From: Ensifer oleiphilus | GTDB lineage: Bacteria > Pseudomonadota > Alphaproteobacteria > Rhizobiales > Rhizobiaceae | Length of the DNA: 64,000 bases | Reading direction: 5' to 3' | NCBI RefSeq assembly: GCF_013371465.1 | Contig: NZ_JABWDU010000005.1 | Span: forward strand, 124,001 to 188,000 | In this document: piece by piece, positions 1 through 64,000 of the stretch | Layout: every line of letters begins with the position of its first letter | Numbering within the stretch: position 1 is the first letter of the stretch | Notes under the pieces: model-generated | Told to the model about the DNA's origin: nothing | Seen by the model: the letters and a program-made list of their open reading frames with translations, nothing else | Database searches by the model: none | Translations under genes and position numbers: made by a program

Positions 1-1
1 C

Positions 2-124
2 GAATATGTCGCCCAATCGAAGTTGCCGCCGACCCGCGGGCTGGCGGTCAACCTCGCCAAGAAGGCGCAGGCGGATAACGGAGCGAGCAGCGTGCAGATG
101 GTAACGTTCGAGATCAGGGAATAG
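2..124 (+). CDS. C-terminal fragment of an unidentified protein (5' end outside window)
   Basis: An open frame enters from the left edge and stops at TAG 122-124, leaving 40 residues that begin EYVAQSKLPP and end VTFEIRE. The stop lies 10 bases before the start of the OmpA-domain gene, so the two are probably co-transcribed. The family cannot be named from this tail. The segment EYVAQS resembles EYVAAQS in the second caspase-like protein (around residue 281), just after its EF-hand-like loop, so a further caspase-family member is possible, but the match is only a few residues. G/C-rich third positions agree with real coding sequence. Confidence 0.6.
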   Translation, partial: EYVAQSKLPPTRGLAVNLAKKAQADNGASSVQMVTFEIRE

Positions 125-134
125 CGCTAAGGCA

Positions 135-1037
135 ATGGGAAAGCTGGTTAAAAGATTGATCTTTGCTTCCGCCGTGCTGTTGCCGCTCGCCAACCAGGCC
201 AGCGCCTGTGACGCGCTGGCCAAAGCCTCCGAGGCCCTCAACGAGGGCGACGAGGCCGGGGCACGGTCGGCTGCCGCGCAGCAGAGCACGAAAGCTTGTT
301 CTGATACGGAGGCAGCGCTTACCCGGCGCGTGGCGGCGCTTGCGACTTTCAATCGCATTGCCAACGCGGTCGGAGGTGGCGCGCCCCTTGAAACGTTCCA
401 AATTGAGCTTGAAGCGGTGCGCAACGATGGCGGTGGACCATGGCAGATCCTCGACGCGCTCGGGGATATCGATCGGGCGCGAAAGAAATATGAAAGCGCG
501 GCGACCTATTACCAGCAGGCGCTTGAGGATGCGGCCAACGAGCAGCTGACCCCGGACTGGATGGCGCCGGACAATGCCTATATTCTGCGCCTCGACCGGC
601 TTGCCTCGGAGATGCGGCTTGCTGCAGCCAGGCCGGTGAAGCTCGCGATGCGCGGCGCCTGCAAATTTTCCTATCGCGGCGTATCGATCCGTAAGAAGGC
701 GACGCCGGTTCGCTATGTTTTCGGGACTGCCGAGTTCACGCCTGAAGGGCTGCAATCAGCAAAGGATCTGTTCGAGTGCCTGAAATCGGCAAAACCCGCG
801 TCGATCACCCTGATTGGCCACACGGATCCGGTGGGCAGCGCAGAAGCGAACAAGACGTTGTCGCTGGCGCGTGCCGAAGCTCTCGCGCACTATCTCGTGG
901 ACGCTGGCTACAAGGGCACCTGGACCACGGTCGGCAAGGGTGAGGAAGAGCCGTTCAAGCCGGATGACCCGAGCGCTTATGACGAAGCGATGCTGCACCA
1001 ATTGGATCGCCGGGTTGAAGTTGATGTGGAGAAATAG
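135..1037 (+). CDS. Exported OmpA-family (peptidoglycan-binding) protein with TPR-like middle
   Basis: This is a 300-residue protein. Residues 1-24 form a signal peptide (basic start, hydrophobic core, ending QASA before C25); C25 is not in a good lipobox, so a periplasmic protein is more likely than a lipoprotein. Residues about 30-160 are helical, with a TPR-like stretch (KYESAATYYQQAL). Residues about 190-300 are an OmpA C-terminal domain: GHTDPVGS then LSLARAEA, ending in DRRVEVDV. D231 and R246 sit 15 apart, as do the diaminopimelate-contacting Asp and Arg of known OmpA domains, so peptidoglycan binding is expected. There is no beta-barrel. It lies 3 bases upstream of the first caspase gene in one operon, which suggests it anchors the system to the cell wall (inference). 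Confidence 0.9.
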   Translation: MGKLVKRLIFASAVLLPLANQASACDALAKASEALNEGDEAGARSAAAQQSTKACSDTEAALTRRVAALATFNRIANAVGGGAPLETFQIELEAVRNDGGGPWQILDALGDIDRARKKYESAATYYQQALEDAANEQLTPDWMAPDNAYILRLDRLASEMRLAAARPVKLAMRGACKFSYRGVSIRKKATPVRYVFGTAEFTPEGLQSAKDLFECLKSAKPASITLIGHTDPVGSAEANKTLSLARAEALAHYLVDAGYKGTWTTVGKGEEEPFKPDDPSAYDEAMLHQLDRRVEVDVEK

Positions 1038-1040
1038 ACG

Positions 1041-2594
1041 GTGCTTCACAAGGCTCTGATTTCGAGCGTGATCGTTGGGGTGTCGGCTCTGCCCGCCATG
1101 GCCGCCACGTCAGCGCTTGTCGTCGGCGTCGATATCTATCCACATGAAGTGAGCCTCGACGGCGCCGCCAAGGATGCGCGTGACGTGGTGCAGGCGTTGA
1201 AGACGGCGGATGTCGGCACGATCCGCGAATTCATCAACGAGCAGGCGACCAAGGGCGCGATCCGTACCGCGTGGCTGGAGCTTGTCACGGCCGCAACAAC
1301 AGGCGACACGATCATCTTCACCTATGCCGGGCATGGCGCCCAGATGCCGGAGCTTGTTGCCGGCAGCGAGCCGGATGGGCTGGACGAATTTTTGGAGCTT
1401 CCGGGTTTCGATCGCAGCCGGGCCGCGGAGACGGCGAAGGAGATCATCGTCGACAATGAGCTCAATGCCTGGTTCGCCGAAGCCGAGGCCAAGGGCATCC
1501 AGGTGTTGTTCGTTTCCGACAGCTGTTACTCCGGCGGTATGAATCGGTCGATCTCCGGCAAGACGCGGCTTGCGCCGACGGTGCGGGCACAATTGCCGCC
1601 GCCATCGCAGGAGGCGGTTTCCGGCGCCGCGGTCAAAGACGAGGATCTGGCGCAGGTGACAATCCTTGCCGCATCGCTTGAGAGCCAGCCAACGCCGGAG
1701 GTGGTGATCGAAGGCGAGCCAAGGGGCGCGCTGAGCTGGAGTTTCGCCCGTGCGCTTGAGGGGGCTGCCGATCGTGATGGTGACAGTATGATCTCGCGGG
1801 TCGAGCTTGAGGATTACGTGTTTTCCAACGTCAAGCTCCAATCCGAGGCTCTGCAAGTGCCAAACTTTACGCCGCAGATTCCGCGATCAGATAGGGAAAT
1901 CGTCCTGTCGTTGCCCAGAAGTGCTACGCTGGCCGCAGGCAACAGTGCTGCCGCAACTCGCCGGTCTGTAAAGCTGAAACCGGCCCGGGACATGGGGTGG
2001 ACGGGCAAGCTGGCGCTCAGCGTCGATGGCGTGTCGCTGACGCTTCAGAATGTCGGTGGCAGCGGCGTCCCCTATCGATGGGATGCTGTCAGCGGCACAT
2101 TCTACACGCCGAACGGCGATGTCGCGGGCGAACACGTTGCCCCCGATATGGTGCAGGGGGTGGTGGACAAGTTCATCCTCCTCGATTTCCTGAAGGCTCT
2201 CGCCGCGCAGAACCCCGGCAAAGTCTCGCTGACGCCGGCCAAGGACATCTATTCGTCAGGGGATCGCCTGAATTTCGATGCGCCGCAATCCGGATACGCG
2301 AACATGTTGGTCGTCAATCTCGCAAATACCGGGGAAGTCCAACTGCTCGATGCCCAGATCGCTGGCTCCGGCAGCCATGTGTTCAAGCTGACGGACCTGG
2401 AAGTGGTCAAGCCTTTCGGCGCCGATCATCTGGTGGTCGTCTCGACGAACGCTCCGATCGATGCGGTGGCTGCTGCCCTCGCGAGCCCTGGGGTAGACGC
2501 GTCCAGGTTTTTGCGTCTCCTGGAAGAACGGCTGGACGGAACCGACAGTGCCGTCGCGATCCAGCCGCTCTACACCCGGGAGCGCGGGCAATGA
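1041..2594 (+). CDS. Exported caspase-family (C14) protein with EF-hand-like loop and DUF4384-like C-terminus
   Basis: The start is GTG, 3 bases after the OmpA-domain gene; the protein has 517 residues. A signal peptide ends near residue 21 (PAMA). The caspase fold follows, with catalytic His98 in FTYAGHGAQ and Cys162 in FVSDSCYSGG, so an active His/Cys dyad is present. Residues 244-255 (DRDGDSMISRVE) fit the canonical 12-residue EF-hand calcium loop with D, D, D, S and E at positions 1, 3, 5, 9 and 12. The C-terminal third (GDRLNFDAPQSGYANMLVVN) looks like the DUF4384 domain often attached to bacterial caspases. Metacaspases are typically calcium-dependent Arg/Lys-specific proteases; the target here is unknown. 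Its stop overlaps the next gene's start by 4 bases. Confidence 0.9.
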   Translation: MLHKALISSVIVGVSALPAMAATSALVVGVDIYPHEVSLDGAAKDARDVVQALKTADVGTIREFINEQATKGAIRTAWLELVTAATTGDTIIFTYAGHGAQMPELVAGSEPDGLDEFLELPGFDRSRAAETAKEIIVDNELNAWFAEAEAKGIQVLFVSDSCYSGGMNRSISGKTRLAPTVRAQLPPPSQEAVSGAAVKDEDLAQVTILAASLESQPTPEVVIEGEPRGALSWSFARALEGAADRDGDSMISRVELEDYVFSNVKLQSEALQVPNFTPQIPRSDREIVLSLPRSATLAAGNSAAATRRSVKLKPARDMGWTGKLALSVDGVSLTLQNVGGSGVPYRWDAVSGTFYTPNGDVAGEHVAPDMVQGVVDKFILLDFLKALAAQNPGKVSLTPAKDIYSSGDRLNFDAPQSGYANMLVVNLANTGEVQLLDAQIAGSGSHVFKLTDLEVVKPFGADHLVVVSTNAPIDAVAAALASPGVDASRFLRLLEERLDGTDSAVAIQPLYTRERGQ

Positions 2595-4111
2595 GCGTCG
2601 ACATCAGGGCCTGGTCTTTGCTGTTGCCGCTTGTCGGCTTGGGGATGGGTTCGCCCGCATTGGCTGCGGACCGAGCCTTGCTGATCGGGATCGGAAGCTA
2701 CCATAACCTGCCGCCCAAGCTGTTCCTGCACGGGCCGAAAAACGACCTTGTTGCCATGGAGGGGCTGCTGGCCGGCATTCTCGGCTTCGATCGTTCTGCC
2801 ATTCGCGTCCTGAAGGACGGGCAGGCGACGCGCGCGACCATCCTGTCGTCGGTCGAGGAGTGGCTGATCGCGGGAACAGAACCCGGAGACCGTGCCTATC
2901 TCTACTATTCAGGTCACGGTCTCCAGGTCGCCGATATCGATGGCGACGAGGCTGACGGTTTGGATGAGGCGCTGGCGCCCTTCGATGTGGTCGCCGGGAC
3001 CAAGGATTGGGACGGTGCCGTTACCGATGACGATCTCGATGCCATTCTCGACCGTTTGAAGGGCAGGGCGGTGACCCTGGTGATCGATGCGTGTCACTCG
3101 GACACGATTTCGCGGTCGCTGTCGGGGGAGGTATCCGCCGGCATCGACGGCGCCCGTTTCTTGGCGCGGCCCGAGGCGAAGCCGGTCGAACAGGCGCTGA
3201 CACGTGGGCTTCGCATCGACCTTGGTGTCGTCGACAAGCCCGGCCGCGCCAAAGAGAGCGGTATCGCCGCCTGGAGTGCAAGCGCACCCTACCAGGTGGC
3301 GTGGGACGATGTGAGGCTGCCGATCGAAAGGCGCCACGGCGTTTTCACGGAAGCCTATGTCGCGGGGCAAGTGGGGGCGTCGGCAGACGCCAACGCCAAT
3401 GGGCTGACCAGTAACGCCGAACTTTTCGAATATGTCGCGGCGCAATCTGCCGCTTTTTGCGCATCGCAGCAGAAATGCGAGACGCTCGACCCACAATTTG
3501 AAACGAAAGCGCAGAACCTCGGTGCCAGTGCGGTCGTTCCGGTACAGGCAGGGACTGAAGCGCCGGCACGATATCAGCCCGTTGCCGCCGATGGTGCCGC
3601 CCCGACAAGTTATCAGGTTGCAAATGCAGTCGATGCGGTCGGCGATATCGTCGGCAAGGCCGATGCTGGCGACGTGCGTATCAGCATCGACCGGCCAACC
3701 ACGATGAAAGCCGGTGACGTGTTCAAGTTGACGGTCGCAAGCAAGGTTGCCGGAAGTCTCATACTTCTCGATGTCGGCGCGAATGGTGCCGCAACCCAGA
3801 TCTTTCCCAATGAGTTCGCGCAGAAGATTACGCCGCTTGCCGCCAACGTGCCACTGACGTTACCGGACGAATATTATGGCTTCGACTTCGAAGCGTCGGG
3901 AGAAGGAGAGAGTGCATTCGTTGCGCTGGTGGTCAGCGACGCCGTCGATCTGGCTGACGTTGCGCCGAAAACACGAGGGCTGAAGATCGAGCTCAGTGCG
4001 CGAGAAACGCTAAGCGAAATCGTCTCGCGGCTGCAGCAGGCCTGGACTGACGACCTGGACAAACGCGGCATCCGCTGGTCGGTCGGCACGCTACGCTATC
4101 ACGTCGAATGA
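2591..4111 (+). CDS. Second exported caspase-family (C14) protein with EF-hand-like loop and DUF4384-like C-terminus
   Basis: The start ATG overlaps the previous TGA (ATGA), indicating translational coupling; the protein has 506 residues. A signal peptide ends near residue 26 (SPALA-A). The caspase core has His109 in YYSGHGLQV and Cys168 in VIDACHSD, so the dyad is intact. An acidic segment after the His (DIDGDEADGLDEAL) matches the arrangement of the first paralogue. Residues 266-277 (DANANGLTSNAE) form an EF-hand-like loop with D, N, N, S and E at positions 1, 3, 5, 9 and 12. The C-terminus (GDVFKLTVASKVAGSLILLDV) is DUF4384-like. Two exported caspases beside an OmpA-domain protein suggest a calcium-responsive envelope protease module; this is inference. 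Confidence 0.9.
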   Translation: MSVDIRAWSLLLPLVGLGMGSPALAADRALLIGIGSYHNLPPKLFLHGPKNDLVAMEGLLAGILGFDRSAIRVLKDGQATRATILSSVEEWLIAGTEPGDRAYLYYSGHGLQVADIDGDEADGLDEALAPFDVVAGTKDWDGAVTDDDLDAILDRLKGRAVTLVIDACHSDTISRSLSGEVSAGIDGARFLARPEAKPVEQALTRGLRIDLGVVDKPGRAKESGIAAWSASAPYQVAWDDVRLPIERRHGVFTEAYVAGQVGASADANANGLTSNAELFEYVAAQSAAFCASQQKCETLDPQFETKAQNLGASAVVPVQAGTEAPARYQPVAADGAAPTSYQVANAVDAVGDIVGKADAGDVRISIDRPTTMKAGDVFKLTVASKVAGSLILLDVGANGAATQIFPNEFAQKITPLAANVPLTLPDEYYGFDFEASGEGESAFVALVVSDAVDLADVAPKTRGLKIELSARETLSEIVSRLQQAWTDDLDKRGIRWSVGTLRYHVE

Positions 4112-4136
4112 TTATTTCTGCGGCAGATCGGATAGC

Positions 4137-4164
4137 AAAAAGCCCGCCGGAAAGGCGGGCTTTC
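4137..4164. terminator. Bidirectional rho-independent terminator
   Basis: An 8-bp stem (AGCCCGCC 4141-4148, GGCGGGCT 4154-4161) closes on a GGAAA loop, with an A-run before it and T-run after it. It therefore works for the caspase operon on plus and for aapP on minus, which converge here. Confidence 0.9.
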
Positions 4165-4186
4165 TGTTTGAAATCCTTAGCGATTC

Positions 4187-4963
4187 CTAGTGCAGGATCT
4201 GGCTGAGGAAGAGCTTCGTGCGCTCATGCTGCGGATTGTCGAAGAACTCGGCCGGCGAGTTCTGTTCGACGATCTGGCCCTGGTCCATGAAGATCACGCG
4301 GTTGGCGACCTGACGGGCAAAGCCCATTTCGTGGGTCACGCACAGCATGGTCATGCCTTCCTCGGCAAGGCCGACCATGGTGTCGAGCACTTCCTTGACC
4401 ATTTCCGGGTCGAGCGCCGAGGTCGGCTCATCGAACAGCAAGATCTTCGGCTTCATGCAGAGCGAGCGGGCAATTGCCACGCGCTGCTGCTGGCCGCCCG
4501 AAAGCTGGCCCGGATACTTGTGGGCCTGCTCGGGGATCTTGACGCGCTTCAGGAAGTGCATCGCGATTTCTTCGGCCTGCTTCTTCGGCATCTTGCGGAC
4601 CCAGATCGGTGCAAGCGTGCAGTTTTCGAGAATCGTCAGGTGCGGAAACAGGTTGAAGTGCTGGAACACCATGCCGACTTCGCGGCGCACTTCATCGATC
4701 TTCTTCAGATCGTTGGTGAGCTCGATGCCGTCGACGACGATCTTGCCCTTCTGGTGTTCTTCCAGCCGGTTGATGCAGCGGATCATCGTTGATTTACCGG
4801 AACCCGATGGGCCGGCAATGACGATGCGCTCGCCCTTCATCACCTTCAGGTTGATGTCACGGAGAACGTGGAAGTCTCCGTACCATTTGTTCATTCCGCT
4901 GATTTCGACCGCAACGTCAGTCGCGGATACGGTCATCTTGGAAACAGTGGCTGCATTGGCCAT
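4187..4963 (-). CDS. aapP: General L-amino acid ABC transporter, ATP-binding subunit AapP
   Basis: This 258-residue cytoplasmic ATPase energises uptake of a broad range of L-amino acids. Motifs seen: Walker [10 protein letters not shown] (51-59), Q-loop Q101, ABC signature LSGGQ (154-158), Walker B ILLFDE (174-179) followed by PTSALD, and an H-loop in VTHEMGF. The sequence is typical of the polar amino-acid (GlnQ/HisP) class. It is the last gene of aapJQMP, 14 bases after aapM, and is followed by the shared terminator. In rhizobia Aap handles amino-acid uptake and cycling in free-living cells and bacteroids (known for the family). The gene name rests on operon order and motif content. Confidence 0.95.
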
Positions 4964-4977
4964 GCGATCTCCCCCTC

Positions 4978-6135
4978 TTATCGTTTATGGCTCGTGTCGA
5001 GCACGCGTTCCATGAAGCCTGAATAGCGCGACATACCGAAGCAGAAAAGCCAGAATATGAAGCCTGCGAAAATTAGCCCTGAGATCGGCGTCACCGCCGA
5101 GGCCCAGTTGGCATCCGAGAAGTTCAGCCGGACGATACCAAGAAGGTCGAACATCCCGATGATCGATACCAGTGAGGTGTCCTTGAACAGCCCGATGAAG
5201 GTGTTGACGATGCCGGGAATGACGAGTTTCAGCGCCTGCGGCAGCACGATGAGGTTCATCTTCTGCCAGTAGCTGAGGCCGAGCGAATCGGCGCCCTCGT
5301 ATTGCCCCTTGCCGATCGCCTGCAGACCGCCGCGCACCACCTCGGCCATGTAGGCGGAGGCGAAGAACGACACGCCGATCAGCGCCCGCAGGAACTTGTC
5401 GAATGTCACCCCCTGCGGCAGGAACAGCGGCAACATCACGCTCGCCATGAACAGAACGGTAATGAGCGGGATGCCACGCACGACTTCGATGAAGAACGTG
5501 CAGAGCATCTTGATCACCGGCATGGTCGATCGCCGGCCGAGCGCAAGCAGGATGCCAAGTGGCAACGAGACCGCGATGCCGACGAAGGACAGCACAAGCG
5601 TCACCATGAGGCCGCCCCACAGCGGCGTCTCGACGAAGGGCAGTCCGAACCACCCGCCCGGCAGAAGGATAAGCGCCAGGATCGGCAGCACGACCAAAAG
5701 CAGGATCGCGTTGATGTTCTTGTAGGGAACCTTCGGGATCAGCATCGGCGTCAGGAACAGGACGAAGAGGATGCCGACAAGGGCGGGTCGCCAGCGCTCC
5801 TCGATCGGGTAGCGCCCGAAGAGGAACTGGTCGAACTTGGCATTGACGAAAGCCCAGCAGGCGCCGCTCCAGCCCTCCGGCTGCGAGCCGCCCTGCGCGA
5901 CGGTCGCACAGACCCCACGTCCGCCGCCGGTCCAGGCGGCGTCGATGAACAGCCATTGTACGGCCGGCGGCACGAGCCAGGCGAGCACGAGCAGGCTGAT
6001 GATCGTCAGAGCCGTGTCCTTCGGCGTCGCAAAGAGGTTCTTGCGAAGCCAATAGCCAAGGCCACCCGTTTGTATGGGCGCCGGTGCAGCCTCGATCATC
6101 GAGGCGCGGACAAAATTTCCCTGGTGCGAGTTCAT
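4978..6135 (-). CDS. aapM: General L-amino acid ABC transporter, permease AapM
   Basis: This 385-residue inner-membrane permease starts at MNSHQGNF; an upstream in-frame ATG would overlap aapQ. It begins with a hydrophobic helix near residue 50, followed by a periplasmic segment ([14 protein letters not shown] and on) typical of Aap permeases. Several further helices follow, then the His/Glu/Gln-type permease domain with [13 protein letters not shown] and the EAA-like loop [22 protein letters not shown] that docks on AapP. It pairs with AapQ, 4 bases upstream. Length agrees with known AapM (about 384 residues, from memory). Confidence 0.94.
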
Positions 6136-6139
6136 GATC

Positions 6140-7333
6140 TTATCTCTCCACCAGGGCCATGCGGGCATTGAACCAGTTCATCAGCAAGGACGTCGTCAGG
6201 CTCAGCGACAGATAGACGATGATCCAGATCGACACGACCTCGATCGCCTGACCGGTCTGATTGAGAATTGTTCCGCCGACGGCAACCAGGTCGGCGTAGC
6301 CGATGGCGATCGCCAGTGACGAGTTCTTGGTCAGGTTGAGATATTGGCTGGTGAGCGGCGGAATGATGATCCGCATGGCCTGGGGTACGACGACGAGGCG
6401 CGTGGTGAGGCCGGGGCGGACGCCCAGCGCATGGGCAGCCTCGGTCTGTCCCTTCGAGACGCCACGGATGCCCGCCCGAACGATCTCGGCGATAAAGGCG
6501 GCGGTGTAGAAGGAAAGCGCCAGGAACAGCGACAGAAACTCCGGTCCGATGACCGAGCCACCGGTGAGGTTGAACTTGCCGGCAACGGGGACATCGAAGG
6601 TGATCGGCGAACCGGTTGCCAGGAAGGCAACAAGCGGCAGCCCGACGACGAGGCCGAGCACGGTCCAGAGCAGCGGGAAGCGCTGTCCGGTTGCCTCCTG
6701 CTTGATGCGCGCGTAGCGGGCCACGAAGAAGCTGGCAATGACGGCGATCACAAAGGTGTAGAAAACATACTGCGAGCCGTCGCCGAAGACCGGTTTCGGA
6801 AAAGCGATGCCGCGGTTGTTGAGAAAGATGTTGAGGGGCAGCGCGGCCGATTCGCGTGGCTGCGGAAGCACGGCGAGAACGCCGCTGTACCAGAAGAAGA
6901 TGACCAGCAGCGGCGGGATGTTGCGGAACACTTCGACGTAGGCAAGCGACAGTTTCGCGATCAGCCAATTGTGCGAGAGCCGCCCGATGCCGACGACGAA
7001 GCCGATGATGGTTGCGGTGATGATGCCGGTTACTGCCACGAGCAGCGTATTGAAGAATCCGACGACCAGAGCGCGCCCATAGGTGGAATCACTCGTATAG
7101 GCGATCAAGGACTGCCCGACGTCGAAGCCGGCGCGCCCGTTTAGGAAGCCGTAGCCAGACGCGATGTTGGCGCGCTTGAGGTTCTCGATCGTGTTGTCCG
7201 CTATCCAATAGACGACGGCTACGAGAATAATGACGGTTATGACCTGGTAAAATATTCCGCGCACCTGCGGGTCGTTGATGATCGAACCGGAAGGTTTGCT
7301 CTTCTCAGGCGTAGTTGTGACGCCAATCGCCAT
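6140..7333 (-). CDS. aapQ: General L-amino acid ABC transporter, permease AapQ
   Basis: This 397-residue permease subunit starts at [12 protein letters not shown], which I chose because upstream codons run into the aapJ-aapQ hairpin region and have no family resemblance. The first helix ([19 protein letters not shown]) lies near residue 35. The permease domain includes [19 protein letters not shown] and the EAA-type loop [23 protein letters not shown]. Between them sits the large insert seen in Aap-type permeases (roughly residues 160-260), which makes it longer than ordinary HisQ-type subunits. It forms the membrane channel with AapM. Confidence 0.94.
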
Positions 7334-7354
7334 GCAATGCCTCTTTCCCCTTGT

Positions 7355-7407
7355 CACCCTTTTGGGTGTTTTTATCGTTGGGATGGGGAAGCGGCGTGCC
7401 GCTCCCC
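7355..7407 (-). promoter_or_regulatory. Hairpins in the aapJ-aapQ gap, likely differential-expression element
   Basis: Two hairpins occupy the 92-base gap. One has stem GGGG-bulge-AGCGG closed on CGTG and pairing to CCGCTCCCC (7385-7407). The other is CACCC-TTTT-GGGTG (7355-7368). Neither is followed by a T-run on the minus strand, so 3' protection of the aapJ message or partial attenuation is more likely than full termination. Such structures commonly keep binding protein in excess over permease (known for ABC operons; inferred here). Confidence 0.6.
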
Positions 7408-7425
7408 CTGTCGTGTCGGGCCGAC

Positions 7426-8451
7426 TTAGCGGACCGGAGGAGCGTACTGAATGCCGCCCTTGCTCCACAGAGCGTTGAGGCCGCGTTCGATCTTCAGCGG
7501 GCTGCCGGCGCCAATGTTACGGTCGAAGACTTCGCCGTAGTTGCCGACTGCCTTGATTATGTTGACGGCCCATTCGTTGGTCAGGCCAAGGTCGGTGCCG
7601 ATCTTGCTGTCAGCTTCGACGCCGAGGAAGCGCTGGACGTCCGGGTTAGGGGACTTCTTCATCTCTTCGACGTTTGCCTGCGTGACGCCGAATTCTTCGG
7701 CCTGGATCAGCGCGTAATGGACCCAGCTGACGATATCGAACCACTGGTCGTCACCCTGGCGAACGGCCGGACCAAGCGGCTCCTTCGAGATGATTTCCGG
7801 CAGGATCATGTGATCGTCGGGCTTGGACAGCGTCAGGCGCAGCGAATAAAGGCCCGACTGGTCAGTGGTGTAGACGTCGCAACGACCGGCGTCATAGGCC
7901 GCGTTCACTTCTTCGAGCTTTTCGAAGACGACCGGGTTGTACTGCAGGTTGTTGGACTTGAAGTAGTCGGCGAGGTTGAGCTCGGTGGTGGTGCCGGTCT
8001 GTACGCAGACGGCAGCGCCGGAGAGTTCGAGTGCCGACTTCACGTTCAGGCCCTTGCGGACCATGAAGCCCTGGCCGTCATAATAGTTGACCGGGCGGAA
8101 GTTGAAGCCGAGAGCGGTGTCGCGGTTGATCGTCCAGGTGGTGTTGCGGGCGAGGACATCAACTTCGCCGGACTGAAGGGCCGGGAAACGTTCCTTGGCC
8201 GAAGTGGGCGTGTATTTTACCTTGGTGCCATCCGCGAAGATCGCGGCGGCGATCGCCTTGCAATAGTCGACGTCGAAGCCGCTCCAGTTGCCCGAAGCAT
8301 CCGGTGCTGCGAAGCCGGCGAGACCGGTGTTCACGCCGCATTGGACGAAGCCCTTGGCCTTCACGTCATCGAGCGTCGCAGCCGAAGCCGCATGTGCGCC
8401 AATCCCCATGACAGCAGCGCCAACAAGGGCTGTCAGAATTCTTCTTGCCAT
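7426..8451 (-). CDS. aapJ: General L-amino acid ABC transporter, periplasmic binding protein AapJ
   Basis: This 341-residue secreted solute-binding protein has a clear signal peptide (MARRILTALVGAAVMGIGAHAASA, cleaved before ATLDDVK). The mature protein has the family-3 binding-protein pattern: CGVNTGLAGFAAPDASGNWSGFDVDYCKAIAAAIF near the N-terminus, then ALQSGEVDVLARNTTWT. It captures L-amino acids in the periplasm and delivers them to AapQM. It is the first gene of aapJQMP, transcribed divergently from metC across a 341-base gap, and is separated from aapQ by a hairpin gap. Confidence 0.95.
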   Translation of the reverse strand: MARRILTALVGAAVMGIGAHAASAATLDDVKAKGFVQCGVNTGLAGFAAPDASGNWSGFDVDYCKAIAAAIFADGTKVKYTPTSAKERFPALQSGEVDVLARNTTWTINRDTALGFNFRPVNYYDGQGFMVRKGLNVKSALELSGAAVCVQTGTTTELNLADYFKSNNLQYNPVVFEKLEEVNAAYDAGRCDVYTTDQSGLYSLRLTLSKPDDHMILPEIISKEPLGPAVRQGDDQWFDIVSWVHYALIQAEEFGVTQANVEEMKKSPNPDVQRFLGVEADSKIGTDLGLTNEWAVNIIKAVGNYGEVFDRNIGAGSPLKIERGLNALWSKGGIQYAPPVR

Positions 8452-8792
8452 TTTTTAGAACCTTTTTCTGTTGTCGTTAGTTCCCGTCTGCACCAGCGCG
8501 TCTCCCTGCGCGTACAGCCTCCGCCACCCTCATGGCGCGAGTGCAATCTATCTCATGCTCAAAATCCATGGGGGTCAAGAGAGCTTGCCGATTTTCTGAA
8601 CTTGCGTGTGAAAAACCTGAAATAAGCCAGAAGTTTAGGCAGGTTTTGCAAGAAACGGGCAATTGCTGTGCGAAAATTCGCCAATCGTCGCTTCATTCTG
8701 CCGCAAAGTGTGTTTGTCGGATTTTGCCACTTGACCCCGGTTGTGGGGCGTTCGAAGAGTTTGGGATCGGTTTTTCAGCATCGGACACTTCA
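8452..8792. promoter_or_regulatory. Divergent aapJ/metC intergenic region
   Basis: This 341-base gap must hold both promoters. On minus, CTTGACC (hexamer TTGACC, 8573-8578) lies 17 bases from TGAGAT (8550-8555), a possible aapJ promoter with a poor -10, about 100 bases before the aapJ ATG. On plus, TTGACC at 8731-8736 lacks a convincing -10. No strong palindrome stands out. Confidence 0.35.
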
Positions 8793-9983
8793 ATGGCAGA
8801 CAGCGGCAATGTGAACGGCAAGATGGGCATCAACACCCGTCTGGCTCATACCGGCAACAAACCCTCCGACTATTTCGGTTTCGTCAATCCGCCGGTCGTT
8901 CACGCGTCCACCGTGCTGTTTCCAAATGCCCAGACGATGGAAACGCGCGCGCAGAAATACACCTACGGCACCCGCGGCACGCCGACGACGGATGCCCTCT
9001 GCGACGCGATCAATGAGCTTGAGGGAGCGGCCGGCACGATCCTCGTTCCCTCGGGCCTTGCTGCCGTCACCGTGCCGTTCCTGGCCTACCTTTCGTCCGG
9101 TGACCACGCGCTCATCGTCGATTCGGTCTATTTCCCGACCCGCCACTTCTGTGACACGATGTTGAAGCGTCTGGGTGTCACTGTCGAATATTACGACCCG
9201 ATGATCGGTGCGGCGATCGAAAGCCTGATTCGCCCGAACACGCGTCTGGTTCACACGGAAGCTCCAGGCTCCAACACGTTCGAGATGCAGGATATCCGGA
9301 CGATCGCCGATGTCGCGCATCGTCATGGATGCATCGTCACCATGGACAACACGTGGGCGACACCGGTTTATTTCAAGCCGCTCGATCATGGCGTCGACGT
9401 CTCGATCCATGCCGCCACGAAGTACCCCTCGGGTCATTCTGACGTGCTGTTCGGGACGGTCTCGGCCAACGCCGCCCACTGGCCGGCGCTGACGGAAGCA
9501 ATGGTCACGCTCGGCATCTGCGTTTCCCCTGATGATAGCTATCAGATCCTACGCGGGCTTCGCACCATGGGCATCCGTCTCGAGCGGCACCAGGAAAGCG
9601 CGCTGTCGCTCGCCACGTGGCTGGAGGGGCGTGACGAGGTTGCCCGCGTGCTGCATCCGGCGCTGCCGAGCTTCCCCGGCCACGACCTCTGGAAACGCGA
9701 TTTTACCGGCGCGAGCGGCATCTTTTCCTTCGTGCTGCGGGCGGAAAGCCCTGATCGCTTCAGGGCCAAGGCGCACGCCTTCCTCGATGCGCTGTCGCTG
9801 TTCGGGCTTGGCTATTCCTGGGGCGGCTTCGAGAGCCTGGCGCTTCACGTCGGTCTATCGGATCGCAAGGTGGCGTTGGCGCCAACCGAAGGGCCGGTGT
9901 TGCGTCTGCAGATCGGTCTTGAGGATGTTGCCGATATTCGCCGGGATATCGAGGCAGGGCTGGCAGCGGCAAACGCTGCCTGA
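8793..9983 (+). CDS. metC: Cystathionine beta-lyase (PLP-dependent)
   Basis: This 396-residue cytoplasmic enzyme of the Cys/Met-metabolism PLP family probably cleaves cystathionine to homocysteine, pyruvate and ammonia in methionine synthesis. The PLP lysine lies in HAATKYPSGHSD, preceded by MDNTWATPVYFKPLDHG. The N-terminal segment NTRLAHTGNKP...NPPVVHASTV and the TYGTRGTPTTDAL motif are typical of MetC. The start MADSGN was chosen because it fits MetC length; the frame stays open upstream but with no family resemblance. Members of this family are hard to separate by eye, so a related lyase cannot be fully excluded. It is divergent from aapJ. Confidence 0.9.
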   Translation: MADSGNVNGKMGINTRLAHTGNKPSDYFGFVNPPVVHASTVLFPNAQTMETRAQKYTYGTRGTPTTDALCDAINELEGAAGTILVPSGLAAVTVPFLAYLSSGDHALIVDSVYFPTRHFCDTMLKRLGVTVEYYDPMIGAAIESLIRPNTRLVHTEAPGSNTFEMQDIRTIADVAHRHGCIVTMDNTWATPVYFKPLDHGVDVSIHAATKYPSGHSDVLFGTVSANAAHWPALTEAMVTLGICVSPDDSYQILRGLRTMGIRLERHQESALSLATWLEGRDEVARVLHPALPSFPGHDLWKRDFTGASGIFSFVLRAESPDRFRAKAHAFLDALSLFGLGYSWGGFESLALHVGLSDRKVALAPTEGPVLRLQIGLEDVADIRRDIEAGLAAANAA

Positions 9984-9991
9984 CCGTTCCT

Positions 9992-10095
9992 AAAGCGCGT
10001 CACGATCTTTCAGATTCGCTTGGCGCGCTTCAGTTCTCTTTTTCACGCATGTCGTTATCGCAAAACCGCGGAACACTTTTGCGCGACATGCCTTA
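9992..10095. repeat. Rhizobial intergenic repeat with two inverted-repeat modules
   Basis: This stretch after metC is a type I recognise from many rhizobial genomes. Module one: AAGCGCG (9993-9999) pairs with CGCGCTT (10024-10030). Module two: GCATGTCG (10047-10054) pairs with CGACATGC (10084-10091) and CGCAAAA (10059-10065) with TTTTGCG (10077-10083), giving a 15-bp stem with a TTAT bulge. Its right edge supplies the stop codon of the convergent monooxygenase gene. Confidence 0.75.
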
Positions 10096-11259
10096 GTGCT
10101 CGGGAGCGCCGTAGCCGTAGAGCCAATCGAGATCGGCTGCGAGCGCTTCGGGACTTTTCATCGACAGGACGATATCCCGCCCGAGCCGGAATGGGCCGCG
10201 GGCGTGGTAGGCGAAGCGGTTGAATGCTGCGCGGCGTCGCACTTGGGCAATTCGAGGCCGGCGTTTGGCCTCGAAGGCTCTGAGGGCTCCGACGATATCG
10301 CTTGAGCCGGCGAGGCAAGCTGCAAGCTCATGCGCGTCCTCGATCGCCATGGCAGCGCCTTGTGCTGCAAATGGCGTCATCGCATGGGCGGCGTCGCCGA
10401 TCAAAACAGTCTTTCGCCCATCCTGCCAAGCGCCATCCGTCACCGTGCAAAGCGGCCAATAGGTCGGCGCGTCGGCGTTTTTCAGCAGCGTCTGCAAGCC
10501 GGTGCTCCAGCCGGAAAAGGCTGCGAGGTAGTCGCGGCGGCGGTCTTCGGAATCCCTGCCGACCCAGACGCTGTCGGTTTCCTTCCCCTCGATGATCGCA
10601 ACCAGATTGAAGCCGTCGATTTCTCGCAAGGGGTAGGCGACCAGATGCGCCCGCGGGCCAAGAAAGGCCGTGACGCGATCCGCCTGCAAGACGCCCGCGG
10701 CGGCAGCGCGCGTGACGGTCATGCGCCAGGCGACATTGCCTGAAAACTGGACAGTGCCAGCGCCCGGTACAGCGCCCCGCAGTCGCGACCAGATACCATC
10801 GGCGCCGATGATCAATGCTGGTGCCCGGCCGGTGATCGTGGCAGTCGCCTGCTCGGCATCTCCATCGATGCGGTGGCCGAGATGGAGGCGGCAGCGCGGT
10901 TCGGCGGTGACGGCGGCGATCAGGATCTTTTGAAGGCTTGCCCGGTGCAGAACGCCATAGGGAGCGCGCCAGCGGTCACGGGCAAAACGGCCTGAGGCCA
11001 CGCGCGCAAGCGAACGCAGGGATCTTCCGTCGACAAGCGCGATTGCATCAGGCTCCGTCCAGGCGACTTCAAGCGCCTCGAGGAGACCGAGTTCACTGAG
11101 GATGCGCGACGCATTCGGAGAGAGCTGAAGTCCGGCACCGACCTCGGTGAGAGCGGCTGCCTGCTCGACAATGTCGACGTCAAACCCGCGACGCGCGAGG
11201 CTGAGCGCTGCCGTGAGCCCGCCGACACCGGCACCGACGATCGCGACCGCCGCTGACAT
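10093..11259 (-). CDS. FAD-dependent aromatic-ring monooxygenase (salicylate hydroxylase/UbiH-like)
   Basis: This 388-residue flavoprotein is of the class A hydroxylase type. The N-terminus has the dinucleotide-binding GAGVGGLTAALSLARRG followed by an acidic residue (DIVEQ). The second FAD/NADPH motif region (ALIIGADGIWSRLR, near residue 165) and the FAD ribityl motif GDAAHAMTPFAAQGAAMAIEDA (near residue 290) are all intact. Likely reaction: NAD(P)H- and O2-dependent hydroxylation of an aromatic acid; the substrate cannot be told from sequence. It is followed on the same strand at its promoter side by the small zinc-finger gene, 9 bases away. Its stop falls in the intergenic repeat. Confidence 0.85.
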   Translation of the reverse strand: MSAAVAIVGAGVGGLTAALSLARRGFDVDIVEQAAALTEVGAGLQLSPNASRILSELGLLEALEVAWTEPDAIALVDGRSLRSLARVASGRFARDRWRAPYGVLHRASLQKILIAAVTAEPRCRLHLGHRIDGDAEQATATITGRAPALIIGADGIWSRLRGAVPGAGTVQFSGNVAWRMTVTRAAAAGVLQADRVTAFLGPRAHLVAYPLREIDGFNLVAIIEGKETDSVWVGRDSEDRRRDYLAAFSGWSTGLQTLLKNADAPTYWPLCTVTDGAWQDGRKTVLIGDAAHAMTPFAAQGAAMAIEDAHELAACLAGSSDIVGALRAFEAKRRPRIAQVRRRAAFNRFAYHARGPFRLGRDIVLSMKSPEALAADLDWLYGYGAPEH

Positions 11260-11268
11260 CCGCGTTGA

Positions 11269-11514
11269 TCAGGCTGCCTGGAACGTAAAGAGACAGCCTG
11301 GCGGGTTGGTTTCGGTCGCCTTCAGCTTCGGATTGTAGCGATAGAGCGTCGAGCAGTAGGAGCAGACCTTTTCATTGTCGTCGCCCATGTCGATGAAGAT
11401 ATGCGGATGGTCGTAGGGAACGGACGCGCCGGTGCACATGAATTCCTTGACGCCGATCTCGATTGCCTGGTGTCCGCCGTCATTCTGGAAATGCGGGATG
11501 CTGTGGCCGGCCAT
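11269..11514 (-). CDS. Small zinc-finger (CHCC-type) protein
   Basis: This 81-residue protein starts at MAGHSIPHF, preceded by a CGGAG ribosome site. Ligand pattern: Cys in EFMCTGAS, His in DHPHIF, then Cys-x-x-Cys in KVCSYCSTLY. This is the zf-CHCC family, related to the NDUFS6-type accessory subunit of respiratory complex I in mitochondria and alphaproteobacteria. Function in bacteria is not well settled; a role near NADH dehydrogenase is plausible from family relation. An upstream in-frame ATG at 11563-11565 would add 17 residues without family likeness. It lies 9 bases upstream of the monooxygenase gene, so co-transcription is likely. Confidence 0.85.
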   Translation of the reverse strand: MAGHSIPHFQNDGGHQAIEIGVKEFMCTGASVPYDHPHIFIDMGDDNEKVCSYCSTLYRYNPKLKATETNPPGCLFTFQAA

Positions 11515-11690
11515 GTCATGCTCCGATGTATGCAAGTCTTTGAGGGTCGAATTTGCCGGCACCATAGTGAGCTTTGTTGCAAAAGTGTAGCGGCAAACAC
11601 GCCGCACCTGTGGTTTTTGCGGGCCCGGGGTTTCCCTCTTCTAAGCGACAAATTAGGTTGCGCCAAACCGATGCCGCCTCAAGGACTAGA

Positions 11691-12479
11691 ATGATGGATC
11701 TCAATCCGCCCCCATTTTCGCACTTCAAGCATGAGGGGCTGGATATTGCCTTCTTCGACGAAGGCGATCCCTCCGGTCAGCCGATCCTGCTCATTCACGG
11801 CTTTGCCTCGAGCGCCAACGTCAATTGGGTCTTTCCCGGCTGGCTGAAGACGCTCGGCGATGCCGGCTACCGGGTGATCGCGTTCGACAATCGCGGTCAT
11901 GGCAAAAGCAGCAAGCCCTATGATCCGACGGTCTACCACCCCCAGCAGATGGCCGGCGATGCGGTCGCATTGCTCGGTCACCTCGGCATCGCCGAGGCGC
12001 ATGTGATGGGCTATTCGATGGGAGCGCGCATCTCGGCGTTTCTGGCCCTGGCTCATCCCGATCGCGTGCGCTCTCTGGTGTTCGGCGGGCTCGGTATCGG
12101 CATGGTGACGGGAGTCGGCGATTGGGATCCGATCGCCGATGCGCTCGTAGCGCCGTCGCTCGACGTCGTGACACACGCGCGTGGCCGCATGTTCCGCGCC
12201 TTTGCCGACCAGACGAAGAGTGATCGTCAGGCGCTGGCCGCCTGTATCTCGACCTCGCGCGATCTGTTGACCGCCGAGGATATCGGACGCATCGATGTTC
12301 CGACGCTGATTGGCGTCGGCACCAAGGACGATATCGCCGGCTCGCCGCAGGAGCTTGCTGAGTTGATGCCGAATGCGCGTGCGCTTGATATTCCGGGCAG
12401 GGACCATATGCTTGCGGTGGGTGACCGGGTATTCAAGAAGGCGGTCCTCGAGTTCCTCGATGAGGTGGGGCGAGCTTAG
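11691..12479 (+). CDS. Alpha/beta-fold hydrolase
   Basis: This 262-residue cytoplasmic hydrolase starts at tandem ATGs 11691/11694, preceded by AAGGA (11681-11685). The oxyanion-hole region is LLIHGFASS; the nucleophile Ser is in GYSMGARIS (G-x-S-x-G); the C-terminal catalytic His is in GRDHMLAV, with an acid likely in GVGTKDDIAG. No lid or export signal is seen. The substrate is unknown; esterase, lactonase or C-C hydrolase activity is possible. It is divergent from the zinc-finger gene. Confidence 0.85.
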   Translation: MMDLNPPPFSHFKHEGLDIAFFDEGDPSGQPILLIHGFASSANVNWVFPGWLKTLGDAGYRVIAFDNRGHGKSSKPYDPTVYHPQQMAGDAVALLGHLGIAEAHVMGYSMGARISAFLALAHPDRVRSLVFGGLGIGMVTGVGDWDPIADALVAPSLDVVTHARGRMFRAFADQTKSDRQALAACISTSRDLLTAEDIGRIDVPTLIGVGTKDDIAGSPQELAELMPNARALDIPGRDHMLAVGDRVFKKAVLEFLDEVGRA

Positions 12480-12539
12480 GCGCGTCTACGACCTTTGGTC
12501 GAAGTGGTTCCGGGCCATTTATGTCCAGCCGGATTTCCC

Positions 12540-12572
12540 CTATATTGACGGCATAGACCGATAGAGAAGGAG
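12540..12572 (+). promoter_or_regulatory. Candidate -10 and ribosome site for cysE
   Basis: CTATAT at 12540-12545 matches the rhizobial -10 preference; the region 17 bases upstream (ATTTAT) is a poor -35. GAAGGAG at 12566-12572 is a strong ribosome site 7 bases before the cysE ATG. Confidence 0.35.
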
Positions 12573-12579
12573 TGCGACG

Positions 12580-13407
12580 ATGGTCGCGACGACCGAACTT
12601 CGTCAGACGGAGCCCCTCAAGCTGATGGACCCGATCTGGAGCAGCCTGCGCGAGGAAGCGCGCCTCGCCGCCGAGCAGGATCCGATGCTGGCTGCGTTCC
12701 TCTATTCCACGGTCGTCAACCAGCACTCGCTGGAAGAAAGCGTCGTCTACCGCATCTGCGAGCGCCTCGATCATCCCGATCTGCAGGCGAACCTCTTGCG
12801 CCAGACATTTGCTGAAATGCTGGAGGATTGGCCGGAATGGGGCACGATCCTGCGCGTCGATATCCAGGCGGTTTATGATCGCGACCCGGCCTGCACCCGC
12901 TTCCTCGAGCCCGTGCTTTACTTCAAGGGTTTCCACGCGATCCAGACGCACCGTCTCGCCCATTGGCTCCTGAAGCGCGGCCGCCGGGATTTCGCGTTCT
13001 ATCTGCAGAGCAGGGCATCCAGCGTCTACCAGACCGATATCAATCCGGCCGCCCGGATCGGCCGCGGCATCTTCCTCGATCACGCCACCGGCTTGGTGGT
13101 CGGCGAAACCGCTGTCATCGGCGACAACGTTTCGATCCTTCACGGCGTCACGCTTGGCGGCACCGGCAAGGAAGGCAGCGACCGTCATCCAAAGATCGCC
13201 GACGGCGTGCTGATCGGGGCAGGCGCCAAGATTCTCGGCAATATCCATATCGGCCACTGCTCGCGCATTGCCGCCGGCTCAGTGGTCCTGAAACCGGTGC
13301 CGCCAAAAACGACGGTTGCCGGCGTTCCGGCCAAGGTCGTCGGCGAAGCCGGATGTTCGGAACCGTCACGCCAGATGGACCAGATCCTGACAAGCTTCGA
13401 AATTTGA
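12580..13407 (+). CDS. cysE: Serine O-acetyltransferase
   Basis: This 275-residue enzyme transfers acetyl from acetyl-CoA to L-serine to make O-acetylserine, the committed step of cysteine synthesis. The N-terminal helical domain (residues about 10-140) includes AFLYSTVVNQHSLEESVVYRI. It is followed by a left-handed beta-helix of hexapeptide repeats: IGRGIFLDHATGLVVGETAVIGDNVSILHGVTLGGTG. Catalytic His candidates are in FLDHATG and ILHGVTL. The C-terminal tail ends FEI; such Ile-ending tails bind cysteine synthase in the CysE family. Neighbour metC is also a sulfur amino-acid gene, but not in the same operon. Confidence 0.95.
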   Translation: MVATTELRQTEPLKLMDPIWSSLREEARLAAEQDPMLAAFLYSTVVNQHSLEESVVYRICERLDHPDLQANLLRQTFAEMLEDWPEWGTILRVDIQAVYDRDPACTRFLEPVLYFKGFHAIQTHRLAHWLLKRGRRDFAFYLQSRASSVYQTDINPAARIGRGIFLDHATGLVVGETAVIGDNVSILHGVTLGGTGKEGSDRHPKIADGVLIGAGAKILGNIHIGHCSRIAAGSVVLKPVPPKTTVAGVPAKVVGEAGCSEPSRQMDQILTSFEI

Positions 13408-13507
13408 ACCATCGGGAACCGGTGCGTAGCCGCTTCCGAGGGGTTTACACCCGCCAACGCAGCGTGCGAGAAGCGCCGCACATCAAAAACGGCTACGGAG
13501 AAGACAT

Positions 13508-13711
13508 TTGAAGCCCGAAGAAATCCGCAAGCTTGAAGCCTACCTCAAGCGCACGTTCAACCAGTCGATGGTCGTCAAGGCTCGCCCGAAGAAGGACGAG
13601 TCGGCTGAAGTCTATCTCGGTGACGAATTCCTCGGCGTCGTCTTCCGCGATGAGGAAGATGGCGAACTGTCCTACAACTTCTCCATGGCGATCCTCGACA
13701 TCGACCTCTAA
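13508..13711 (+). CDS. DUF3126 family small protein
   Basis: This 67-residue protein starts at TTG 13508, with GGAGAAG at 13499-13505 just upstream; no ATG gives the family length. The pattern VVKARPKKDESAEVYLGDEFLGVVFRDEEDGELSYNFSMAILDIDL is that of DUF3126, found across alphaproteobacteria with no assigned function. The protein is strongly charged with an acidic second half and has no membrane segment. It lies 100 bases after cysE and is followed by a terminator, so it may be read from cysE or on its own. Confidence 0.85.
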   Translation: MKPEEIRKLEAYLKRTFNQSMVVKARPKKDESAEVYLGDEFLGVVFRDEEDGELSYNFSMAILDIDL

Positions 13712-13738
13712 ATCGCCGATCGATCGTTTCAGGAAATG

Positions 13739-13769
13739 ACCCGGTGGCGAGCGATCGCGCCGGGTTTTT
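13739..13769 (+). terminator. Rho-independent terminator after the DUF3126 gene
   Basis: ACCCGG (13739-13744) pairs with CCGGGT (13760-13765) across a 15-base loop that can pair further, followed by a T-run 13765-13769. Confidence 0.8.
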
Positions 13770-13861
13770 CTATGGTTTGACGTTTTTCACGGCGCCAGGC
13801 CGAAGAATTTTGCGCATCCGGGGCACTTTTTCATCAAGCTGTTGCAAGTATTGTGCTTTAT

Positions 13862-13906
13862 TGCACTGCACTCTCGACTTGACTTTTTGTGCAGTGCACA
13901 TAAACT
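13862..13906 (+). promoter_or_regulatory. Phasin promoter with paired palindromic operator (PhaR-type candidate)
   Basis: TGCACTGCA (13862-13870) and TGTGCAGTGCACA (13888-13900) are odd palindromes sharing the TGCA-N-TGCA core, centres 28 bases apart. TTGACT (13879-13884) with 16-base spacing to TAAACT (13901-13906) forms a plausible sigma-70 promoter whose spacer holds the second palindrome. Alphaproteobacterial phasin genes are repressed by PhaR at TGC-rich palindromes, so a PhaR operator is the natural reading. Confidence 0.65.
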
Positions 13907-13945
13907 GAAGCCTCCAGATCAGGCCGGCACTCAAGGAGACACCCG

Positions 13946-14299
13946 ATGTTCAACTTCGATGATGCAAACAAGAAAAGCAAGGAAGCCATTGACGTGGCTG
14001 TGAAGAGCTATTCCGCCTGGACCAAGGGCCTTCAGGCCATTGCGACCGAGGCTGCCGATTTTTCCAAGAAGTCCTTTGAAGACAGCGTTGCGCATGTAGA
14101 GAAGCTCTCCAGCGTCAAGAGCGTCGAGACGGCTTTCGAACTCCAGACCAATTTCCTGAAGTCGAGCTACGAGGGCTTCTTCGCCGAGGCGACCAAGATC
14201 GGCGAAATGTATGCCGACCTCGCCAAGGACGCCTATAAGCCGTACGAAGCGCCGGTTGCCAAGGCGACCGCAGCGGTCAAGGCCGCCGCTGCAGCGTAA
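13946..14299 (+). CDS. phaP: Phasin family protein (PHB granule surface)
   Basis: This 117-residue protein coats polyhydroxybutyrate granules and controls their number and size. The sequence MFNFDDANKKSKEAIDVAVKSYSAWTKGLQAI is typical of phasin_2. It is almost entirely helical with amphipathic heptads and an Ala/Lys-rich end (KATAAVKAAAAA), as known phasins. RBS AAGGAGA (13934-13940) lies 5 bases before the ATG. The upstream TGCA palindromes fit control by PhaR. A stable terminator follows. The family is clear; exact paralogue (rhizobia can have several phasins) is uncertain. Confidence 0.85.
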   Translation: MFNFDDANKKSKEAIDVAVKSYSAWTKGLQAIATEAADFSKKSFEDSVAHVEKLSSVKSVETAFELQTNFLKSSYEGFFAEATKIGEMYADLAKDAYKPYEAPVAKATAAVKAAAAA

Positions 14300-14324
14300 C
14301 GCAACGGATCATTGCCGTCATTGG

Positions 14325-14358
14325 AAGGCCGGTCGCCGATACAGCGACCGGCCTTTTT
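14325..14358 (+). terminator. Rho-independent terminator after the phasin gene
   Basis: A perfect 12-bp stem AAGGCCGGTCGC (14325-14336) / GCGACCGGCCTT (14344-14355), 7-base loop, then T-run. Confidence 0.92.
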
Positions 14359-14427
14359 GCTGTTTCGCACACTTCACGGTGGATCGAAGAAAGTTGATCA
14401 ATCTTATGCCTCTCCGTGCGATTATGA

Positions 14428-14455
14428 TTGCAGTGCGTTGGTTCGGTCTTAAAAT
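14428..14455 (+). promoter_or_regulatory. Candidate promoter for clpS-clpA
   Basis: TAAAAT (14450-14455) is a good -10, 85 bases before clpS. TTGCAG (14428-14433), 16 bases upstream, is only half-matched as a -35. Confidence 0.3.
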
Positions 14456-14539
14456 CTAGAAACGAACCATTAGATAAAGGGCAAGCACGCTGCGGCTACA
14501 TCAGATGGATCCGCGGCTTGTACTAAGGAAAAGACACGA

Positions 14540-14893
14540 ATGATCGCCATGCCGGTCCGGATGCAGCAAGGAAGCGACGACGAAGGAGGGGGAAGCAACC
14601 GCAGCACCTCCGTCATCACGCGCACCAAGCCGAAGACCAAGAAGCCGAGTTTGTATCGCGTTCTGCTTTTGAATGACGATTACACGCCAATGGAGTTTGT
14701 CATCCATATTCTGGAACGTTTTTTTCAGAAGAATCCGGAAGAGGCGACTCGCATTATGCTCCACGTCCACAATCACGGTGTGGGGGAGTGCGGCGTCTTT
14801 ACGTACGAAGTCGCCGAAACGAAGGTGACGCAGGTGATGGATTTCGCCCGCCAGCATCAGCATCCGTTGCAATGCGTCATGGAAAAGAAATGA
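14540..14893 (+). CDS. clpS: ATP-dependent Clp protease adaptor ClpS
   Basis: This 117-residue adaptor binds N-degron substrates and hands them to ClpA in the ClpAP protease. The flexible N-terminus (residues 1-35, with GGGS and basic [10 protein letters not shown]) is followed by the ClpS core. The core has the pocket motif [18 protein letters not shown] (41-58), then MLHVHNHG (73-80) and [12 protein letters not shown]. All substrate-pocket features are intact. It sits 9 bases upstream of clpA, the usual order. Alphaproteobacteria can carry two ClpS paralogues; this one is defined by its clpA linkage. Confidence 0.95.
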
Positions 14894-14902
14894 GGAACTA
14901 AC

Positions 14903-17422
<2,520 letters not shown>

Positions 17423-17444
17423 TCCTGACGGACACGATGTTTGG

Positions 17445-17477
17445 CGCTGCCGGATGATCTCATCCGGCAGCGTTTTT
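17445..17477 (+). terminator. Rho-independent terminator after clpA
   Basis: A perfect 13-bp stem CGCTGCCGGATGA (17445-17457) / TCATCCGGCAGCG (17460-17472) with T-run 17473-17477; the loop is only two bases, so the top pairs probably open. Confidence 0.93.
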
Positions 17478-17503
17478 CTGAATGAAACAATCCGGAACGG
17501 CTG

Positions 17504-18241
17504 ATGAAGATTGATGAAAACGGCCAATCGTCGGTCGTCTGGTTTCTGACTGGCATGCGCGGCCTGTTCAGCCTTCCCGCCTTTATCCTGATGTTGTCTT
17601 TCGTCGGCTTCTGTTCTCTCACGGCGCAGGCTGGAATTCCGCCGGAACAGGTCGTGTTCATGACCGGCATGGTCTGGGCGTTGCCGGCCAAGGTCATTCT
17701 CGTCAGTTCGATGATGAGTGGCGCAAGCCTGGCGGCCGCCTTCCTTGCCGTCTCGCTCTCGTCCGTCCGTCTGATGCCGATGGTCGCGGCGCTCATTCCC
17801 GAATTGCGCACGTCGAAGACGCCGACATGGCTGCTGCTGTTCCTGTCGCATTTCGTCGCGATCACCGCCTGGGTGTTTGCGATGGAGAGGGTGCAGGCGG
17901 TGCCGCGCGACAAGCGTGTCGCCTTCTTCGCCGGCTTCGGCATCACGCTGGTTGTCGCCAATATGGTGCTGGTCGGGGTCGTCTATCACTTCGTCGCGGA
18001 TTTTCCGCCGATTGCTGCCGGTTGCCTGTTCTTCCTGACGCCGATCTATTTCCTCGCTTCGATCTGGCATTCGGCGCGCCATCCGGTCGTCCATATCGCG
18101 CTGCTCATCGGCCTGATCGCCGGTCCTTTGTTCTATTGGCTGGTGCCCGAATTTGACATCCTGCTTGCGGGCGTCGGCGGCGGTACGCTGGCATGGGCCG
18201 CGGAACGTCTGTGGCGTCGTCGCAAGGAGATCGATGCATGA
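17504..18241 (+). CDS. azlC: AzlC family branched-chain amino acid exporter, large subunit
   Basis: This 245-residue inner-membrane protein has the AzlC pattern: GMRGLFSLPAFILMLSFVGFCSLTAQAG, then VWALPAKVILVSSMMSG and LSSVRLMPMVAALIPELRT. About seven hydrophobic segments are visible. With AzlD it forms a two-part exporter for branched-chain amino acids and related compounds (known from azaleucine resistance and from BrnFE/YgaZH). The stop overlaps azlD by 4 bases. It begins 26 bases after the clpA terminator. Confidence 0.85.
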   Translation: MKIDENGQSSVVWFLTGMRGLFSLPAFILMLSFVGFCSLTAQAGIPPEQVVFMTGMVWALPAKVILVSSMMSGASLAAAFLAVSLSSVRLMPMVAALIPELRTSKTPTWLLLFLSHFVAITAWVFAMERVQAVPRDKRVAFFAGFGITLVVANMVLVGVVYHFVADFPPIAAGCLFFLTPIYFLASIWHSARHPVVHIALLIGLIAGPLFYWLVPEFDILLAGVGGGTLAWAAERLWRRRKEIDA

Positions 18242-18582
18242 CTTGGCAGGATGGTTGGTGGGCCTACGCCTTCATCGCGATCGCCGGCTGGCTTGCAACG
18301 GACATCTGGCGCTGGCTGGGTGTCATTGCCGGAAACCGGCTGCGCGACGATTCCGAGGCGTTGAATTGGGTGAGGGCGGTGGCGACAGCGCTCGTCGCTG
18401 CGGTCATCGCCAAACTTATCCTCTATCCGACGGGCGTGCTTGAGCAATCGCCGCTCTGGCTGCGCCTGGGGTCGGTGGCGATTGGCGCAACGGCGTTCTT
18501 CCTGCTCGGTCGCAAACCGGCAATCGGTATCGTCACAACGATAGCGGCGTTGGCTTCCGGGCTGTGGTGGCTGGGCTTTTAG
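18238..18582 (+). CDS. azlD: AzlD family branched-chain amino acid exporter, small subunit
   Basis: This 114-residue membrane protein has about three to four helices (WWAYAFIAIAGWLATDIWRWLGVI, VRAVATALVAAVIAKLILYP, and a Gly/Ala-rich C-terminal helix). The motif GVIAGNRLRDDSEALNWVRAVATALVAAV is typical of AzlD. The ATGA overlap with azlC shows translational coupling, and the pair would work as one exporter. The start ATG 18238 was preferred over an upstream in-frame start that lies inside azlC. Confidence 0.85.
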   Translation: MTWQDGWWAYAFIAIAGWLATDIWRWLGVIAGNRLRDDSEALNWVRAVATALVAAVIAKLILYPTGVLEQSPLWLRLGSVAIGATAFFLLGRKPAIGIVTTIAALASGLWWLGF

Positions 18583-18670
18583 AGCGGGGTCCAGAAGAGT
18601 GCACCAAGGGCGCTCTAACACTCTGAGTCTAAAGAAGCATGTCCGTCTCCAGTGATTGGACTTGAAAGCC
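18583..18670. repeat. Probable degenerate dispersed intergenic repeat
   Basis: The azlD-HIT gap contains AGCATGTCCG (18627-18636) and CTTGAAAGCCAG near 18661-18672. Related words AGCATGTCCGG and CTTTGAAAGCCAG recur on the minus strand at about 48706-48728. This suggests copies of one family. Confidence 0.35.
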
Positions 18671-18688
18671 AGATGCTCCGGAGATGCG

Positions 18689-18730
18689 ATGCAAGCCTGA
18701 CGGCCGCTTGCGCGGCCGTCAGGCTTGCAT
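18689..18730. repeat. Perfect 19-bp-stem palindrome abutting the HIT gene stop
   Basis: The left arm 18689-18707 (ATGCAAGCCTGACGGCCGC) is the exact reverse complement of the right arm 18712-18730; the loop is TTGC. The right arm ends next to the stop codon of the minus-strand HIT gene (18731-18733). No T-run follows on either strand, so mRNA 3' stabilisation or a mobile-repeat remnant fits better than classical termination. Confidence 0.9.
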
Positions 18731-19150
18731 TCAAAGCGCCTGGCGCACTTTCTCGGCGTTGGCCGCCAGCACTGCGCCATCTTCCATCGTGCCGGAATGC
18801 GGCTTCAGCGGAACGCCGTCGCGTCGTGGAATGACATGGAAGTGCAGGTGGAAGACGGATTGGCCGGCGGGCGCCTCGTTGAATTGCATGATCGTCACGC
18901 CGTCGGCGTCGAAGGCATCCTTGGCGGCGACGGCGATTTTCTGGACGGCGGTGATCAGTGCCGGCAGGCTCGCAGTGTCGGCATCGAGCAGGTTGCGCGA
19001 AGGTGCCTTGGGAACGACCAGCATGTGTCCCTCTGCCTGCGGCATCACGTCCATGAAGGCGATCGTCGCATCGTCCTCGTAGACGCGGTGCGACGGGATC
19101 TCGCCCCGCAGGATCTTCGCGAAGATGTTGTTGATGTCGTAAGCGCTCAT
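18731..19150 (-). CDS. HIT family protein (histidine-triad nucleotide hydrolase/transferase)
   Basis: This 139-residue cytoplasmic enzyme has the histidine triad HLHFHVIPR near residue 100, with the usual N-terminal ILRGEIPSHRVYEDD and FMDVMPQAEGHMLVVPK. It is HinT-like and probably hydrolyses purine nucleoside phosphoramidates or related nucleotides. The start MSAYDINN was chosen by family fit; the upstream in-frame extension overlaps the short gap to the next gene. It is preceded 44 bases upstream by the acyltransferase gene on the same strand, so it may be last in a unit of four minus-strand genes starting with the RidA gene. Confidence 0.92.
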   Translation of the reverse strand: MSAYDINNIFAKILRGEIPSHRVYEDDATIAFMDVMPQAEGHMLVVPKAPSRNLLDADTASLPALITAVQKIAVAAKDAFDADGVTIMQFNEAPAGQSVFHLHFHVIPRRDGVPLKPHSGTMEDGAVLAANAEKVRQAL

Positions 19151-19194
19151 TGTTTTTCCTCGTAGATTGGATCCGGCCGATGCCGAAGAGCGGT

Positions 19195-20382
19195 TCAATC
19201 GTCCTGGCGCTCACCTTTTCGGAAAGGGCCGTGTTCGGCAAGAAATTCGGCCGTTTCCTCCACATCCCTGCGTTCGCGAACAAGATAGTCCTGAACTGCG
19301 CGGGCAAGGCCGGGATGGCTGATATAGTGCGCCGAATGGGTCGTGACCGGCATGTAGCCGCGGGCAAGCTTGTGCTCGCCCTGCGCACCGGCCTCCACGC
19401 GCTTGAGGCCCTTTGCGATCGCGAAGTCGATTGCCTGGTGATAGCAGACTTCGAAATGCAGGAAAGGGTGGTCCTCGATGCAGCCCCAGTGACGACCATA
19501 AAGTGCGTCGCCGCCGATGAAGTTGATCGCGCCCGCAATATATCGGCCATTGCGTCGCGCCATCATCAGCACGATATCCTCGGGCATGCGCTCGCCGATC
19601 AGCGAATAGAAGGCGCGCGTCAGATACGGGCGTCCCCACTTGCGGCTGCCGGTATCCATGTAGAACGTGAAGAATTGATCCCAGATCGCTTCCGTCAGGT
19701 CGCTGCCGGTCAACCAGTCGACCGTTATTCCATTTTCGAGTGCCGCACGGCGCTCCTTCTTCAGGGCCTTGCGTTTTCTCGATGCCAGCGTTTCCAGAAA
19801 GTCGTCATGGGAGCCATAACCTTCGTTGAGGAAATGGAACTGCTGGTCGGTCCGGTGAAGGAAACCAGCCCTTTCGAAGGTCGGCATCTCCGCTTCACGC
19901 ACGAAGGTCACATGCGCCGACGAGGCATCGTGCCGTCGCGCCAGTTCCTGCAAGCCCGCCGCAAGGCCCTCCTGCACGGGAGAGCCATCGTCGCCCGAAA
20001 CCGTCAGCAGCCTGGGTCCGGTTGCCGGCGTGAACGGAATGGAGCCTTGAAGCTTCGGATAGTACCGGCCGCCGGCGCGCTCGAATGCATCCGCCCATCC
20101 ATGGTCGAAGACATATTCACCCTGGCTGTGGTTCTTCAGATAGCAGACGAGCGCTCCGAGGAGTTCTCCGTCGGAGCCTTCCATCAGCAGATGTTGACCG
20201 AGCCAGCCGGTTTTGGCGGTGGCCGAGCCTGATTCCTCCAGCGCTGAGAGGTAGGCATGCGAGACGAACGGATTGTAGATGGCGCCGTCTCGCCCTTTCG
20301 CCGCGCCGGAAAGCATGCTCCAGCGCGCCGTCGGTATATCGGCGAAGGATTGCTCTATGCGGATGGTGACGGCGTCAGACAT
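19195..20382 (-). CDS. FemAB-like / GNAT-fold N-acyltransferase (COG3146 type)
   Basis: This 395-residue protein is of the family once called peptidogalycan biosynthesis/recognition. Characteristic segments: NPFVSHAYLSALEESGSA, YVFDHGWADAFERAGGRYYPKLQGSIPFTPATGPRLL in the N-terminal half, and IVLMMARRNGRYIAGAINFIGGDALYGRHWG with FEVCYHQAIDFAIAKGLKRVEAGAQGEHK in the C-terminal half. The fold is a double GNAT, as in FemAB aminoacyl transferases; the true substrate is not established. It lies 4 bases after the glycerophosphodiesterase gene, so co-expression is likely. Confidence 0.85.
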   Translation of the reverse strand: MSDAVTIRIEQSFADIPTARWSMLSGAAKGRDGAIYNPFVSHAYLSALEESGSATAKTGWLGQHLLMEGSDGELLGALVCYLKNHSQGEYVFDHGWADAFERAGGRYYPKLQGSIPFTPATGPRLLTVSGDDGSPVQEGLAAGLQELARRHDASSAHVTFVREAEMPTFERAGFLHRTDQQFHFLNEGYGSHDDFLETLASRKRKALKKERRAALENGITVDWLTGSDLTEAIWDQFFTFYMDTGSRKWGRPYLTRAFYSLIGERMPEDIVLMMARRNGRYIAGAINFIGGDALYGRHWGCIEDHPFLHFEVCYHQAIDFAIAKGLKRVEAGAQGEHKLARGYMPVTTHSAHYISHPGLARAVQDYLVRERRDVEETAEFLAEHGPFRKGERQDD

Positions 20383-20386
20383 GAGC

Positions 20387-21112
20387 TCAGGAAATCAACG
20401 CCTCCCGCGGGTCGAAGCCCTCGAAGGTCATCTGGTCGGCATGGGCGTAGGTGTATTCTTCAGCCTGCCTGTCGCGAACGGTCCAGGTGATGATCGTTCG
20501 GCCGAGCGTGCGTTCCTTGGTGATGAACGAATTCGGCAGATGGCCGTAATGGTAGGAGATGAAGTCGAGGCCGAGCTGCATCGCCTCTTCGTGCACGAAG
20601 AACGTCTCCGGCCTTGCACCCTCGGCGGTCAGCCCGAGCGGGTAGGGGGCATCGAGTGCTTTCAAGTCCTTGAGCAGCCAATGGTCGAAGCTCATCAGCG
20701 CCACATGGCCCTTGTAGCCTTCGAGCGTTTCGAGCACGGCGGCAGCAAAACCCTCGTCGTCGCCTTTGCGTCCCTTGAGCTCGATGACCAGCGGCACGCG
20801 TCCTTTGATGAGCCGCAGCATCTGCGACAGCGTCGGGATCTTGTCCTTCGTGCCGCCGATCGCCATAAGGCCGAGTTCGCCGGCCGTTCGCGAGCGCACG
20901 TCGCCCTTGATGCCGCACAGGCGCTCGGTGTCGTCGTCATGGAAGACGACCGGAACGCTGTCGGCGGTGTATTGCAGGTCGCACTCGATGGCAAAGCCGG
21001 CATCGGCAGCGCGGGAAAACGCTGAAAGCGTGTTTTCCCAGACCTGCCTGTTCATGTCGTGATAGCCGCGATGGGCGATCGGCTGCGCTTTCAGCCAGGA
21101 AATATCGGTCAT
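20387..21112 (-). CDS. Glycerophosphodiester phosphodiesterase family protein (cytosolic)
   Basis: This 241-residue TIM-barrel enzyme hydrolyses glycerophosphodiesters to glycerol-3-phosphate and an alcohol. Active-site pieces are present: IAHRGYHD (general acid His and Arg), AIECDLQYTADSVPVVFHDDDTERL (metal-binding Glu/Asp and second His), and VIELKGRKGDDEG. It has no signal peptide, so it acts in the cytoplasm. The start MTDISWLK was chosen because upstream in-frame residues overlap the RidA gene and lack family likeness. It is 4 bases upstream of the acyltransferase gene and 13 bases downstream of ridA. Confidence 0.9.
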   Translation of the reverse strand: MTDISWLKAQPIAHRGYHDMNRQVWENTLSAFSRAADAGFAIECDLQYTADSVPVVFHDDDTERLCGIKGDVRSRTAGELGLMAIGGTKDKIPTLSQMLRLIKGRVPLVIELKGRKGDDEGFAAAVLETLEGYKGHVALMSFDHWLLKDLKALDAPYPLGLTAEGARPETFFVHEEAMQLGLDFISYHYGHLPNSFITKERTLGRTIITWTVRDRQAEEYTYAHADQMTFEGFDPREALIS

Positions 21113-21125
21113 GCCTGGCACCCGA

Positions 21126-21593
21126 TCACGCGATCTCGATGACGGCGTCGATCTCGACGGCGGCATTGAAGGGCAGGGCGGCCATGCCGACGGCGGCGCG
21201 CGCATGCTTGCCGGCTTCGCCAAGGACGTTGGCAAGCAGGTTCGAAGCACCGTTGAGCACAAGATGCTGTTCGATGAATTCCGGCGTGGAGGCAACAAAA
21301 CCGTTGATCTTGACCAGCCGGCGGATGCGGCCGAGTTCGCCGCCGAGCGCGGATTTGGCCTGGGCGAGAATGTTGATCGCGCAGAGTTCGGCGGCGCGCT
21401 GGGCGCCAGCGACGTCGACGTCCTTGCCGACATGGCCGGTCACTGCGATCTTGCCGCCTTCCATAGGCAGCTGTCCGGAGATGTAGAGCATCGAGCCGCT
21501 GATGACGTAGGGCACATAATTTGCCGCCGGGGCTGCAGCCTGGGGAAGGGTGACGCCGAGGTCCTTGAGGCGCGTTTCGATCTCTGCGGACAT
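21126..21593 (-). CDS. RidA family protein (enamine/imine deaminase)
   Basis: This 155-residue protein of the YjgF/YER057c/UK114 superfamily hydrolyses reactive 2-aminoacrylate-type enamines. Seen: LPQAAAPAANYVPYVISGSMLYISGQLP, LVKINGFVASTPEF and ARAAVGMAALPFNAAVEIDAVIEIA, with the conserved Arg (R132) that binds the substrate carboxylate. The start MSAEIETR has GGAGC upstream. The open frame continues far upstream antisense to the EipB-type gene, but that is coding-bias shadow. It heads a compact minus-strand unit and is divergent from the EipB-type gene. Confidence 0.88.
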   Translation of the reverse strand: MSAEIETRLKDLGVTLPQAAAPAANYVPYVISGSMLYISGQLPMEGGKIAVTGHVGKDVDVAGAQRAAELCAINILAQAKSALGGELGRIRRLVKINGFVASTPEFIEQHLVLNGASNLLANVLGEAGKHARAAVGMAALPFNAAVEIDAVIEIA

Positions 21594-21737
21594 GGAAAGC
21601 TCCGTTGTTGTCTTTTGTGTTAAAATCCGGCATTCAGGCCGGATCGCGGCGTCGCGACGGCATTTGATGTGATGTCGCCTCGCTTCTGCCGAAAGCTTGT
21701 TTATAGCATTGCCGGCGAGTCCAACAGGAGGAAACGG

Positions 21738-22565
21738 ATGTTTCGTAAAGGCTTCGGTCGCGCAAGTTTGGGCAGCGCCTGCCTGGCTGTGATGACGGTT
21801 TCGGGCATCAGCGCGGCGAGCGCAAATGTCCTTGTGCCGCATCGCGCCGTCTACGACCTCGAACTCAAGGACGCCTCCGACCGATCGGGCATTTCCGGCA
21901 TGTACGGTCGGATGGTGTACGAGTTCAACGGATCGGCCTGCGAGGGATATACGGTCAGTTTCCGCTTCGTGACGCAGGTCAATACCGGCGAAGAAACGCG
22001 CATGACCGACCAGCAGACGACCACCTATGAGGATATGAAGTCCGGCAACTTCCGCTTTTTGACGCGGTCGTTCACCGACGAGAAGCTCGACAAGGAAGTG
22101 CGCGGTACGGCTCATGACGACAAGACCGGTGTCAAGGTCGAGCTGACCGCGCCGGACAAGCGCGAGGTCGAGCTTGCGGCAAGCCGGTTTCCGACCGAGC
22201 ATATGGTCGAGGTCATCGACCGCGCCAAGAAGGGCGAAAGCTTCTTCGAGGCACGGATCTTCGATGGATCCGATTCGGGTGACAAGACGCTGATCACCTC
22301 GACCTTCGTCGGCAAGTCGCGCAAACCGACGGCTGACGAGCCGGATGCAGGCAAGGCTGGCAAGCTCGGGACCGAGAATTACTGGCCTGTCACAATCTCC
22401 TACTTCAACGACGACAAGAGCGGCGATGCGCTGCCGATCTACCGCATGTCGTTCAAACTGTACGAAAACGGCATTACCCGCGATCTGACGATGGACTACG
22501 GCGACTTCGTGCTGAGCGGTAAGCTCGCCGACCTCGAAGTCTTCAAATCGGAAGAATGCAAGTAA
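21738..22565 (+). CDS. eipB: EipB-type cell envelope integrity protein (DUF1849)
   Basis: This 275-residue periplasmic protein has a signal peptide ending near residue 29 (ISAASA-N). AGGAGG at 21726-21731 precedes the ATG by 6 bases, fixing this start. The mature part begins VLVPHRAVYDLEL and contains the DUF1849 pattern YEFNGSACEGYTVSFRFVTQ. Only two Cys remain after export, C68 and C274, matching the long-range disulfide known for Brucella EipB. EipB forms a spiral beta-barrel in the periplasm and is needed for envelope integrity (known family). It is expressed divergently from the RidA gene and lies just upstream of rpsB. Confidence 0.88.
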   Translation: MFRKGFGRASLGSACLAVMTVSGISAASANVLVPHRAVYDLELKDASDRSGISGMYGRMVYEFNGSACEGYTVSFRFVTQVNTGEETRMTDQQTTTYEDMKSGNFRFLTRSFTDEKLDKEVRGTAHDDKTGVKVELTAPDKREVELAASRFPTEHMVEVIDRAKKGESFFEARIFDGSDSGDKTLITSTFVGKSRKPTADEPDAGKAGKLGTENYWPVTISYFNDDKSGDALPIYRMSFKLYENGITRDLTMDYGDFVLSGKLADLEVFKSEECK

Positions 22566-22745
22566 TCGATATGACAAAAACAGACTCCAAGTCTTGATTT
22601 GTCGGGCGGTAGCCGCTAAGGGGCTGCCCATTCCACACGTGAGGCATGGGATGTTCCGGGAGAAATCCGGATCGTTCCGCCGGTGGGCTTTTCGAAAGAA
22701 GAGCTCGACGTCTCGCGGAGGTTAAACCGGAAAAGGAGAAAAGGC
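22566..22745 (+). promoter_or_regulatory. rpsB upstream/leader region
   Basis: This 180-base gap must contain the promoter of the rpsB-tsf cluster. TTGATT (22594-22599) with CTAAGG 16 bases later is a weak candidate. A purine-rich stretch with AAAAGGAG precedes the rpsB ATG. I cannot assign a known ribosomal leader structure by eye. Confidence 0.3.
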
Positions 22746-23513
22746 ATGGCATTGCCTGATTTTAGCATGCGCCAGCTGCTTGAGGCTGGTATTCACTTCG
22801 GTCACCAGACACATCGCTGGAACCCGAAGATGAAGCCCTACATCTTCGGCGATCGCAACAACGTTCACATCATCGACCTCGCACAGACCGTTCCGATGCT
22901 GTCGCGCGCACTGCAGGTCGTTAGCGACACCGTCGCCAACGGCGGCCGCGTCCTGTTCGTCGGCACCAAGCGCCAGGCTTCGGAAATCATCGCTGACGCT
23001 GCAAAGCGTTCGGCCCAGTACTACGTCAATGCTCGCTGGCTCGGCGGCATGATGACCAACTGGAAGACGATTTCGAACTCGATCCAGCGCCTGCGCAAGC
23101 TCGACGAAATCCTCGCTTCGGAAGCTTCGGGCTTCACGAAGAAGGAGCGTCTGAACCTTGAGCGCGAACGCGAAAAGCTCAACCGCGCTCTCGGCGGTAT
23201 CCGCGACATGGGCGGCACGCCGGACCTGATGTTCATCATCGACACCAACAAGGAATCGATCGCAATCGACGAAGCCAAGCGTCTTGGCATCCCGGTTGTC
23301 GCCGTTATCGACTCCAACTGCGATCCGGACCAGATCGACTACCCGATCCCGGGCAACGACGACGCATCGCGTGCAATCGCTCTTTACTGCGATCTCATTG
23401 CTCGTGCAGCCATCGACGGCATTGCCCGTCAGCAGGGCGCATCGGGCCGCGATCTCGGCGCATCGGCTGAAGCTATGATCGAGCCTGCGCTCGACGAAGC
23501 CTCCGAAGCCTGA
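22746..23513 (+). CDS. rpsB: 30S ribosomal protein S2
   Basis: This 255-residue ribosomal protein opens with [29 protein letters not shown], the S2 signature, and has [32 protein letters not shown] and the second S2 signature [38 protein letters not shown]2 binds the head-platform interface of the 30S subunit and recruits S1. It starts the cluster rpsB-tsf-pyrH-frr. The start ATG has a strong ribosome site. The frame is open a further 21 codons upstream without family likeness. Confidence 0.97.
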
Positions 23514-23564
23514 TCGGACGGCGCGGCGGACATAGGATCGCCGCACCAATCTAATATCGGGACG

Positions 23565-23606
23565 AGGCCGTTTGGGATGAAAGATCTGAACGGCCTTGTT
23601 CTTTTC
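23565..23606 (+). terminator. Hairpin with T-rich tail between rpsB and tsf
   Basis: AGGCCGTT (23565-23572) pairs with AACGGCCT (23589-23596) around a 16-base loop, followed by TGTTCTTTT. It probably attenuates read-through rather than ending the unit, or marks a separate tsf transcript. Confidence 0.5.
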
Positions 23607-23769
23607 AGCGAGGGATGAAGCGGCTTTGGCCGGCGATCCGCGCCCCGGACACGACAGCGGTCGGCGCGTTCATCACGGTGTCACATTCGCAAGCCATTCC
23701 CCTGCCAAACCTCCTGGTGCCGCGCCACTTGCGGGCAGCGCGCCAGCCAAACAGACAAAGAGGCAAAAG

Positions 23770-24693
23770 ATGAGTGTAACTGCAGCAATGGTGAAGGAAC
23801 TGCGCGAAAAGACCGGCGCAGGCATGATGGATTGCAAGAAGGCGCTCGCCGAAACCAATGGCGACATGGAAGCTGCGATCGACTGGTTGCGTGCCAAGGG
23901 CATCGCCAAGGCCGACAAGAAGTCGGGCCGCACGGCTGCTGAAGGCCTCATCGGTATCGTCAGCGGCGGCGTCAAGGCTGTTGTCGTCGAAGTCAACTCC
24001 GAGACCGACTTCGTAGCCCGCAACGAAGCCTTCCAGGAACTCGTTCGCGGCGTTGCCAACGTTGCGCTCGGCACCGACGGTTCTGTCGAAGCCATTGCCA
24101 ACGCCAACTACCCGGCAACCGGCAAGTCGGTCGACGACACGATCAAGGATGCGATCGCCACCATCGGCGAGAACATGACGCTCCGCCGCGCAGCCCTGCT
24201 GCAGGTCGAAGACGGCGTCGTTGCGACCTACATCCACAACGCTGCCGGCGACGGCATCGGCAAGCTCGGCGTTCTCGTTGCGCTGAAGTCGATTGGCGAC
24301 AAGGAAGTTCTGTTCTCGGTCGGCCGCCAGGTCGCCATGCACATTGCTGCCACCAACCCGCTGGCCATCCGCGCCGACGAAGTCGACGCGGCTGTTGCCG
24401 AGCGCGAACGCAACGTGTTCATCGAGCAGTCGCGCGCTTCTGGCAAGCCGGACAACATCATCGAAAAGATGGTTGAAGGCCGCATGCGCAAGTTCTTCGA
24501 AGAAGTCGCCCTGCTGTCGCAGGCCTTCGTCATGAACCCGGAAATCACCGTCGGTCAGGCCATCAAGGATGCTGAAAAGCTCGCTGGCGCACCGATCGAA
24601 GTGACCGGAATGGCCCGTCTTCTGCTCGGCGAAGGCGTCGAGAAGGAAGAATCCGACTTCGCAGCCGAAGTTGCGGCTGTCGCCAAGGGCTGA
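23770..24693 (+). CDS. tsf: Translation elongation factor Ts
   Basis: This 307-residue guanine-nucleotide exchange factor recycles EF-Tu. The N-terminal UBA-like domain [38 protein letters not shown] carries EF-Ts signature 1; signature 2 appears as [12 protein letters not shown]. The two coiled-coil/dimerisation subdomains follow. The gap to rpsB is 256 bases, long for this pair, and holds a hairpin. The open frame extends 58 codons upstream through that gap, but those residues lack family likeness, so ATG 23770 is used. Confidence 0.97.
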
Positions 24694-24720
24694 TTTCTTC
24701 ACCCTTGTTTGGAAAACCTC

Positions 24721-24748
24721 AGGGCATCGCGTGACAACGCGGTGCCCT
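24721..24748 (+). terminator. Hairpin after tsf
   Basis: An 11-bp stem AGGGCATCGCG (24721-24731) / CGCGGTGCCCT (24738-24748) with one T-G pair; the following TCGTGTATCC is not a true T-run, so termination may be partial. Confidence 0.55.
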
Positions 24749-24884
24749 TCGTGTATCCGGCTTCGTCAATGCGCCGGACCCGCCGGAAAATGCTCCGCAG
24801 CGGTTGAAACCGAGTAGCGCACTATGTCCTTATACGCAGCGCGCCTTTTTGCGTGCACGCGTACCGATCTGTTCAGGAGCGATG

Positions 24885-25607
24885 ATGCCGGCCGAGCCAA
24901 TCTACAAGCGTGTTCTACTTAAAGCCTCCGGTGAAGCCCTGATGGGAAGCCAGGGCTTCGGCATCGACGTGGCCGTCGCCGACCGCATTGCGGCCGACAT
25001 CGCCGAGGCGCGCGCCATGGGCGTCGAAGTGGGCGTCGTCGTCGGTGGCGGCAATATCTTCCGCGGCGTTGCCGTCGCGTCCAAGGGTGGCGACCGGGTG
25101 ACCGGCGACCATATGGGCATGCTGGCAACCGTCATCAATGCGCTCGCGCTGGCGACGTCGCTGCGCAAGCTCGACATCGACACGGTGGTGCTCTCGGCAA
25201 TCGCAATGCCTGAGATCTGCGAAAGCTTCTCGCAGCGCGCAACGCTCTACCATCTGTCGCTCGGGCGCGTGGTGATCTTTGCGGGCGGTACCGGCAATCC
25301 GTTCTTCACGACCGATTCTGCAGCCGCGCTCCGCGCAGCCGAAATGGGTGCCGAGGCGATCTTCAAGGGCACGCAGGTGGACGGCATCTATTCCGCCGAC
25401 CCGAAGAAGGACCCGACAGCGACGCGCTTCGACCACCTGACCCACAGCGCCGTCCTGGAAAAGGGCCTGGCGGTGATGGACGTGGCAGCGGTGGCGCTGG
25501 CGCGCGAGAACGCCATTCCGATCGTCGTCTTCTCCATTCACGAGAAGGGCGGCTTTGCCGAAATATTGACCGGTGGCGGCCGCGCCACCATCGTCACGGA
25601 CAACTAG
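24885..25607 (+). CDS. pyrH: UMP kinase
   Basis: This 240-residue cytoplasmic kinase converts UMP to UDP for nucleotide supply. Amino-acid-kinase-fold motifs: LLKASGEALMG (ATP site), VVVGGGNIFRG, GDHMGMLATVINALAL, VVIFAGGTGNPFFTTDSAAALRAAEMGAEAIFKGTQVDGIYSADP. Of tandem ATGs at 24882 and 24885, the second has better spacing from AGGAG (24875-24879). It follows tsf by 191 bases and precedes frr by 52. Confidence 0.96.
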   Translation: MPAEPIYKRVLLKASGEALMGSQGFGIDVAVADRIAADIAEARAMGVEVGVVVGGGNIFRGVAVASKGGDRVTGDHMGMLATVINALALATSLRKLDIDTVVLSAIAMPEICESFSQRATLYHLSLGRVVIFAGGTGNPFFTTDSAAALRAAEMGAEAIFKGTQVDGIYSADPKKDPTATRFDHLTHSAVLEKGLAVMDVAAVALARENAIPIVVFSIHEKGGFAEILTGGGRATIVTDN

Positions 25608-25659
25608 CAGCTGCCAGACAGCTATCTGCCGATAAAAGACAGAACGGGAGTTTTCAACC

Positions 25660-26220
25660 ATGAGTGAAGGTGTAGACCTGAAGGAACTGAAGCGTCGCAT
25701 GGATGGCGCTATCTCCGCATTCAAGAGCGATATCGCATCGCTGCGCACCGGCCGTGCGTCGGCGAATGTTCTCGATCCGGTGACCGTGGAAGCCTATGGC
25801 TCGCGTGTTCCGCTCAATCAGGTGGCAAACATCACCGTGCCGGAGCCGCGCATGCTGTCCGTTTCTGTCTGGGACAAACAGATGGTCGGCGCCGTCGATC
25901 GCGGCATCCGTGAATCGAACCTCGGCCTGAACCCGATCATCGACGGCCAGAACCTGCGCATCCCGCTGCCGGAGCTCAACGAAGAGCGTCGCAAGTCGCT
26001 GGTCAAGGTTGCCCACGACTATGCCGAAAAGGCCAAGGTCGCCGTGCGGCACGTTCGTCGCGATGGCATGGACGACCTGAAAAAAGCCGAAAAGGATGGC
26101 GACATCGGGCAGGATATCAGCCGTGCTCAGTCCGAGCGGGTGCAAAAGATGACCGATGAAACGATTTCCGATATCGACCGCTTGCTCGTCGATAAGGAAA
26201 AGGAAATCATGCAGGTCTGA
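25660..26220 (+). CDS. frr: Ribosome recycling factor
   Basis: This 186-residue factor splits post-termination ribosomes together with EF-G. The sequence spans the full RRF fold: N-terminal helix [33 protein letters not shown], the beta domain with [27 protein letters not shown], and C-terminal helices [42 protein letters not shown] precedes the ATG. It sits between pyrH and uppS in the conserved order. Confidence 0.97.
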
Positions 26221-26259
26221 TCTGCTCCTGATCCTTGAGTCTCCTTTCGCGGACGCCTT

Positions 26260-27003
26260 ATGCAAAATCTCCTCCCGATCACCGTTCCGGAACACGTTGC
26301 CATCATCATGGATGGCAACGGGCGCTGGGCGAATGCGCGCGGACTTCCGCGCACGATGGGACATCGCAAGGGCGTTGAGGCGGTTCGCGACGCAGTGAAG
26401 ACGGCGGCGGAAGCGGGGGTTCGCTACCTCACGCTCTTTGCGTTTTCATCGGAAAACTGGAACAGGCCGCAGGCCGAAGTGACGGATCTGATGGGCTTGC
26501 TCAAGGCCTTCATTCGCCGTGACCTCGCTGATCTGCATCGCGAAAACGTCCGCATCCGGATTATCGGAGAGCGGTCGAACCTGCGAGGCGACATCCTGCC
26601 CCTGCTGATCGAGGCCGAGGAGACGACAAGCGGAAATACCGGCATTACGCTGGTGATCGCCTTCAATTACGGTGCGCGTGACGAGTTGACGCGCGCCATG
26701 CGACGCCTGGCGACGGAAGTTGCCCAGGGACGCTTGGCTCCCGAGGATATCACGCCGGAGCGTATTGCCGCTTCGCTCGATACGGCCGGGATACCCGATC
26801 CGGATCTCATTCTTCGCACCAGCGGCGAAGAGCGGCTTTCAAACTTTCTGTTGTGGCAGGGCGCCTATTCGGAACTGCTGTTCGTTCCCGAGCTTTGGCC
26901 AGACTTCACACGCGAGACGTTCCTGTCCGCGCTCGAGAAATTCGCCTGCCGCGAGCGTCGCTTCGGCGGTCTGGCGCAGCCGACGTTAGCGGTTGGTTCG
27001 TAA
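26260..27003 (+). CDS. uppS: Undecaprenyl diphosphate synthase (cis-prenyltransferase)
   Basis: This 247-residue enzyme condenses isopentenyl diphosphate with farnesyl diphosphate to make the C55 lipid carrier for peptidoglycan and polysaccharide. Motifs: [17 protein letters not shown] with catalytic Asp18, [24 protein letters not shown], and [27 protein letters not shown]. All substrate-binding elements are intact. The TAA stop shares a base with the cdsA ATG (TAATG), showing tight coupling. Confidence 0.96.
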
Positions 27004-27836
27004 TGCAAACAGAACTCAAGCTTCGCATCGCTTCCGGAGTGGTGCTCGCGGCGGTCGCCCTTGGCGCGACCTGGTTCGGCGGCTTGGCCTTCCAACTGCT
27101 TTCGGTGGCAATCGCCTTGCTCGTCTACTATGAATGGTCGACGATCACCGGTCTTGCGGAACGTGATTTCCAGGGCAACGCTTTCGGCTGGCTGTCTCTG
27201 GCGATAATCGCGGCGCTCATTCTTCTCGGAAACATCGGCTACAGTCTGCCGGCCCTGCTCCTTGTCGTCGTCATATCGGTCCTCTGGGTGTCGCTCAAAA
27301 AGGGGAGCTGGTGGCTGCCGGGCGGGATTGTCTATGCCGGATTGACGGGTATATCGCTGGCCGCGCTGCGAGGCGATGACAACCCTGGGCTGGCGGCGAC
27401 GTTGTTCGTCTTCGCCGTTGTTTGGGGAACCGATATTCTTGCCTATTTCGTCGGCCGCGCCCTCGGCGGACCCAAGCTGGCACCGCGCATTTCACCCGGC
27501 AAGACCTGGTCCGGTGCGATTGGCGGCACCATCTGCGGTGTTCTAGCCGGAACGGCTGCTTTTATGGCATACTTCCCGCTGCAAGACCTCCGTATCCCGA
27601 TGTTGGCGCTGGTTCTCTCCGTCGCGAGCCAGATCGGGGACCTCTTCGAATCCTTCATAAAGCGCCGCTTCGGCGTCAAGGATTCGAGCCATCTCATTCC
27701 TGGGCATGGTGGGGTCATGGATCGGGTTGACGGTCTGGTCTTCGCCTGTATCGCCACGCTGGTCCTTGTCCTGATACAGTATGTCGTCAGCGATGGGCGT
27801 CAGATCGCCTTCGGTTCGGTCCTGCTCGGCCTGTAA
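27003..27836 (+). CDS. cdsA: Phosphatidate cytidylyltransferase (CDP-diglyceride synthase)
   Basis: This 277-residue integral membrane enzyme makes CDP-diacylglycerol from phosphatidic acid and CTP. About seven to eight hydrophobic segments are present. The family signature is seen in QIGDLFESFIKRRFGVKDSSHLIPGHGGVMDRVDGL (C-terminal 80 residues), with GGPKLAPRISPGKTWSGAIGG upstream. The start ATG overlaps the uppS stop by one base. It supplies CDP-DAG for all phospholipids, including the substrate pathway used by the cardiolipin synthase gene later in the window. Confidence 0.96.
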   Translation: MQTELKLRIASGVVLAAVALGATWFGGLAFQLLSVAIALLVYYEWSTITGLAERDFQGNAFGWLSLAIIAALILLGNIGYSLPALLLVVVISVLWVSLKKGSWWLPGGIVYAGLTGISLAALRGDDNPGLAATLFVFAVVWGTDILAYFVGRALGGPKLAPRISPGKTWSGAIGGTICGVLAGTAAFMAYFPLQDLRIPMLALVLSVASQIGDLFESFIKRRFGVKDSSHLIPGHGGVMDRVDGLVFACIATLVLVLIQYVVSDGRQIAFGSVLLGL

Positions 27837-27865
27837 TGCCGTTCGCAGGCACTTAAGGAAAGTCC

Positions 27866-28999
27866 ATGACATATCTGCTTGATGCCCTGCAATTCGTGAC
27901 CGGCTACATCGTTCCATTCCTGCTGGTTCTGACCCTCCTGGTCTTCGTGCACGAAATGGGACACTATCTCGTCGGCCGGTGGTCGGGCATTCGTATCCTC
28001 GCGTTCTCGGTCGGCTTCGGACCGGAGCTGTTGGGCTGGACAGATAAGCATGGCACCCGGTGGAAATTCTGCGTGATACCGCTTGGCGGCTACGTCAAGT
28101 TCTACGGCGACGAGGATGCGGCCAGCACGCCGGACTACAAGCGGCTGGAGACGATCTCGCCGGAAGAAAGGGCCCAAACCTTTCTGGGGGCCAAGCTGTG
28201 GAAGCGGGCAGCGACGGTTGCCGCCGGCCCCATCGCAAATTTCATCCTCGCCATCGCGATTTTTGCCGTTCTCTTCGCCGTCTACGGGCGTTCGGTGGCA
28301 GACCCCGTCGTCGCACAGGTCAAGGAGAATAGTGCCGCGGCCAAAGCCGGCATTTTGCCCCGCGACCGGTTGATCGCCATTGACGGAACCCCGGTGGCGA
28401 CGTTTGACGATGTTCGCCGTTATGTCAGCGTGCGGCCGGAACTTGAGATCAAGATCCGGATCGAGCGGGACGGTGCATTCCTGGACCTTCCCATGGTGCC
28501 GGAACGGACCGAGATTTCCGACCAGTTCGGAAACAAGATGGAGATTGGCATCATCGGCATTGTCACCGATCAGGATGCCGGCAATTTCCGTCTGGTCAGC
28601 TATGGTCCGATCGAGGCGATCGGGCAGGGTGCGCTGCAAAGCTGGCACATTGTCACCGGTACGTTCGACTATCTGGCGAATCTCGTTACCGGGCGGATGA
28701 AGGCGGATCAGCTTGGCGGCCCCATCCGTGTGGCCCAGGCTTCGGGCCAAATGGCGACACTGGGTGTTGCAGCCGTGCTGCAGCTTGCGGCTGTCCTGTC
28801 AGTTTCCATAGGATTGCTTAACCTCATGCCCGTTCCGGTGCTTGATGGCGGCCATCTGATGTTCTATGCGGTTGAGGCCTTGCGCGGGAAGCCGGTTGGA
28901 GCCGCCGCGCAGGATGTCGCCTATCGGATCGGCTTTGCCATGGTGCTGATGCTCATGGTTTTTGCCACCTGGAACGACATCTCGATGTTCTTCGGCTAG
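27866..28999 (+). CDS. rseP: RIP metalloprotease RseP (site-2 protease family)
   Basis: This 377-residue inner-membrane zinc protease has the zinc motif HEMGH (29-33) in the first helix. One PDZ region follows (around residues 130-215, VAQVKENSAAAKAGILPRDRLIAIDGTPV), as well as FNYLMPVPVLDGGH-type motif NLMPVPVLDGGHLMFY near residue 320 supplying the third zinc ligand. It performs intramembrane cleavage of anti-sigma factors or signal peptides in envelope stress control. Its place between cdsA and bamA is conserved in proteobacteria. Confidence 0.95.
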   Translation: MTYLLDALQFVTGYIVPFLLVLTLLVFVHEMGHYLVGRWSGIRILAFSVGFGPELLGWTDKHGTRWKFCVIPLGGYVKFYGDEDAASTPDYKRLETISPEERAQTFLGAKLWKRAATVAAGPIANFILAIAIFAVLFAVYGRSVADPVVAQVKENSAAAKAGILPRDRLIAIDGTPVATFDDVRRYVSVRPELEIKIRIERDGAFLDLPMVPERTEISDQFGNKMEIGIIGIVTDQDAGNFRLVSYGPIEAIGQGALQSWHIVTGTFDYLANLVTGRMKADQLGGPIRVAQASGQMATLGVAAVLQLAAVLSVSIGLLNLMPVPVLDGGHLMFYAVEALRGKPVGAAAQDVAYRIGFAMVLMLMVFATWNDISMFFG

Positions 29000-29081
29000 C
29001 GTTCGGCCGGGGAGTGTTTGGGCGGAAACGACGACCGATACTGTGAACGATTGGATTTCAATGGCTTGTACAGCAAGGATT

Positions 29082-29141
29082 TGTTTACGATAACTCGAAT
29101 CTGTAGTGGCCGTTAAGCCACGGTTCGAATTGAAGTAAACA
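29082..29141. repeat. Long imperfect hairpin between rseP and bamA
   Basis: TGTTTAC (29082-29088) pairs with GTAAACA (29135-29141). Inside, AACTCGAATC partly pairs with GGTTCGAATT, and GTGGC (29106-29110) pairs with GCCAC around CGTTAA. There is no T-run after it, so an RNA leader structure or operator is possible. The rest of the 251-base gap (29000-29250) must hold any bamA promoter; none is obvious. Confidence 0.55.
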
Positions 29142-29250
29142 GAAATTAACGAGCTGGCTTGCTTGTATGGGAAAAGCGGGTAAAACGGCAACCGTGACCG
29201 GAGTCGGCACGAAATTGCCGCGCGACGTTGGGAAAAGGTAAGATTTGAAC

Positions 29251-31587
29251 ATGAAAGCTGGTTCAAGGTTTTTGAACGCGGTGTCTGCGTTTGCGCTATC
29301 CACGAGTATGGTGGTTTCTGGCGCTGGTGTTGGATTGCTCGCAGGCGCTTCCGTCGCAGAGGCCGCCACCATCAGTCGTGTTGAAGTTCGCGGAGCCACG
29401 CGCGTCAGCGCTGAGACGGTGCGCGCGAACATCACGATTGTTCCCGGTAAGAGCTTCAGCAATGCCGATATCGATGCTTCCGTGAAGCGTCTGTACTCGA
29501 CCGGCTATTTCTCTGATGTCAGCATCAATATTGCCGGTGGGACGCTTGTCGTCACCGTCAGCGAGAATCAGCTGATCAACCAGGTTGTCTTCAACGGTAA
29601 TCGGAAGATCAAGGACGACAAGCTGCAAGGCATCGTCCGCACCCAGCCGCTCGGTCCCTACAGCGAAGCAACCGTCGAAACCGATATTCAGTCGATCAAG
29701 GACGCCTACGCAGCGATCGGTCGCAGCGATATCACGGTTACGACGCAGGTTGTTCCGATTGCCGAAGGTCGTGTGAATCTTGCCTTCGTGATCAACGAAG
29801 GTGAACGTACCAAGATTTCGCAGATCAATTTCGTCGGCAACGAAGCCTACAGCGATGGTCGTCTGCAGTCGGTGATCGCGACGAAGGAATCCGGCATCTT
29901 CTCGTTCCTGACCCGCAAGGACGTTTACAACCCGGACAAGCTGCGCGCCGACGAAGAGCTGCTGCGCCAGTTCTATTTCAACCGCGGCTACGCTGACTTC
30001 CAGGTCATTTCGTCCGAGGCTACGCTGAACGAGGCGACCAACGAGTACACGGTGACGGTCACCGTCGAAGAAGGTCCGCGTTACGACTTCGGTGCGGTGA
30101 CGGTGGAATCGACGGTCGAAGGTGTGGATGCTGAATCACTGAAAGGTGTTGTCCTCAGCCGCGAAGGATCGGTCTACAAGGCCAAGGATATCCAGGAAAC
30201 GATGAGCGAGATTTCGAAGCGCGTCGCTTCGGCTGGCTACCCGTTTGCGCGCGTCACCCCGCGCGGTAACCGCGACCTCGGCAATCATACGATCGCAGTC
30301 GATTATCTCGTCGATCAGGGCGAGCGCGCCTATGTCGAGCGCATTGAAATCCGCGGCAATACCCGCACACGTGACTACGTTATCCGTCGCGAGTTCGATA
30401 TGGGCGAAGGCGATGCCTTCAACCAGGAAATGGTAGCGCGTGCCAAGCGTCGCCTCGAGGCTCTTGGTTACTTCTCGACCGTCAACGTCTCGACGGCTCC
30501 CGGCAGCGCTGCCGACCGTGTCGTGGTTATCGTTGACGTTCAGGATCAGTCGACCGGTTCGTTCGGTATTGGTGCCGGTTACTCCGCTGGCAGCGGTGGC
30601 GGCTTCCTCGTCGAAGCCTCGATTGAAGAAAAGAACTTCCTCGGTCGCGGTCAGTACATTCGCGTCGCTGCAGGTCGCGGCGATGAGAGTCGGACTTACA
30701 ACGTTTCGTTCACCGAGCCGTATTTCCTTGGTTATCGTCTGGCCGCAGGCTTCGACGTCTTCAAGAATGAAAACGACTTTGATGACGACAACTACAGCTA
30801 TGAAGACCAGGGTTTCAGCCTGCGCATAGCGGCTCCGATTACCGAAAACCTGTCGACCACGCTGCGGTACAACTATACGCAGTTCGACTATAGCAGCGGT
30901 AATCTCGCAGATCTGTCGTCGCCTTACGTTCGCGCAGTTGAGGGTGGAAACTGGCTCCGTTCGTCGGTGTCGCAGTCGATCACGTACAACACGCTCGATG
31001 ACGCCCAGCTGCCGCATGACGGCGTGCTTGCGACATTCACGCATGAATTTGCCGGTCTCGGCGGTGATTCTGACTTCTACAAGATGACCGGTAAGGCCAA
31101 GTGGTACTACACGGTCAACGATGAAGCGGACATCATTGCTTCGCTCGCGGGTGGTGCCGGTCATATCTTCGAAACCGGCAGCGACCTGCAAGTCTTCGAC
31201 CAGTTCCAGCTGGGCAGCAACGATATTCGCGGCTTTGAGCGTAACGGTATCGGTCCGCGCGATCAAAGAACGGGCGACGCACTTGGCGGCACGACGTACT
31301 TCACAGCTTCGGCCGAGGCGACGTTCCCGCTTCCGGGTATCCCGCGTGACAGCGGTTTCCGCGGCGCGGTCTTTGCCGATGCGGGTACGCTCTATAGCAA
31401 CAAGGTGGCCATGTTGCCTTCGGAAACGGTTCAGGGCAACGGTTCCTCGCTGCGTGCGTCGGTCGGTCTCGGCTTGATCTGGGCTTCGCCGTTCGGTCCG
31501 TTGCGTGTCGACTACGCCTGGCCGATCGCGAAGGAAGATTTCGACAAGGTTCAGAACCTGAAGTTCGGTATTTCCTCGTCGTTCTGA
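29251..31587 (+). CDS. bamA: Outer membrane protein assembly factor BamA
   Basis: This 778-residue outer-membrane protein is the core of the beta-barrel assembly machine. The signal peptide ends near residue 38 (ASVAEA-A). Five POTRA domains follow (starting SRVEVRGATRVSAETVRANI, about residues 41-430), then the 16-strand barrel (NFLGRGQYIRVAAGRG to FGISSSF, with terminal aromatic F). The lid-loop motif DIRGF lies near residue 657. Start choice: ATG 29251 is 12 bases from AAGG; TTG 29245 (two residues longer) has better spacing and remains possible. The codon use (many GTT/GGT) is that of a highly expressed gene. Confidence 0.95.
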   Translation: MKAGSRFLNAVSAFALSTSMVVSGAGVGLLAGASVAEAATISRVEVRGATRVSAETVRANITIVPGKSFSNADIDASVKRLYSTGYFSDVSINIAGGTLVVTVSENQLINQVVFNGNRKIKDDKLQGIVRTQPLGPYSEATVETDIQSIKDAYAAIGRSDITVTTQVVPIAEGRVNLAFVINEGERTKISQINFVGNEAYSDGRLQSVIATKESGIFSFLTRKDVYNPDKLRADEELLRQFYFNRGYADFQVISSEATLNEATNEYTVTVTVEEGPRYDFGAVTVESTVEGVDAESLKGVVLSREGSVYKAKDIQETMSEISKRVASAGYPFARVTPRGNRDLGNHTIAVDYLVDQGERAYVERIEIRGNTRTRDYVIRREFDMGEGDAFNQEMVARAKRRLEALGYFSTVNVSTAPGSAADRVVVIVDVQDQSTGSFGIGAGYSAGSGGGFLVEASIEEKNFLGRGQYIRVAAGRGDESRTYNVSFTEPYFLGYRLAAGFDVFKNENDFDDDNYSYEDQGFSLRIAAPITENLSTTLRYNYTQFDYSSGNLADLSSPYVRAVEGGNWLRSSVSQSITYNTLDDAQLPHDGVLATFTHEFAGLGGDSDFYKMTGKAKWYYTVNDEADIIASLAGGAGHIFETGSDLQVFDQFQLGSNDIRGFERNGIGPRDQRTGDALGGTTYFTASAEATFPLPGIPRDSGFRGAVFADAGTLYSNKVAMLPSETVQGNGSSLRASVGLGLIWASPFGPLRVDYAWPIAKEDFDKVQNLKFGISSSF

Positions 31588-31635
31588 TAAAGAAGCAGTC
31601 CAGAACTGCCGAAAGTTGATTGTTCTGGAGTGTCC

Positions 31636-32700
31636 ATGGAACAGAACTGGTTTTTTCCGCCCCATAAAGGGATTCGCTTGGGTGACCTCGCGAATCAAAT
31701 TGGGACGGAGTTGTCGGATGGCGCGGTTGCAGATCGCGCTATCCATTCCGTAGCTCCTGTCTATCGGGCAAAGCCCGGCGACATTTGCTATATGCTTTCG
31801 CGCAAGTACCGCGCCGAGCTGGAGACTTGCCAAGCCTCCGCGATTATCTGCGACAAGACGATCGCTCCGCTCGTGCCGCCTCATATTCCCATTCTCCTGA
31901 CTGGACGTCCGCATACGGCCTTTGCCTTGGCGGGCACGCTGTTGCACGAGGTGGCGATGCGCCCGTCGCGCAATACCAGCCTTGTTGGCGTCTCGCCGGC
32001 TGCTTTCGTCGATCCGTCCGCGCGTCTGGAAGAGGGCGTTGAGGTCGAGCCGATGGCCGTAATCGGAGCCGGTGCGGAGATTGGGAGCGGCACCCGGATT
32101 GCCGCAGGCGCGGTGATCGGCCCCGGCGTTCGTATCGGCCGCGACTGCACGATCGCGGCAGGCGTTAGCGTTCTTTGCGCTCTTGTTGGCAACAACGTCA
32201 TCATCCATCCCGGCGCTCGGATCGGCCAGGACGGGTTCGGCTACGCGCCGGGTCCAAAGGGTGGAATGATCAAGATCGTCCAGGTCGGGCGTGTGATCAT
32301 TCAGGACCATGTTGAGATCGGTGCGAACACCACGATCGATCGCGGCACGATGGACGACACTGTCATCGGCGAAGGTACGAAGATCGACAACCTCGTGCAG
32401 GTGGGCCACAACGTCCGCATTGGTCGCTATTGCGGTATTGTCAGCCAGGTCGGTATCGCCGGCAGCACCAGAATTGGTGACGGCGTGATGATCGGCGGTG
32501 GCAGCGGCGTCAACGGCCACATCACCGTGGGCGACGGCGTGCAGATTGCCGCGATGAGCGGCGTTGCAAGCGACGTGCCTGCGGGCGAACGTTATGGCGG
32601 TATTCCAGCGCGTCCGATGCGCGATTTCCTGCGCGATGTTGCCGAAATGGCGTTGCGCGCAAGTGACAGACAGAAAAAGAAGGGTGGCACGAATGAGTGA
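31636..32700 (+). CDS. lpxD: UDP-3-O-(3-hydroxyacyl)glucosamine N-acyltransferase
   Basis: This 354-residue cytoplasmic enzyme adds the N-linked hydroxyacyl chain in lipid A synthesis. The N-terminal uridine-binding domain ([18 protein letters not shown]) is followed by a left-handed beta-helix of hexapeptide repeats (from about residue 110), with the catalytic His region [34 protein letters not shown] lies 5 bases before the ATG, which fixes this start over an upstream GTG. It overlaps fabZ by 8 bases. Confidence 0.96.
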
Positions 32701-33157
32701 GGCGGCAACGGTTCTGGGTACGGCGGATATTCAGGAGATCCTGAAGCTTCTCCCGCATCGCTACCCCTTCCTGCTCGTCGACCGGATCATCGAGATCGAC
32801 GGCGACAATTCGGCGATTGGCATCAAGAATGTTTCGGCGAATGAGCCGCACTTCACCGGCCACTTCCCGGAAAAGCCGATCATGCCGGGCGTCTTGCTGA
32901 TTGAAGGCATGGCGCAGACCGCAGGCGCGATCTGTGCGCGCAAGACCGCTTCGGGCACCAATCTCGTCTACTTCATGACCATCGACAATGCGCGGTTCCG
33001 CAAGCCCGTTGTTCCGGGCGATCGTGTCGAATTTCATGTCGTGAAGCAGAAGCAGCGCGGCAATATCTGGAAATTTCATTGTGACGCAAAAGTTGACGGG
33101 CAACTTGTCGCAGAAGCTGATATCGGCGCGATGATCGTCAGCACGGAAGACGCTTGA
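32693..33157 (+). CDS. fabZ: 3-hydroxyacyl-ACP dehydratase FabZ
   Basis: This 154-residue hotdog-fold enzyme dehydrates 3-hydroxyacyl-ACP in fatty acid elongation. The motif [18 protein letters not shown] and the active-site region [26 protein letters not shown] (catalytic His and Glu) are intact. The start lies inside the lpxD end (8-base overlap) and its own stop overlaps the region of the lpxA start. Linking fabZ with lpxD and lpxA lets hydroxyacyl-ACP be shared between phospholipid and lipid A paths. Confidence 0.96.
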
Positions 33158-33159
33158 AC

Positions 33160-33969
33160 ATGATTGCAGCAACAGCGAAGATCCACCCTTCCTCGATCAT
33201 CGAGGATGGGGCTGTGATCGGCGAGAACGTTAAGATCGGCCCGTTTTGCTACATCGGGCCGAAAGTCGTTCTCGGCGACGACATGGAGCTCAAGAGCCAC
33301 GTCGTCGTGGACGGCCGGACGACGATCGGCAAGGGCTCCAAGATTTTCCCGAATGCTGTCATCGGTGGAGATTCGCAAAGCGTGCACCACAGCACGGTCG
33401 ACACCATCTTGCAGATCGGCGACAACTGCACGATCCGCGAAGGTGTGACGATGAATGCAGGCACCGTCGAATACGGCGGCGCGACGATCGTCGGCAACAA
33501 CAATCTGTTCCTCGCCTATTCGCACGTGGCGCATGATTGCCGCCTCGGCAACAACATCATCATGTCGAACAACGTGTTGCTGGCAGGCCATGTAACGATC
33601 GGGGACCGGGCGATCCTCGGTGGCGGCTGTGCTGTGCATCAGTTCACGCGCATCGGTCGGCAGGCGTTCATCGGTGGTCTTTCAGCCGTCAGCTACGACG
33701 TCATTCCCTACGGCATGCTCAACGGCAATCCCGGTGTTCTAAGCGGGCTCAATGTGGTGGGCATGACCCGCGCTGGCATCGAGCGTGCAACGATCCATGT
33801 GGTGCGCCGGGCTTACAAGCAGATCTTCGAAGGGCCGGAATCGGTTCGCGCCAATGCTGCCGCCATTCGCGCTGATTATGCGGACTGTGCACCGGTCGTC
33901 GAAATCCTCGATTTCATTGCAGCCGAGAGCGACAGGGCACTGTCGTCGCCAAGCCGCGGCAAGGCCTGA
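33160..33969 (+). CDS. lpxA: UDP-N-acetylglucosamine acyltransferase
   Basis: This 269-residue beta-helix enzyme performs the first step of lipid A synthesis, O-acylation of UDP-GlcNAc (or a diamino variant). Hexapeptide repeats run from residue 6 to about 190; the catalytic His is in [14 protein letters not shown]. The C-terminal helical domain begins [25 protein letters not shown] 33160 has GGAAGA 9 bases upstream and is preferred to TTG 33154, which sits only 3 bases away. Confidence 0.96.
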
Positions 33970-33971
33970 GC

Positions 33972-34862
33972 GTGACGTCGGTCGGGGCGAGCCGCGCGGC
34001 GAAAGGCGGCCGGCTCGCGATCATCGCCGGAGGCGGCGCTCTACCGCACCACGTGGCCGAGGCGGTTCGCGCCCGGGGAGAAGATCCCTATATCATCGCG
34101 CTCTCGCGCGAAGCTGAAGAGAGCGATTGGCTTGAGTTTGACCACTCCGTCCTCGCCATTGGTGACTTCTCCGCAATCAGCCGCACCTTTAGGGACGAAG
34201 GCATCGATCGTGTCGTGCTTTCCGGATGGGTTCGTCGCCGACCGGAATGGCGCGACATTCGCCCGACGCTGAAAACCCTTGCCAGGGTGCCGAGCGTTTT
34301 AAGGACACTCGTATCAGGTGGCGACGACGCGGTTCTGCGTATGGCGATGCAACTGATCGAAGCGAGCGGCGCCCACGTGATCGGCGTTCACGAGGTCGTA
34401 CCAAACCTTCTCGCAGATCCAGGGCCGATCGGTGCCCTCACACCATCCGACGACGACAGGCGCGACGTAGAGGCCGGCATTGCGGCCGCCAACGCGCTTG
34501 GTCAGCTTGATGTGGGGCAGGGCGCCATCGCCGTCGGTGGCCGCGTGGTGGCGCTGGAGGGTGCTGAAGGCACCGATGCGATGCTAGAGCGCGTAGCGAC
34601 ACTCAAGGCGGAAGGACGGGTCTCGGCACGCCGCCGCGGGGTGCTGGTCAAGCTATGCAAGCCGGAACAGGATTTACGCGCTGATCTGCCATCGATCGGA
34701 CCGTCGACAGTCGCCGGCGCCGTTGCTGCCGGGCTTGCCGGAATTGCCGTCGAAGCTGGGCGCGCCCTGGTGCTCGAGCGCGCCGAGGTGATCGAGGCCG
34801 CCAACCGGGCAGGACTGTTTGTCATCGGCGTCGAGCGCAGCGATTACCGGGGAAGGGCATGA
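33972..34862 (+). CDS. lpxI: UDP-2,3-diacylglucosamine diphosphatase LpxI
   Basis: This 296-residue enzyme starts at GTG, 2 bases after lpxA. Family DUF1009 features are RLAIIAGGGALPHHVAEAVRARG at the N-terminus and the C-terminal domain with VEAGRALVLERAEVIEAANRAGLFVIGVE. LpxI cleaves UDP-2,3-diacylglucosamine to lipid X plus UMP and replaces the unrelated LpxH in most alphaproteobacteria. Placement between lpxA and lpxB supports the call. It overlaps lpxB by 4 bases. Confidence 0.95.
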   Translation: MTSVGASRAAKGGRLAIIAGGGALPHHVAEAVRARGEDPYIIALSREAEESDWLEFDHSVLAIGDFSAISRTFRDEGIDRVVLSGWVRRRPEWRDIRPTLKTLARVPSVLRTLVSGGDDAVLRMAMQLIEASGAHVIGVHEVVPNLLADPGPIGALTPSDDDRRDVEAGIAAANALGQLDVGQGAIAVGGRVVALEGAEGTDAMLERVATLKAEGRVSARRRGVLVKLCKPEQDLRADLPSIGPSTVAGAVAAGLAGIAVEAGRALVLERAEVIEAANRAGLFVIGVERSDYRGRA

Positions 34863-36037
34863 GCGGACAGAGCTATAAACTGGCAGTGATTGCTGGCGAA
34901 GTATCGGGTGATCTGCTTGGAACAGATCTGGTACGGGCACTGCGCATCCAGTGCGGTCGTGATGTCGAGTTGGTCGGCGTCGGCGGTGACGGCCTGGAGA
35001 GTGAAGGTCTGAAATCGCTGTTCGACTATTCCGAACTGTCGATCATGGGCTTTTCGCAGGTGCTGGCGCGTCTGCCGAAGTTGATTCTGCGCATCCGGCA
35101 GACCGCAAAGGCCATTATTGCGTCGCGCCCCGATGCCCTGCTGATTATCGATAGTCCGGATTTCACCCATCGTGTGGCGCGCCGCGTGCGTGCCGCACTG
35201 CCGGATCTGCCCGTCATCAACTATGTCTGCCCGAGCGTATGGGCGTGGAAACCGGAACGCGCGCCGCGCATGCGCGGCTATGTCGACCACGTGTTGGCGG
35301 TTTTGCCGTTCGAGCCCGAGATCATGCGCAAGCTCAAGGGGCCGCCGACGACCTATATCGGCCATCGTCTGGCAACGGACGCCAATGTGCTCGCCGTTCG
35401 CGCCAGCCGGCGTGCGAAATTGCGCGAGGCGAACGGGAGCTCTGTTTCGACCTGCCTGCTTCTGCCGGGCTCTCGGTCGAGTGAAATTGGGCGACTGCTG
35501 CCGATTTTTGGGCAGATGGTGGAAGAGCTCGCGGGCCGGCATCCGGGCGTCCAGTTCCTGTTGCCAACGGTTCCTCGCCAAGAAAAACTGGTCCGCGAAA
35601 TCACGTCCGGTTGGAAGGTTCAGCCGGAGATATCCGTCGGCGCTGCCGAAAAATGGGCGGCCTTCGACAAGGCGGATGCTGCAATCGCCGCTTCCGGAAC
35701 AGTCATTCTTGAACTCGCGCTTGCCGGCGTTCCCGTCGTCTCCACCTATGATGCCGATTGGCTCGTGCGATTGCTGCATAGCCGCATCCGAATCTGGAGC
35801 GGGGCGCTTCCCAACCTGATCGCCGATTTCCCGATCGTGCCGGAATATTTCAACCAGAGCATTAGGCCGGGCGCCCTGACCCGCTGGGTCGAGCGGCTGT
35901 CCGCCCCGAGTGCCCAGCGCGCATCGATGCTCGACGGGTACGCGCTCGTGCAAGAGCGCATGGCGACCAGCAGACCGCCCGGCGAACTGGGCGCTCAAAT
36001 CGTCCTCTCGCATATGCAGGACAAAAACGTCCGCTAG
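34859..36037 (+). CDS. lpxB: Lipid-A-disaccharide synthase
   Basis: This 392-residue GT-B glycosyltransferase joins lipid X and UDP-diacylglucosamine to form the lipid A disaccharide. Seen: VIAGEVSGDLLGTDLVRAL, ELSIMGFSQVLARLP, PDFTHRVARRVRAALPDLPVINYVCPSVWAWKPERAPRM, LLPGSRSSEIGRLLPIF and SGTVILELALAGVPVVSTY. It is a peripheral inner-membrane enzyme. It ends the rpsB-lpxB cluster before a bidirectional terminator. Confidence 0.96.
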   Translation: MSGQSYKLAVIAGEVSGDLLGTDLVRALRIQCGRDVELVGVGGDGLESEGLKSLFDYSELSIMGFSQVLARLPKLILRIRQTAKAIIASRPDALLIIDSPDFTHRVARRVRAALPDLPVINYVCPSVWAWKPERAPRMRGYVDHVLAVLPFEPEIMRKLKGPPTTYIGHRLATDANVLAVRASRRAKLREANGSSVSTCLLLPGSRSSEIGRLLPIFGQMVEELAGRHPGVQFLLPTVPRQEKLVREITSGWKVQPEISVGAAEKWAAFDKADAAIAASGTVILELALAGVPVVSTYDADWLVRLLHSRIRIWSGALPNLIADFPIVPEYFNQSIRPGALTRWVERLSAPSAQRASMLDGYALVQERMATSRPPGELGAQIVLSHMQDKNVR

Positions 36038-36134
36038 GGACCAATTTCCTTGGGCATTCGATCTTTCGATGCAGCGATCACCACAGCAACATAACAGGCC
36101 GGTACATCGTTGCGATGCTTCGGTCTCCAAATGA

Positions 36135-36164
36135 AAATGCCCGGTCATTTCTGACCGGGCTTTT
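36135..36164. terminator. Bidirectional rho-independent terminator between lpxB and gltA
   Basis: A perfect 9-bp stem GCCCGGTCA (36139-36147) / TGACCGGGC (36152-36160), TTTC loop, T-run to the right and A-run to the left, serving both converging units. Confidence 0.92.
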
Positions 36165-36183
36165 GCAATTCCATATCAAGATC

Positions 36184-37473
36184 TTAGCGCTTGGAGACCG
36201 GCACGTAGTCGCGCTGGGGAGCGCCGACATAGAGCTGGCGCGGGCGGCCGATGCGCTGTTCCGGATCTTCGATCATCTCGTTCCACTGGGCGATCCAGCC
36301 GACGGTGCGGGCGAGCGCGAACAGCACGGTGAACATGGTGGTGGGGAAGCCCAGCGCCTTCAGCGTGATGCCGGAGTAGAAGTCGATGTTCGGGTAGAGC
36401 TTCTTCTCGATGAAGTATTCGTCGGTCAGCGCGATGCGCTCGAGCTCCATCGCTACTTCGAGCAGCGGATCATCCTTGTGACCGAGTTCGGCGAGCACTT
36501 CATGCGTGGTCTTCTGCATGATCTTGGCGCGCGGATCGTAGTTCTTGTAGACGCGGTGGCCGAAGCCCATCAGGCGGAACGGATCGTTCTTGTCCTTGGC
36601 CTTGGCGATGTATTCGGGAATTCGGTCGACCGAGCCGATTTCGGCCAGCATGTTGAGCGCGGCTTCGTTGGCGCCGCCGTGGGCCGGACCCCAGAGGCAG
36701 GCGATGCCGGCGGCAATGCAGGCAAACGGATTGGCACCGGACGAACCGGCAAGGCGCACGGTCGAGGTCGAGGCGTTCTGCTCATGGTCGGCATGCAGGA
36801 TGAAGATCCGATCCATGGCGCGCGACAGCACCGGGTTGACCACGTATTCCTCGCAAGGCACGGCGAAGCACATGCGCAGGAAGTTGGATGCGTAGTCGAG
36901 GTCGTTCTTCGGGTAAACGAAGGGCTGGCCGATATGGTACTTGTAGGCCATCGCGGCGATCGTCGGCATCTTTGCGATCATGCGCAGCGAGGCGACCATG
37001 CGCTGGTGCGGATCCGTGATGTCGGTCGAGTCGTGATAGAAGGCAGAGAGAGCGCCGACGCAGCCGCACATGACGGCCATCGGGTGGGCGTCGCGGCGGA
37101 AGCCGGTGAAGAAGCGCGACATCTGCTCGTGCACCATGGTGTGGTGCGTGACGCGATAGTCGAAATCGGCCTTCTGCGCCTTCGTCGGCAGTTCGCCGTA
37201 AAGCAGCAGGTAGCAGACTTCAAGGAAATCGCCGTGTTCGGCAAGCTGCTCGATCGGGTAGCCGCGGTGCAGGAGCACGCCTTCATCGCCGTCGATATAG
37301 GTGATCTTGGATTCGCACGACGCCGTCGAGGTAAAGCCCGGGTCGTATGTGAACATCTTGGTCTGCTTGTAGAGCGAACCGATATCGACCACATCAGGAC
37401 CGATGGACCCCGATCGCACCGGTAGCTCCGCCGACTTTCCATCGAGTGTTACGACCGCGCTTTTTTCTGTCAT
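36184..37473 (-). CDS. gltA: Citrate synthase
   Basis: This 429-residue hexameric-type (type II) citrate synthase condenses acetyl-CoA and oxaloacetate at TCA-cycle entry. Active-site parts: [33 protein letters not shown] (His), [17 protein letters not shown] (His/Arg), and [16 protein letters not shown] (Asp). The N-terminal domain ([19 protein letters not shown]) is of the Gram-negative NADH-sensitive class. It is transcribed alone on minus, converging on lpxB. Confidence 0.97.
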
Positions 37474-37789
37474 GGGGACCCTCCGTCTTATGGCAACGTG
37501 GCACAGAGATATGCCACGAAAATGAACGTTGCGAAGTTGCTATATGATTTATTTTCGGCTGCCAAGCTGTACGAAAGGCAAATTGTGCGATGCGAAAATG
37601 TGCATATGGCGACGCAATAATCGCACGTTAGGGCAATATGTCCAACGGGATCAATGGCGGTCAGAGCGATGGTGGGGGACCATTCCATATAGGATTGCCG
37701 CTTTTTTTGGCAGATAGCGTCCAGGTTGCGGATCTGGCGTGTTGGTTGCATCATCCACGTCGACAGTCTTCGGGGGAAAGTGCCGTACG
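37474..37789. promoter_or_regulatory. Divergent gltA/comEC intergenic region with inverted repeat
   Basis: This 316-base, relatively AT-rich gap must hold the gltA promoter. CGTGGCA (37497-37503) and TGCCACG (37512-37518) form a perfect 7-bp inverted repeat 24-45 bases before the gltA ATG. On minus, TTGGCA is followed 15 bases later by TATAGC, a suboptimal promoter candidate. I see no LexA box or other gene here. Confidence 0.45.
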
Positions 37790-40285
37790 ATGAGCGAGAT
37801 CGAAGTTCGGACTTCGATGCAGGATGGAAAGCACGTTGCTCCAGCGCTACCCGCGTCGGTTTTGGTCGATGGTGCGCCTGCAACGCCTGCGGACAGGCGC
37901 ACCGAGCTCGTCTTTCGCCTTTTGAAGTCTCATGCAATGGCTGCGCGCGCGCGCCTGCGACCGGCTGCCATTGCTTCATCCTGGCGCAGTGCCATCGAGG
38001 AAGAGGCTGAGTTCGGCCATGGATTGGTGCTGGTTCCGGTGCTGCTTGCCGCCGGCGTGCTGACCTGGCTTTCGCTGCCTTATGACCTCGGACTTGTAAA
38101 ACTTGCACTGCTGCTTTGCGTTTTCGGAATAGCCGCCTTGTCGTGCAGCAGGGCCGCGCGCGCCATTCGCCCACTGATGATCGCAGGGGCACTGTTCAGC
38201 GCAGGCATGGCGCTTGTCGCGTTCGAAACGTCGCGTCTCGATACGGTCGTGCTTGATGGCCCGGTAACGACAAATCTGCGCGGTAAAGTGTTTTCGCGCG
38301 AGAAGAATGATCGTGAGCATTGGCGCTACGGCGTTCTTATCGAGCAAACCACCAAGCCGACGCTGCGACGGGCACCGCTCAAGGTCATGGTACTGTCACG
38401 CAGCCCGCACACACCGTTGGCGATCGGAGCGACGATCGAAGGCAGGGCGCGCCTTTCCCCACCTTCGGGCCCCGCGCTACCGGGTCTCAACGATTTCGCG
38501 TTTGACGCATACTTCAGGCAGATTGGTGCGGTCGGCTATTTCTACGGTGCGCCACATAGCCCTGCGGTCGACGGTAGCGCCGCAACGGAAGACCGCTCAC
38601 TTTGGGCGCGAACGGCAGAAAGTCTGGCCGCAATGCGCGCGGCGGTCGGCGAAAGGATCCGAGGGGTGATCGGTGGCGACACCGGTGCGCTTGCCGCCGC
38701 CCTGGTGACAGCCGAGGAGAGAGCGATCGGTCGCGACACCGTCGAGATGCTGCGGCAGGCGGGCCTTGCACACGTGTTGGCGATTTCCGGTCTCAACATG
38801 GTGCTTGCCGCGGGAACCTTCCTGATCGGGGCTCGAACGATCCTGAGCGCGGTTCCCGGATTGGCGCAGCGGGTGGCGATCAAGAAGATTGCCGCTGCCG
38901 GTGCGCTGGCCATGGTCTTTCTTTACATCCTGATTTCCGGCGGCGCTGTTTCCGCCGTGCGCGCGTGGATCATGATCTCGATCATGCTGGTGGCGGTGTT
39001 CTTCGATCGCATGTCGATCAGCCTGCGAAACATCGCGCTGGCCGCAATTGTCATCATCGTGATCACGCCATCTGCCGTTGCGGGGCCGGGCTTCCAGATG
39101 TCCTTTGCCGCAACGCTGGCGCTGGTTGCCGGCTACGCACGCTGGCGCGAGCGTGCTCAAGCAGATGAGCGGGCAGCCGCCGGGCGCTGGTGGGGCAGGC
39201 GGCTCGTCATGGGCTTTGTCATCGGCGTGCTTGCGACCTCCCTGATCGGCGGCCTTGCGACCTCCGTCTACTCCGCCGCCTATTTCCAGCGCCTGCCGGC
39301 CTACGGCCTGCTCGCCAACGTGCTTGCAGCGCCACTGATCAGCATTGTCATCATGCCGTTCGGCCTGTTCGCCATGTTGCTGATGCCCTTTGGTCTCGAA
39401 CAGTATCCGCTTGCCGTGATGGCATGGGGGCTGGATGGCATGCTGGTGATCGCCCGCTTCGTGACGTCGCTCGACGGTGAATTTCTGACCGGCCGCATCG
39501 GGCCGCTGGCGTTCCTGCTCATTGCCTTTGGCGGCATCATCCTGTGCGTGTTGCGGACCTGGCTTGCGGCTCTGGGCGGCGTCGTGTTGCTCGTCGGTTT
39601 GATGTGTCTCGTCGTCGAGGACAGGCAGTTGCCGGCGGTTGTGGTGTCGGAGGACGGGCGTCTCGTTGGCTTGGTCACTGACACTGCCATCGCAACGAAC
39701 CGGGATCGGCCCTCGGATTTCCTATTTTCACAGTGGCAGCGCGCATTGGCGGTCGAGAGCCACGTCGCTCCAATGCCAGCACTTGGGGCGGTAGCCGAAG
39801 GCCTCTATCCCGAAGCCAAACGACAATCCGGAAAGGCAACGCCGCGGGTGTTCGATCCAGCGGCCGCCGCCGCCATCCGCAAGGATATCAATGACACGCT
39901 CGGCAAAGCTTCGCCCAATGTCTTTTCATGCCGCGAGAAACAATGGTGCGTCGCCCGAAGCGATGCCGGCTGGACGGTCACGCTCATCGAAAATCCCAAT
40001 CTGTTCGAGGTGCTGTGCGATCAAGCCGATCTGTTGATCGCGCCTGGAAGCTTCAACGAGCGGACCTGTTCATCCGGTCAGGCGCGGATCCTGAGTGGGC
40101 GCCTGCTGCGGTTGGCAGGGGCGATCGAGATTTTCGCCGACCCGGTCGAGGGCGGCCAGCGCGCGGCGATGCGCTTCAAGACATCGTTTACGTCGCTGCA
40201 GCGTCCCTGGGAGCGCCATCGCGCCTATGACTGGCGACGCGGCGACTTCGACGATGATCCTCCACTATTCCAAATATCGAGGTAG
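37790..40285 (+). CDS. comEC: ComEC/Rec2 family DNA-uptake membrane protein, without visible metallo-lactamase motif
   Basis: This 831-residue polytopic protein starts at ATG 37790 behind GGGGGAAAG. An N-terminal DUF4131-like region follows a double hydrophobic segment (VLVPVLLAAGVLTWLSLPYDLGLVKLALL). The competence domain holds the signature LRQAGLAHVLAISGLNMVLAAG near residue 330 and about nine further helices. The C-terminal 220 residues start like the usual hydrolase domain (VVVSEDGRLVGLV) but contain no HxHxDH zinc motif. ComEC forms the inner-membrane channel for single-stranded DNA in natural transformation; whether this one works is unknown. Confidence 0.88.
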   Translation: MSEIEVRTSMQDGKHVAPALPASVLVDGAPATPADRRTELVFRLLKSHAMAARARLRPAAIASSWRSAIEEEAEFGHGLVLVPVLLAAGVLTWLSLPYDLGLVKLALLLCVFGIAALSCSRAARAIRPLMIAGALFSAGMALVAFETSRLDTVVLDGPVTTNLRGKVFSREKNDREHWRYGVLIEQTTKPTLRRAPLKVMVLSRSPHTPLAIGATIEGRARLSPPSGPALPGLNDFAFDAYFRQIGAVGYFYGAPHSPAVDGSAATEDRSLWARTAESLAAMRAAVGERIRGVIGGDTGALAAALVTAEERAIGRDTVEMLRQAGLAHVLAISGLNMVLAAGTFLIGARTILSAVPGLAQRVAIKKIAAAGALAMVFLYILISGGAVSAVRAWIMISIMLVAVFFDRMSISLRNIALAAIVIIVITPSAVAGPGFQMSFAATLALVAGYARWRERAQADERAAAGRWWGRRLVMGFVIGVLATSLIGGLATSVYSAAYFQRLPAYGLLANVLAAPLISIVIMPFGLFAMLLMPFGLEQYPLAVMAWGLDGMLVIARFVTSLDGEFLTGRIGPLAFLLIAFGGIILCVLRTWLAALGGVVLLVGLMCLVVEDRQLPAVVVSEDGRLVGLVTDTAIATNRDRPSDFLFSQWQRALAVESHVAPMPALGAVAEGLYPEAKRQSGKATPRVFDPAAAAAIRKDINDTLGKASPNVFSCREKQWCVARSDAGWTVTLIENPNLFEVLCDQADLLIAPGSFNERTCSSGQARILSGRLLRLAGAIEIFADPVEGGQRAAMRFKTSFTSLQRPWERHRAYDWRRGDFDDDPPLFQISR

Positions 40286-40467
40286 ATCTTGAGGTTGGGT
40301 GAGCTGAAATGCGGGTGTGAAATTATTCTTGATTTATATACTCCACAAATCCTTGTGTTTCGGTCATAGTTTGTCGTAAAGAGCGGCCAATGCACGCTGA
40401 GGTGGCTCGAAATCCGGCTGCCAGTGATTTTTGTGATGGCGAAACGGACCAGTACGCGAGGAACAAG

Positions 40468-41589
40468 ATGCCTAACCGAACCCGATCGAAGCTGAGTATT
40501 TTGGCGGCAGCGACATTGGTGCTGGCTTGCAGTGTTTCCTCAACGGTCGTCTTGGCTCAGGCCACCTCAATCGAGACAACAACCCCGGCCATCGGTCAGG
40601 TTCAGAGCGCCGAACCGGCGGCAACGGCACCGAGCAACGCAGGCGCTGCGACCCAAGGCGAGCCGCCCGTGGCTTCTAGGGCAGCAACGTCGCAGCCCGG
40701 GGTCGCTCAACCGACCGCCGGAACGCAACCGACGGAAAACGGAATTGCTGTAACCGGAGCGGATACCGGCGGACAAACCCCGCCCGTATCGGTTGATACC
40801 CCCGCAGTCGAAGCGCCGTCGGAAGTCGCCGCCAACCCCATTTTGCCGCATGATCTTTCGCCGATGGGCATGTTCCTTGCCGCCGACATGGTGGTGAAGG
40901 CCGTGATGATCGGACTTGCGCTTGCCTCGGTGATCACCTGGGCGATTTTCGTGGTCAAGACGTTCGAGCTCTTTGCCGCAAAGGCACGCCTTAGCCGTGC
41001 TGTCCGTCAACTCTCGGCTGCAAACGGATTGGCTGAGCTTAAGTCCATATTCGACGGCAGGTCGGGTCCTGCCGCGGAAATGGTTGCCGCTGCTATCGAT
41101 GAGATGGTGCGTTCCGAGGCTGTGCTCGATCACGCGCCGGCGGCAGGTCTCAAGGAACGCGTCGCATCGCTGCTGACGCGCATCGAGGTTCGCGCCGGCA
41201 AGCGCATGACCAGCGGAACGGGCATTCTTGCCTCGATCGGATCCGTCGGTCCGTTCGTCGGTCTGTTCGGAACCGTCTGGGGCATCATGAACTCCTTCAT
41301 CGGCATCAGCAAAGCGCAGACGACCAATCTGGCGATCGTTGCCCCCGGCATTGCAGAAGCGCTGCTGGCGACCGCAATCGGCCTCGTCGCCGCAATCCCC
41401 GCGGTTATCATCTACAACTACTTTGCTCGCTCGGTTGGCGGCTACAAGGTCGTCCTCGCTGACGCGGCAGCTGCCGTCGAACGGCTTGTCAGCCGTGATC
41501 TCGATCATCGCCTGTTGCGCAAGGCGCAACCGCGTCGCCAAGAGGGCTTCGCCCATCCGGCAGAAGCATCCATCGCAAGGATCGGGTGA
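40468..41589 (+). CDS. exbB: ExbB-type proton-channel subunit of the TonB energiser, with long N-terminal extension
   Basis: This 373-residue inner-membrane protein starts at MPNRTRSK behind GAGG (40458-40461). It has a signal-like N-terminus (LSILAAATLVLACSVSSTVVLAQA) followed by about 100 Thr/Pro/Ala/Gln-rich residues, making it far longer than E. coli ExbB (244). The MotA/TolQ/ExbB core begins near residue 130 with three helices, including GILASIGSVGPFVGLFGTVWGIMNSFIGI and LATAIGLVAAIPAVIIYNYFAR. With ExbD it converts proton-motive force to TonB movement for iron-siderophore and cobalamin uptake. exbD follows by 3 bases. Confidence 0.92.
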   Translation: MPNRTRSKLSILAAATLVLACSVSSTVVLAQATSIETTTPAIGQVQSAEPAATAPSNAGAATQGEPPVASRAATSQPGVAQPTAGTQPTENGIAVTGADTGGQTPPVSVDTPAVEAPSEVAANPILPHDLSPMGMFLAADMVVKAVMIGLALASVITWAIFVVKTFELFAAKARLSRAVRQLSAANGLAELKSIFDGRSGPAAEMVAAAIDEMVRSEAVLDHAPAAGLKERVASLLTRIEVRAGKRMTSGTGILASIGSVGPFVGLFGTVWGIMNSFIGISKAQTTNLAIVAPGIAEALLATAIGLVAAIPAVIIYNYFARSVGGYKVVLADAAAAVERLVSRDLDHRLLRKAQPRRQEGFAHPAEASIARIG

Positions 41590-41592
41590 GAT

Positions 41593-42018
41593 ATGGCCGG
41601 AAAGGTTAGCGATGGCGGCGGCGATCTCGACGAGAACAGCGAGATCAACGTCACCCCCTTCATCGACGTCATGCTCGTCCTGCTCATCATCTTCATGGTC
41701 GCAGCGCCGCTTGCGACCGTGGACATGAAGGTTGATCTGCCGCAGTCAGTCTCCAAACCGACGCCGCGTGACGACAAGCCGGTGTTCGTGACGCTCAGTG
41801 CCGATCTTGGTTTGGCGATCGGCAATGAGGAAACGGCTCGCGAGGAGTTTGCGGCCCAGCTTCAGCGCCTGACCGAAGGCAACACCGAGACACGCGTCCT
41901 GCTGCGTGCGGACAAGGCCGTCGATTACGGCGAGCTGATGACGGTCATGAACCTCATCCAGAACGCCGGTTATACCAAGATTGCCCTTGTTGGGCTGGAG
42001 GGAGCGCCTGGCCGCTGA
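41593..42018 (+). CDS. exbD: ExbD-type TonB energiser subunit
   Basis: This 141-residue protein has a short cytoplasmic N-terminus, one transmembrane helix (EINVTPFIDVMLVLLIIFMVAAPL) and a periplasmic domain. The essential proton-carrying Asp is D25, at the same residue number as in E. coli ExbD. It pairs with ExbB just upstream. The usual partner tonB is not next to it; the following 239 bases hold no convincing gene. Confidence 0.94.
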   Translation: MAGKVSDGGGDLDENSEINVTPFIDVMLVLLIIFMVAAPLATVDMKVDLPQSVSKPTPRDDKPVFVTLSADLGLAIGNEETAREEFAAQLQRLTEGNTETRVLLRADKAVDYGELMTVMNLIQNAGYTKIALVGLEGAPGR

Positions 42019-42257
42019 GTCGGGCGGTTCCGTTCGGCTGGCGGCCGGCCGCATGTCTGGCGCATTTATCGGGTCGCGCAGTCGCCGACCCCGCTGTTTC
42101 CGGTTTCCTTTTTCCTCTGCAAGATGTCGCTGTCGCTTGAAACCGGCGGGGCGGCGATTTATGAGCTTATGGAAAGGCTGCGCATCGGCAGCCGTATGAA
42201 GAATGCGCGGTTTTCCGGGATACGGTACCGCGCCCATCCGGACACGAGGGCAGTATG

Positions 42258-42923
42258 ATGAATTTCGAAGCGGCGCGCACCAAGATGGTGGACAATCAGA
42301 TCCGGACGACGGATGTCACGTCCCATGCGATCCTGTCCGCTTTCCTCTCCGTGCCGCGCGAAGAGTTCGTGCCCGCGCGGATGAAGGAGCTTGCCTATAT
42401 CGACGCCGACATCGAGCTCGACGGAACCAAGGGCGTCGGCCCGCGGTACCTGATGGAGCCGTCGCCGCTCGCCAAGCTGCTGCAGCTCGCCGAGATTTCG
42501 AAGTCGGACGTTGTGCTGGAGATCGGCTGTGGCACCGGCTACGCCTCGGCGCTGCTTTCGCTGATCGCCGGCTCGGTCGTCGCACTTGAAAGCGATGAGG
42601 TGCTTGCCGCGACGGCGACGGAGACGCTGGCCCGGCTCGGTTATGACAATGTTGCCGTCGTCACCGGCGATCTTGGCAAGGGCTATGCCGCCGAAGCGCC
42701 CTATGACGTCATCTTCGTTCATGGGTCCGTGGAGGTTCTTCCTGCTGCATTGTTCGAACAGCTGCGCAACGGCGGCCGGCTGATTGCGGTCGAAGGCTTC
42801 GGTAATGCTTCGCGTGCTAAGCTCTATGTCCATGAGCATGGGAAGACGTCCGAAAGGGCGGACTTCAACACGGCGGTCAAGCCACTTCCCGGCTTTCGCC
42901 GTGAGCAGACTTTCGTTTTTTGA
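42258..42923 (+). CDS. pcm: Protein-L-isoaspartate O-methyltransferase
   Basis: This 221-residue cytoplasmic methyltransferase repairs isoaspartyl residues in aged proteins with S-adenosylmethionine. Seen: VDNQIRTTDVTSHAILSAFLSVPREEFVP at the N-terminus, the SAM motif VLEIGCGTGYASALLSLIAG (from about residue 79), and LFEQLRNGGRLIAVEG. Of tandem ATGs at 42255 and 42258, the second is better spaced (7 bases) from GAGGG. It sits immediately upstream of tolC, in the same direction but with a 287-base gap. Confidence 0.9.
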   Translation: MNFEAARTKMVDNQIRTTDVTSHAILSAFLSVPREEFVPARMKELAYIDADIELDGTKGVGPRYLMEPSPLAKLLQLAEISKSDVVLEIGCGTGYASALLSLIAGSVVALESDEVLAATATETLARLGYDNVAVVTGDLGKGYAAEAPYDVIFVHGSVEVLPAALFEQLRNGGRLIAVEGFGNASRAKLYVHEHGKTSERADFNTAVKPLPGFRREQTFVF

Positions 42924-42934
42924 GGTGCCACTTA

Positions 42935-42992
42935 TTGAGGTATCTCAACATTTGATTGTGCTGCTAAAATAGCAATGTTGCCAATTGGCAAC
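42935..42992. promoter_or_regulatory. Two palindromes upstream of tolC (candidate operators)
   Basis: TTGAG-GTAT-CTCAA (42935-42948) and the perfect 16-bp palindrome GTTGCCAATTGGCAAC (42977-42992) lie in the pcm-tolC gap. Neither has a T-run. Position 220 bases before tolC suggests a repressor site or the end of pcm. Confidence 0.5.
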
Positions 42993-43210
42993 GAACCACC
43001 TGTTTCTTTTTGAAATGATCGTGCGCAGTATCGGTGTACAGTTGTGATCGTACCGATTCCGGGTTTCAAAGAGTGCTGAGGTAGTGATTTGCTCACCGGT
43101 GGGCGGTGTGAGCGCTTCATCGCCGTATTTAGGGCGGCGCAGTTTCGACTTCGGAATGGCGCCGCAGGAAATGGTGGGCTGGCATTGCCGCCCCGATCGG
43201 AGAGGGAAGT

Positions 43211-44581
43211 ATGGTGTCGATTGTCCGCAAAGCAGCCTTTTGGGCTGCCGTCTCGACGAGTGTACTGCTTGCGCCGCAGGCCGTGCTGGCGGAGACGATC
43301 TTCGGCGCAATGGCCAAAGCCTATGAGAATAACCCGGACCTGAACGCCGCGCGCGCCGGTCTTCGGGCGACCGACGAAGGGGTGCCGATCGCGAAGTCCG
43401 GGTTTCGCCCCCAGGTTTCGGCGTTTGCAAACGGAACGCTTTCCACTGTCCAGAACGATGTTATTGGAAGTCGAGACTTTCACCAGGGGCAGATCGGTGT
43501 CACCGTAACCCAGATGATTTTTGACGGCTTTCAGACGTTGAACAACGTTCGCGCCGCCGAATCGAATGTCTTCGCCAACCGCGAGGGGCTTCGGGCGAAC
43601 GAAATCCAAATTCTGCTGGCAGCGGCGACGTCCTACGCCAACATCGCACGCGATCAGCAGATCGTTTCCATCCGTCGACAGAACATCGCCTTCCTCAAGG
43701 AGCAGTTGAACGCGTCTCAGGCCCGCCTCGACGTCGGTGAAGGCACGCGGACTGACGTGAGTCTTGCCGAAGCGTCGCTCGCCAACGCTCAGTCGCTTCT
43801 GATCAGCGCCATCGCGCAGCTGAAGCAGAGTGAGGCTGTTTATGTTCAGATCGTCGGCGTGGCGCCGACCGGCATCAAGCAGCCGGCACCTGCCTCGAAG
43901 GGGCTTCCGCGGTCGCTCGATCAGGCTGTTGCCCTTGGGCTGCGCCAGCATCCGACCATTCTCGCCGCGCAATACAATGTCGATACGGCCGGCTTCCAGG
44001 TGAAGTCAGCTGAAGGCACGATGCTCCCCGGTGTGACTATTCAGGGACAGGTTGGGCGCACGACGGGTAATTCCGGTGACGGTGTCGTCAGCGACACGTC
44101 GAGCGTCACGGCCCGCCTGACGGTACCGATCTACCAGGGTGGTGCAGAATATGGTCAGATTCGTCGGGCCAAAGAGACCCTGGGGCAGCAGCGTATCCTG
44201 GTCGATTCGCAGCGTGCAGCCGTTCAGCAGAACGTTGTGACGGCTCATGCCCAGCTTGAGGCGGCGATTGCCCGTATCGGTGCCAACAAGACTCAGATTT
44301 CGGCCGCCAACATGGCGCTCGCCGGTGTGATCGAAGAGCGCAAGGTCGGCCAGCGCACCACGCTCGACGTCCTCGACTCGCAACAGACGGTGCTTAACGC
44401 GCAGGAACAGCTGGCAATCGCCCAGCGCGACGCGGTTGTTGCTAGCTACGGCCTGCTCGCTGCCACCGCGATTTTGAGCGTGAAGAGCCAGGGTTTGCAG
44501 GTTGCCGAATACCGTGCCGAAGAGCACTACGAGGCCGTCAAGGACAAGTGGTTCGGACTTCGAACCGTCGACGGCCGCTGA
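43211..44581 (+). CDS. tolC: TolC family outer membrane export channel
   Basis: This 456-residue protein has a signal peptide ending near residue 26 (PQAVLA-E). Two outer-membrane-efflux repeats follow: ETIFGAMAKAYENNPDLNAARAGLRATDEG (1st) and LDQAVALGLRQHPTILAAQYNVDTAGFQVKSAEG (2nd), each with long coiled-coil helices and barrel strands. It forms the trimeric tunnel used by type I secretion and multidrug efflux; in rhizobia TolC is also needed for exopolysaccharide, protein secretion and symbiosis (known). A purine-rich GAGAGGGAAG ribosome site precedes the ATG. A terminator follows. Confidence 0.94.
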   Translation: MVSIVRKAAFWAAVSTSVLLAPQAVLAETIFGAMAKAYENNPDLNAARAGLRATDEGVPIAKSGFRPQVSAFANGTLSTVQNDVIGSRDFHQGQIGVTVTQMIFDGFQTLNNVRAAESNVFANREGLRANEIQILLAAATSYANIARDQQIVSIRRQNIAFLKEQLNASQARLDVGEGTRTDVSLAEASLANAQSLLISAIAQLKQSEAVYVQIVGVAPTGIKQPAPASKGLPRSLDQAVALGLRQHPTILAAQYNVDTAGFQVKSAEGTMLPGVTIQGQVGRTTGNSGDGVVSDTSSVTARLTVPIYQGGAEYGQIRRAKETLGQQRILVDSQRAAVQQNVVTAHAQLEAAIARIGANKTQISAANMALAGVIEERKVGQRTTLDVLDSQQTVLNAQEQLAIAQRDAVVASYGLLAATAILSVKSQGLQVAEYRAEEHYEAVKDKWFGLRTVDGR

Positions 44582-44587
44582 TCAAGA

Positions 44588-44613
44588 AAACGCCTCGGGA
44601 AACCGGGGCGTTT
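44588..44613 (+). terminator. Rho-independent terminator after tolC
   Basis: An 11-bp stem AAACGCCTCGG / CCGGGGCGTTT with a GAAA loop and one T-G pair (44588-44613), then TC-rich tail. Confidence 0.85.
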
Positions 44614-44764
44614 CTGCTTCTGCCGATCAAAACAAATCTGTGCAACAATCCAAGTGTCTGATTCGCGGCGTATGTTTCGCCCGCGAACTCACTTAAGGTT
44701 TGTTTGCAATCGGCACATGCGTCGTTTCGGGACACATGCTCAGCCGCGTCAAACGGGGATAGAA

Positions 44765-45595
44765 ATGGCACAGCTCAATGTCGCGCGTGAACCTTCGATG
44801 GATGAGATTCTCGCATCCATTCGCAAGATCATCGAGAGCAACGAGCCGGGGCAGATCGATTTCTCCTCGCAGGATCACTATGAGGACGATGCCTCCGACG
44901 AAATCGAGCTGACGATCGACAGCGAAATCGAAGCGGCGGCTTTCGGCGGGCGTGACGAGAGCCTCCAAGCGTCGAAGCCAGCAACGCCTTCAACGGCGAT
45001 TGAGGTGGCCGTCATCCCTTCGGAGGCGCACTCGAACATCGCGCAGCCGCCGCTTTCCTTGGCCGATGTCGCCGCCCGGGTGCGCGCGGCCTCCGAGCGT
45101 CATACCGTGGGCTATATGGCGAAGGCGCCTGTCAACGAGGAACCGCCGCGTAACGTTCAGGATAGTCCGGTGATCACGTCGCGCATGGCAGCCGTCTCCG
45201 CACCGCCGGCGCCGGCTGGCCGTCTATCGGTGAGTGAGGCTCAGCAACCTAGCAGCGAGAGCGTCGTGGTTGAAACGCCGGTAGCGGCGCCGAAGGTGGA
45301 AGAGCCTGTGGCCGTCGCCGTTTCGGCCGGTCCGGTGGCGCTCGTCGCTGAAGAACCTGTGGTCGGGAAATCCGCGCCTGCGATCATTTCGGCCGAGGTC
45401 GGTCGTCAGGTTGCGCAGTCCTTTGACAATCTTGCCCAGGCGGTCGACCTCAGTACGCGTCGGTCGTACGATGAAATTGCCGAAGAAATGTTGCGTCCGA
45501 TGCTGCAGGAGTGGCTGGACGACAACTTGCCGACCTTGGTGGAACGGCTCGTGCGGGAAGAGATCGAACGCGTCGCGCGCGGCCCCCGACGCTAA
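44765..45595 (+). CDS. PopZ-type polar organising protein (DUF2497)
   Basis: This 276-residue protein has the two end modules of DUF2497/PopZ. The N-terminal helix is REPSMDEILASIRKIIESNE (residues about 8-27). The C-terminal helices are RSYDEIAEEMLRPMLQEWLDDNLPTLVERLVREEIERVARG. The roughly 190 residues between them are acidic then Pro/Ala/Val-rich and probably disordered, longer than the linker in Caulobacter PopZ. PopZ self-assembles at cell poles and tethers the chromosome origin and polar signalling proteins (known in Caulobacter and Agrobacterium). Placement between tolC and valS is as I recall for other rhizobia. Confidence 0.85.
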   Translation: MAQLNVAREPSMDEILASIRKIIESNEPGQIDFSSQDHYEDDASDEIELTIDSEIEAAAFGGRDESLQASKPATPSTAIEVAVIPSEAHSNIAQPPLSLADVAARVRAASERHTVGYMAKAPVNEEPPRNVQDSPVITSRMAAVSAPPAPAGRLSVSEAQQPSSESVVVETPVAAPKVEEPVAVAVSAGPVALVAEEPVVGKSAPAIISAEVGRQVAQSFDNLAQAVDLSTRRSYDEIAEEMLRPMLQEWLDDNLPTLVERLVREEIERVARGPRR

Positions 45596-45617
45596 TAGCT
45601 GAGCCTTTCCGACACAG

Positions 45618-45645
45618 GGGCCGCGGAACAGTCGCGGCCTTTTTG
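45618..45645 (+). terminator. Rho-independent terminator after the popZ-like gene
   Basis: GGCCGCG (45619-45625) pairs with CGCGGCC (45633-45639), 7-base loop, then a T-run. Confidence 0.85.
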
Positions 45646-45717
45646 CGTTCGTGTTGACTTGCACCGGTCCTTCCGGTTTACAAGACGTAGACATCAATCT
45701 CCAAAATTGGCTTCAAA

Positions 45718-48558
<2,841 letters not shown>

Positions 48559-48586
48559 GCGGATCGCAAGATCTTGATTTTACACG

Positions 48587-48617
48587 ATCCGCGGTGGAAA
48601 CACCGCGGATTTGTCAT
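48587..48617 (+). terminator. Rho-independent terminator after valS
   Basis: A perfect 10-bp stem ATCCGCGGTG (48587-48596) / CACCGCGGAT (48601-48610) with GAAA loop, then TTTGTCATTTT. Confidence 0.88.
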
Positions 48618-49012
48618 TTTCTGACGGAGCATCAGGAGCGTCTGCCAAGACGATTCGGCATGTCGGGGCGGCGGCTTTCTGTCGCGCCGCCGTGGGCGTT
48701 CGTGACTGGCTTTCAAAGCCGGACATGCTCTTTTTGGTGCAAAAACCAATGTTGTTGTCGTTGAGTAACACTTTCGGATTACGTTGGAAAATATTACTAA
48801 CATTAGAGACATAATCGCGATTGAGCGAAAAATCCGTTCGTTTTGCGGGGATTGTGTTCAAATGATGAGAATCTTACGTAAATTTTGCGGCAGCTATGGT
48901 CGGCTCCTCCCTGGAATGCGGCATTTGCGATTTCACGCGATCGTGAGAATACTTTTACCACAGGCGACGTGAGGTGGATTGTCGCAGAGTGAAATGCAGG
49001 GGGAGGAGCTTG
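48618..49012 (+). promoter_or_regulatory. Upstream region of the fadL-type gene
   Basis: This stretch of about 400 bases has no gene I can support. The first 110 bases hold GC-rich inverted repeats, including GGCTTT-C-AAAGCC (48708-48720). The rest is AT-rich, as expected of a promoter zone. TCACG-CGAT-CGTGA (48933-48946) is a perfect-arm palindrome 67 bases before the ATG, a candidate operator for fatty-acid or other control. Confidence 0.4.
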
Positions 49013-50290
49013 ATGGCTCATGAGAATTTGAAGCGGGGCGTCCTGGCGTTGGCAGCCGGAATTCTGGTTGCATCGGCGGCGCACGCTGGCGGTCTTGAAC
49101 GCGGCGGTTACAATATCGACCTGCTGTTCGACCCGTCCGATTACGCAGCCGAGGCGGCGGCGACATATGTTGTCCCGCAGCGTAAACTGAAGAATGTCGT
49201 AGATACTGATACTGGCAACACGGACCTCATCGGCGGGACGTTCGGTGGGGGAAACCTGAATTACCGTCCGAATACCGTTGATGACACCGAGAGCTATTGG
49301 GTGCCTCGTGTCGGCTTCAAGGCGGGCTTGACTGACGGTATCGACTGCATGGTGGACTACTCCCAGCCTTGGGGTGCGCACACCAACCCTGGCAAAAATT
49401 GGGCCGGCGCCAACAACAATATCGAAACGAAAGTTGAAAGCGACAACTACGCGGCGACTTGTTCCTACAAGTGGGATATGGGCCCTGGTCAATTCCGCAT
49501 TATTGGCGGCGTCTTCTACCAGGAAGTAAACGGCTTCAAAGAGCGGTTGGTACAGGACTATACGGGGACCGCACTGGCAGGCCTCTTTTCGGGTGTCGGC
49601 AGGCTGGAGCTCGAAGGCGATGGCTGGGGCTGGCGGACAGGTGTCGGCTATGAAATCCCTGAATATGCCCTGCGCGCGAGCCTCGTCTACAACAGTTCGG
49701 TAGACTTGGATAATCTTTCCGGGTTCATCGATCTGCGTCAGTTGGGCTTTGTCGTCCCTGGCGTCGGTCTGATTACCGGCACAAAATACGACGTAACCGG
49801 CTCGGCTTCGATGCCGGACTCGCTTGAGCTCAAGCTGCAGAGCGGGTTTGCACCGGATTGGGCTGCGTTCGGCTCAATCAAGTGGACCGATTGGAGCCAG
49901 TTGCAGGTTCTGAAGTTCTGCCCGGCCACTGTATCGCGTACGACCCCCTGCACAAGCCTTGACCTGCTTTATCGCGACGGCTGGACCATTTCGGGCGGCG
50001 TCGGACACAAGTTCAACGACCAATGGAGTGGGGCCGTCAGCCTGACCTGGGATCGTGGCACGAGCCATGGTTATGGCACCCAGACTGATACCTGGCTCTT
50101 GGGCACTGGTGTCTCGTACACTCCGACGAAGAATGTCGAGTTTCGACTGGCCGGCTCAGTCGGTATTCTGACGAGCGGCAGTTCCGGCGCCGTGACCTAC
50201 CAGGGAGACGTCATCGGTGACGACGTATCGTATGACTTCGGCAATGATTTTGTCGGAGGGATTTCGACAGCACTCAAAGTAAAATTCTGA
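49013..50290 (+). CDS. FadL/TodX family outer membrane hydrophobic-compound transporter
   Basis: This 425-residue outer-membrane barrel has a signal peptide ending near residue 25 (ASAAHA-G). The mature N-terminus GGLERGGYNIDLLFDPSDYA replaces the more usual NPA-type hatch. Many alternating strands follow (YWVPRVGFKAGLTDGIDCMVDYSQPWGAH, GWTISGGVGHKFNDQWSGAVSLTWDRGTSHG), ending in the barrel signature LKVKF. FadL proteins let long-chain fatty acids or aromatics diffuse laterally into the outer membrane. Substrate here is unknown. A strong GGGGGAGGAG site precedes ATG 49013, fixing the start. A terminator follows. Confidence 0.85.
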   Translation: MAHENLKRGVLALAAGILVASAAHAGGLERGGYNIDLLFDPSDYAAEAAATYVVPQRKLKNVVDTDTGNTDLIGGTFGGGNLNYRPNTVDDTESYWVPRVGFKAGLTDGIDCMVDYSQPWGAHTNPGKNWAGANNNIETKVESDNYAATCSYKWDMGPGQFRIIGGVFYQEVNGFKERLVQDYTGTALAGLFSGVGRLELEGDGWGWRTGVGYEIPEYALRASLVYNSSVDLDNLSGFIDLRQLGFVVPGVGLITGTKYDVTGSASMPDSLELKLQSGFAPDWAAFGSIKWTDWSQLQVLKFCPATVSRTTPCTSLDLLYRDGWTISGGVGHKFNDQWSGAVSLTWDRGTSHGYGTQTDTWLLGTGVSYTPTKNVEFRLAGSVGILTSGSSGAVTYQGDVIGDDVSYDFGNDFVGGISTALKVKF

Positions 50291-50313
50291 TCTTCCATCG
50301 ATCGGAATACTCA

Positions 50314-50345
50314 GGGCCCGGTTCATCGCCGGGCCTTTCTTTTTG
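50314..50345 (+). terminator. Rho-independent terminator after the fadL-type gene
   Basis: GGCCCGG (50315-50321) / CCGGGCC (50329-50335) with a 7-base loop, followed by TTTCTTTTT. Confidence 0.92.
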
Positions 50346-50746
50346 CCTTGCGCGACATCTGTTGGTGACTGTTCCGCGCCGCGTCAATGTGACGATTCAG
50401 CAACACATTTAATGCTACAGTTTGCTAGGGTCGGACTCACGGTGAGTATGTCCATTTCCCGCCACAAACAGGGAGCAGCGATGTTGGGGACAAACGTGCA
50501 ACTTGAAGATCGAGCCTGCAATGTTTGTAACGAAATGAAGTCATGTGTCGTCTTCGACGAACTGCCGCACTTCTGCGGAAATGGTCGGTTAAGGCTACAC
50601 ACAATGGAGTTTCATCCTGGACTGGGTGCGTCGATGTTGTCGGCGGTTTCGGTGAACAATTGAATGGCGAAGGGCTGTTCAGGCGTTTGTGTTTGCAGCG
50701 GTGATGAGTTCGGCGTGGCCGGCTGGAACGGAAGAATTAGACTGTG
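50346..50746 (+). promoter_or_regulatory. Upstream region of exoR with 13-bp palindrome
   Basis: This 400-base gap must contain the exoR promoter. ACTCAC-G-GTGAGT (50435-50447) is a perfect odd palindrome and a good operator candidate. TACAGT (50416-50421) could be a -10 but has no clear -35. A doubtful 60-codon frame lies at 50481-50663. Confidence 0.45.
50481..50663 (+). CDS. Doubtful small Cys-rich ORF (60 residues)
   Basis: ATG 50481 follows GGGAG by 5 bases. The peptide contains RACNVCNEMKSCVVFDELPHFCG, four Cys that could bind metal. Against it: third-position G/C is only about half, much lower than neighbours, and I recognise no family. It could be a real small protein, part of the exoR leader, or chance. 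Confidence 0.25.
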   Translation: MLGTNVQLEDRACNVCNEMKSCVVFDELPHFCGNGRLRLHTMEFHPGLGASMLSAVSVNN

Positions 50747-51553
50747 ATGCTTGCGGGTGAACTGAAGTCTCTGAAGGTTGCGATGCTCGGCGTGTCGCTT
50801 GTGGTCAGCGGTGCTACGGCTGGTCCGGCGCGTGCCTTTGATCCGGGCACCGGGGTCAGCAAGGAATCCGGCCCGTTTGCCTTGTTCAAGTTCGGCTTCT
50901 CCGCCTACAAGAGCGGCCGCAAGGACGAAGCGGTCGAGGCCTACCGCTATGCAGCCGAGAAGGGGCATACCGGCTCCCGCTGGGCCCTTGCCAATATGTA
51001 TGCCTATGGCGACGGCGTCGCTGAAAACGACCTCGAAGCCTTCAAGATCTACAGCGAGATTGCCCAGCAGGGTGTGGAGCCCGGTTCCGAGGATACGGGG
51101 TACTTCGTCAACGCACTGATCTCGCTTGCCGGCTACTATCGCCGCGGCATCCCCGACAGCCCGATCAAATCCGACATGTCTCAGGCCCGCCAGCTCTATT
51201 TCCAGGCGGCATCGACCTTCGGGGTCTCGGAGGCGCAGTTCCAGTTGGCGCGCATGCTGCTTTCGGGTGAGGGCGGCAACGTCAACGTCCAGCAGGCCAA
51301 GAAGTGGCTGAACCGCGCACGCAAGAGTGGTCATGCCGGCGCCATGGGCGTTTTCGGCAACGTCATCTTCCAGGAAGGTCAGACCATCCGCGGTCTTGCC
51401 TATATGACCGCGGCGCTCGACCAATGTTCGCCGAAGGACCGGCCGTGGCTGCAGTCGATGCAGGAGCAGGCCTTTTCTCTGGCAACCGAAGGTGATCGCC
51501 GCCAGGCAATCACCTTGTCGCAGAACATGCACACGCAGGGCGACGACGACTAA
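50747..51553 (+). CDS. exoR: ExoR, periplasmic Sel1-repeat repressor of the ExoS/ChvI system
   Basis: This 268-residue periplasmic protein has a signal peptide ending near residue 30 (GPARA-F). Sel1/TPR-like repeats fill the rest (KFGFSAYKSGRKDEAVEAYRYAAEKGHTGSRWALANMYAYGDG; FQLARMLLSGEGGNVNVQQAKKWLNRARKSGHAGAMGVFG). It matches remembered S. meliloti ExoR in length and nearly throughout. ExoR binds sensor kinase ExoS and holds the ExoS/ChvI pathway off; acid-triggered proteolysis near L81 (present here, RWAL) releases it, switching cells from motility to succinoglycan and symbiosis. ATG 50747 gives the known length; GTG 50744 is an alternative. An inverted repeat begins at its stop. Confidence 0.96.
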   Translation: MLAGELKSLKVAMLGVSLVVSGATAGPARAFDPGTGVSKESGPFALFKFGFSAYKSGRKDEAVEAYRYAAEKGHTGSRWALANMYAYGDGVAENDLEAFKIYSEIAQQGVEPGSEDTGYFVNALISLAGYYRRGIPDSPIKSDMSQARQLYFQAASTFGVSEAQFQLARMLLSGEGGNVNVQQAKKWLNRARKSGHAGAMGVFGNVIFQEGQTIRGLAYMTAALDQCSPKDRPWLQSMQEQAFSLATEGDRRQAITLSQNMHTQGDDD

Positions 51554-51703
51554 GCGTTTCCAGCGCAAGACGACCACGCGGTTCAAGCTTAAAAGCTGTC
51601 GCGGAAACGCTCTATCTTCTTGCTGTTTCGCCTTTCCTGACGGAAGCCACTAGGCGCTTTTCCTGGAAACGCTCGAAGCGCCGCCCTCGCGCAAACCTTG
51701 GCG
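51553..51703. repeat. Inverted-repeat region overlapping the exoR stop
   Basis: AGCGTTTCC (51553-51561) pairs with GGAAACGCT (51603-51611), enclosing AGCTT-AA-AAGCT (51586-51597); a third copy GGAAACGCT lies near 51665-51673. The left arm starts at the last base of the exoR stop codon. It may act as transcript end for exoR and xthA, which converge here, or be a dispersed repeat. Confidence 0.55.
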
Positions 51704-52498
51704 TCAAAGTGGACGTTCGAACGCAAAATAGCCCGCGACCGGGACATGGTCGGAAGGTTTCTCCCAGGCCCGCACATGTTTTTCGATCGACGTCGAAACC
51801 AACCTGTCCGCCGCTTCCGGTGACAGCATCAGGTGATCGATGCGTATCCCGAAATTCTTCGGCCAGCATCCGGCCTGATAGTCCCAGAACGAGTAGAGCG
51901 GAACTTCATCCGTCGTCGAGCGGACGGCGTCGGTGAGGCCGAGGTTGCGCAACTGGCGGAAAGCCTGGCGGGTCTCGGGCAGGAACAGTGCATCGTTCCG
52001 CCAGACCTTGACGTCCCAGCAGTCGTGCTCCTCTGGGATGACATTGTAGTCGCCGGCAAGAATGAACGGTTCTTCAAGCTGCAGGCGCTGCTCGGCATAG
52101 GCCGCCAGGCGCTGCATCCAGCGCAGTTTGTACGGGTACTTCTCGCTGTCGACAGGGTTGCCGTTGGGCAGATAGAGCGAGCAGACGCGGATGACGCCGC
52201 CGGAGACGGAAAATACGCCTTCGATAAAGCGGGCCTGCTCGTCCGCATCGTCGCCCGGGAGGCCGCGATTGACTTCGTCCGGTTTCAGCTTGGACAGCAG
52301 CGCAACGCCATTGAAGCCTTTCTGGCCGTGCGTTTCGACGTGATAGCCGAGCGCTTCGATCTCCAGGCGCGGGAAGTTTTCGTCGACCGATTTGATTTCC
52401 TGCAGGCAGACGATGTCCGGATTCGATTCCTTCAACCATGCCAGCAGGCTGTCGATCCGCGCCTTGACGCCATTGATGTTCCAGGTGGCAATCTTCAT
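51704..52498 (-). CDS. xthA: Exodeoxyribonuclease III (AP endonuclease)
   Basis: This 264-residue magnesium-dependent nuclease of the EEP family acts in base-excision repair at abasic sites. Motifs: KIATWNINGVKARIDSLLAWL, DIVCLQEIKS (metal Glu), FILAGDYNVIPEEHD (catalytic Asp/Asn), IDHLMLS and the terminal KPSDHVPV with catalytic His. All key residues are intact and length is normal. It converges on exoR and is divergent from the cardiolipin synthase gene across 206 bases. Confidence 0.94.
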   Translation of the reverse strand: MKIATWNINGVKARIDSLLAWLKESNPDIVCLQEIKSVDENFPRLEIEALGYHVETHGQKGFNGVALLSKLKPDEVNRGLPGDDADEQARFIEGVFSVSGGVIRVCSLYLPNGNPVDSEKYPYKLRWMQRLAAYAEQRLQLEEPFILAGDYNVIPEEHDCWDVKVWRNDALFLPETRQAFRQLRNLGLTDAVRSTTDEVPLYSFWDYQAGCWPKNFGIRIDHLMLSPEAADRLVSTSIEKHVRAWEKPSDHVPVAGYFAFERPL

Positions 52499-52704
52499 GG
52501 CTCGAAACGCCCTTCCATCTCAGTGAATCCGCTCGGACCGCTTCTTGTAACGGCTCCGGATTCTTTTGACAAATCCGATACCTGCGGTCATTTCGTCAAG
52601 AATGCCACCATACATCCTTAGCGCGCAGCGAATTTCGGTCACTTGCGCCCAGCGCGCGCCGGCGCCGAATTGATTCCGATCGGGCGCAGGCTATAGTCCC
52701 GCTC

Positions 52705-54168
52705 ATGATCGACCTCATCCAGAATTACTGGCCGCATTTTCTCGTCTTCCTGTCTTTCGTTCTGGGCGTGCCGGCGGCCATCCATGCTGCCATGACCAAA
52801 GACGATGTCAGGGCAGCTGCCGGCTGGGTCGGCGTCGTGCTGCTGTCGCCGATCGTTGGGGCGCTCGTCTATGGTGTTGCCGGTATCAACCGCATCCGCC
52901 GCTCGTCCATCGGCATGCAGCGTTCGCTGTTGCGTGGTCGTGGGCCGGATCAGTTCGGGCGCTTCGATGTATCCGATGCGGAAATCGGAACGCGATTCGG
53001 CCAACGGTTCGCGGCGATGAAAATCCTCGGCGACCGGGTGTCGCGACACGCAATGTCCACAGGCAACGGTGTAACCATGCTGGAAGGCGGGGACGCGGCC
53101 TATGCCGCCATGTTGCACGAGATTGCCAATGCGCGCCGCAGTATTCTGCTGGAAAGCTACATCTTCGACCGAGACGCACTGGGCTTGCGCTTCGCGGACG
53201 CGCTGATTGCGGCACGTGGGCGAGGGGTCGATGTGCGAGTGCTGATCGATGCGGTGGGCGCCCGTTACTCGGTGCCGAGCATCGTCGGTTATCTCAAGGC
53301 TGCCAGCGTGCCGACCGCCGTCTTTAACGGCAACATCATCATGGGGCTCAGATTGCCCTATGCCAATCTGCGCACGCACAGGAAGATCCTGGTTGTCGAT
53401 GGCAAAGTCGCGTTTGCCGGAGGTATGAACATCCGCGCAGGCTTCACGACCGAAATCGCCGGTCCAGAGGCGGCCTATGACACCCATTTCCGCATCACCG
53501 GGCCGGTCGTCGCCGACATCTTCCAGGTTTCAGCTGAAGACTGGCAGTTTTCGACTGGCGAGCCGCTGGCAAGCGATACCTGGAAGACCGAGGCCGTGCC
53601 GCCGCCGGCAAAGACGCCAGGCATGCTGATGCGCGCCGTCCCATCAGGCCCCGACAGCACGAACGAAACCAATCACAAGATGCTGATGGGCGCCTTCTCC
53701 GTGGCGCGGAAGAACATCCGGCTGATGTCGCCCTATTTCTTGCCGGACCGGGAACTGATCAGCGCGCTTGTGACGGCCGCCCGGCGTGGCGTGGAGGTGG
53801 ATATCGTCGTGCCCGCGGTCAACAATCTCCTGCTCGTCGACCGCGCCATGACGGCGCAATTCGATCAGGTGCTGAAGGGGCATTGTCGGGTGTGGCGCGC
53901 AAGGGGCGCCTTCAATCACTCGAAGCTGCTCGCCGTGGACGAGCGCTGGGCCTATGTCGGATCGACCAACCTCGACCCTCGATCGCTGCGCCTCAATTTC
54001 GAGTTCGATCTTGAGGTGCTCGACGACGTTTTTGCTCGCGCAGTCAGCAGCCGCATCGCGTCCATCTTGGATTCGGCGGAGGAAGTGACGCTGAAGGACC
54101 TGAAGGCTCAGCCCTTGACGGCGCGGCTTGCCAACCGGCTGCTCTGGCTGGGATCGCCGTATCTGTGA
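52705..54168 (+). CDS. cls: Cardiolipin synthase (phospholipase D family)
   Basis: This 487-residue inner-membrane enzyme has two N-terminal helices (FLVFLSFVLGVPAAIHAAM and GWVGVVLLSPIVGALVYGVAGI) and two PLD motifs. These are HRKILVVDGKVAFAGGMN (near residue 226) and HSKLLAVDERWAYVGSTN (near residue 405), both with intact HxKx4D. It joins phosphatidylglycerol or CDP-DAG units into cardiolipin; other PLD-type transferases cannot be excluded. No clear ribosome site precedes ATG 52705; the frame opens there. Confidence 0.87.
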   Translation: MIDLIQNYWPHFLVFLSFVLGVPAAIHAAMTKDDVRAAAGWVGVVLLSPIVGALVYGVAGINRIRRSSIGMQRSLLRGRGPDQFGRFDVSDAEIGTRFGQRFAAMKILGDRVSRHAMSTGNGVTMLEGGDAAYAAMLHEIANARRSILLESYIFDRDALGLRFADALIAARGRGVDVRVLIDAVGARYSVPSIVGYLKAASVPTAVFNGNIIMGLRLPYANLRTHRKILVVDGKVAFAGGMNIRAGFTTEIAGPEAAYDTHFRITGPVVADIFQVSAEDWQFSTGEPLASDTWKTEAVPPPAKTPGMLMRAVPSGPDSTNETNHKMLMGAFSVARKNIRLMSPYFLPDRELISALVTAARRGVEVDIVVPAVNNLLLVDRAMTAQFDQVLKGHCRVWRARGAFNHSKLLAVDERWAYVGSTNLDPRSLRLNFEFDLEVLDDVFARAVSSRIASILDSAEEVTLKDLKAQPLTARLANRLLWLGSPYL

Positions 54169-54170
54169 CT

Positions 54171-54194
54171 GCGACGCGCACGAAGGCGCGCCGC
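54171..54194. terminator. Probable hairpin between convergent cls and erpA
   Basis: GCGACGCGC (54171-54179) pairs with GCGCGCCGC (54186-54194) with one mismatch and a 6-base loop. It nearly fills the 30-base gap between the two stop codons. No T-run is present. Confidence 0.45.
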
Positions 54195-54198
54195 TTAC

Positions 54199-54531
54199 TC
54201 AGATCGAAAAACTCGTTCCGCATCCGCAGCTTGCGACAGCATTCGGATTCTTTATCTGAAAAGACTGGCCGAGCAGGTTGTCGATGAAGTCGATCTCCGA
54301 GCCCCCCATATAGACGAGCGACAGACTGTCGATCAGGACTTTGGCGCTGTCTTTTTCAAGCACTAGGTCGTCGTCATTCGCGTCGTCGACAAGATCGAAC
54401 TTATAGGAGAAGCCCGAGCATCCGCCACCTTCGACGGAAACACGCATGGCATTCTTATGCCCGTCCGAGCGCAGAATGGTGGCGATCCGCTTGGCCGCTG
54501 CGTCGGAAAGGGTCACTGTTTCCTGTGTCAT
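54199..54531 (-). CDS. erpA: Iron-sulfur cluster insertion protein ErpA (HesB/IscA family)
   Basis: This 110-residue A-type carrier holds Fe-S or iron and passes clusters to target enzymes. The three conserved Cys are present: GGGCSGFSYKFD and the C-terminal pair SCGCGTSF. The pattern VTLSDAAAKRIATIL and YMGGSEIDFIDNLLGQSFQIKNPNA is typical. The name ErpA versus IscA/SufA rests on its isolated position away from suf genes and on general similarity. It is divergent from dgt across 213 bases. Confidence 0.9.
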   Translation of the reverse strand: MTQETVTLSDAAAKRIATILRSDGHKNAMRVSVEGGGCSGFSYKFDLVDDANDDDLVLEKDSAKVLIDSLSLVYMGGSEIDFIDNLLGQSFQIKNPNAVASCGCGTSFSI

Positions 54532-54744
54532 ATTTGCCTCCTGCCGGGGTCAAGAACCGGAGAGATTCGTATTCAATTGCGCGATTTGCAGTGGCAGGTG
54601 CCGGCATGTCTTTTAATGCCGAGCGCCAAACCGTTGCTTTGGCTTGAGGAATCGGTCGATGCTTGGTGACCGCTTTCCCGTAGCTTTCACTATAGGTATG
54701 AAGGCTTGAATGTCCCGTCAATGGGACGACCACGCAGGTGTGAA

Positions 54745-55962
54745 ATGACATTCGACAAAAATGCGCTCGGCTTCGGTTACGGTGAACATGCGCCATTCGC
54801 GTCGAATCCCTGGGCGACGCGCGGCAGGCTCTACCCGGAGGCGACAAGCCCGACGCGGTCCGATTTTCAACGCGACCGTGACCGCATCGTGCATACGACG
54901 GCTTTTCGCCGGCTGAAACACAAGACGCAGGTTTTCATCGCGGCCGATGGCGACCATTATCGCACCCGCCTGACCCACACGATCGAAGTGGCGCAGATCG
55001 CGCGCGCCCTGGCGCGGGCGTTGAAGCTTGATGAGGATCTCGCCGAAGGCGTGGCGCTCGTCCATGATTTCGGCCACACCCCGTTCGGGCATACGGGCGA
55101 GGATGCACTGCATGACATGCTCAAGCCCTATGGCGGCTTCGATCACAACGCCCAGTCGCTGCGCATCGTCACCAAGCTCGAGCGGCGCTATGCCGAGTTC
55201 GACGGCCTGAACCTCACCTGGGAAAGCCTGGAGGGGTTGGTCAAGCACAACGGGCCGCTTTTGACCCCCGGCGGGCAGGGCACGCACGGGCCGGTGCCGC
55301 AACCGATCCTGGATTATTGCGCCATTCACGATCTCGAACTCGCGAGCTTCGCGAGCCTTGAGGCGCAGGTGGCGGCCATCGCCGACGACATCGCCTACAA
55401 CACCCATGATATCGATGACGGCCTGAGATCCGGCTACTTGACCTTCGAGATGCTGGAAGACGTGCCGTTTCTCGCTCGCCTGATGCGCGAGGTCAGTGAC
55501 CGCTACCCCGGCTTGGAGGCAGGTCGCTTCACCCACGAGATCATGCGGCGTCAGATCACGGCCATGGTTGAGGACGTGATTGCGGTCGCGCAGGCCCGAC
55601 TCGCGGATATCAGGCCAGAAAGTGCCATGGATGTCAGGCAGGCCGGTAGGGTCATGGCGACATTTTCGGACGAGATGGGTGAGACCGACAGGCAGATCAA
55701 GAGACTGTTGATGACGCGGATCTATCGCCATCCCGAAGTCATGCGGGTGCGCGAAGGTGCAGCGTCGATCGTTTGCGATCTCTACAGCGCCTTCATGGCC
55801 GACCCCTTGCTGATGCGCGAACACTATTGGATAGACCAGATCCCCGGGATGGCCGAGCCTGCACGGGCACGGCATGTCGGCGATTATCTGGCAGGCATGA
55901 CGGATACCTTTGCCATCAGCGTTCACAGGCGTTTGTTTGACCATACGCCCGATTTGCGGTAG
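54745..55962 (+). CDS. dgt: Deoxyguanosinetriphosphate triphosphohydrolase-like protein (HD domain)
   Basis: This 405-residue HD-superfamily enzyme hydrolyses dNTPs to deoxynucleoside and tripolyphosphate. Metal-site parts: [26 protein letters not shown] (His), [19 protein letters not shown] (His-Asp), and [18 protein letters not shown] (Asp). Substrate preference of the dGTPase-like type 2 subfamily varies. The start MTFDKNALG was chosen by family fit. It is followed by a terminator, then argS. Confidence 0.92.
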
Positions 55963-55975
55963 GGACGCCCCGCCC

Positions 55976-56011
55976 GGAGGCTTTTGGTTCACGCGAACCG
56001 GGCCTCCTTTT
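55976..56011 (+). terminator. Rho-independent terminator after dgt
   Basis: GGAGGC (55976-55981) pairs with GCCTCC (56002-56007), with inner GGTTC-ACGC-GAACC and a TTTT bulge, followed by TTTT. Confidence 0.75.
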
Positions 56012-56057
56012 GAGTTTTGCACCGGCCATACTTTGCCGGGAATAGCGGACGGATCAG

Positions 56058-57818
56058 ATGAATCTCTTCACGGACTTCGAATCAAGAATTAAGGATATTC
56101 TCGAAACGCTTGATGCCGTTCGAGAAAAGCGATCCGAGCTTGATTTCAGCCGTATCAATGTCGAGCCGCCGCGCGACCCCAGCCATGGCGATGTCGCGAC
56201 CAATGCTGCGATGGTGCTTGCCAAGCCGCTGGGGATGAACCCGCGAGCTCTTGCCGACCTCATCGTCGAAAAGCTCAAGCAGGACCCCGAGGTTACGGAT
56301 GTCTCCGTTGCGGGCCCCGGCTTCATCAATGTACGGCTTTCGGTTTCTTATTGGCAGAAGCTGTTGACGGGGATGGTGCGCTCGGGCGCCGACTATGGCC
56401 GCAGCACCACCGGCGCCGGCCGCAAGGTCAATGTCGAATACGTGTCGGCCAATCCGACAGGCCCGATGCATGTCGGCCATTGCCGCGGTGCCGTCGTCGG
56501 TGACGCGCTTGCCAACTTGCTGGCCTTTGCCGGCTACGAGGTGACCAAGGAATATTACATCAATGATGCCGGTTCGCAGATCGATGTCTTGGCGCGTTCG
56601 GCCTTCCTTCGCTACCGGCAGGCGCTTGGCGAGGAGATCGGCGAGATCCCGTCCGGCCTCTATCCCGGCGACTATCTCGTGCCCGTGGGCGAGGCGCTTG
56701 CCGACGAGTTCGGCACCAGCCTGCGGCTGATGCCTGAGGACAAATGGATGCCGCTCGTCAAGGAGCGCACCATCGACGCGATGATGGTCATGATCCGCGA
56801 GGATCTTGCCGCATTGAACGTCACCCATGACGTCTTCTTTTCGGAGCGGACCCTGCATGCCAATGGGGCTGCTGCGATCCGCACAGCAATCAACGACCTG
56901 ACCTTCAAGGGACACGTGTACAAGGGTACGTTGCCGCCGCCGAAGGGACAGCTGCCCGAGGACTGGGAAGACCGCGAGCAGACGCTGTTCCGCTCGACCG
57001 AGGTCGGTGACGATATCGACCGGCCTTTGATCAAGTCCGATGGCAGTTATACCTACTTCGCCGCCGACGTTGCTTACTTCAAGGACAAGTTCGACCGCGG
57101 CTTTAGCGAGATGATCTATGTGCTTGGCGCCGACCACGGCGGTTACGTGAAGCGGCTGGAGGCTTTGGCCCGGGCGGTGTCTGGCGGCGCCTCGAAGCTG
57201 ACCGTGCTGCTTTGCCAGTTGGTCAAGCTCTACCGTGAGGGGGAGCCGGTCAAGATGTCCAAGCGCTCGGGCGACTTCGTGACGCTACGCGACGTCGTTG
57301 ACGAAGTCGGTCGCGACCCGGTGCGGTTCATGATGATCTACCGGAAGAACTCCGAGCCGCTGGATTTCGATTTTGCCAAGGTGACAGAACAGTCCAAGGA
57401 CAATCCGGTCTTCTACGTGCAGTATGCCCATGCCCGTTGCCGGTCGGTTTTCCGCCAGGCGGCAGACGCGTTCCCCGATCTCGACCTGTCGTCCGTCGAT
57501 CTTGCCGGCGCAATCAACGGCGCGATCGTCGATCCGGCGGAGCTACAGCTGGTGGCCAAGCTCGCAGAATATCCGCGTGTGGTCGAGGCTGCAGCACTGG
57601 CGCAGGAGCCGCATCGCATCGCGTTTTACCTGTACGATCTTGCCGCTGCCTTCCATGGACACTGGAACAAAGGTAAAGAGAATCCGGAATTACGTTTTGT
57701 TAACGATAAAAATAGAGAATTAAGTACTGCCAGACTCGGGCTGGTGCATGCTGTCGCTTCCGTACTGAAGTCGGGCCTGTCCATTACAGGCACCTCCGCA
57801 CCGGAAGAAATGCGATAA
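56058..57818 (+). CDS. argS: Arginyl-tRNA synthetase
   Basis: This 586-residue class I enzyme charges tRNA-Arg. The N-terminal additional domain (residues 1-110) is followed by the HIGH region [22 protein letters not shown] (near residue 135) and the KMSK-like [13 protein letters not shown] (near residue 398). The C-terminal anticodon domain (DALR type) ends in [18 protein letters not shown]. It has full length. It is 63 bases upstream of the SPOR-domain gene, the order usual in rhizobia. Confidence 0.97.
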
Positions 57819-57881
57819 GTATTGTCACCATTTTCCCACAATGCACTGGCAAGTGAATGCAGGCAATTGTGAGTGGAGAGC

Positions 57882-60827
57882 ATGGCAGACAAACAATTCG
57901 CACGAAGCGGGCCGGCTGAATTCGATGTATTGGCAGACGATGATCCGTTGGCCGAACTCGCCCGGATCGTCGGCTACGATGCCCGGCCGGCTGTCCAGCA
58001 GTTGCAGGAGTTGCAACGCCACCAGGAGGCCGTCCGGCAGGATCCGGCGTTCGACCTCGAGGAAGAGCTTCTTCGAGAGTTCGATACCTATGACGCGCCG
58101 CGCGCGGCGAGTGTTCAGCCGGACAATGGTCCGGTTGAACATGTCGCTTCGGTAGCGCAAGAGGTTCAGCAGACTGAGCCGGCGCTTGAATTTGAGCTGT
58201 CCGAGCTTGCAGTGCCCGAATCGGCCCGGGTTGAAGAGGTGCTGGCGCTCGAGCCGGCGTATCAGCCAGCCGAGTTCGTGGAGCCATGGGCAGAGGCCAT
58301 CGTTCCTTCTGGCCAGATCGACCACGCTCCTGCCGAAGTTGTAGCGTTTCCCGAAACACCTTCCGCTCCGATCGCCGATCCGGTCGCCTACGACTTCGTG
58401 TCCGAGGAGGCCGAGCCGGCCTTCGATCTGGAACATGAGCTCGAGCTCTCGCTTGGCGACGTCGATCTTTCTCCTGCGGCTGAGTTTGCGCCGGTTGAGC
58501 AGCATGTAGCGGCACCTGAGGAATGGCATGCCCCGGTCGAGGCCATTTCGTTCGACGTTTCCGATTTCAACCGTGAGACGGCGACTGAACAGGCTTCTTT
58601 GGCTGTCGAGCCAACCTTCGAAGTGGCTCCGGCTGCCGAGGGAGGCAATGCCTATGCGCTGGACAATGCGTATGCGTACGAACCGGTCGTGATCGAACCG
58701 GCCGCTCCAGTCGCGGCAGAGCCGACAACCGACAATGCTGTCGACGAGCTTCTTGCCGATATCGAGCGGTTCCCGGTGCCCGCCGCAACGGGATTGGTTG
58801 CCGCCGCGGTTCACACCCATCCCGCCGTTCATGCGCGGGCCGAACCGGTCGCAACCGGAGCTGCTCTCGTCAAGAAGAGCCCGTATCCCTTCACGCCGAC
58901 TTTCAGCCGCGCCACCCCAGTCGCCTCGGCTTCCGGCGTCGGCCAGCAGCGCGCCTTTGCCGGCCCGATCGTCTCTTCGATCCCAGCTGCAGCTGCAGCC
59001 GCTGTTCCAGTGGCCGCACCGGTTGTCCCTGAGGCCGTCGTTGAGCCTGCTCGCCCGATTGTCGAGCCTGAGAACGAGCCGAGCTTCGACATCGAGAACT
59101 TCGAAATGGAGCTCTCGGATGTGGCGCTGGAAATGGAGCTTCCGGAATTCGATGCTTCTGAAGACGTGGCGACTGCCTTTCAGCAGCCTGTTTTCGCAGC
59201 CGTCGAGCCTGCTCCTCTGCAACGTGAAGAGCCCTTCGTCGCGCCGCCAATCGCAGCAGCGCCCATCGAAATCGAAGAGGCGCCTGTTGAAAGCGCCTTG
59301 CCTTTCGATCCCTCGATGATCGCTGAAGCTGATACCGGTGTCGCTCCGATCGCCGACATGGAGGTACCACAGCTGCCGGTCATCGAGACGGAAAAGCCGG
59401 TCGCCTATCCCGCCGACTATGATCTCGATATCGACGCGGAAATGGCGCAGCTCTTCGGCACGCCGGCACCATCCGCCAGGGAGACACAGGCTCGCCCCGT
59501 CGACGTTCGTGAACCTGCGCGCACTGCGCCCGCCGCCAAGCCGGCTGCATCGTTCGGCGCTGCCCCGATGGATGATTTCGACGAGTTCGAGAAGGCGATG
59601 GAAGAAGACTTCCGTCGCTCGATGGCCGAACGCCAGACCACGCCGCGCGAATCCGAGCGCGTGCAGCCGATGTCCGGCCAGGCCGAAGAGGGTGTTTATA
59701 AAGAGTACGGCTCCGGCCGCCGCTCGCAGCGCGCGATGCTGCTGGCCGCAAGCGTTGCCGGTGTCATCATTCTGGGCGGCGCGGGCGTTTATGCGTGGAT
59801 GGGTGGCAGCGATGCCGCTTCGTCCGGCGAAGGCCCCAAGATCATTCTTGCCGACAAATCGCCGGTAAAGGTGGTGCCCGAGGAAAAGGGCGGGAAGACC
59901 GTGCCGAACCAGGACAAGGCCGTCTATGACCGCGTTGCCGGCGCACAGGGCACAGGCCCTCGCCAGGAGGCGCTCGTCTCTTCCACCGAGGAGCCGATGG
60001 ATGTCGTCCAGCGGACGCTGACGCCGGAAAACCTGCCGAATGATAGCAGCGATGAAGCGGATGCTCTCGGCGTGACGTCGCCGAATGCGGACGAAGAGTC
60101 TGCCCGCCTACTGCCTGACGACGGTACGGCTGCGCCGGCCGATCAGGAAGAGGACAAGGCTCCCGCTGTCGCGCCGCGAAAAGTACGCACGATGATCGTT
60201 AAGCCAGATGGCACGCTCGTCGCCCGCGAGGAGCCGGTTGCCGAACCTGCGGCGGAAGTCGCCGGCAATGCTCAGCCGGTTCCGGCAACGGCTTCCGGTC
60301 AGGTTGCTGCGTCGGGCGCCGAGGGCCAGGCAACTGCCGCGGGCGCCGGCTCCGAACTTCGTGCAGCCGGCCAGGCACCGGCCGGCGCCGACCAGGTCGC
60401 ACTTGCTGCCGCAAGCAACGCTACTGTCAACTCCGGCGACCAGGCACCCTTGCCGCAGACCCGCCCGGCCGAACAGGCGGCCAACGTGGCTGCAGCCGCA
60501 ACGGCTGCGCGCCCGGCGGAAACGCAAGCCGCCGCCAGCGCCGCAGTGGAGACACAGCAGGTTTCCACCGCATCCGTTCCGGCTGGCACCTACTTCATCC
60601 AGGTGGCGTCGCTGCCTTCCGAGGCTGAAGCGCAGAAGTCCTACAATAGCCTTTCCAACAAGTTCGGAAGCGTTATCGGCGGTCGGGGCGTGGATATCCG
60701 CAAGGCGGAGATCGCGGGCAAGGGCACCTACTACCGTGTCCGCATCCCGGCCGGCTCGCGCGAAGAGGCCAATGCCCTTTGCTCGCGCTATAAGGGGGCA
60801 GGTGGCAGCTGCCTCGTTACCAAGTAG
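57882..60827 (+). CDS. Large SPOR-domain inner membrane protein
   Basis: This 981-residue protein starts at MADKQFARS. The first 615 residues are cytoplasmic, very acidic and rich in Pro/Ala/Val/Glu (FDLEEELLREFD, FDLEHELELSLGDVDLS, FDIENFEMELSDVAL, FDEFEKAMEEDF): short repeated acidic helices in a disordered background. One transmembrane helix follows (MLLAASVAGVIILGGAGVYAWMG, about 619-641). A periplasmic Ala/Pro/Glu linker leads to a SPOR domain at 902-981 (GTYFIQVASLPSEAEAQKSYNSL). SPOR domains bind denuded glycan at the septum, so a division or envelope role is likely. It lies between argS and nagZ. An alternative GTG start is at 57873. Confidence 0.9.
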   Translation: MADKQFARSGPAEFDVLADDDPLAELARIVGYDARPAVQQLQELQRHQEAVRQDPAFDLEEELLREFDTYDAPRAASVQPDNGPVEHVASVAQEVQQTEPALEFELSELAVPESARVEEVLALEPAYQPAEFVEPWAEAIVPSGQIDHAPAEVVAFPETPSAPIADPVAYDFVSEEAEPAFDLEHELELSLGDVDLSPAAEFAPVEQHVAAPEEWHAPVEAISFDVSDFNRETATEQASLAVEPTFEVAPAAEGGNAYALDNAYAYEPVVIEPAAPVAAEPTTDNAVDELLADIERFPVPAATGLVAAAVHTHPAVHARAEPVATGAALVKKSPYPFTPTFSRATPVASASGVGQQRAFAGPIVSSIPAAAAAAVPVAAPVVPEAVVEPARPIVEPENEPSFDIENFEMELSDVALEMELPEFDASEDVATAFQQPVFAAVEPAPLQREEPFVAPPIAAAPIEIEEAPVESALPFDPSMIAEADTGVAPIADMEVPQLPVIETEKPVAYPADYDLDIDAEMAQLFGTPAPSARETQARPVDVREPARTAPAAKPAASFGAAPMDDFDEFEKAMEEDFRRSMAERQTTPRESERVQPMSGQAEEGVYKEYGSGRRSQRAMLLAASVAGVIILGGAGVYAWMGGSDAASSGEGPKIILADKSPVKVVPEEKGGKTVPNQDKAVYDRVAGAQGTGPRQEALVSSTEEPMDVVQRTLTPENLPNDSSDEADALGVTSPNADEESARLLPDDGTAAPADQEEDKAPAVAPRKVRTMIVKPDGTLVAREEPVAEPAAEVAGNAQPVPATASGQVAASGAEGQATAAGAGSELRAAGQAPAGADQVALAAASNATVNSGDQAPLPQTRPAEQAANVAAAATAARPAETQAAASAAVETQQVSTASVPAGTYFIQVASLPSEAEAQKSYNSLSNKFGSVIGGRGVDIRKAEIAGKGTYYRVRIPAGSREEANALCSRYKGAGGSCLVTK

Positions 60828-60848
60828 TCAGCGCGGGACCAGTGCTAC

Positions 60849-60887
60849 AGGAAGGGCGCGGCAGAGATGCCGCGCCCTTCCTGTTTC
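60849..60887 (+). terminator. Rho-independent terminator after the SPOR-domain gene
   Basis: A perfect 14-bp stem AGGAAGGGCGCGGC (60849-60862) / GCCGCGCCCTTCCT (60869-60882) with a 6-base loop, then GTTTC; the short T-tail makes complete termination uncertain. Confidence 0.75.
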
Positions 60888-60967
60888 AGCGTCAGTAGTC
60901 TGTGCATGACGCACACCGATGATTATTCTCGCTTCGCGGCTGGCAAGTGGCGGACTATGCTTTTCAG

Positions 60968-61984
60968 ATGAGCGAATCAAAAGCATTTATCTCCGGCTGC
61001 AAGGGTCTTTCGCTTTCGGGCGAAGAGCGCAGCTTCTTTGGTGGCGAGCGTCCCTGGGGCTTTATCCTCTTTGGTCGCAACATCGGTGAAGAACAGCAGA
61101 TTTCCGATCTGGTCGCGGCCCTGCGCGATAGCATCGGCAATCCGGATGCACCCGTGCTGATCGACCAGGAAGGCGGGCGCGTTCAGCGCATCCGGCCGCC
61201 GCTTGTCCAGCAGTACCCAAACGGTGCCGCGATCGGCGAAATCTACCGCCGCGATAGGATCGGCGGCCTGCGGGCTGCCTGGCTGATGGGGCGGCTGCAC
61301 GCCTTTGATCTGATGCGCTTCGGCATCACCGTCGATTGCCTGCCGGTCCTCGACGTTCCGGTTCCCGGCAGTCACGATGTCATCGGCAATCGCGCCTATG
61401 GACACGACCCGCAGAGCGTGACGGCAATCGGCCGGGCGATGGCGGAGGGTCTGAAGTCCGGCGGCATGCTGCCGGTGATGAAGCATATGCCTGGCCACGG
61501 TCGCACCTTCGTCGATTCCCATCACAGCCTGCCTGTGGTCAGCGAGACATTCGAGGAACTCGCCAAGAGCGATTTCCTGCCTTTCATTGCCATGAAGGAC
61601 GAGGTCATGGCGATGTCGGCGCACATGGTCTTTACGGCGATCGATCCGGACAATCCGGCAACGACGTCCGCCAAGGTGGTGCGTGAAATTATCCGCGGTC
61701 ACATCGGTTTCGACGGGTTGTTGATGTCGGACGACGTTTCGATGAACGCGCTTGCCGGCGACATGTCGACCCGCGCGCGCAACATCATCGACGCCGGGCT
61801 TGATCTTGTCTTGCATTGTCATGGCATAATGGACGAGATGAAGGCTGTAGCGGATGTCGTCCCGGTTCTGGCCGGCGAGACATTGCGCAGGGCAAGGGCC
61901 GCAGAGGCCGCCTTCCGGAAGGCCGACGATGCAAACGAACAGGAACTGCGAGCCGAGTTCAACGGTCTGTTCGCTACTGTTTGA
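60968..61984 (+). CDS. nagZ: Beta-N-acetylhexosaminidase (family 3)
   Basis: This 338-residue cytoplasmic glycosidase releases GlcNAc from anhydromuropeptides in cell-wall recycling. Motifs: WGFILFGRNIGEEQQ, LIDQEGGRVQRIRPP, the His-containing catalytic loop KHMPGHGRTFVDSHHSLPVV, and LLMSDDVSMNAL with the nucleophile Asp. Start is uncertain: MSESKAF (ATG 60968) fits the family, while GTG 60947 would add 7 residues; neither has a strong ribosome site. A palindrome TGTGC-ATGAC-GCACA lies at 60901-60915 just upstream. scpA follows by 36 bases. Confidence 0.93.
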   Translation: MSESKAFISGCKGLSLSGEERSFFGGERPWGFILFGRNIGEEQQISDLVAALRDSIGNPDAPVLIDQEGGRVQRIRPPLVQQYPNGAAIGEIYRRDRIGGLRAAWLMGRLHAFDLMRFGITVDCLPVLDVPVPGSHDVIGNRAYGHDPQSVTAIGRAMAEGLKSGGMLPVMKHMPGHGRTFVDSHHSLPVVSETFEELAKSDFLPFIAMKDEVMAMSAHMVFTAIDPDNPATTSAKVVREIIRGHIGFDGLLMSDDVSMNALAGDMSTRARNIIDAGLDLVLHCHGIMDEMKAVADVVPVLAGETLRRARAAEAAFRKADDANEQELRAEFNGLFATV

Positions 61985-62020
61985 GGACGGGTACGGCCGG
62001 CGGGAAAGGATCGGGCTGTC

Positions 62021-62887
62021 GTGAGTAGTGCGGGCGAGAAACAGGGAAGATCCGGGCCGAAAGCGCCGATGGATCCCCTGTGGCAGGATGAGACCGCGGA
62101 GCGGGGGCTGCACGAAGAGGCGCTTGTCATCGACATCGCCGGCTTTGAAGGCCCGCTCGATCTGCTTCTCCATCTTGCCCGCAGCCAGCGCGTTGACCTT
62201 GCCCGTATCTCGGTGCTGGCGCTGGCCGAGCAATACATCGCCTTCGTCGAGCGTGCGCGCAGCATCCGCATCGAACTGGCTGCCGACTATCTCGTCATGG
62301 CGGCCTGGCTTGCCTATCTCAAATCGCGGCTGCTGATCCCGCAGCAGGCGAAGGACGACGGCCCGTCGGGCGAGGAGATGGCCTCGGCGCTGGCGTTCCG
62401 GCTGAAACGCCTCGAAGCGATGCGCGAGGCCGCGACCCGGCTGATCAATCGAAATCGTCTTGGTCGCGATGTCTTCGTCCGGGGCGCGCCGGAACATATC
62501 GTCACCGAGCGGAAGTCGGACTACGACGCTTCGCTTTATGATCTGCTGACGGCTTATGCGGGCTTGCGGCAACGCACGGCGATTACGCAGGTAACGATCG
62601 AAAAACGCCATGTCTGGTCGCTTGCCGATGCACGATTGATCTTGGCACGCATGATCGGTCACCTCGATGACTGGACCGCACTCGATCACTTTCTTCTGCG
62701 ATACATGACGACGCCGAAAGAGCGAGCGACCGCGATCGCCAGCTCGTTTGCGGCCTCGCTCGAGATGGTGCGCGAGGGACGCCTGGAAATCCGCCAGGAG
62801 GAAGCGTTCGCACCGATCTATCTGCGGCGCGGGCCCAACCCGATCGATGCCGCAACGCTCGCCGATATGGAGGCAGCCCGTGGCTGA
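62021..62887 (+). CDS. scpA: Segregation and condensation protein A
   Basis: This 288-residue kleisin subunit of the SMC-ScpAB complex condenses and separates chromosomes. The start is GTG. The N-terminal kleisin part has VIDIAGFEGPLDLLLHLARSQRVDLARISVLALAEQYIAFV, then ADYLVMAAWLAYLKSRLLIP. The C-terminal winged-helix part includes ILARMIGHLDDWTALDHFLLRY. It overlaps scpB by 8 bases, ensuring matched production. Confidence 0.95.
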   Translation: MSSAGEKQGRSGPKAPMDPLWQDETAERGLHEEALVIDIAGFEGPLDLLLHLARSQRVDLARISVLALAEQYIAFVERARSIRIELAADYLVMAAWLAYLKSRLLIPQQAKDDGPSGEEMASALAFRLKRLEAMREAATRLINRNRLGRDVFVRGAPEHIVTERKSDYDASLYDLLTAYAGLRQRTAITQVTIEKRHVWSLADARLILARMIGHLDDWTALDHFLLRYMTTPKERATAIASSFAASLEMVREGRLEIRQEEAFAPIYLRRGPNPIDAATLADMEAARG

Positions 62888-63608
62888 GCCGCAGAAATAT
62901 TTGCCCCGCCTGGACGAAGAAGAGGGTGAGAACGAGGGCACACTGCTTGATCCGCGCATGGAGCAGGAAGCCGAACGAGTTGCCGAAGCGCTGGTGTTTG
63001 CCTCTGCTCAGCCGGTGTCGGAGACATACATCGCCAGCCGCCTGCCGGGCGGCACCAATGTCCCGCGCATCATGGCGCGGCTGAAGTCGTTTTACGCCAG
63101 CCGCGGCGTCAATCTGGTGCAGGTGGCCGATCACTGGGCGTTTCGGACGGCCGCCGATCTGTCCTTCGTCGTGCAGACAGACGAGCAGGAGGGGCGCAAG
63201 CTGTCGCGTGCCGCGCTCGAAGTCCTGGCGATTATCGCCTACCATCAGCCGGTTACCCGTGCGGAGATCGAAGACATTCGTGGTGTGCAGACGTCCAAGG
63301 GCACGCTCGATGTGTTGATGGAGGCGGGGTGGGTCCGCTTCCGTGGCCGCCGGCGAACGCCTGGGCGTCCGGTTACCTTCGGAACGACGCGCGATTTTCT
63401 CGACCACTTCGGCCTGGAGGAACTGCGCGATCTGCCCGGCATCGAGGAGTTGAAGGGTGCGGGGCTTCTATCCGGCCGCGTCCCATCCAACCTGCATATT
63501 CCCGTGCCGATGGGCGATGATGACCTGGCGGAAAACGAGGATCCGATCACCCAGCTCGATCTGGAAGAACTGGGGCTCTTGACTCCGAAGGGCGAAGAGG
63601 CCGATTAA
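62880..63608 (+). CDS. scpB: Segregation and condensation protein B
   Basis: This 242-residue partner of ScpA in the SMC complex starts at GTG 62880, inside the end of scpA, with GGAGG at 62869-62873 six bases upstream. The two winged-helix domains are visible: EAERVAEALVFASAQPVSETYIASRL, then LSRAALEVLAIIAYHQPVTRAEIEDIRGVQTSKGTLDVLMEAGWVRFRGRRRTPGRPVTFGTTRDFLDHFGL. The acidic C-terminal tail is short. In S. meliloti-type genomes I expect tatABC after scpB, but here an ABC ATPase follows. Confidence 0.95.
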   Translation: MAEPQKYLPRLDEEEGENEGTLLDPRMEQEAERVAEALVFASAQPVSETYIASRLPGGTNVPRIMARLKSFYASRGVNLVQVADHWAFRTAADLSFVVQTDEQEGRKLSRAALEVLAIIAYHQPVTRAEIEDIRGVQTSKGTLDVLMEAGWVRFRGRRRTPGRPVTFGTTRDFLDHFGLEELRDLPGIEELKGAGLLSGRVPSNLHIPVPMGDDDLAENEDPITQLDLEELGLLTPKGEEAD

Positions 63609-63695
63609 AAACCTGATTGGAGATATCGGCTTTCTCCATCGAGCCTGCACCCGGCATGGTCGCTGCGGTGCCACCGGTGTCAAGGAATACGCAGC

Positions 63696-64000
63696 ATGGT
63701 TTCAGATACGCAGCACGTGCCCGTCATGGCAACGCGACGGACGGCGGGCGTATCTTTCGCGGCGAGCCTGACATTCGAGGATATCCACCACAGCTATCAT
63801 TCCAAGGAAACGATCAAGGGCGTCAGCTTGGCGGCAAAGGCCGGCGAGGTCCTATGCCTGCTCGGTCCCTCCGGTTCCGGCAAGACGACGCTGTTGCGGA
63901 TTGCTGCCGGGATCGAGATGCAAAGCGCCGGACGTCTCCTGCTCAACGGGCAGGAGATTTCCGGCCCATCAGTTTTCCTGCCACCGGAAAAGCGTGGTGT
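63696..64000 (+). CDS. ABC transporter ATP-binding protein (N-terminal part, runs off window)
   Basis: ATG 63696 follows AAGGA (63682-63686) by 9 bases; 101 codons are visible. The ATPase domain starts LTFEDIHHSYHSKETIKGVSLAAKAGEVLCLLGPSGSGKTTLLRIAAGIE, with Walker [10 protein letters not shown]. The wording LLLNGQEISGPSVFLPPEKRGV, with PPEKRGVG-like Q-loop context, is typical of the iron(III)/spermidine/maltose (FbpC/PotA) class. The substrate cannot be told. It begins 87 bases after scpB and may start its own unit. An in-frame ATG at 63726 is an alternative start. Confidence 0.88.
   Translation, partial: MVSDTQHVPVMATRRTAGVSFAASLTFEDIHHSYHSKETIKGVSLAAKAGEVLCLLGPSGSGKTTLLRIAAGIEMQSAGRLLLNGQEISGPSVFLPPEKRG

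Follow-up and report, generated by a model that had tools for sequence, protein, structure and literature searches.

The 64,000-nucleotide stretch of Ensifer oleiphilus DNA analysed here (the window) opens inside a five-gene operon in the order oxidase–cytochrome–OmpA–caspase A–caspase B, and the best explanation, with a probability of about 0.42, is that this operon would make an envelope redox-and-protease module with wall-tethered caspases. The preliminary description took the last three genes for an operon of their own; their ORFs, all on the + strand, are indeed separated by only 3 and −4 bases and remain linked in relatives, but they form the rear part of a longer unit. Two further genes upstream, for a NOX-like oxidase and a tetrahaem cytochrome c, rule out the trio as the whole operon and therefore change its likely meaning. 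The left edge of the window cuts the operon, whose start lies upstream. The features are given by window position unless another locus is named:

L007:7604–8857: NOX-like flavocytochrome gene, outside the window, directly before the cytochrome gene (gap 39)
L007:8897–12124 (= G000:C28:120897–124124): whole tetrahaem cytochrome c gene
1–124, + strand: 3′-end of the tetrahaem cytochrome c gene (1075 aa, bulk of the gene upstream of the window)
135–1037, + strand: TPR and OmpA-domain protein, predicted exported (300 aa; PF00691, D231/R246)
714–971, + strand: OmpA domain (PF00691, 50.2 bits)
1041–2594, + strand: caspase A, metacaspase-type protease, predicted exported (PF00656, 41.6 bits; dyad H98/C162)
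1770–1805, + strand: EF-hand-like loop, caspase A residues 244–255 (aligned position in 39/39 five-gene loci)
2223–2540, + strand: DUF4384-like C-terminal region of caspase A, about residues 395–500 (profile-profile alignment)
2591–4111, + strand: caspase B, metacaspase-type protease, probably exported (PF00656, 68.6 bits; dyad H109/C168)
3386–3421, + strand: EF-hand-like loop, caspase B residues 266–277 (aligned position in 39/39 five-gene loci)
3707–3931, + strand: DUF4384 domain of caspase B (PF14326, 39.1 bits)
4134–4168, no strand assigned: hairpin between caspase B and a convergent ABC-transporter gene (−22.9 kcal/mol)

The cytochrome and OmpA genes are 10 bases apart, and the caspase A gene starts with GTG. 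The hairpin (z −5.1; 0/200 shuffles equally good) is probably a two-way terminator; it is not on the list of the consensus scan. Promoter scans gave about as many matches as shuffled sequence.

Gene order was compared across 80 loci, which were fetched by caspase A, so that independent tests matter. The five-gene order is found in 42 of them, with all genes intact in 39, and the OmpA–caspase A–caspase B order in 40/45 loci of Rhizobiaceae type (our own classing) and 10/35 others. This supports the earlier proposal that two exported caspases belong with a partner that binds peptidoglycan, for which a lack of conserved linkage had been named as a refuting outcome. Values of dN/dS were 0.05–0.17 in the four Ensifer pairs compared; in the single Shinella pair they were 0.23–0.38, a sign of weaker selection. 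At the sequence level, the five genes stand together, are conserved and evolve under purifying selection. The agreement of their distance matrices (rho 0.72–0.88) reflects joint inheritance only and is expected of other vertically inherited genes. The Rhizobiaceae flanks are also conserved (d2–d4 kept in 23/39 loci, u3 in 31/39), and linkage there is therefore partly plain synteny.

Searches led by the cytochrome found adjacent oxidase and cytochrome genes in five places, the window's own locus counted: G000, G058, G197, G351 (outside the order) and a Neorhizobium plasmid (cytochrome identity 39.7%). Each of the five clusters also encodes a caspase together with a peptidoglycan-binding domain, which in G058 and Neorhizobium is a PF01471 domain on the caspase itself, and their gene orders and caspase types differ. 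This same set in distant relatives suggests an envelope system linking electron flow to proteolysis. Among 199 genomes of the order, the cytochrome core occurs in 23 places, 10 of them with a caspase within 20 kb as matched by caspase profile or tblastn searches, which might miss other caspase types; 11 have none within that distance (six f33 genomes, L043–L048; G037, G115, G036, G053; the second G113 place), and contig ends leave caspase presence undecided in G144 and G150. The G036 and G192 places also lie close to contig ends. Conversely, the trio occurs without the cytochrome in the stretch examined at L061–L065 and L068–L071 (L063 and L069 being short contigs) and at L074, where a trypsin replaces caspase B. 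Most NOX matches in the order (24/27) do not adjoin the cytochrome.

A curiosity restricted to Rhizobium was ruled out by caspase A relatives in 25 places in 24/199 genomes of the order (at least 140 bits), 4/289 of the class and 12/299 of the phylum (both E 1e-40), samples that each contain the window's own genome and share others. The cytochrome core was matched in 2/299 phylum genomes (E 1e-30), its own and G351, and caspase A adjoins it in both. Counts over L081–L159 are six-frame profile matches, the gene caller being weak on high-GC loci, as it was at L055, L058, L073, L076, L077 and L079; at L073, L076 and L079 the caspase was found by tblastn and was absent after the fallback, so that gene neighbourhoods were read at loci other than these and L077. 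Trypsin is fused to caspase B in some relatives and takes its place in others, and a serpin adjoins in two loci, as expected for an exported proteolytic cascade. A caspase A homologue of Azospirillum lipoferum lies near the type VI secretion genes tssM and tssL.

Both caspases exceed the Peptidase_C14 cut-off of Pfam (21.4 bits). Their dyads, described earlier as intact, were read directly from the codons: H98 (1332–1334) and C162 (1524–1526) in caspase A, H109 (2915–2917) and C168 (3092–3094) in caspase B. Among the 39 intact five-gene loci, both residues of caspase A are always kept, and H109 and C168 of caspase B are each kept in 38 and together in 37. Three f50 genomes (L053, L055, L058) have a caspase B without either residue. 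Structure prediction, proposed in the preliminary description, gave a caspase-type fold for caspase A (AlphaFold, pLDDT 82.2), with GSU0716, MALT1 and metacaspases as the best Foldseek matches, and most of the best PDB sequence matches of the caspases are metacaspases. The caspase fold and His/Cys dyad that mark metacaspases and orthocaspases were found, the fold by model for caspase A alone. An Asp two positions before the dyad Cys is kept in 39/39 loci in both proteins, as is D52 of caspase B, with D45 of caspase A in 38/39. Acidic residues of this kind line the specificity pocket in orthocaspases, according to the available part of one account (PMC6426788).

The EF-hand-like loop of caspase A matches the strict pattern in 37/39 five-gene loci and is found in 18/20 sequences of alignment A1, and the model places helix 230–242, strand 250–252 and helix 253–267 around it. 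That of caspase B matches strictly in 39/39 loci and is found in 14/18 of alignment A2. Pfam reported no EF-hand at E ≤ 1. The caspases are probably Ca2+-dependent, as judged from sequence, the loop being at most suggestive. A loose EF-loop motif is not rare, occurring in 41/236 genes of 300–700 aa, the caspases counted in.

The OmpA-domain protein exceeds the PF00691 cut-off (27.2 bits) and keeps D231 and R246, the pair noted earlier, in 39/39 intact loci, a combination predictive of peptidoglycan binding; its TPR matches are under the Pfam cut-off. A DUF4384-type domain forms the C-terminal end of the cytochrome (29.9 bits) and of both caspases. In caspase A it was recognised when its profile was aligned with that of the caspase B domain; Pfam did not list it for the window's copy at E ≤ 1, and the G351 homologue scores 22.1 bits, under the cut-off of 27.

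Signal peptides, attributed to all three proteins in the preliminary description, were scored by a home-made rule trying every start. It was satisfied by the OmpA protein in 39/39 loci, the cytochrome in 38/39, caspase A in 35/39 and caspase B in 33/39, against a background of 16/39 for the membrane oxidase and 83/366 for other genes of the same loci. By this rule of thumb the attribution stands for most copies, but not for caspase B of the window, whose short n-region lacks the net positive charge that the rule asks for; a hydrophobic core is present, ending in ALA before AD. In G058, G351 and Neorhizobium, the caspases have signal-peptide-like N-termini as judged by eye. Even numbers of extra conserved Cys in 39/39 loci (four in the OmpA protein, the pair C290/C296 in caspase B, four besides the haem ones in the cytochrome) fit an oxidising compartment. 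Both caspases are apparently exported.

The best solved-structure match of the oxidase is 8qt6, which we take to be SpNOX (149 bits over residues 28–416). Four His, presumably the b-haem ligands, align with those of 8qt6 and are kept in 39/39 loci; with the ferric-reductase membrane, FAD and NAD domains, they mark the protein as a predicted prokaryotic NADPH oxidase. It could reduce the cytochrome or iron rather than release superoxide. The four CxxCH motifs of the cytochrome are present in 39/39 loci and, with the rule-of-thumb signal peptide, indicate a periplasmic multihaem cytochrome c. Fold searches matched its N-terminal diheme part (8jej_C and 8gy2_B, Z 15.2) and its Ig-like C-terminus only, which is not evidence for a new fold in the central domain. 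No enzyme name could be given to that two-haem domain, for which a PDB sequence search matched ordinary c-type cytochromes. Linker 311–330 is of low confidence in the model.

In the proposed module, the OmpA/TPR protein would hold the caspases at the cell wall, and the Ig-like DUF4384 domains would dock cytochrome and caspases together. The caspases would become active only in the Ca2+-rich periplasm, and would then cut after Arg/Lys upon a signal from the redox branch (haem state or oxidant). Caspase A would be the constant protease and caspase B a variable partner that may lose its dyad or be swapped for a trypsin. That electrons or oxidants reaching the periplasmic tetrahaem cytochrome switch on the wall-tethered, Ca2+-dependent caspases through the shared domains is, as a specific claim, unlikely. 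The arrow might instead run in reverse, the caspases maturing, activating or removing the redox enzyme by cutting the 1075-residue cytochrome in the linker that joins its central diheme domain to the dehydrogenase-like diheme part. This rather unlikely reading draws support from the low-confidence linker, the DUF4384 domain common to cytochrome and caspases and the separate genes for the two cytochrome parts in G121, G198, G150, G087 and G050; yet loci with already separate genes retain caspases, the f33 tetrahaem fusions have none nearby, and the trio also occurs without the cytochrome.

The finding of each half without the other is also consistent with association alone, in which the front pair would serve electron transfer or iron/oxidant handling and the exported protease trio, though under the same promoter and stress regime, would have no contact with it. 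The caspase at 5/5 oxidase–cytochrome pairs (own included), in varied orders and of varied types, and the domain common to both halves make this improbable. Anti-phage or anti-competitor defence, with the caspases as suicide or counter-attack effectors freed upon envelope breach, is highly improbable: the PADLOC 'caspase' model matches both caspases (56 and 84 bits) and the A. lipoferum homologue has type VI neighbours, but the oxidase has no PADLOC match, the cytochrome reaches 15 bits and the OmpA protein matches generic TPR/ZorB models (≤25 bits). The locus is also flanked by the same genes in many Rhizobiaceae and is not part of a variable island, and the effectors known from caspase defence systems are typically cytoplasmic.

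The roles of bacterial caspases are mostly obscure, and the operon offers a likely envelope location, a predicted wall tether, a likely Ca2+ cofactor and a candidate redox partner. If redox state gates the proteases, the module would parallel in bacteria the cytochrome c-to-caspase link of animal apoptosis, whether its parts share ancestry with that link or converged on it; if not, it would still represent an exported protease module that recurs with exchangeable partners (cytochrome, trypsin and serpin, wall-binding proteins).

A known anti-phage system was ruled out with the PADLOC-DB of 2023, whose caspase model is generic and whose other matches are weak or generic. Literature searching found no report of an oxidase/cytochrome link to caspases. 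The available part of a survey of metacaspase operons (Asplund-Samuelsson 2012, PMC3501461) describes similar C14 proteases, OmpA in 14/217 operons, 20 operons holding at least two metacaspases (Alphaproteobacteria among them), 46 metacaspases whose single N-terminal helix could be a signal peptide, and a protease and protease-inhibitor operon in four Rhizobium strains. Unlike the present operon, those in its main text, as available, come without the words 'cytochrome', 'haem' or 'heme', and that part describes neither a NOX-like gene nor a shared DUF4384. The oxidase has the three Pfam domain types of SpNOX-type enzymes (PMC11564096, PMC11031084, as far as available), aligns to 8qt6 over almost its whole length and shares the four His, but its gene stands in one operon with those for a tetrahaem cytochrome c and for caspases. 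The N-terminal diheme part of the cytochrome resembles the cytochrome subunits of membrane-bound fructose/alcohol dehydrogenases, whereas here it is fused to the central diheme domain and DUF4384, and the operon has no dehydrogenase subunit. In L070, L071 and an R. etli plasmid, relatives of caspase B have the domain order of the alphaproteobacterial trypsin–QC pseudo-orthocaspase–DUF4384 proteins in the available part of Klemencic 2019 (PMC6426788); in contrast to these, caspase B here keeps its dyad, has no trypsin and is partnered with the oxidase and cytochrome.

The OmpA-domain protein gene and the two caspase genes reported in the preliminary description were confirmed by reading of the open reading frames, dyad codons and Pfam domains. 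The start of the window falls within the gene preceding this trio, and the operon begins at position 7604 of L007, the adjoining upstream stretch of the same genome:

Start L007:7604: oxidase, 417 residues (Ferric_reduct 48.7, FAD_binding_8 27.9 and NAD_binding_1 31.0 bits)
39 bases after the oxidase gene: cytochrome, 1075 residues, four CxxCH motifs (Cytochrom_C 50.8 bits, DUF4384 29.9 bits)
135-1037, + strand, 10 bases after the cytochrome gene: OmpA protein
1041-2594, + strand, 3 bases after the OmpA protein gene: caspase A, dyad H98/C162
2591-4111, + strand, 4-base overlap with caspase A: caspase B, dyad H109/C168

A strong hairpin lies downstream of caspase B. From their spacing and conservation, the five genes are presumed to form one transcript. 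The region upstream of the oxidase gene (L007:7521-7620) contains a block with TTGACGA and GCTTG(T/C)CA that is kept in eight aligned Ensifer-type loci, and a GntR/FCD gene is found nearby in 24 of the 39 loci with all five genes intact.

The top solved matches of the oxidase are 8qt6 and its sister entries (149 bits, residues 28-416), which we take to be SpNOX. The next matches are flavin reductases and flavohaemoproteins, which take 13 of the ranks with 28 bits or more, and entries for dual oxidase 1 and cytochrome b-245 reach 24-28 bits. Oxidase histidines 69, 83, 142 and 155 align with histidines of 8qt6 and are invariant in all 39 five-gene loci. Equally conserved (39/39) are the four haem motifs of the cytochrome and its cysteines 322, 478, 962 and 1019, which lie beyond those motifs. 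The AlphaFold model of the cytochrome is good in parts only (pLDDT 72.7, pTM 0.54). In a fold search, its N-terminal diheme part resembled the cytochrome subunits of fructose and alcohol dehydrogenases (Z 15.2), and its DUF4384 end showed the widespread Ig-like arrangement (best Z 10.3). Conserved motifs of the central part include NRxxERH and DGGE..F.LPNG, and sequence and fold searches with the cytochrome assigned no relative to this part. Tetrahaem cytochrome-DUF4384 fusions of approximately 35-37% identity occur in family f33 (L043-L048), with no oxidase or caspase within the stretches examined.

Along most of their sequence, hhalign aligns the two caspases as paralogues (probability 100%, E 3e-44, 21% identity), and the solved sequences closest to both are mostly metacaspases. 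The model of caspase A is good (pLDDT 82.2), with fold matches to GSU0716, MALT1 and metacaspases; the closest named locus is that of Ensifer adhaerens Lc04 (94% caspase A identity). Between its predicted helices 230-242 and 253-267, caspase A carries an EF-hand-like motif, D-x-D-x-D-x-x-I-x-x-x-E, which is shared by caspase B and absent from the two other full-length caspases of the genome. The loop is found at the aligned place in all 39 five-gene loci for A and likewise for B (strict pattern in 37/39 and 39/39, respectively), and in 18 of 20 (A) and 14 of 18 (B) sequences of wider alignments. The loose pattern by itself is not rare, matching 41 of 236 comparably sized genes (caspases counted in), and Pfam reports no EF-hand on the caspases, so Ca2+ binding by these loops is at most a good guess. 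A caspase remnant is also present in this genome (L010, G000:C1:16410-16683) as two short adjoining pieces, seemingly out of frame with each other.

A caspase A profile scan of named genomes gave at least 506 confirmed stretches, from which the best 79 distinct loci were kept; with our own, these made 80. The order oxidase-cytochrome-OmpA-A-B was found in 42 of this best-79-plus-own set, 39 of which have all five genes by stricter thresholds, while the remaining three (L085, L120, L123) contain split genes; L111, with a small split in caspase A, still passes. The hosts of the five-gene loci are Ensifer, Rhizobium, Pararhizobium, Shinella, Metarhizobium, one Sinorhizobium, further Rhizobiales and Cucumibacter. 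Within the same selection of the best 79 of at least 506 plus our own, the trio occurs in 40 of the 45 loci classed as Rhizobiaceae-type (L007, L081-L124) versus 10 of the 35 others. All five genes have dN/dS values of 0.05-0.17 across four Ensifer pairs and of 0.23-0.38 in the Shinella pair. The flanking genes are common to many Rhizobiaceae. Shinella lacks the downstream ones, L102, L105 and L116 have none of those tested, and Cucumibacter shows a single weak ABC-ATPase match.

A scan led by caspase cannot prove linkage to the cytochrome, which searches led by the cytochrome are able to show. Among the matches listed for 199 genomes of the order, the cytochrome core (a match extending past residue 400) occupies 23 places in 22 genomes: 10 with a caspase from our searches within 20 kb, 11 showing none of these, and G150 and G144 undecided because their contigs end. 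Where an oxidase adjoins a cytochrome met in this way, the cluster contains a caspase gene in five of five cases, our own locus included (G000, G197, G058, G351 from outside the order, and a Neorhizobium petrolearium plasmid). Gene order varies, being caspase-OmpA-oxidase-cytochrome in Neorhizobium. The caspase of G058 and Neorhizobium is of another type with its own peptidoglycan-binding domain, and the N-termini of the G058, G351 and Neorhizobium caspases look, by eye, like signal peptides. Conversely, caspase A (at least 140 bits) has 25 places in the order, 20 with caspase B within 12 kb and at least 11 with a cytochrome match within 20 kb; by a rough estimate, chance proximity in a 40-kb stretch would be a few per cent. 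In L056 (7254-18092), genes for a CHASE2 cyclase and for a regulator of the Crp type lie between trio and cytochrome.

From the protein families it follows that the flavin and NAD domains lie inside, the b haems in the membrane, and the c haems and signal-peptide proteins outside. The best explanation, to which we give a probability of roughly 0.4, is an envelope redox-and-protease module, whose steps beyond this topology we infer: electrons would pass to the cytochrome or to oxygen, the OmpA protein would tether the caspases to the wall, the DUF4384 domains could serve as docking parts, and Ca2+ might switch on the exported caspases, which would cleave after Arg or Lys. Processing of the cytochrome by the caspases is a doubtful alternative, and an operon whose redox pair and caspases work without direct coupling is an unlikely one; a role in defence, also raised in the preliminary description, is improbable.

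OmpA was reported in 14 of 217 metacaspase operons, 20 multi-caspase operons were described, and the words 'cytochrome', 'haem' and 'heme' are absent from the main text of that study (PMC3501461). A passage search of PMC4933709 gave no match for DUF4384, OmpA, periplasm or cytochrome. No paper on an oxidase-cytochrome-caspase set was found among the texts of mainly open-access articles; the operon is thus placed among metacaspase operons, with a combination that seems new.

In several loci lacking the cytochrome, the trio adjoins another DUF4384 gene, which in L061 also encodes Sel1 repeats and PG_binding_1 and in L064, L065 and L068 has DUF4384 alone. L070 and R. etli have DUF4384 on the OmpA protein, as does L071 according to its profile score; in these three loci, caspase B has an N-terminal trypsin domain and a Q/C dyad, a trypsin/QC/DUF4384 variant that has been described (PMC6426788). 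A serpin and a Ser/Thr kinase lie downstream in L070 (3640-13372, G023) and on the R. etli plasmid (L161, 5933-15719), and this cluster of caspase, trypsin-pseudocaspase, serpin and kinase resembles a protease-plus-inhibitor operon in the text of PMC3501461. L074 has trypsin plus DUF4384 in place of caspase B. In three genomes of family f50 (L053, L055, L058), caspase B is retained in the cluster with both dyad residues gone, and is likely a pseudoprotease partner. The OmpA/TPR protein is not beside caspase A in 21 of 35 non-Rhizobiaceae loci. Given the partner swaps and the loss of the caspase B dyad, the components that vary least are caspase A and DUF4384.

Six of eight Azospirillum scan loci (L129, L130, L135, L136, L139, L141) keep caspase A without upstream OmpA or downstream caspase B. 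On the Azospirillum lipoferum 4B plasmid (L162, 1-9533), a relative of caspase A is encoded close to a second caspase gene, a glycine-zipper protein and tssL/tssM of type VI secretion. In G351 (L172, 565-6133), caspase A is followed by three more caspases in tandem; a domain scan of one of them showed LprI (lysozyme inhibitor) at the C-terminus.
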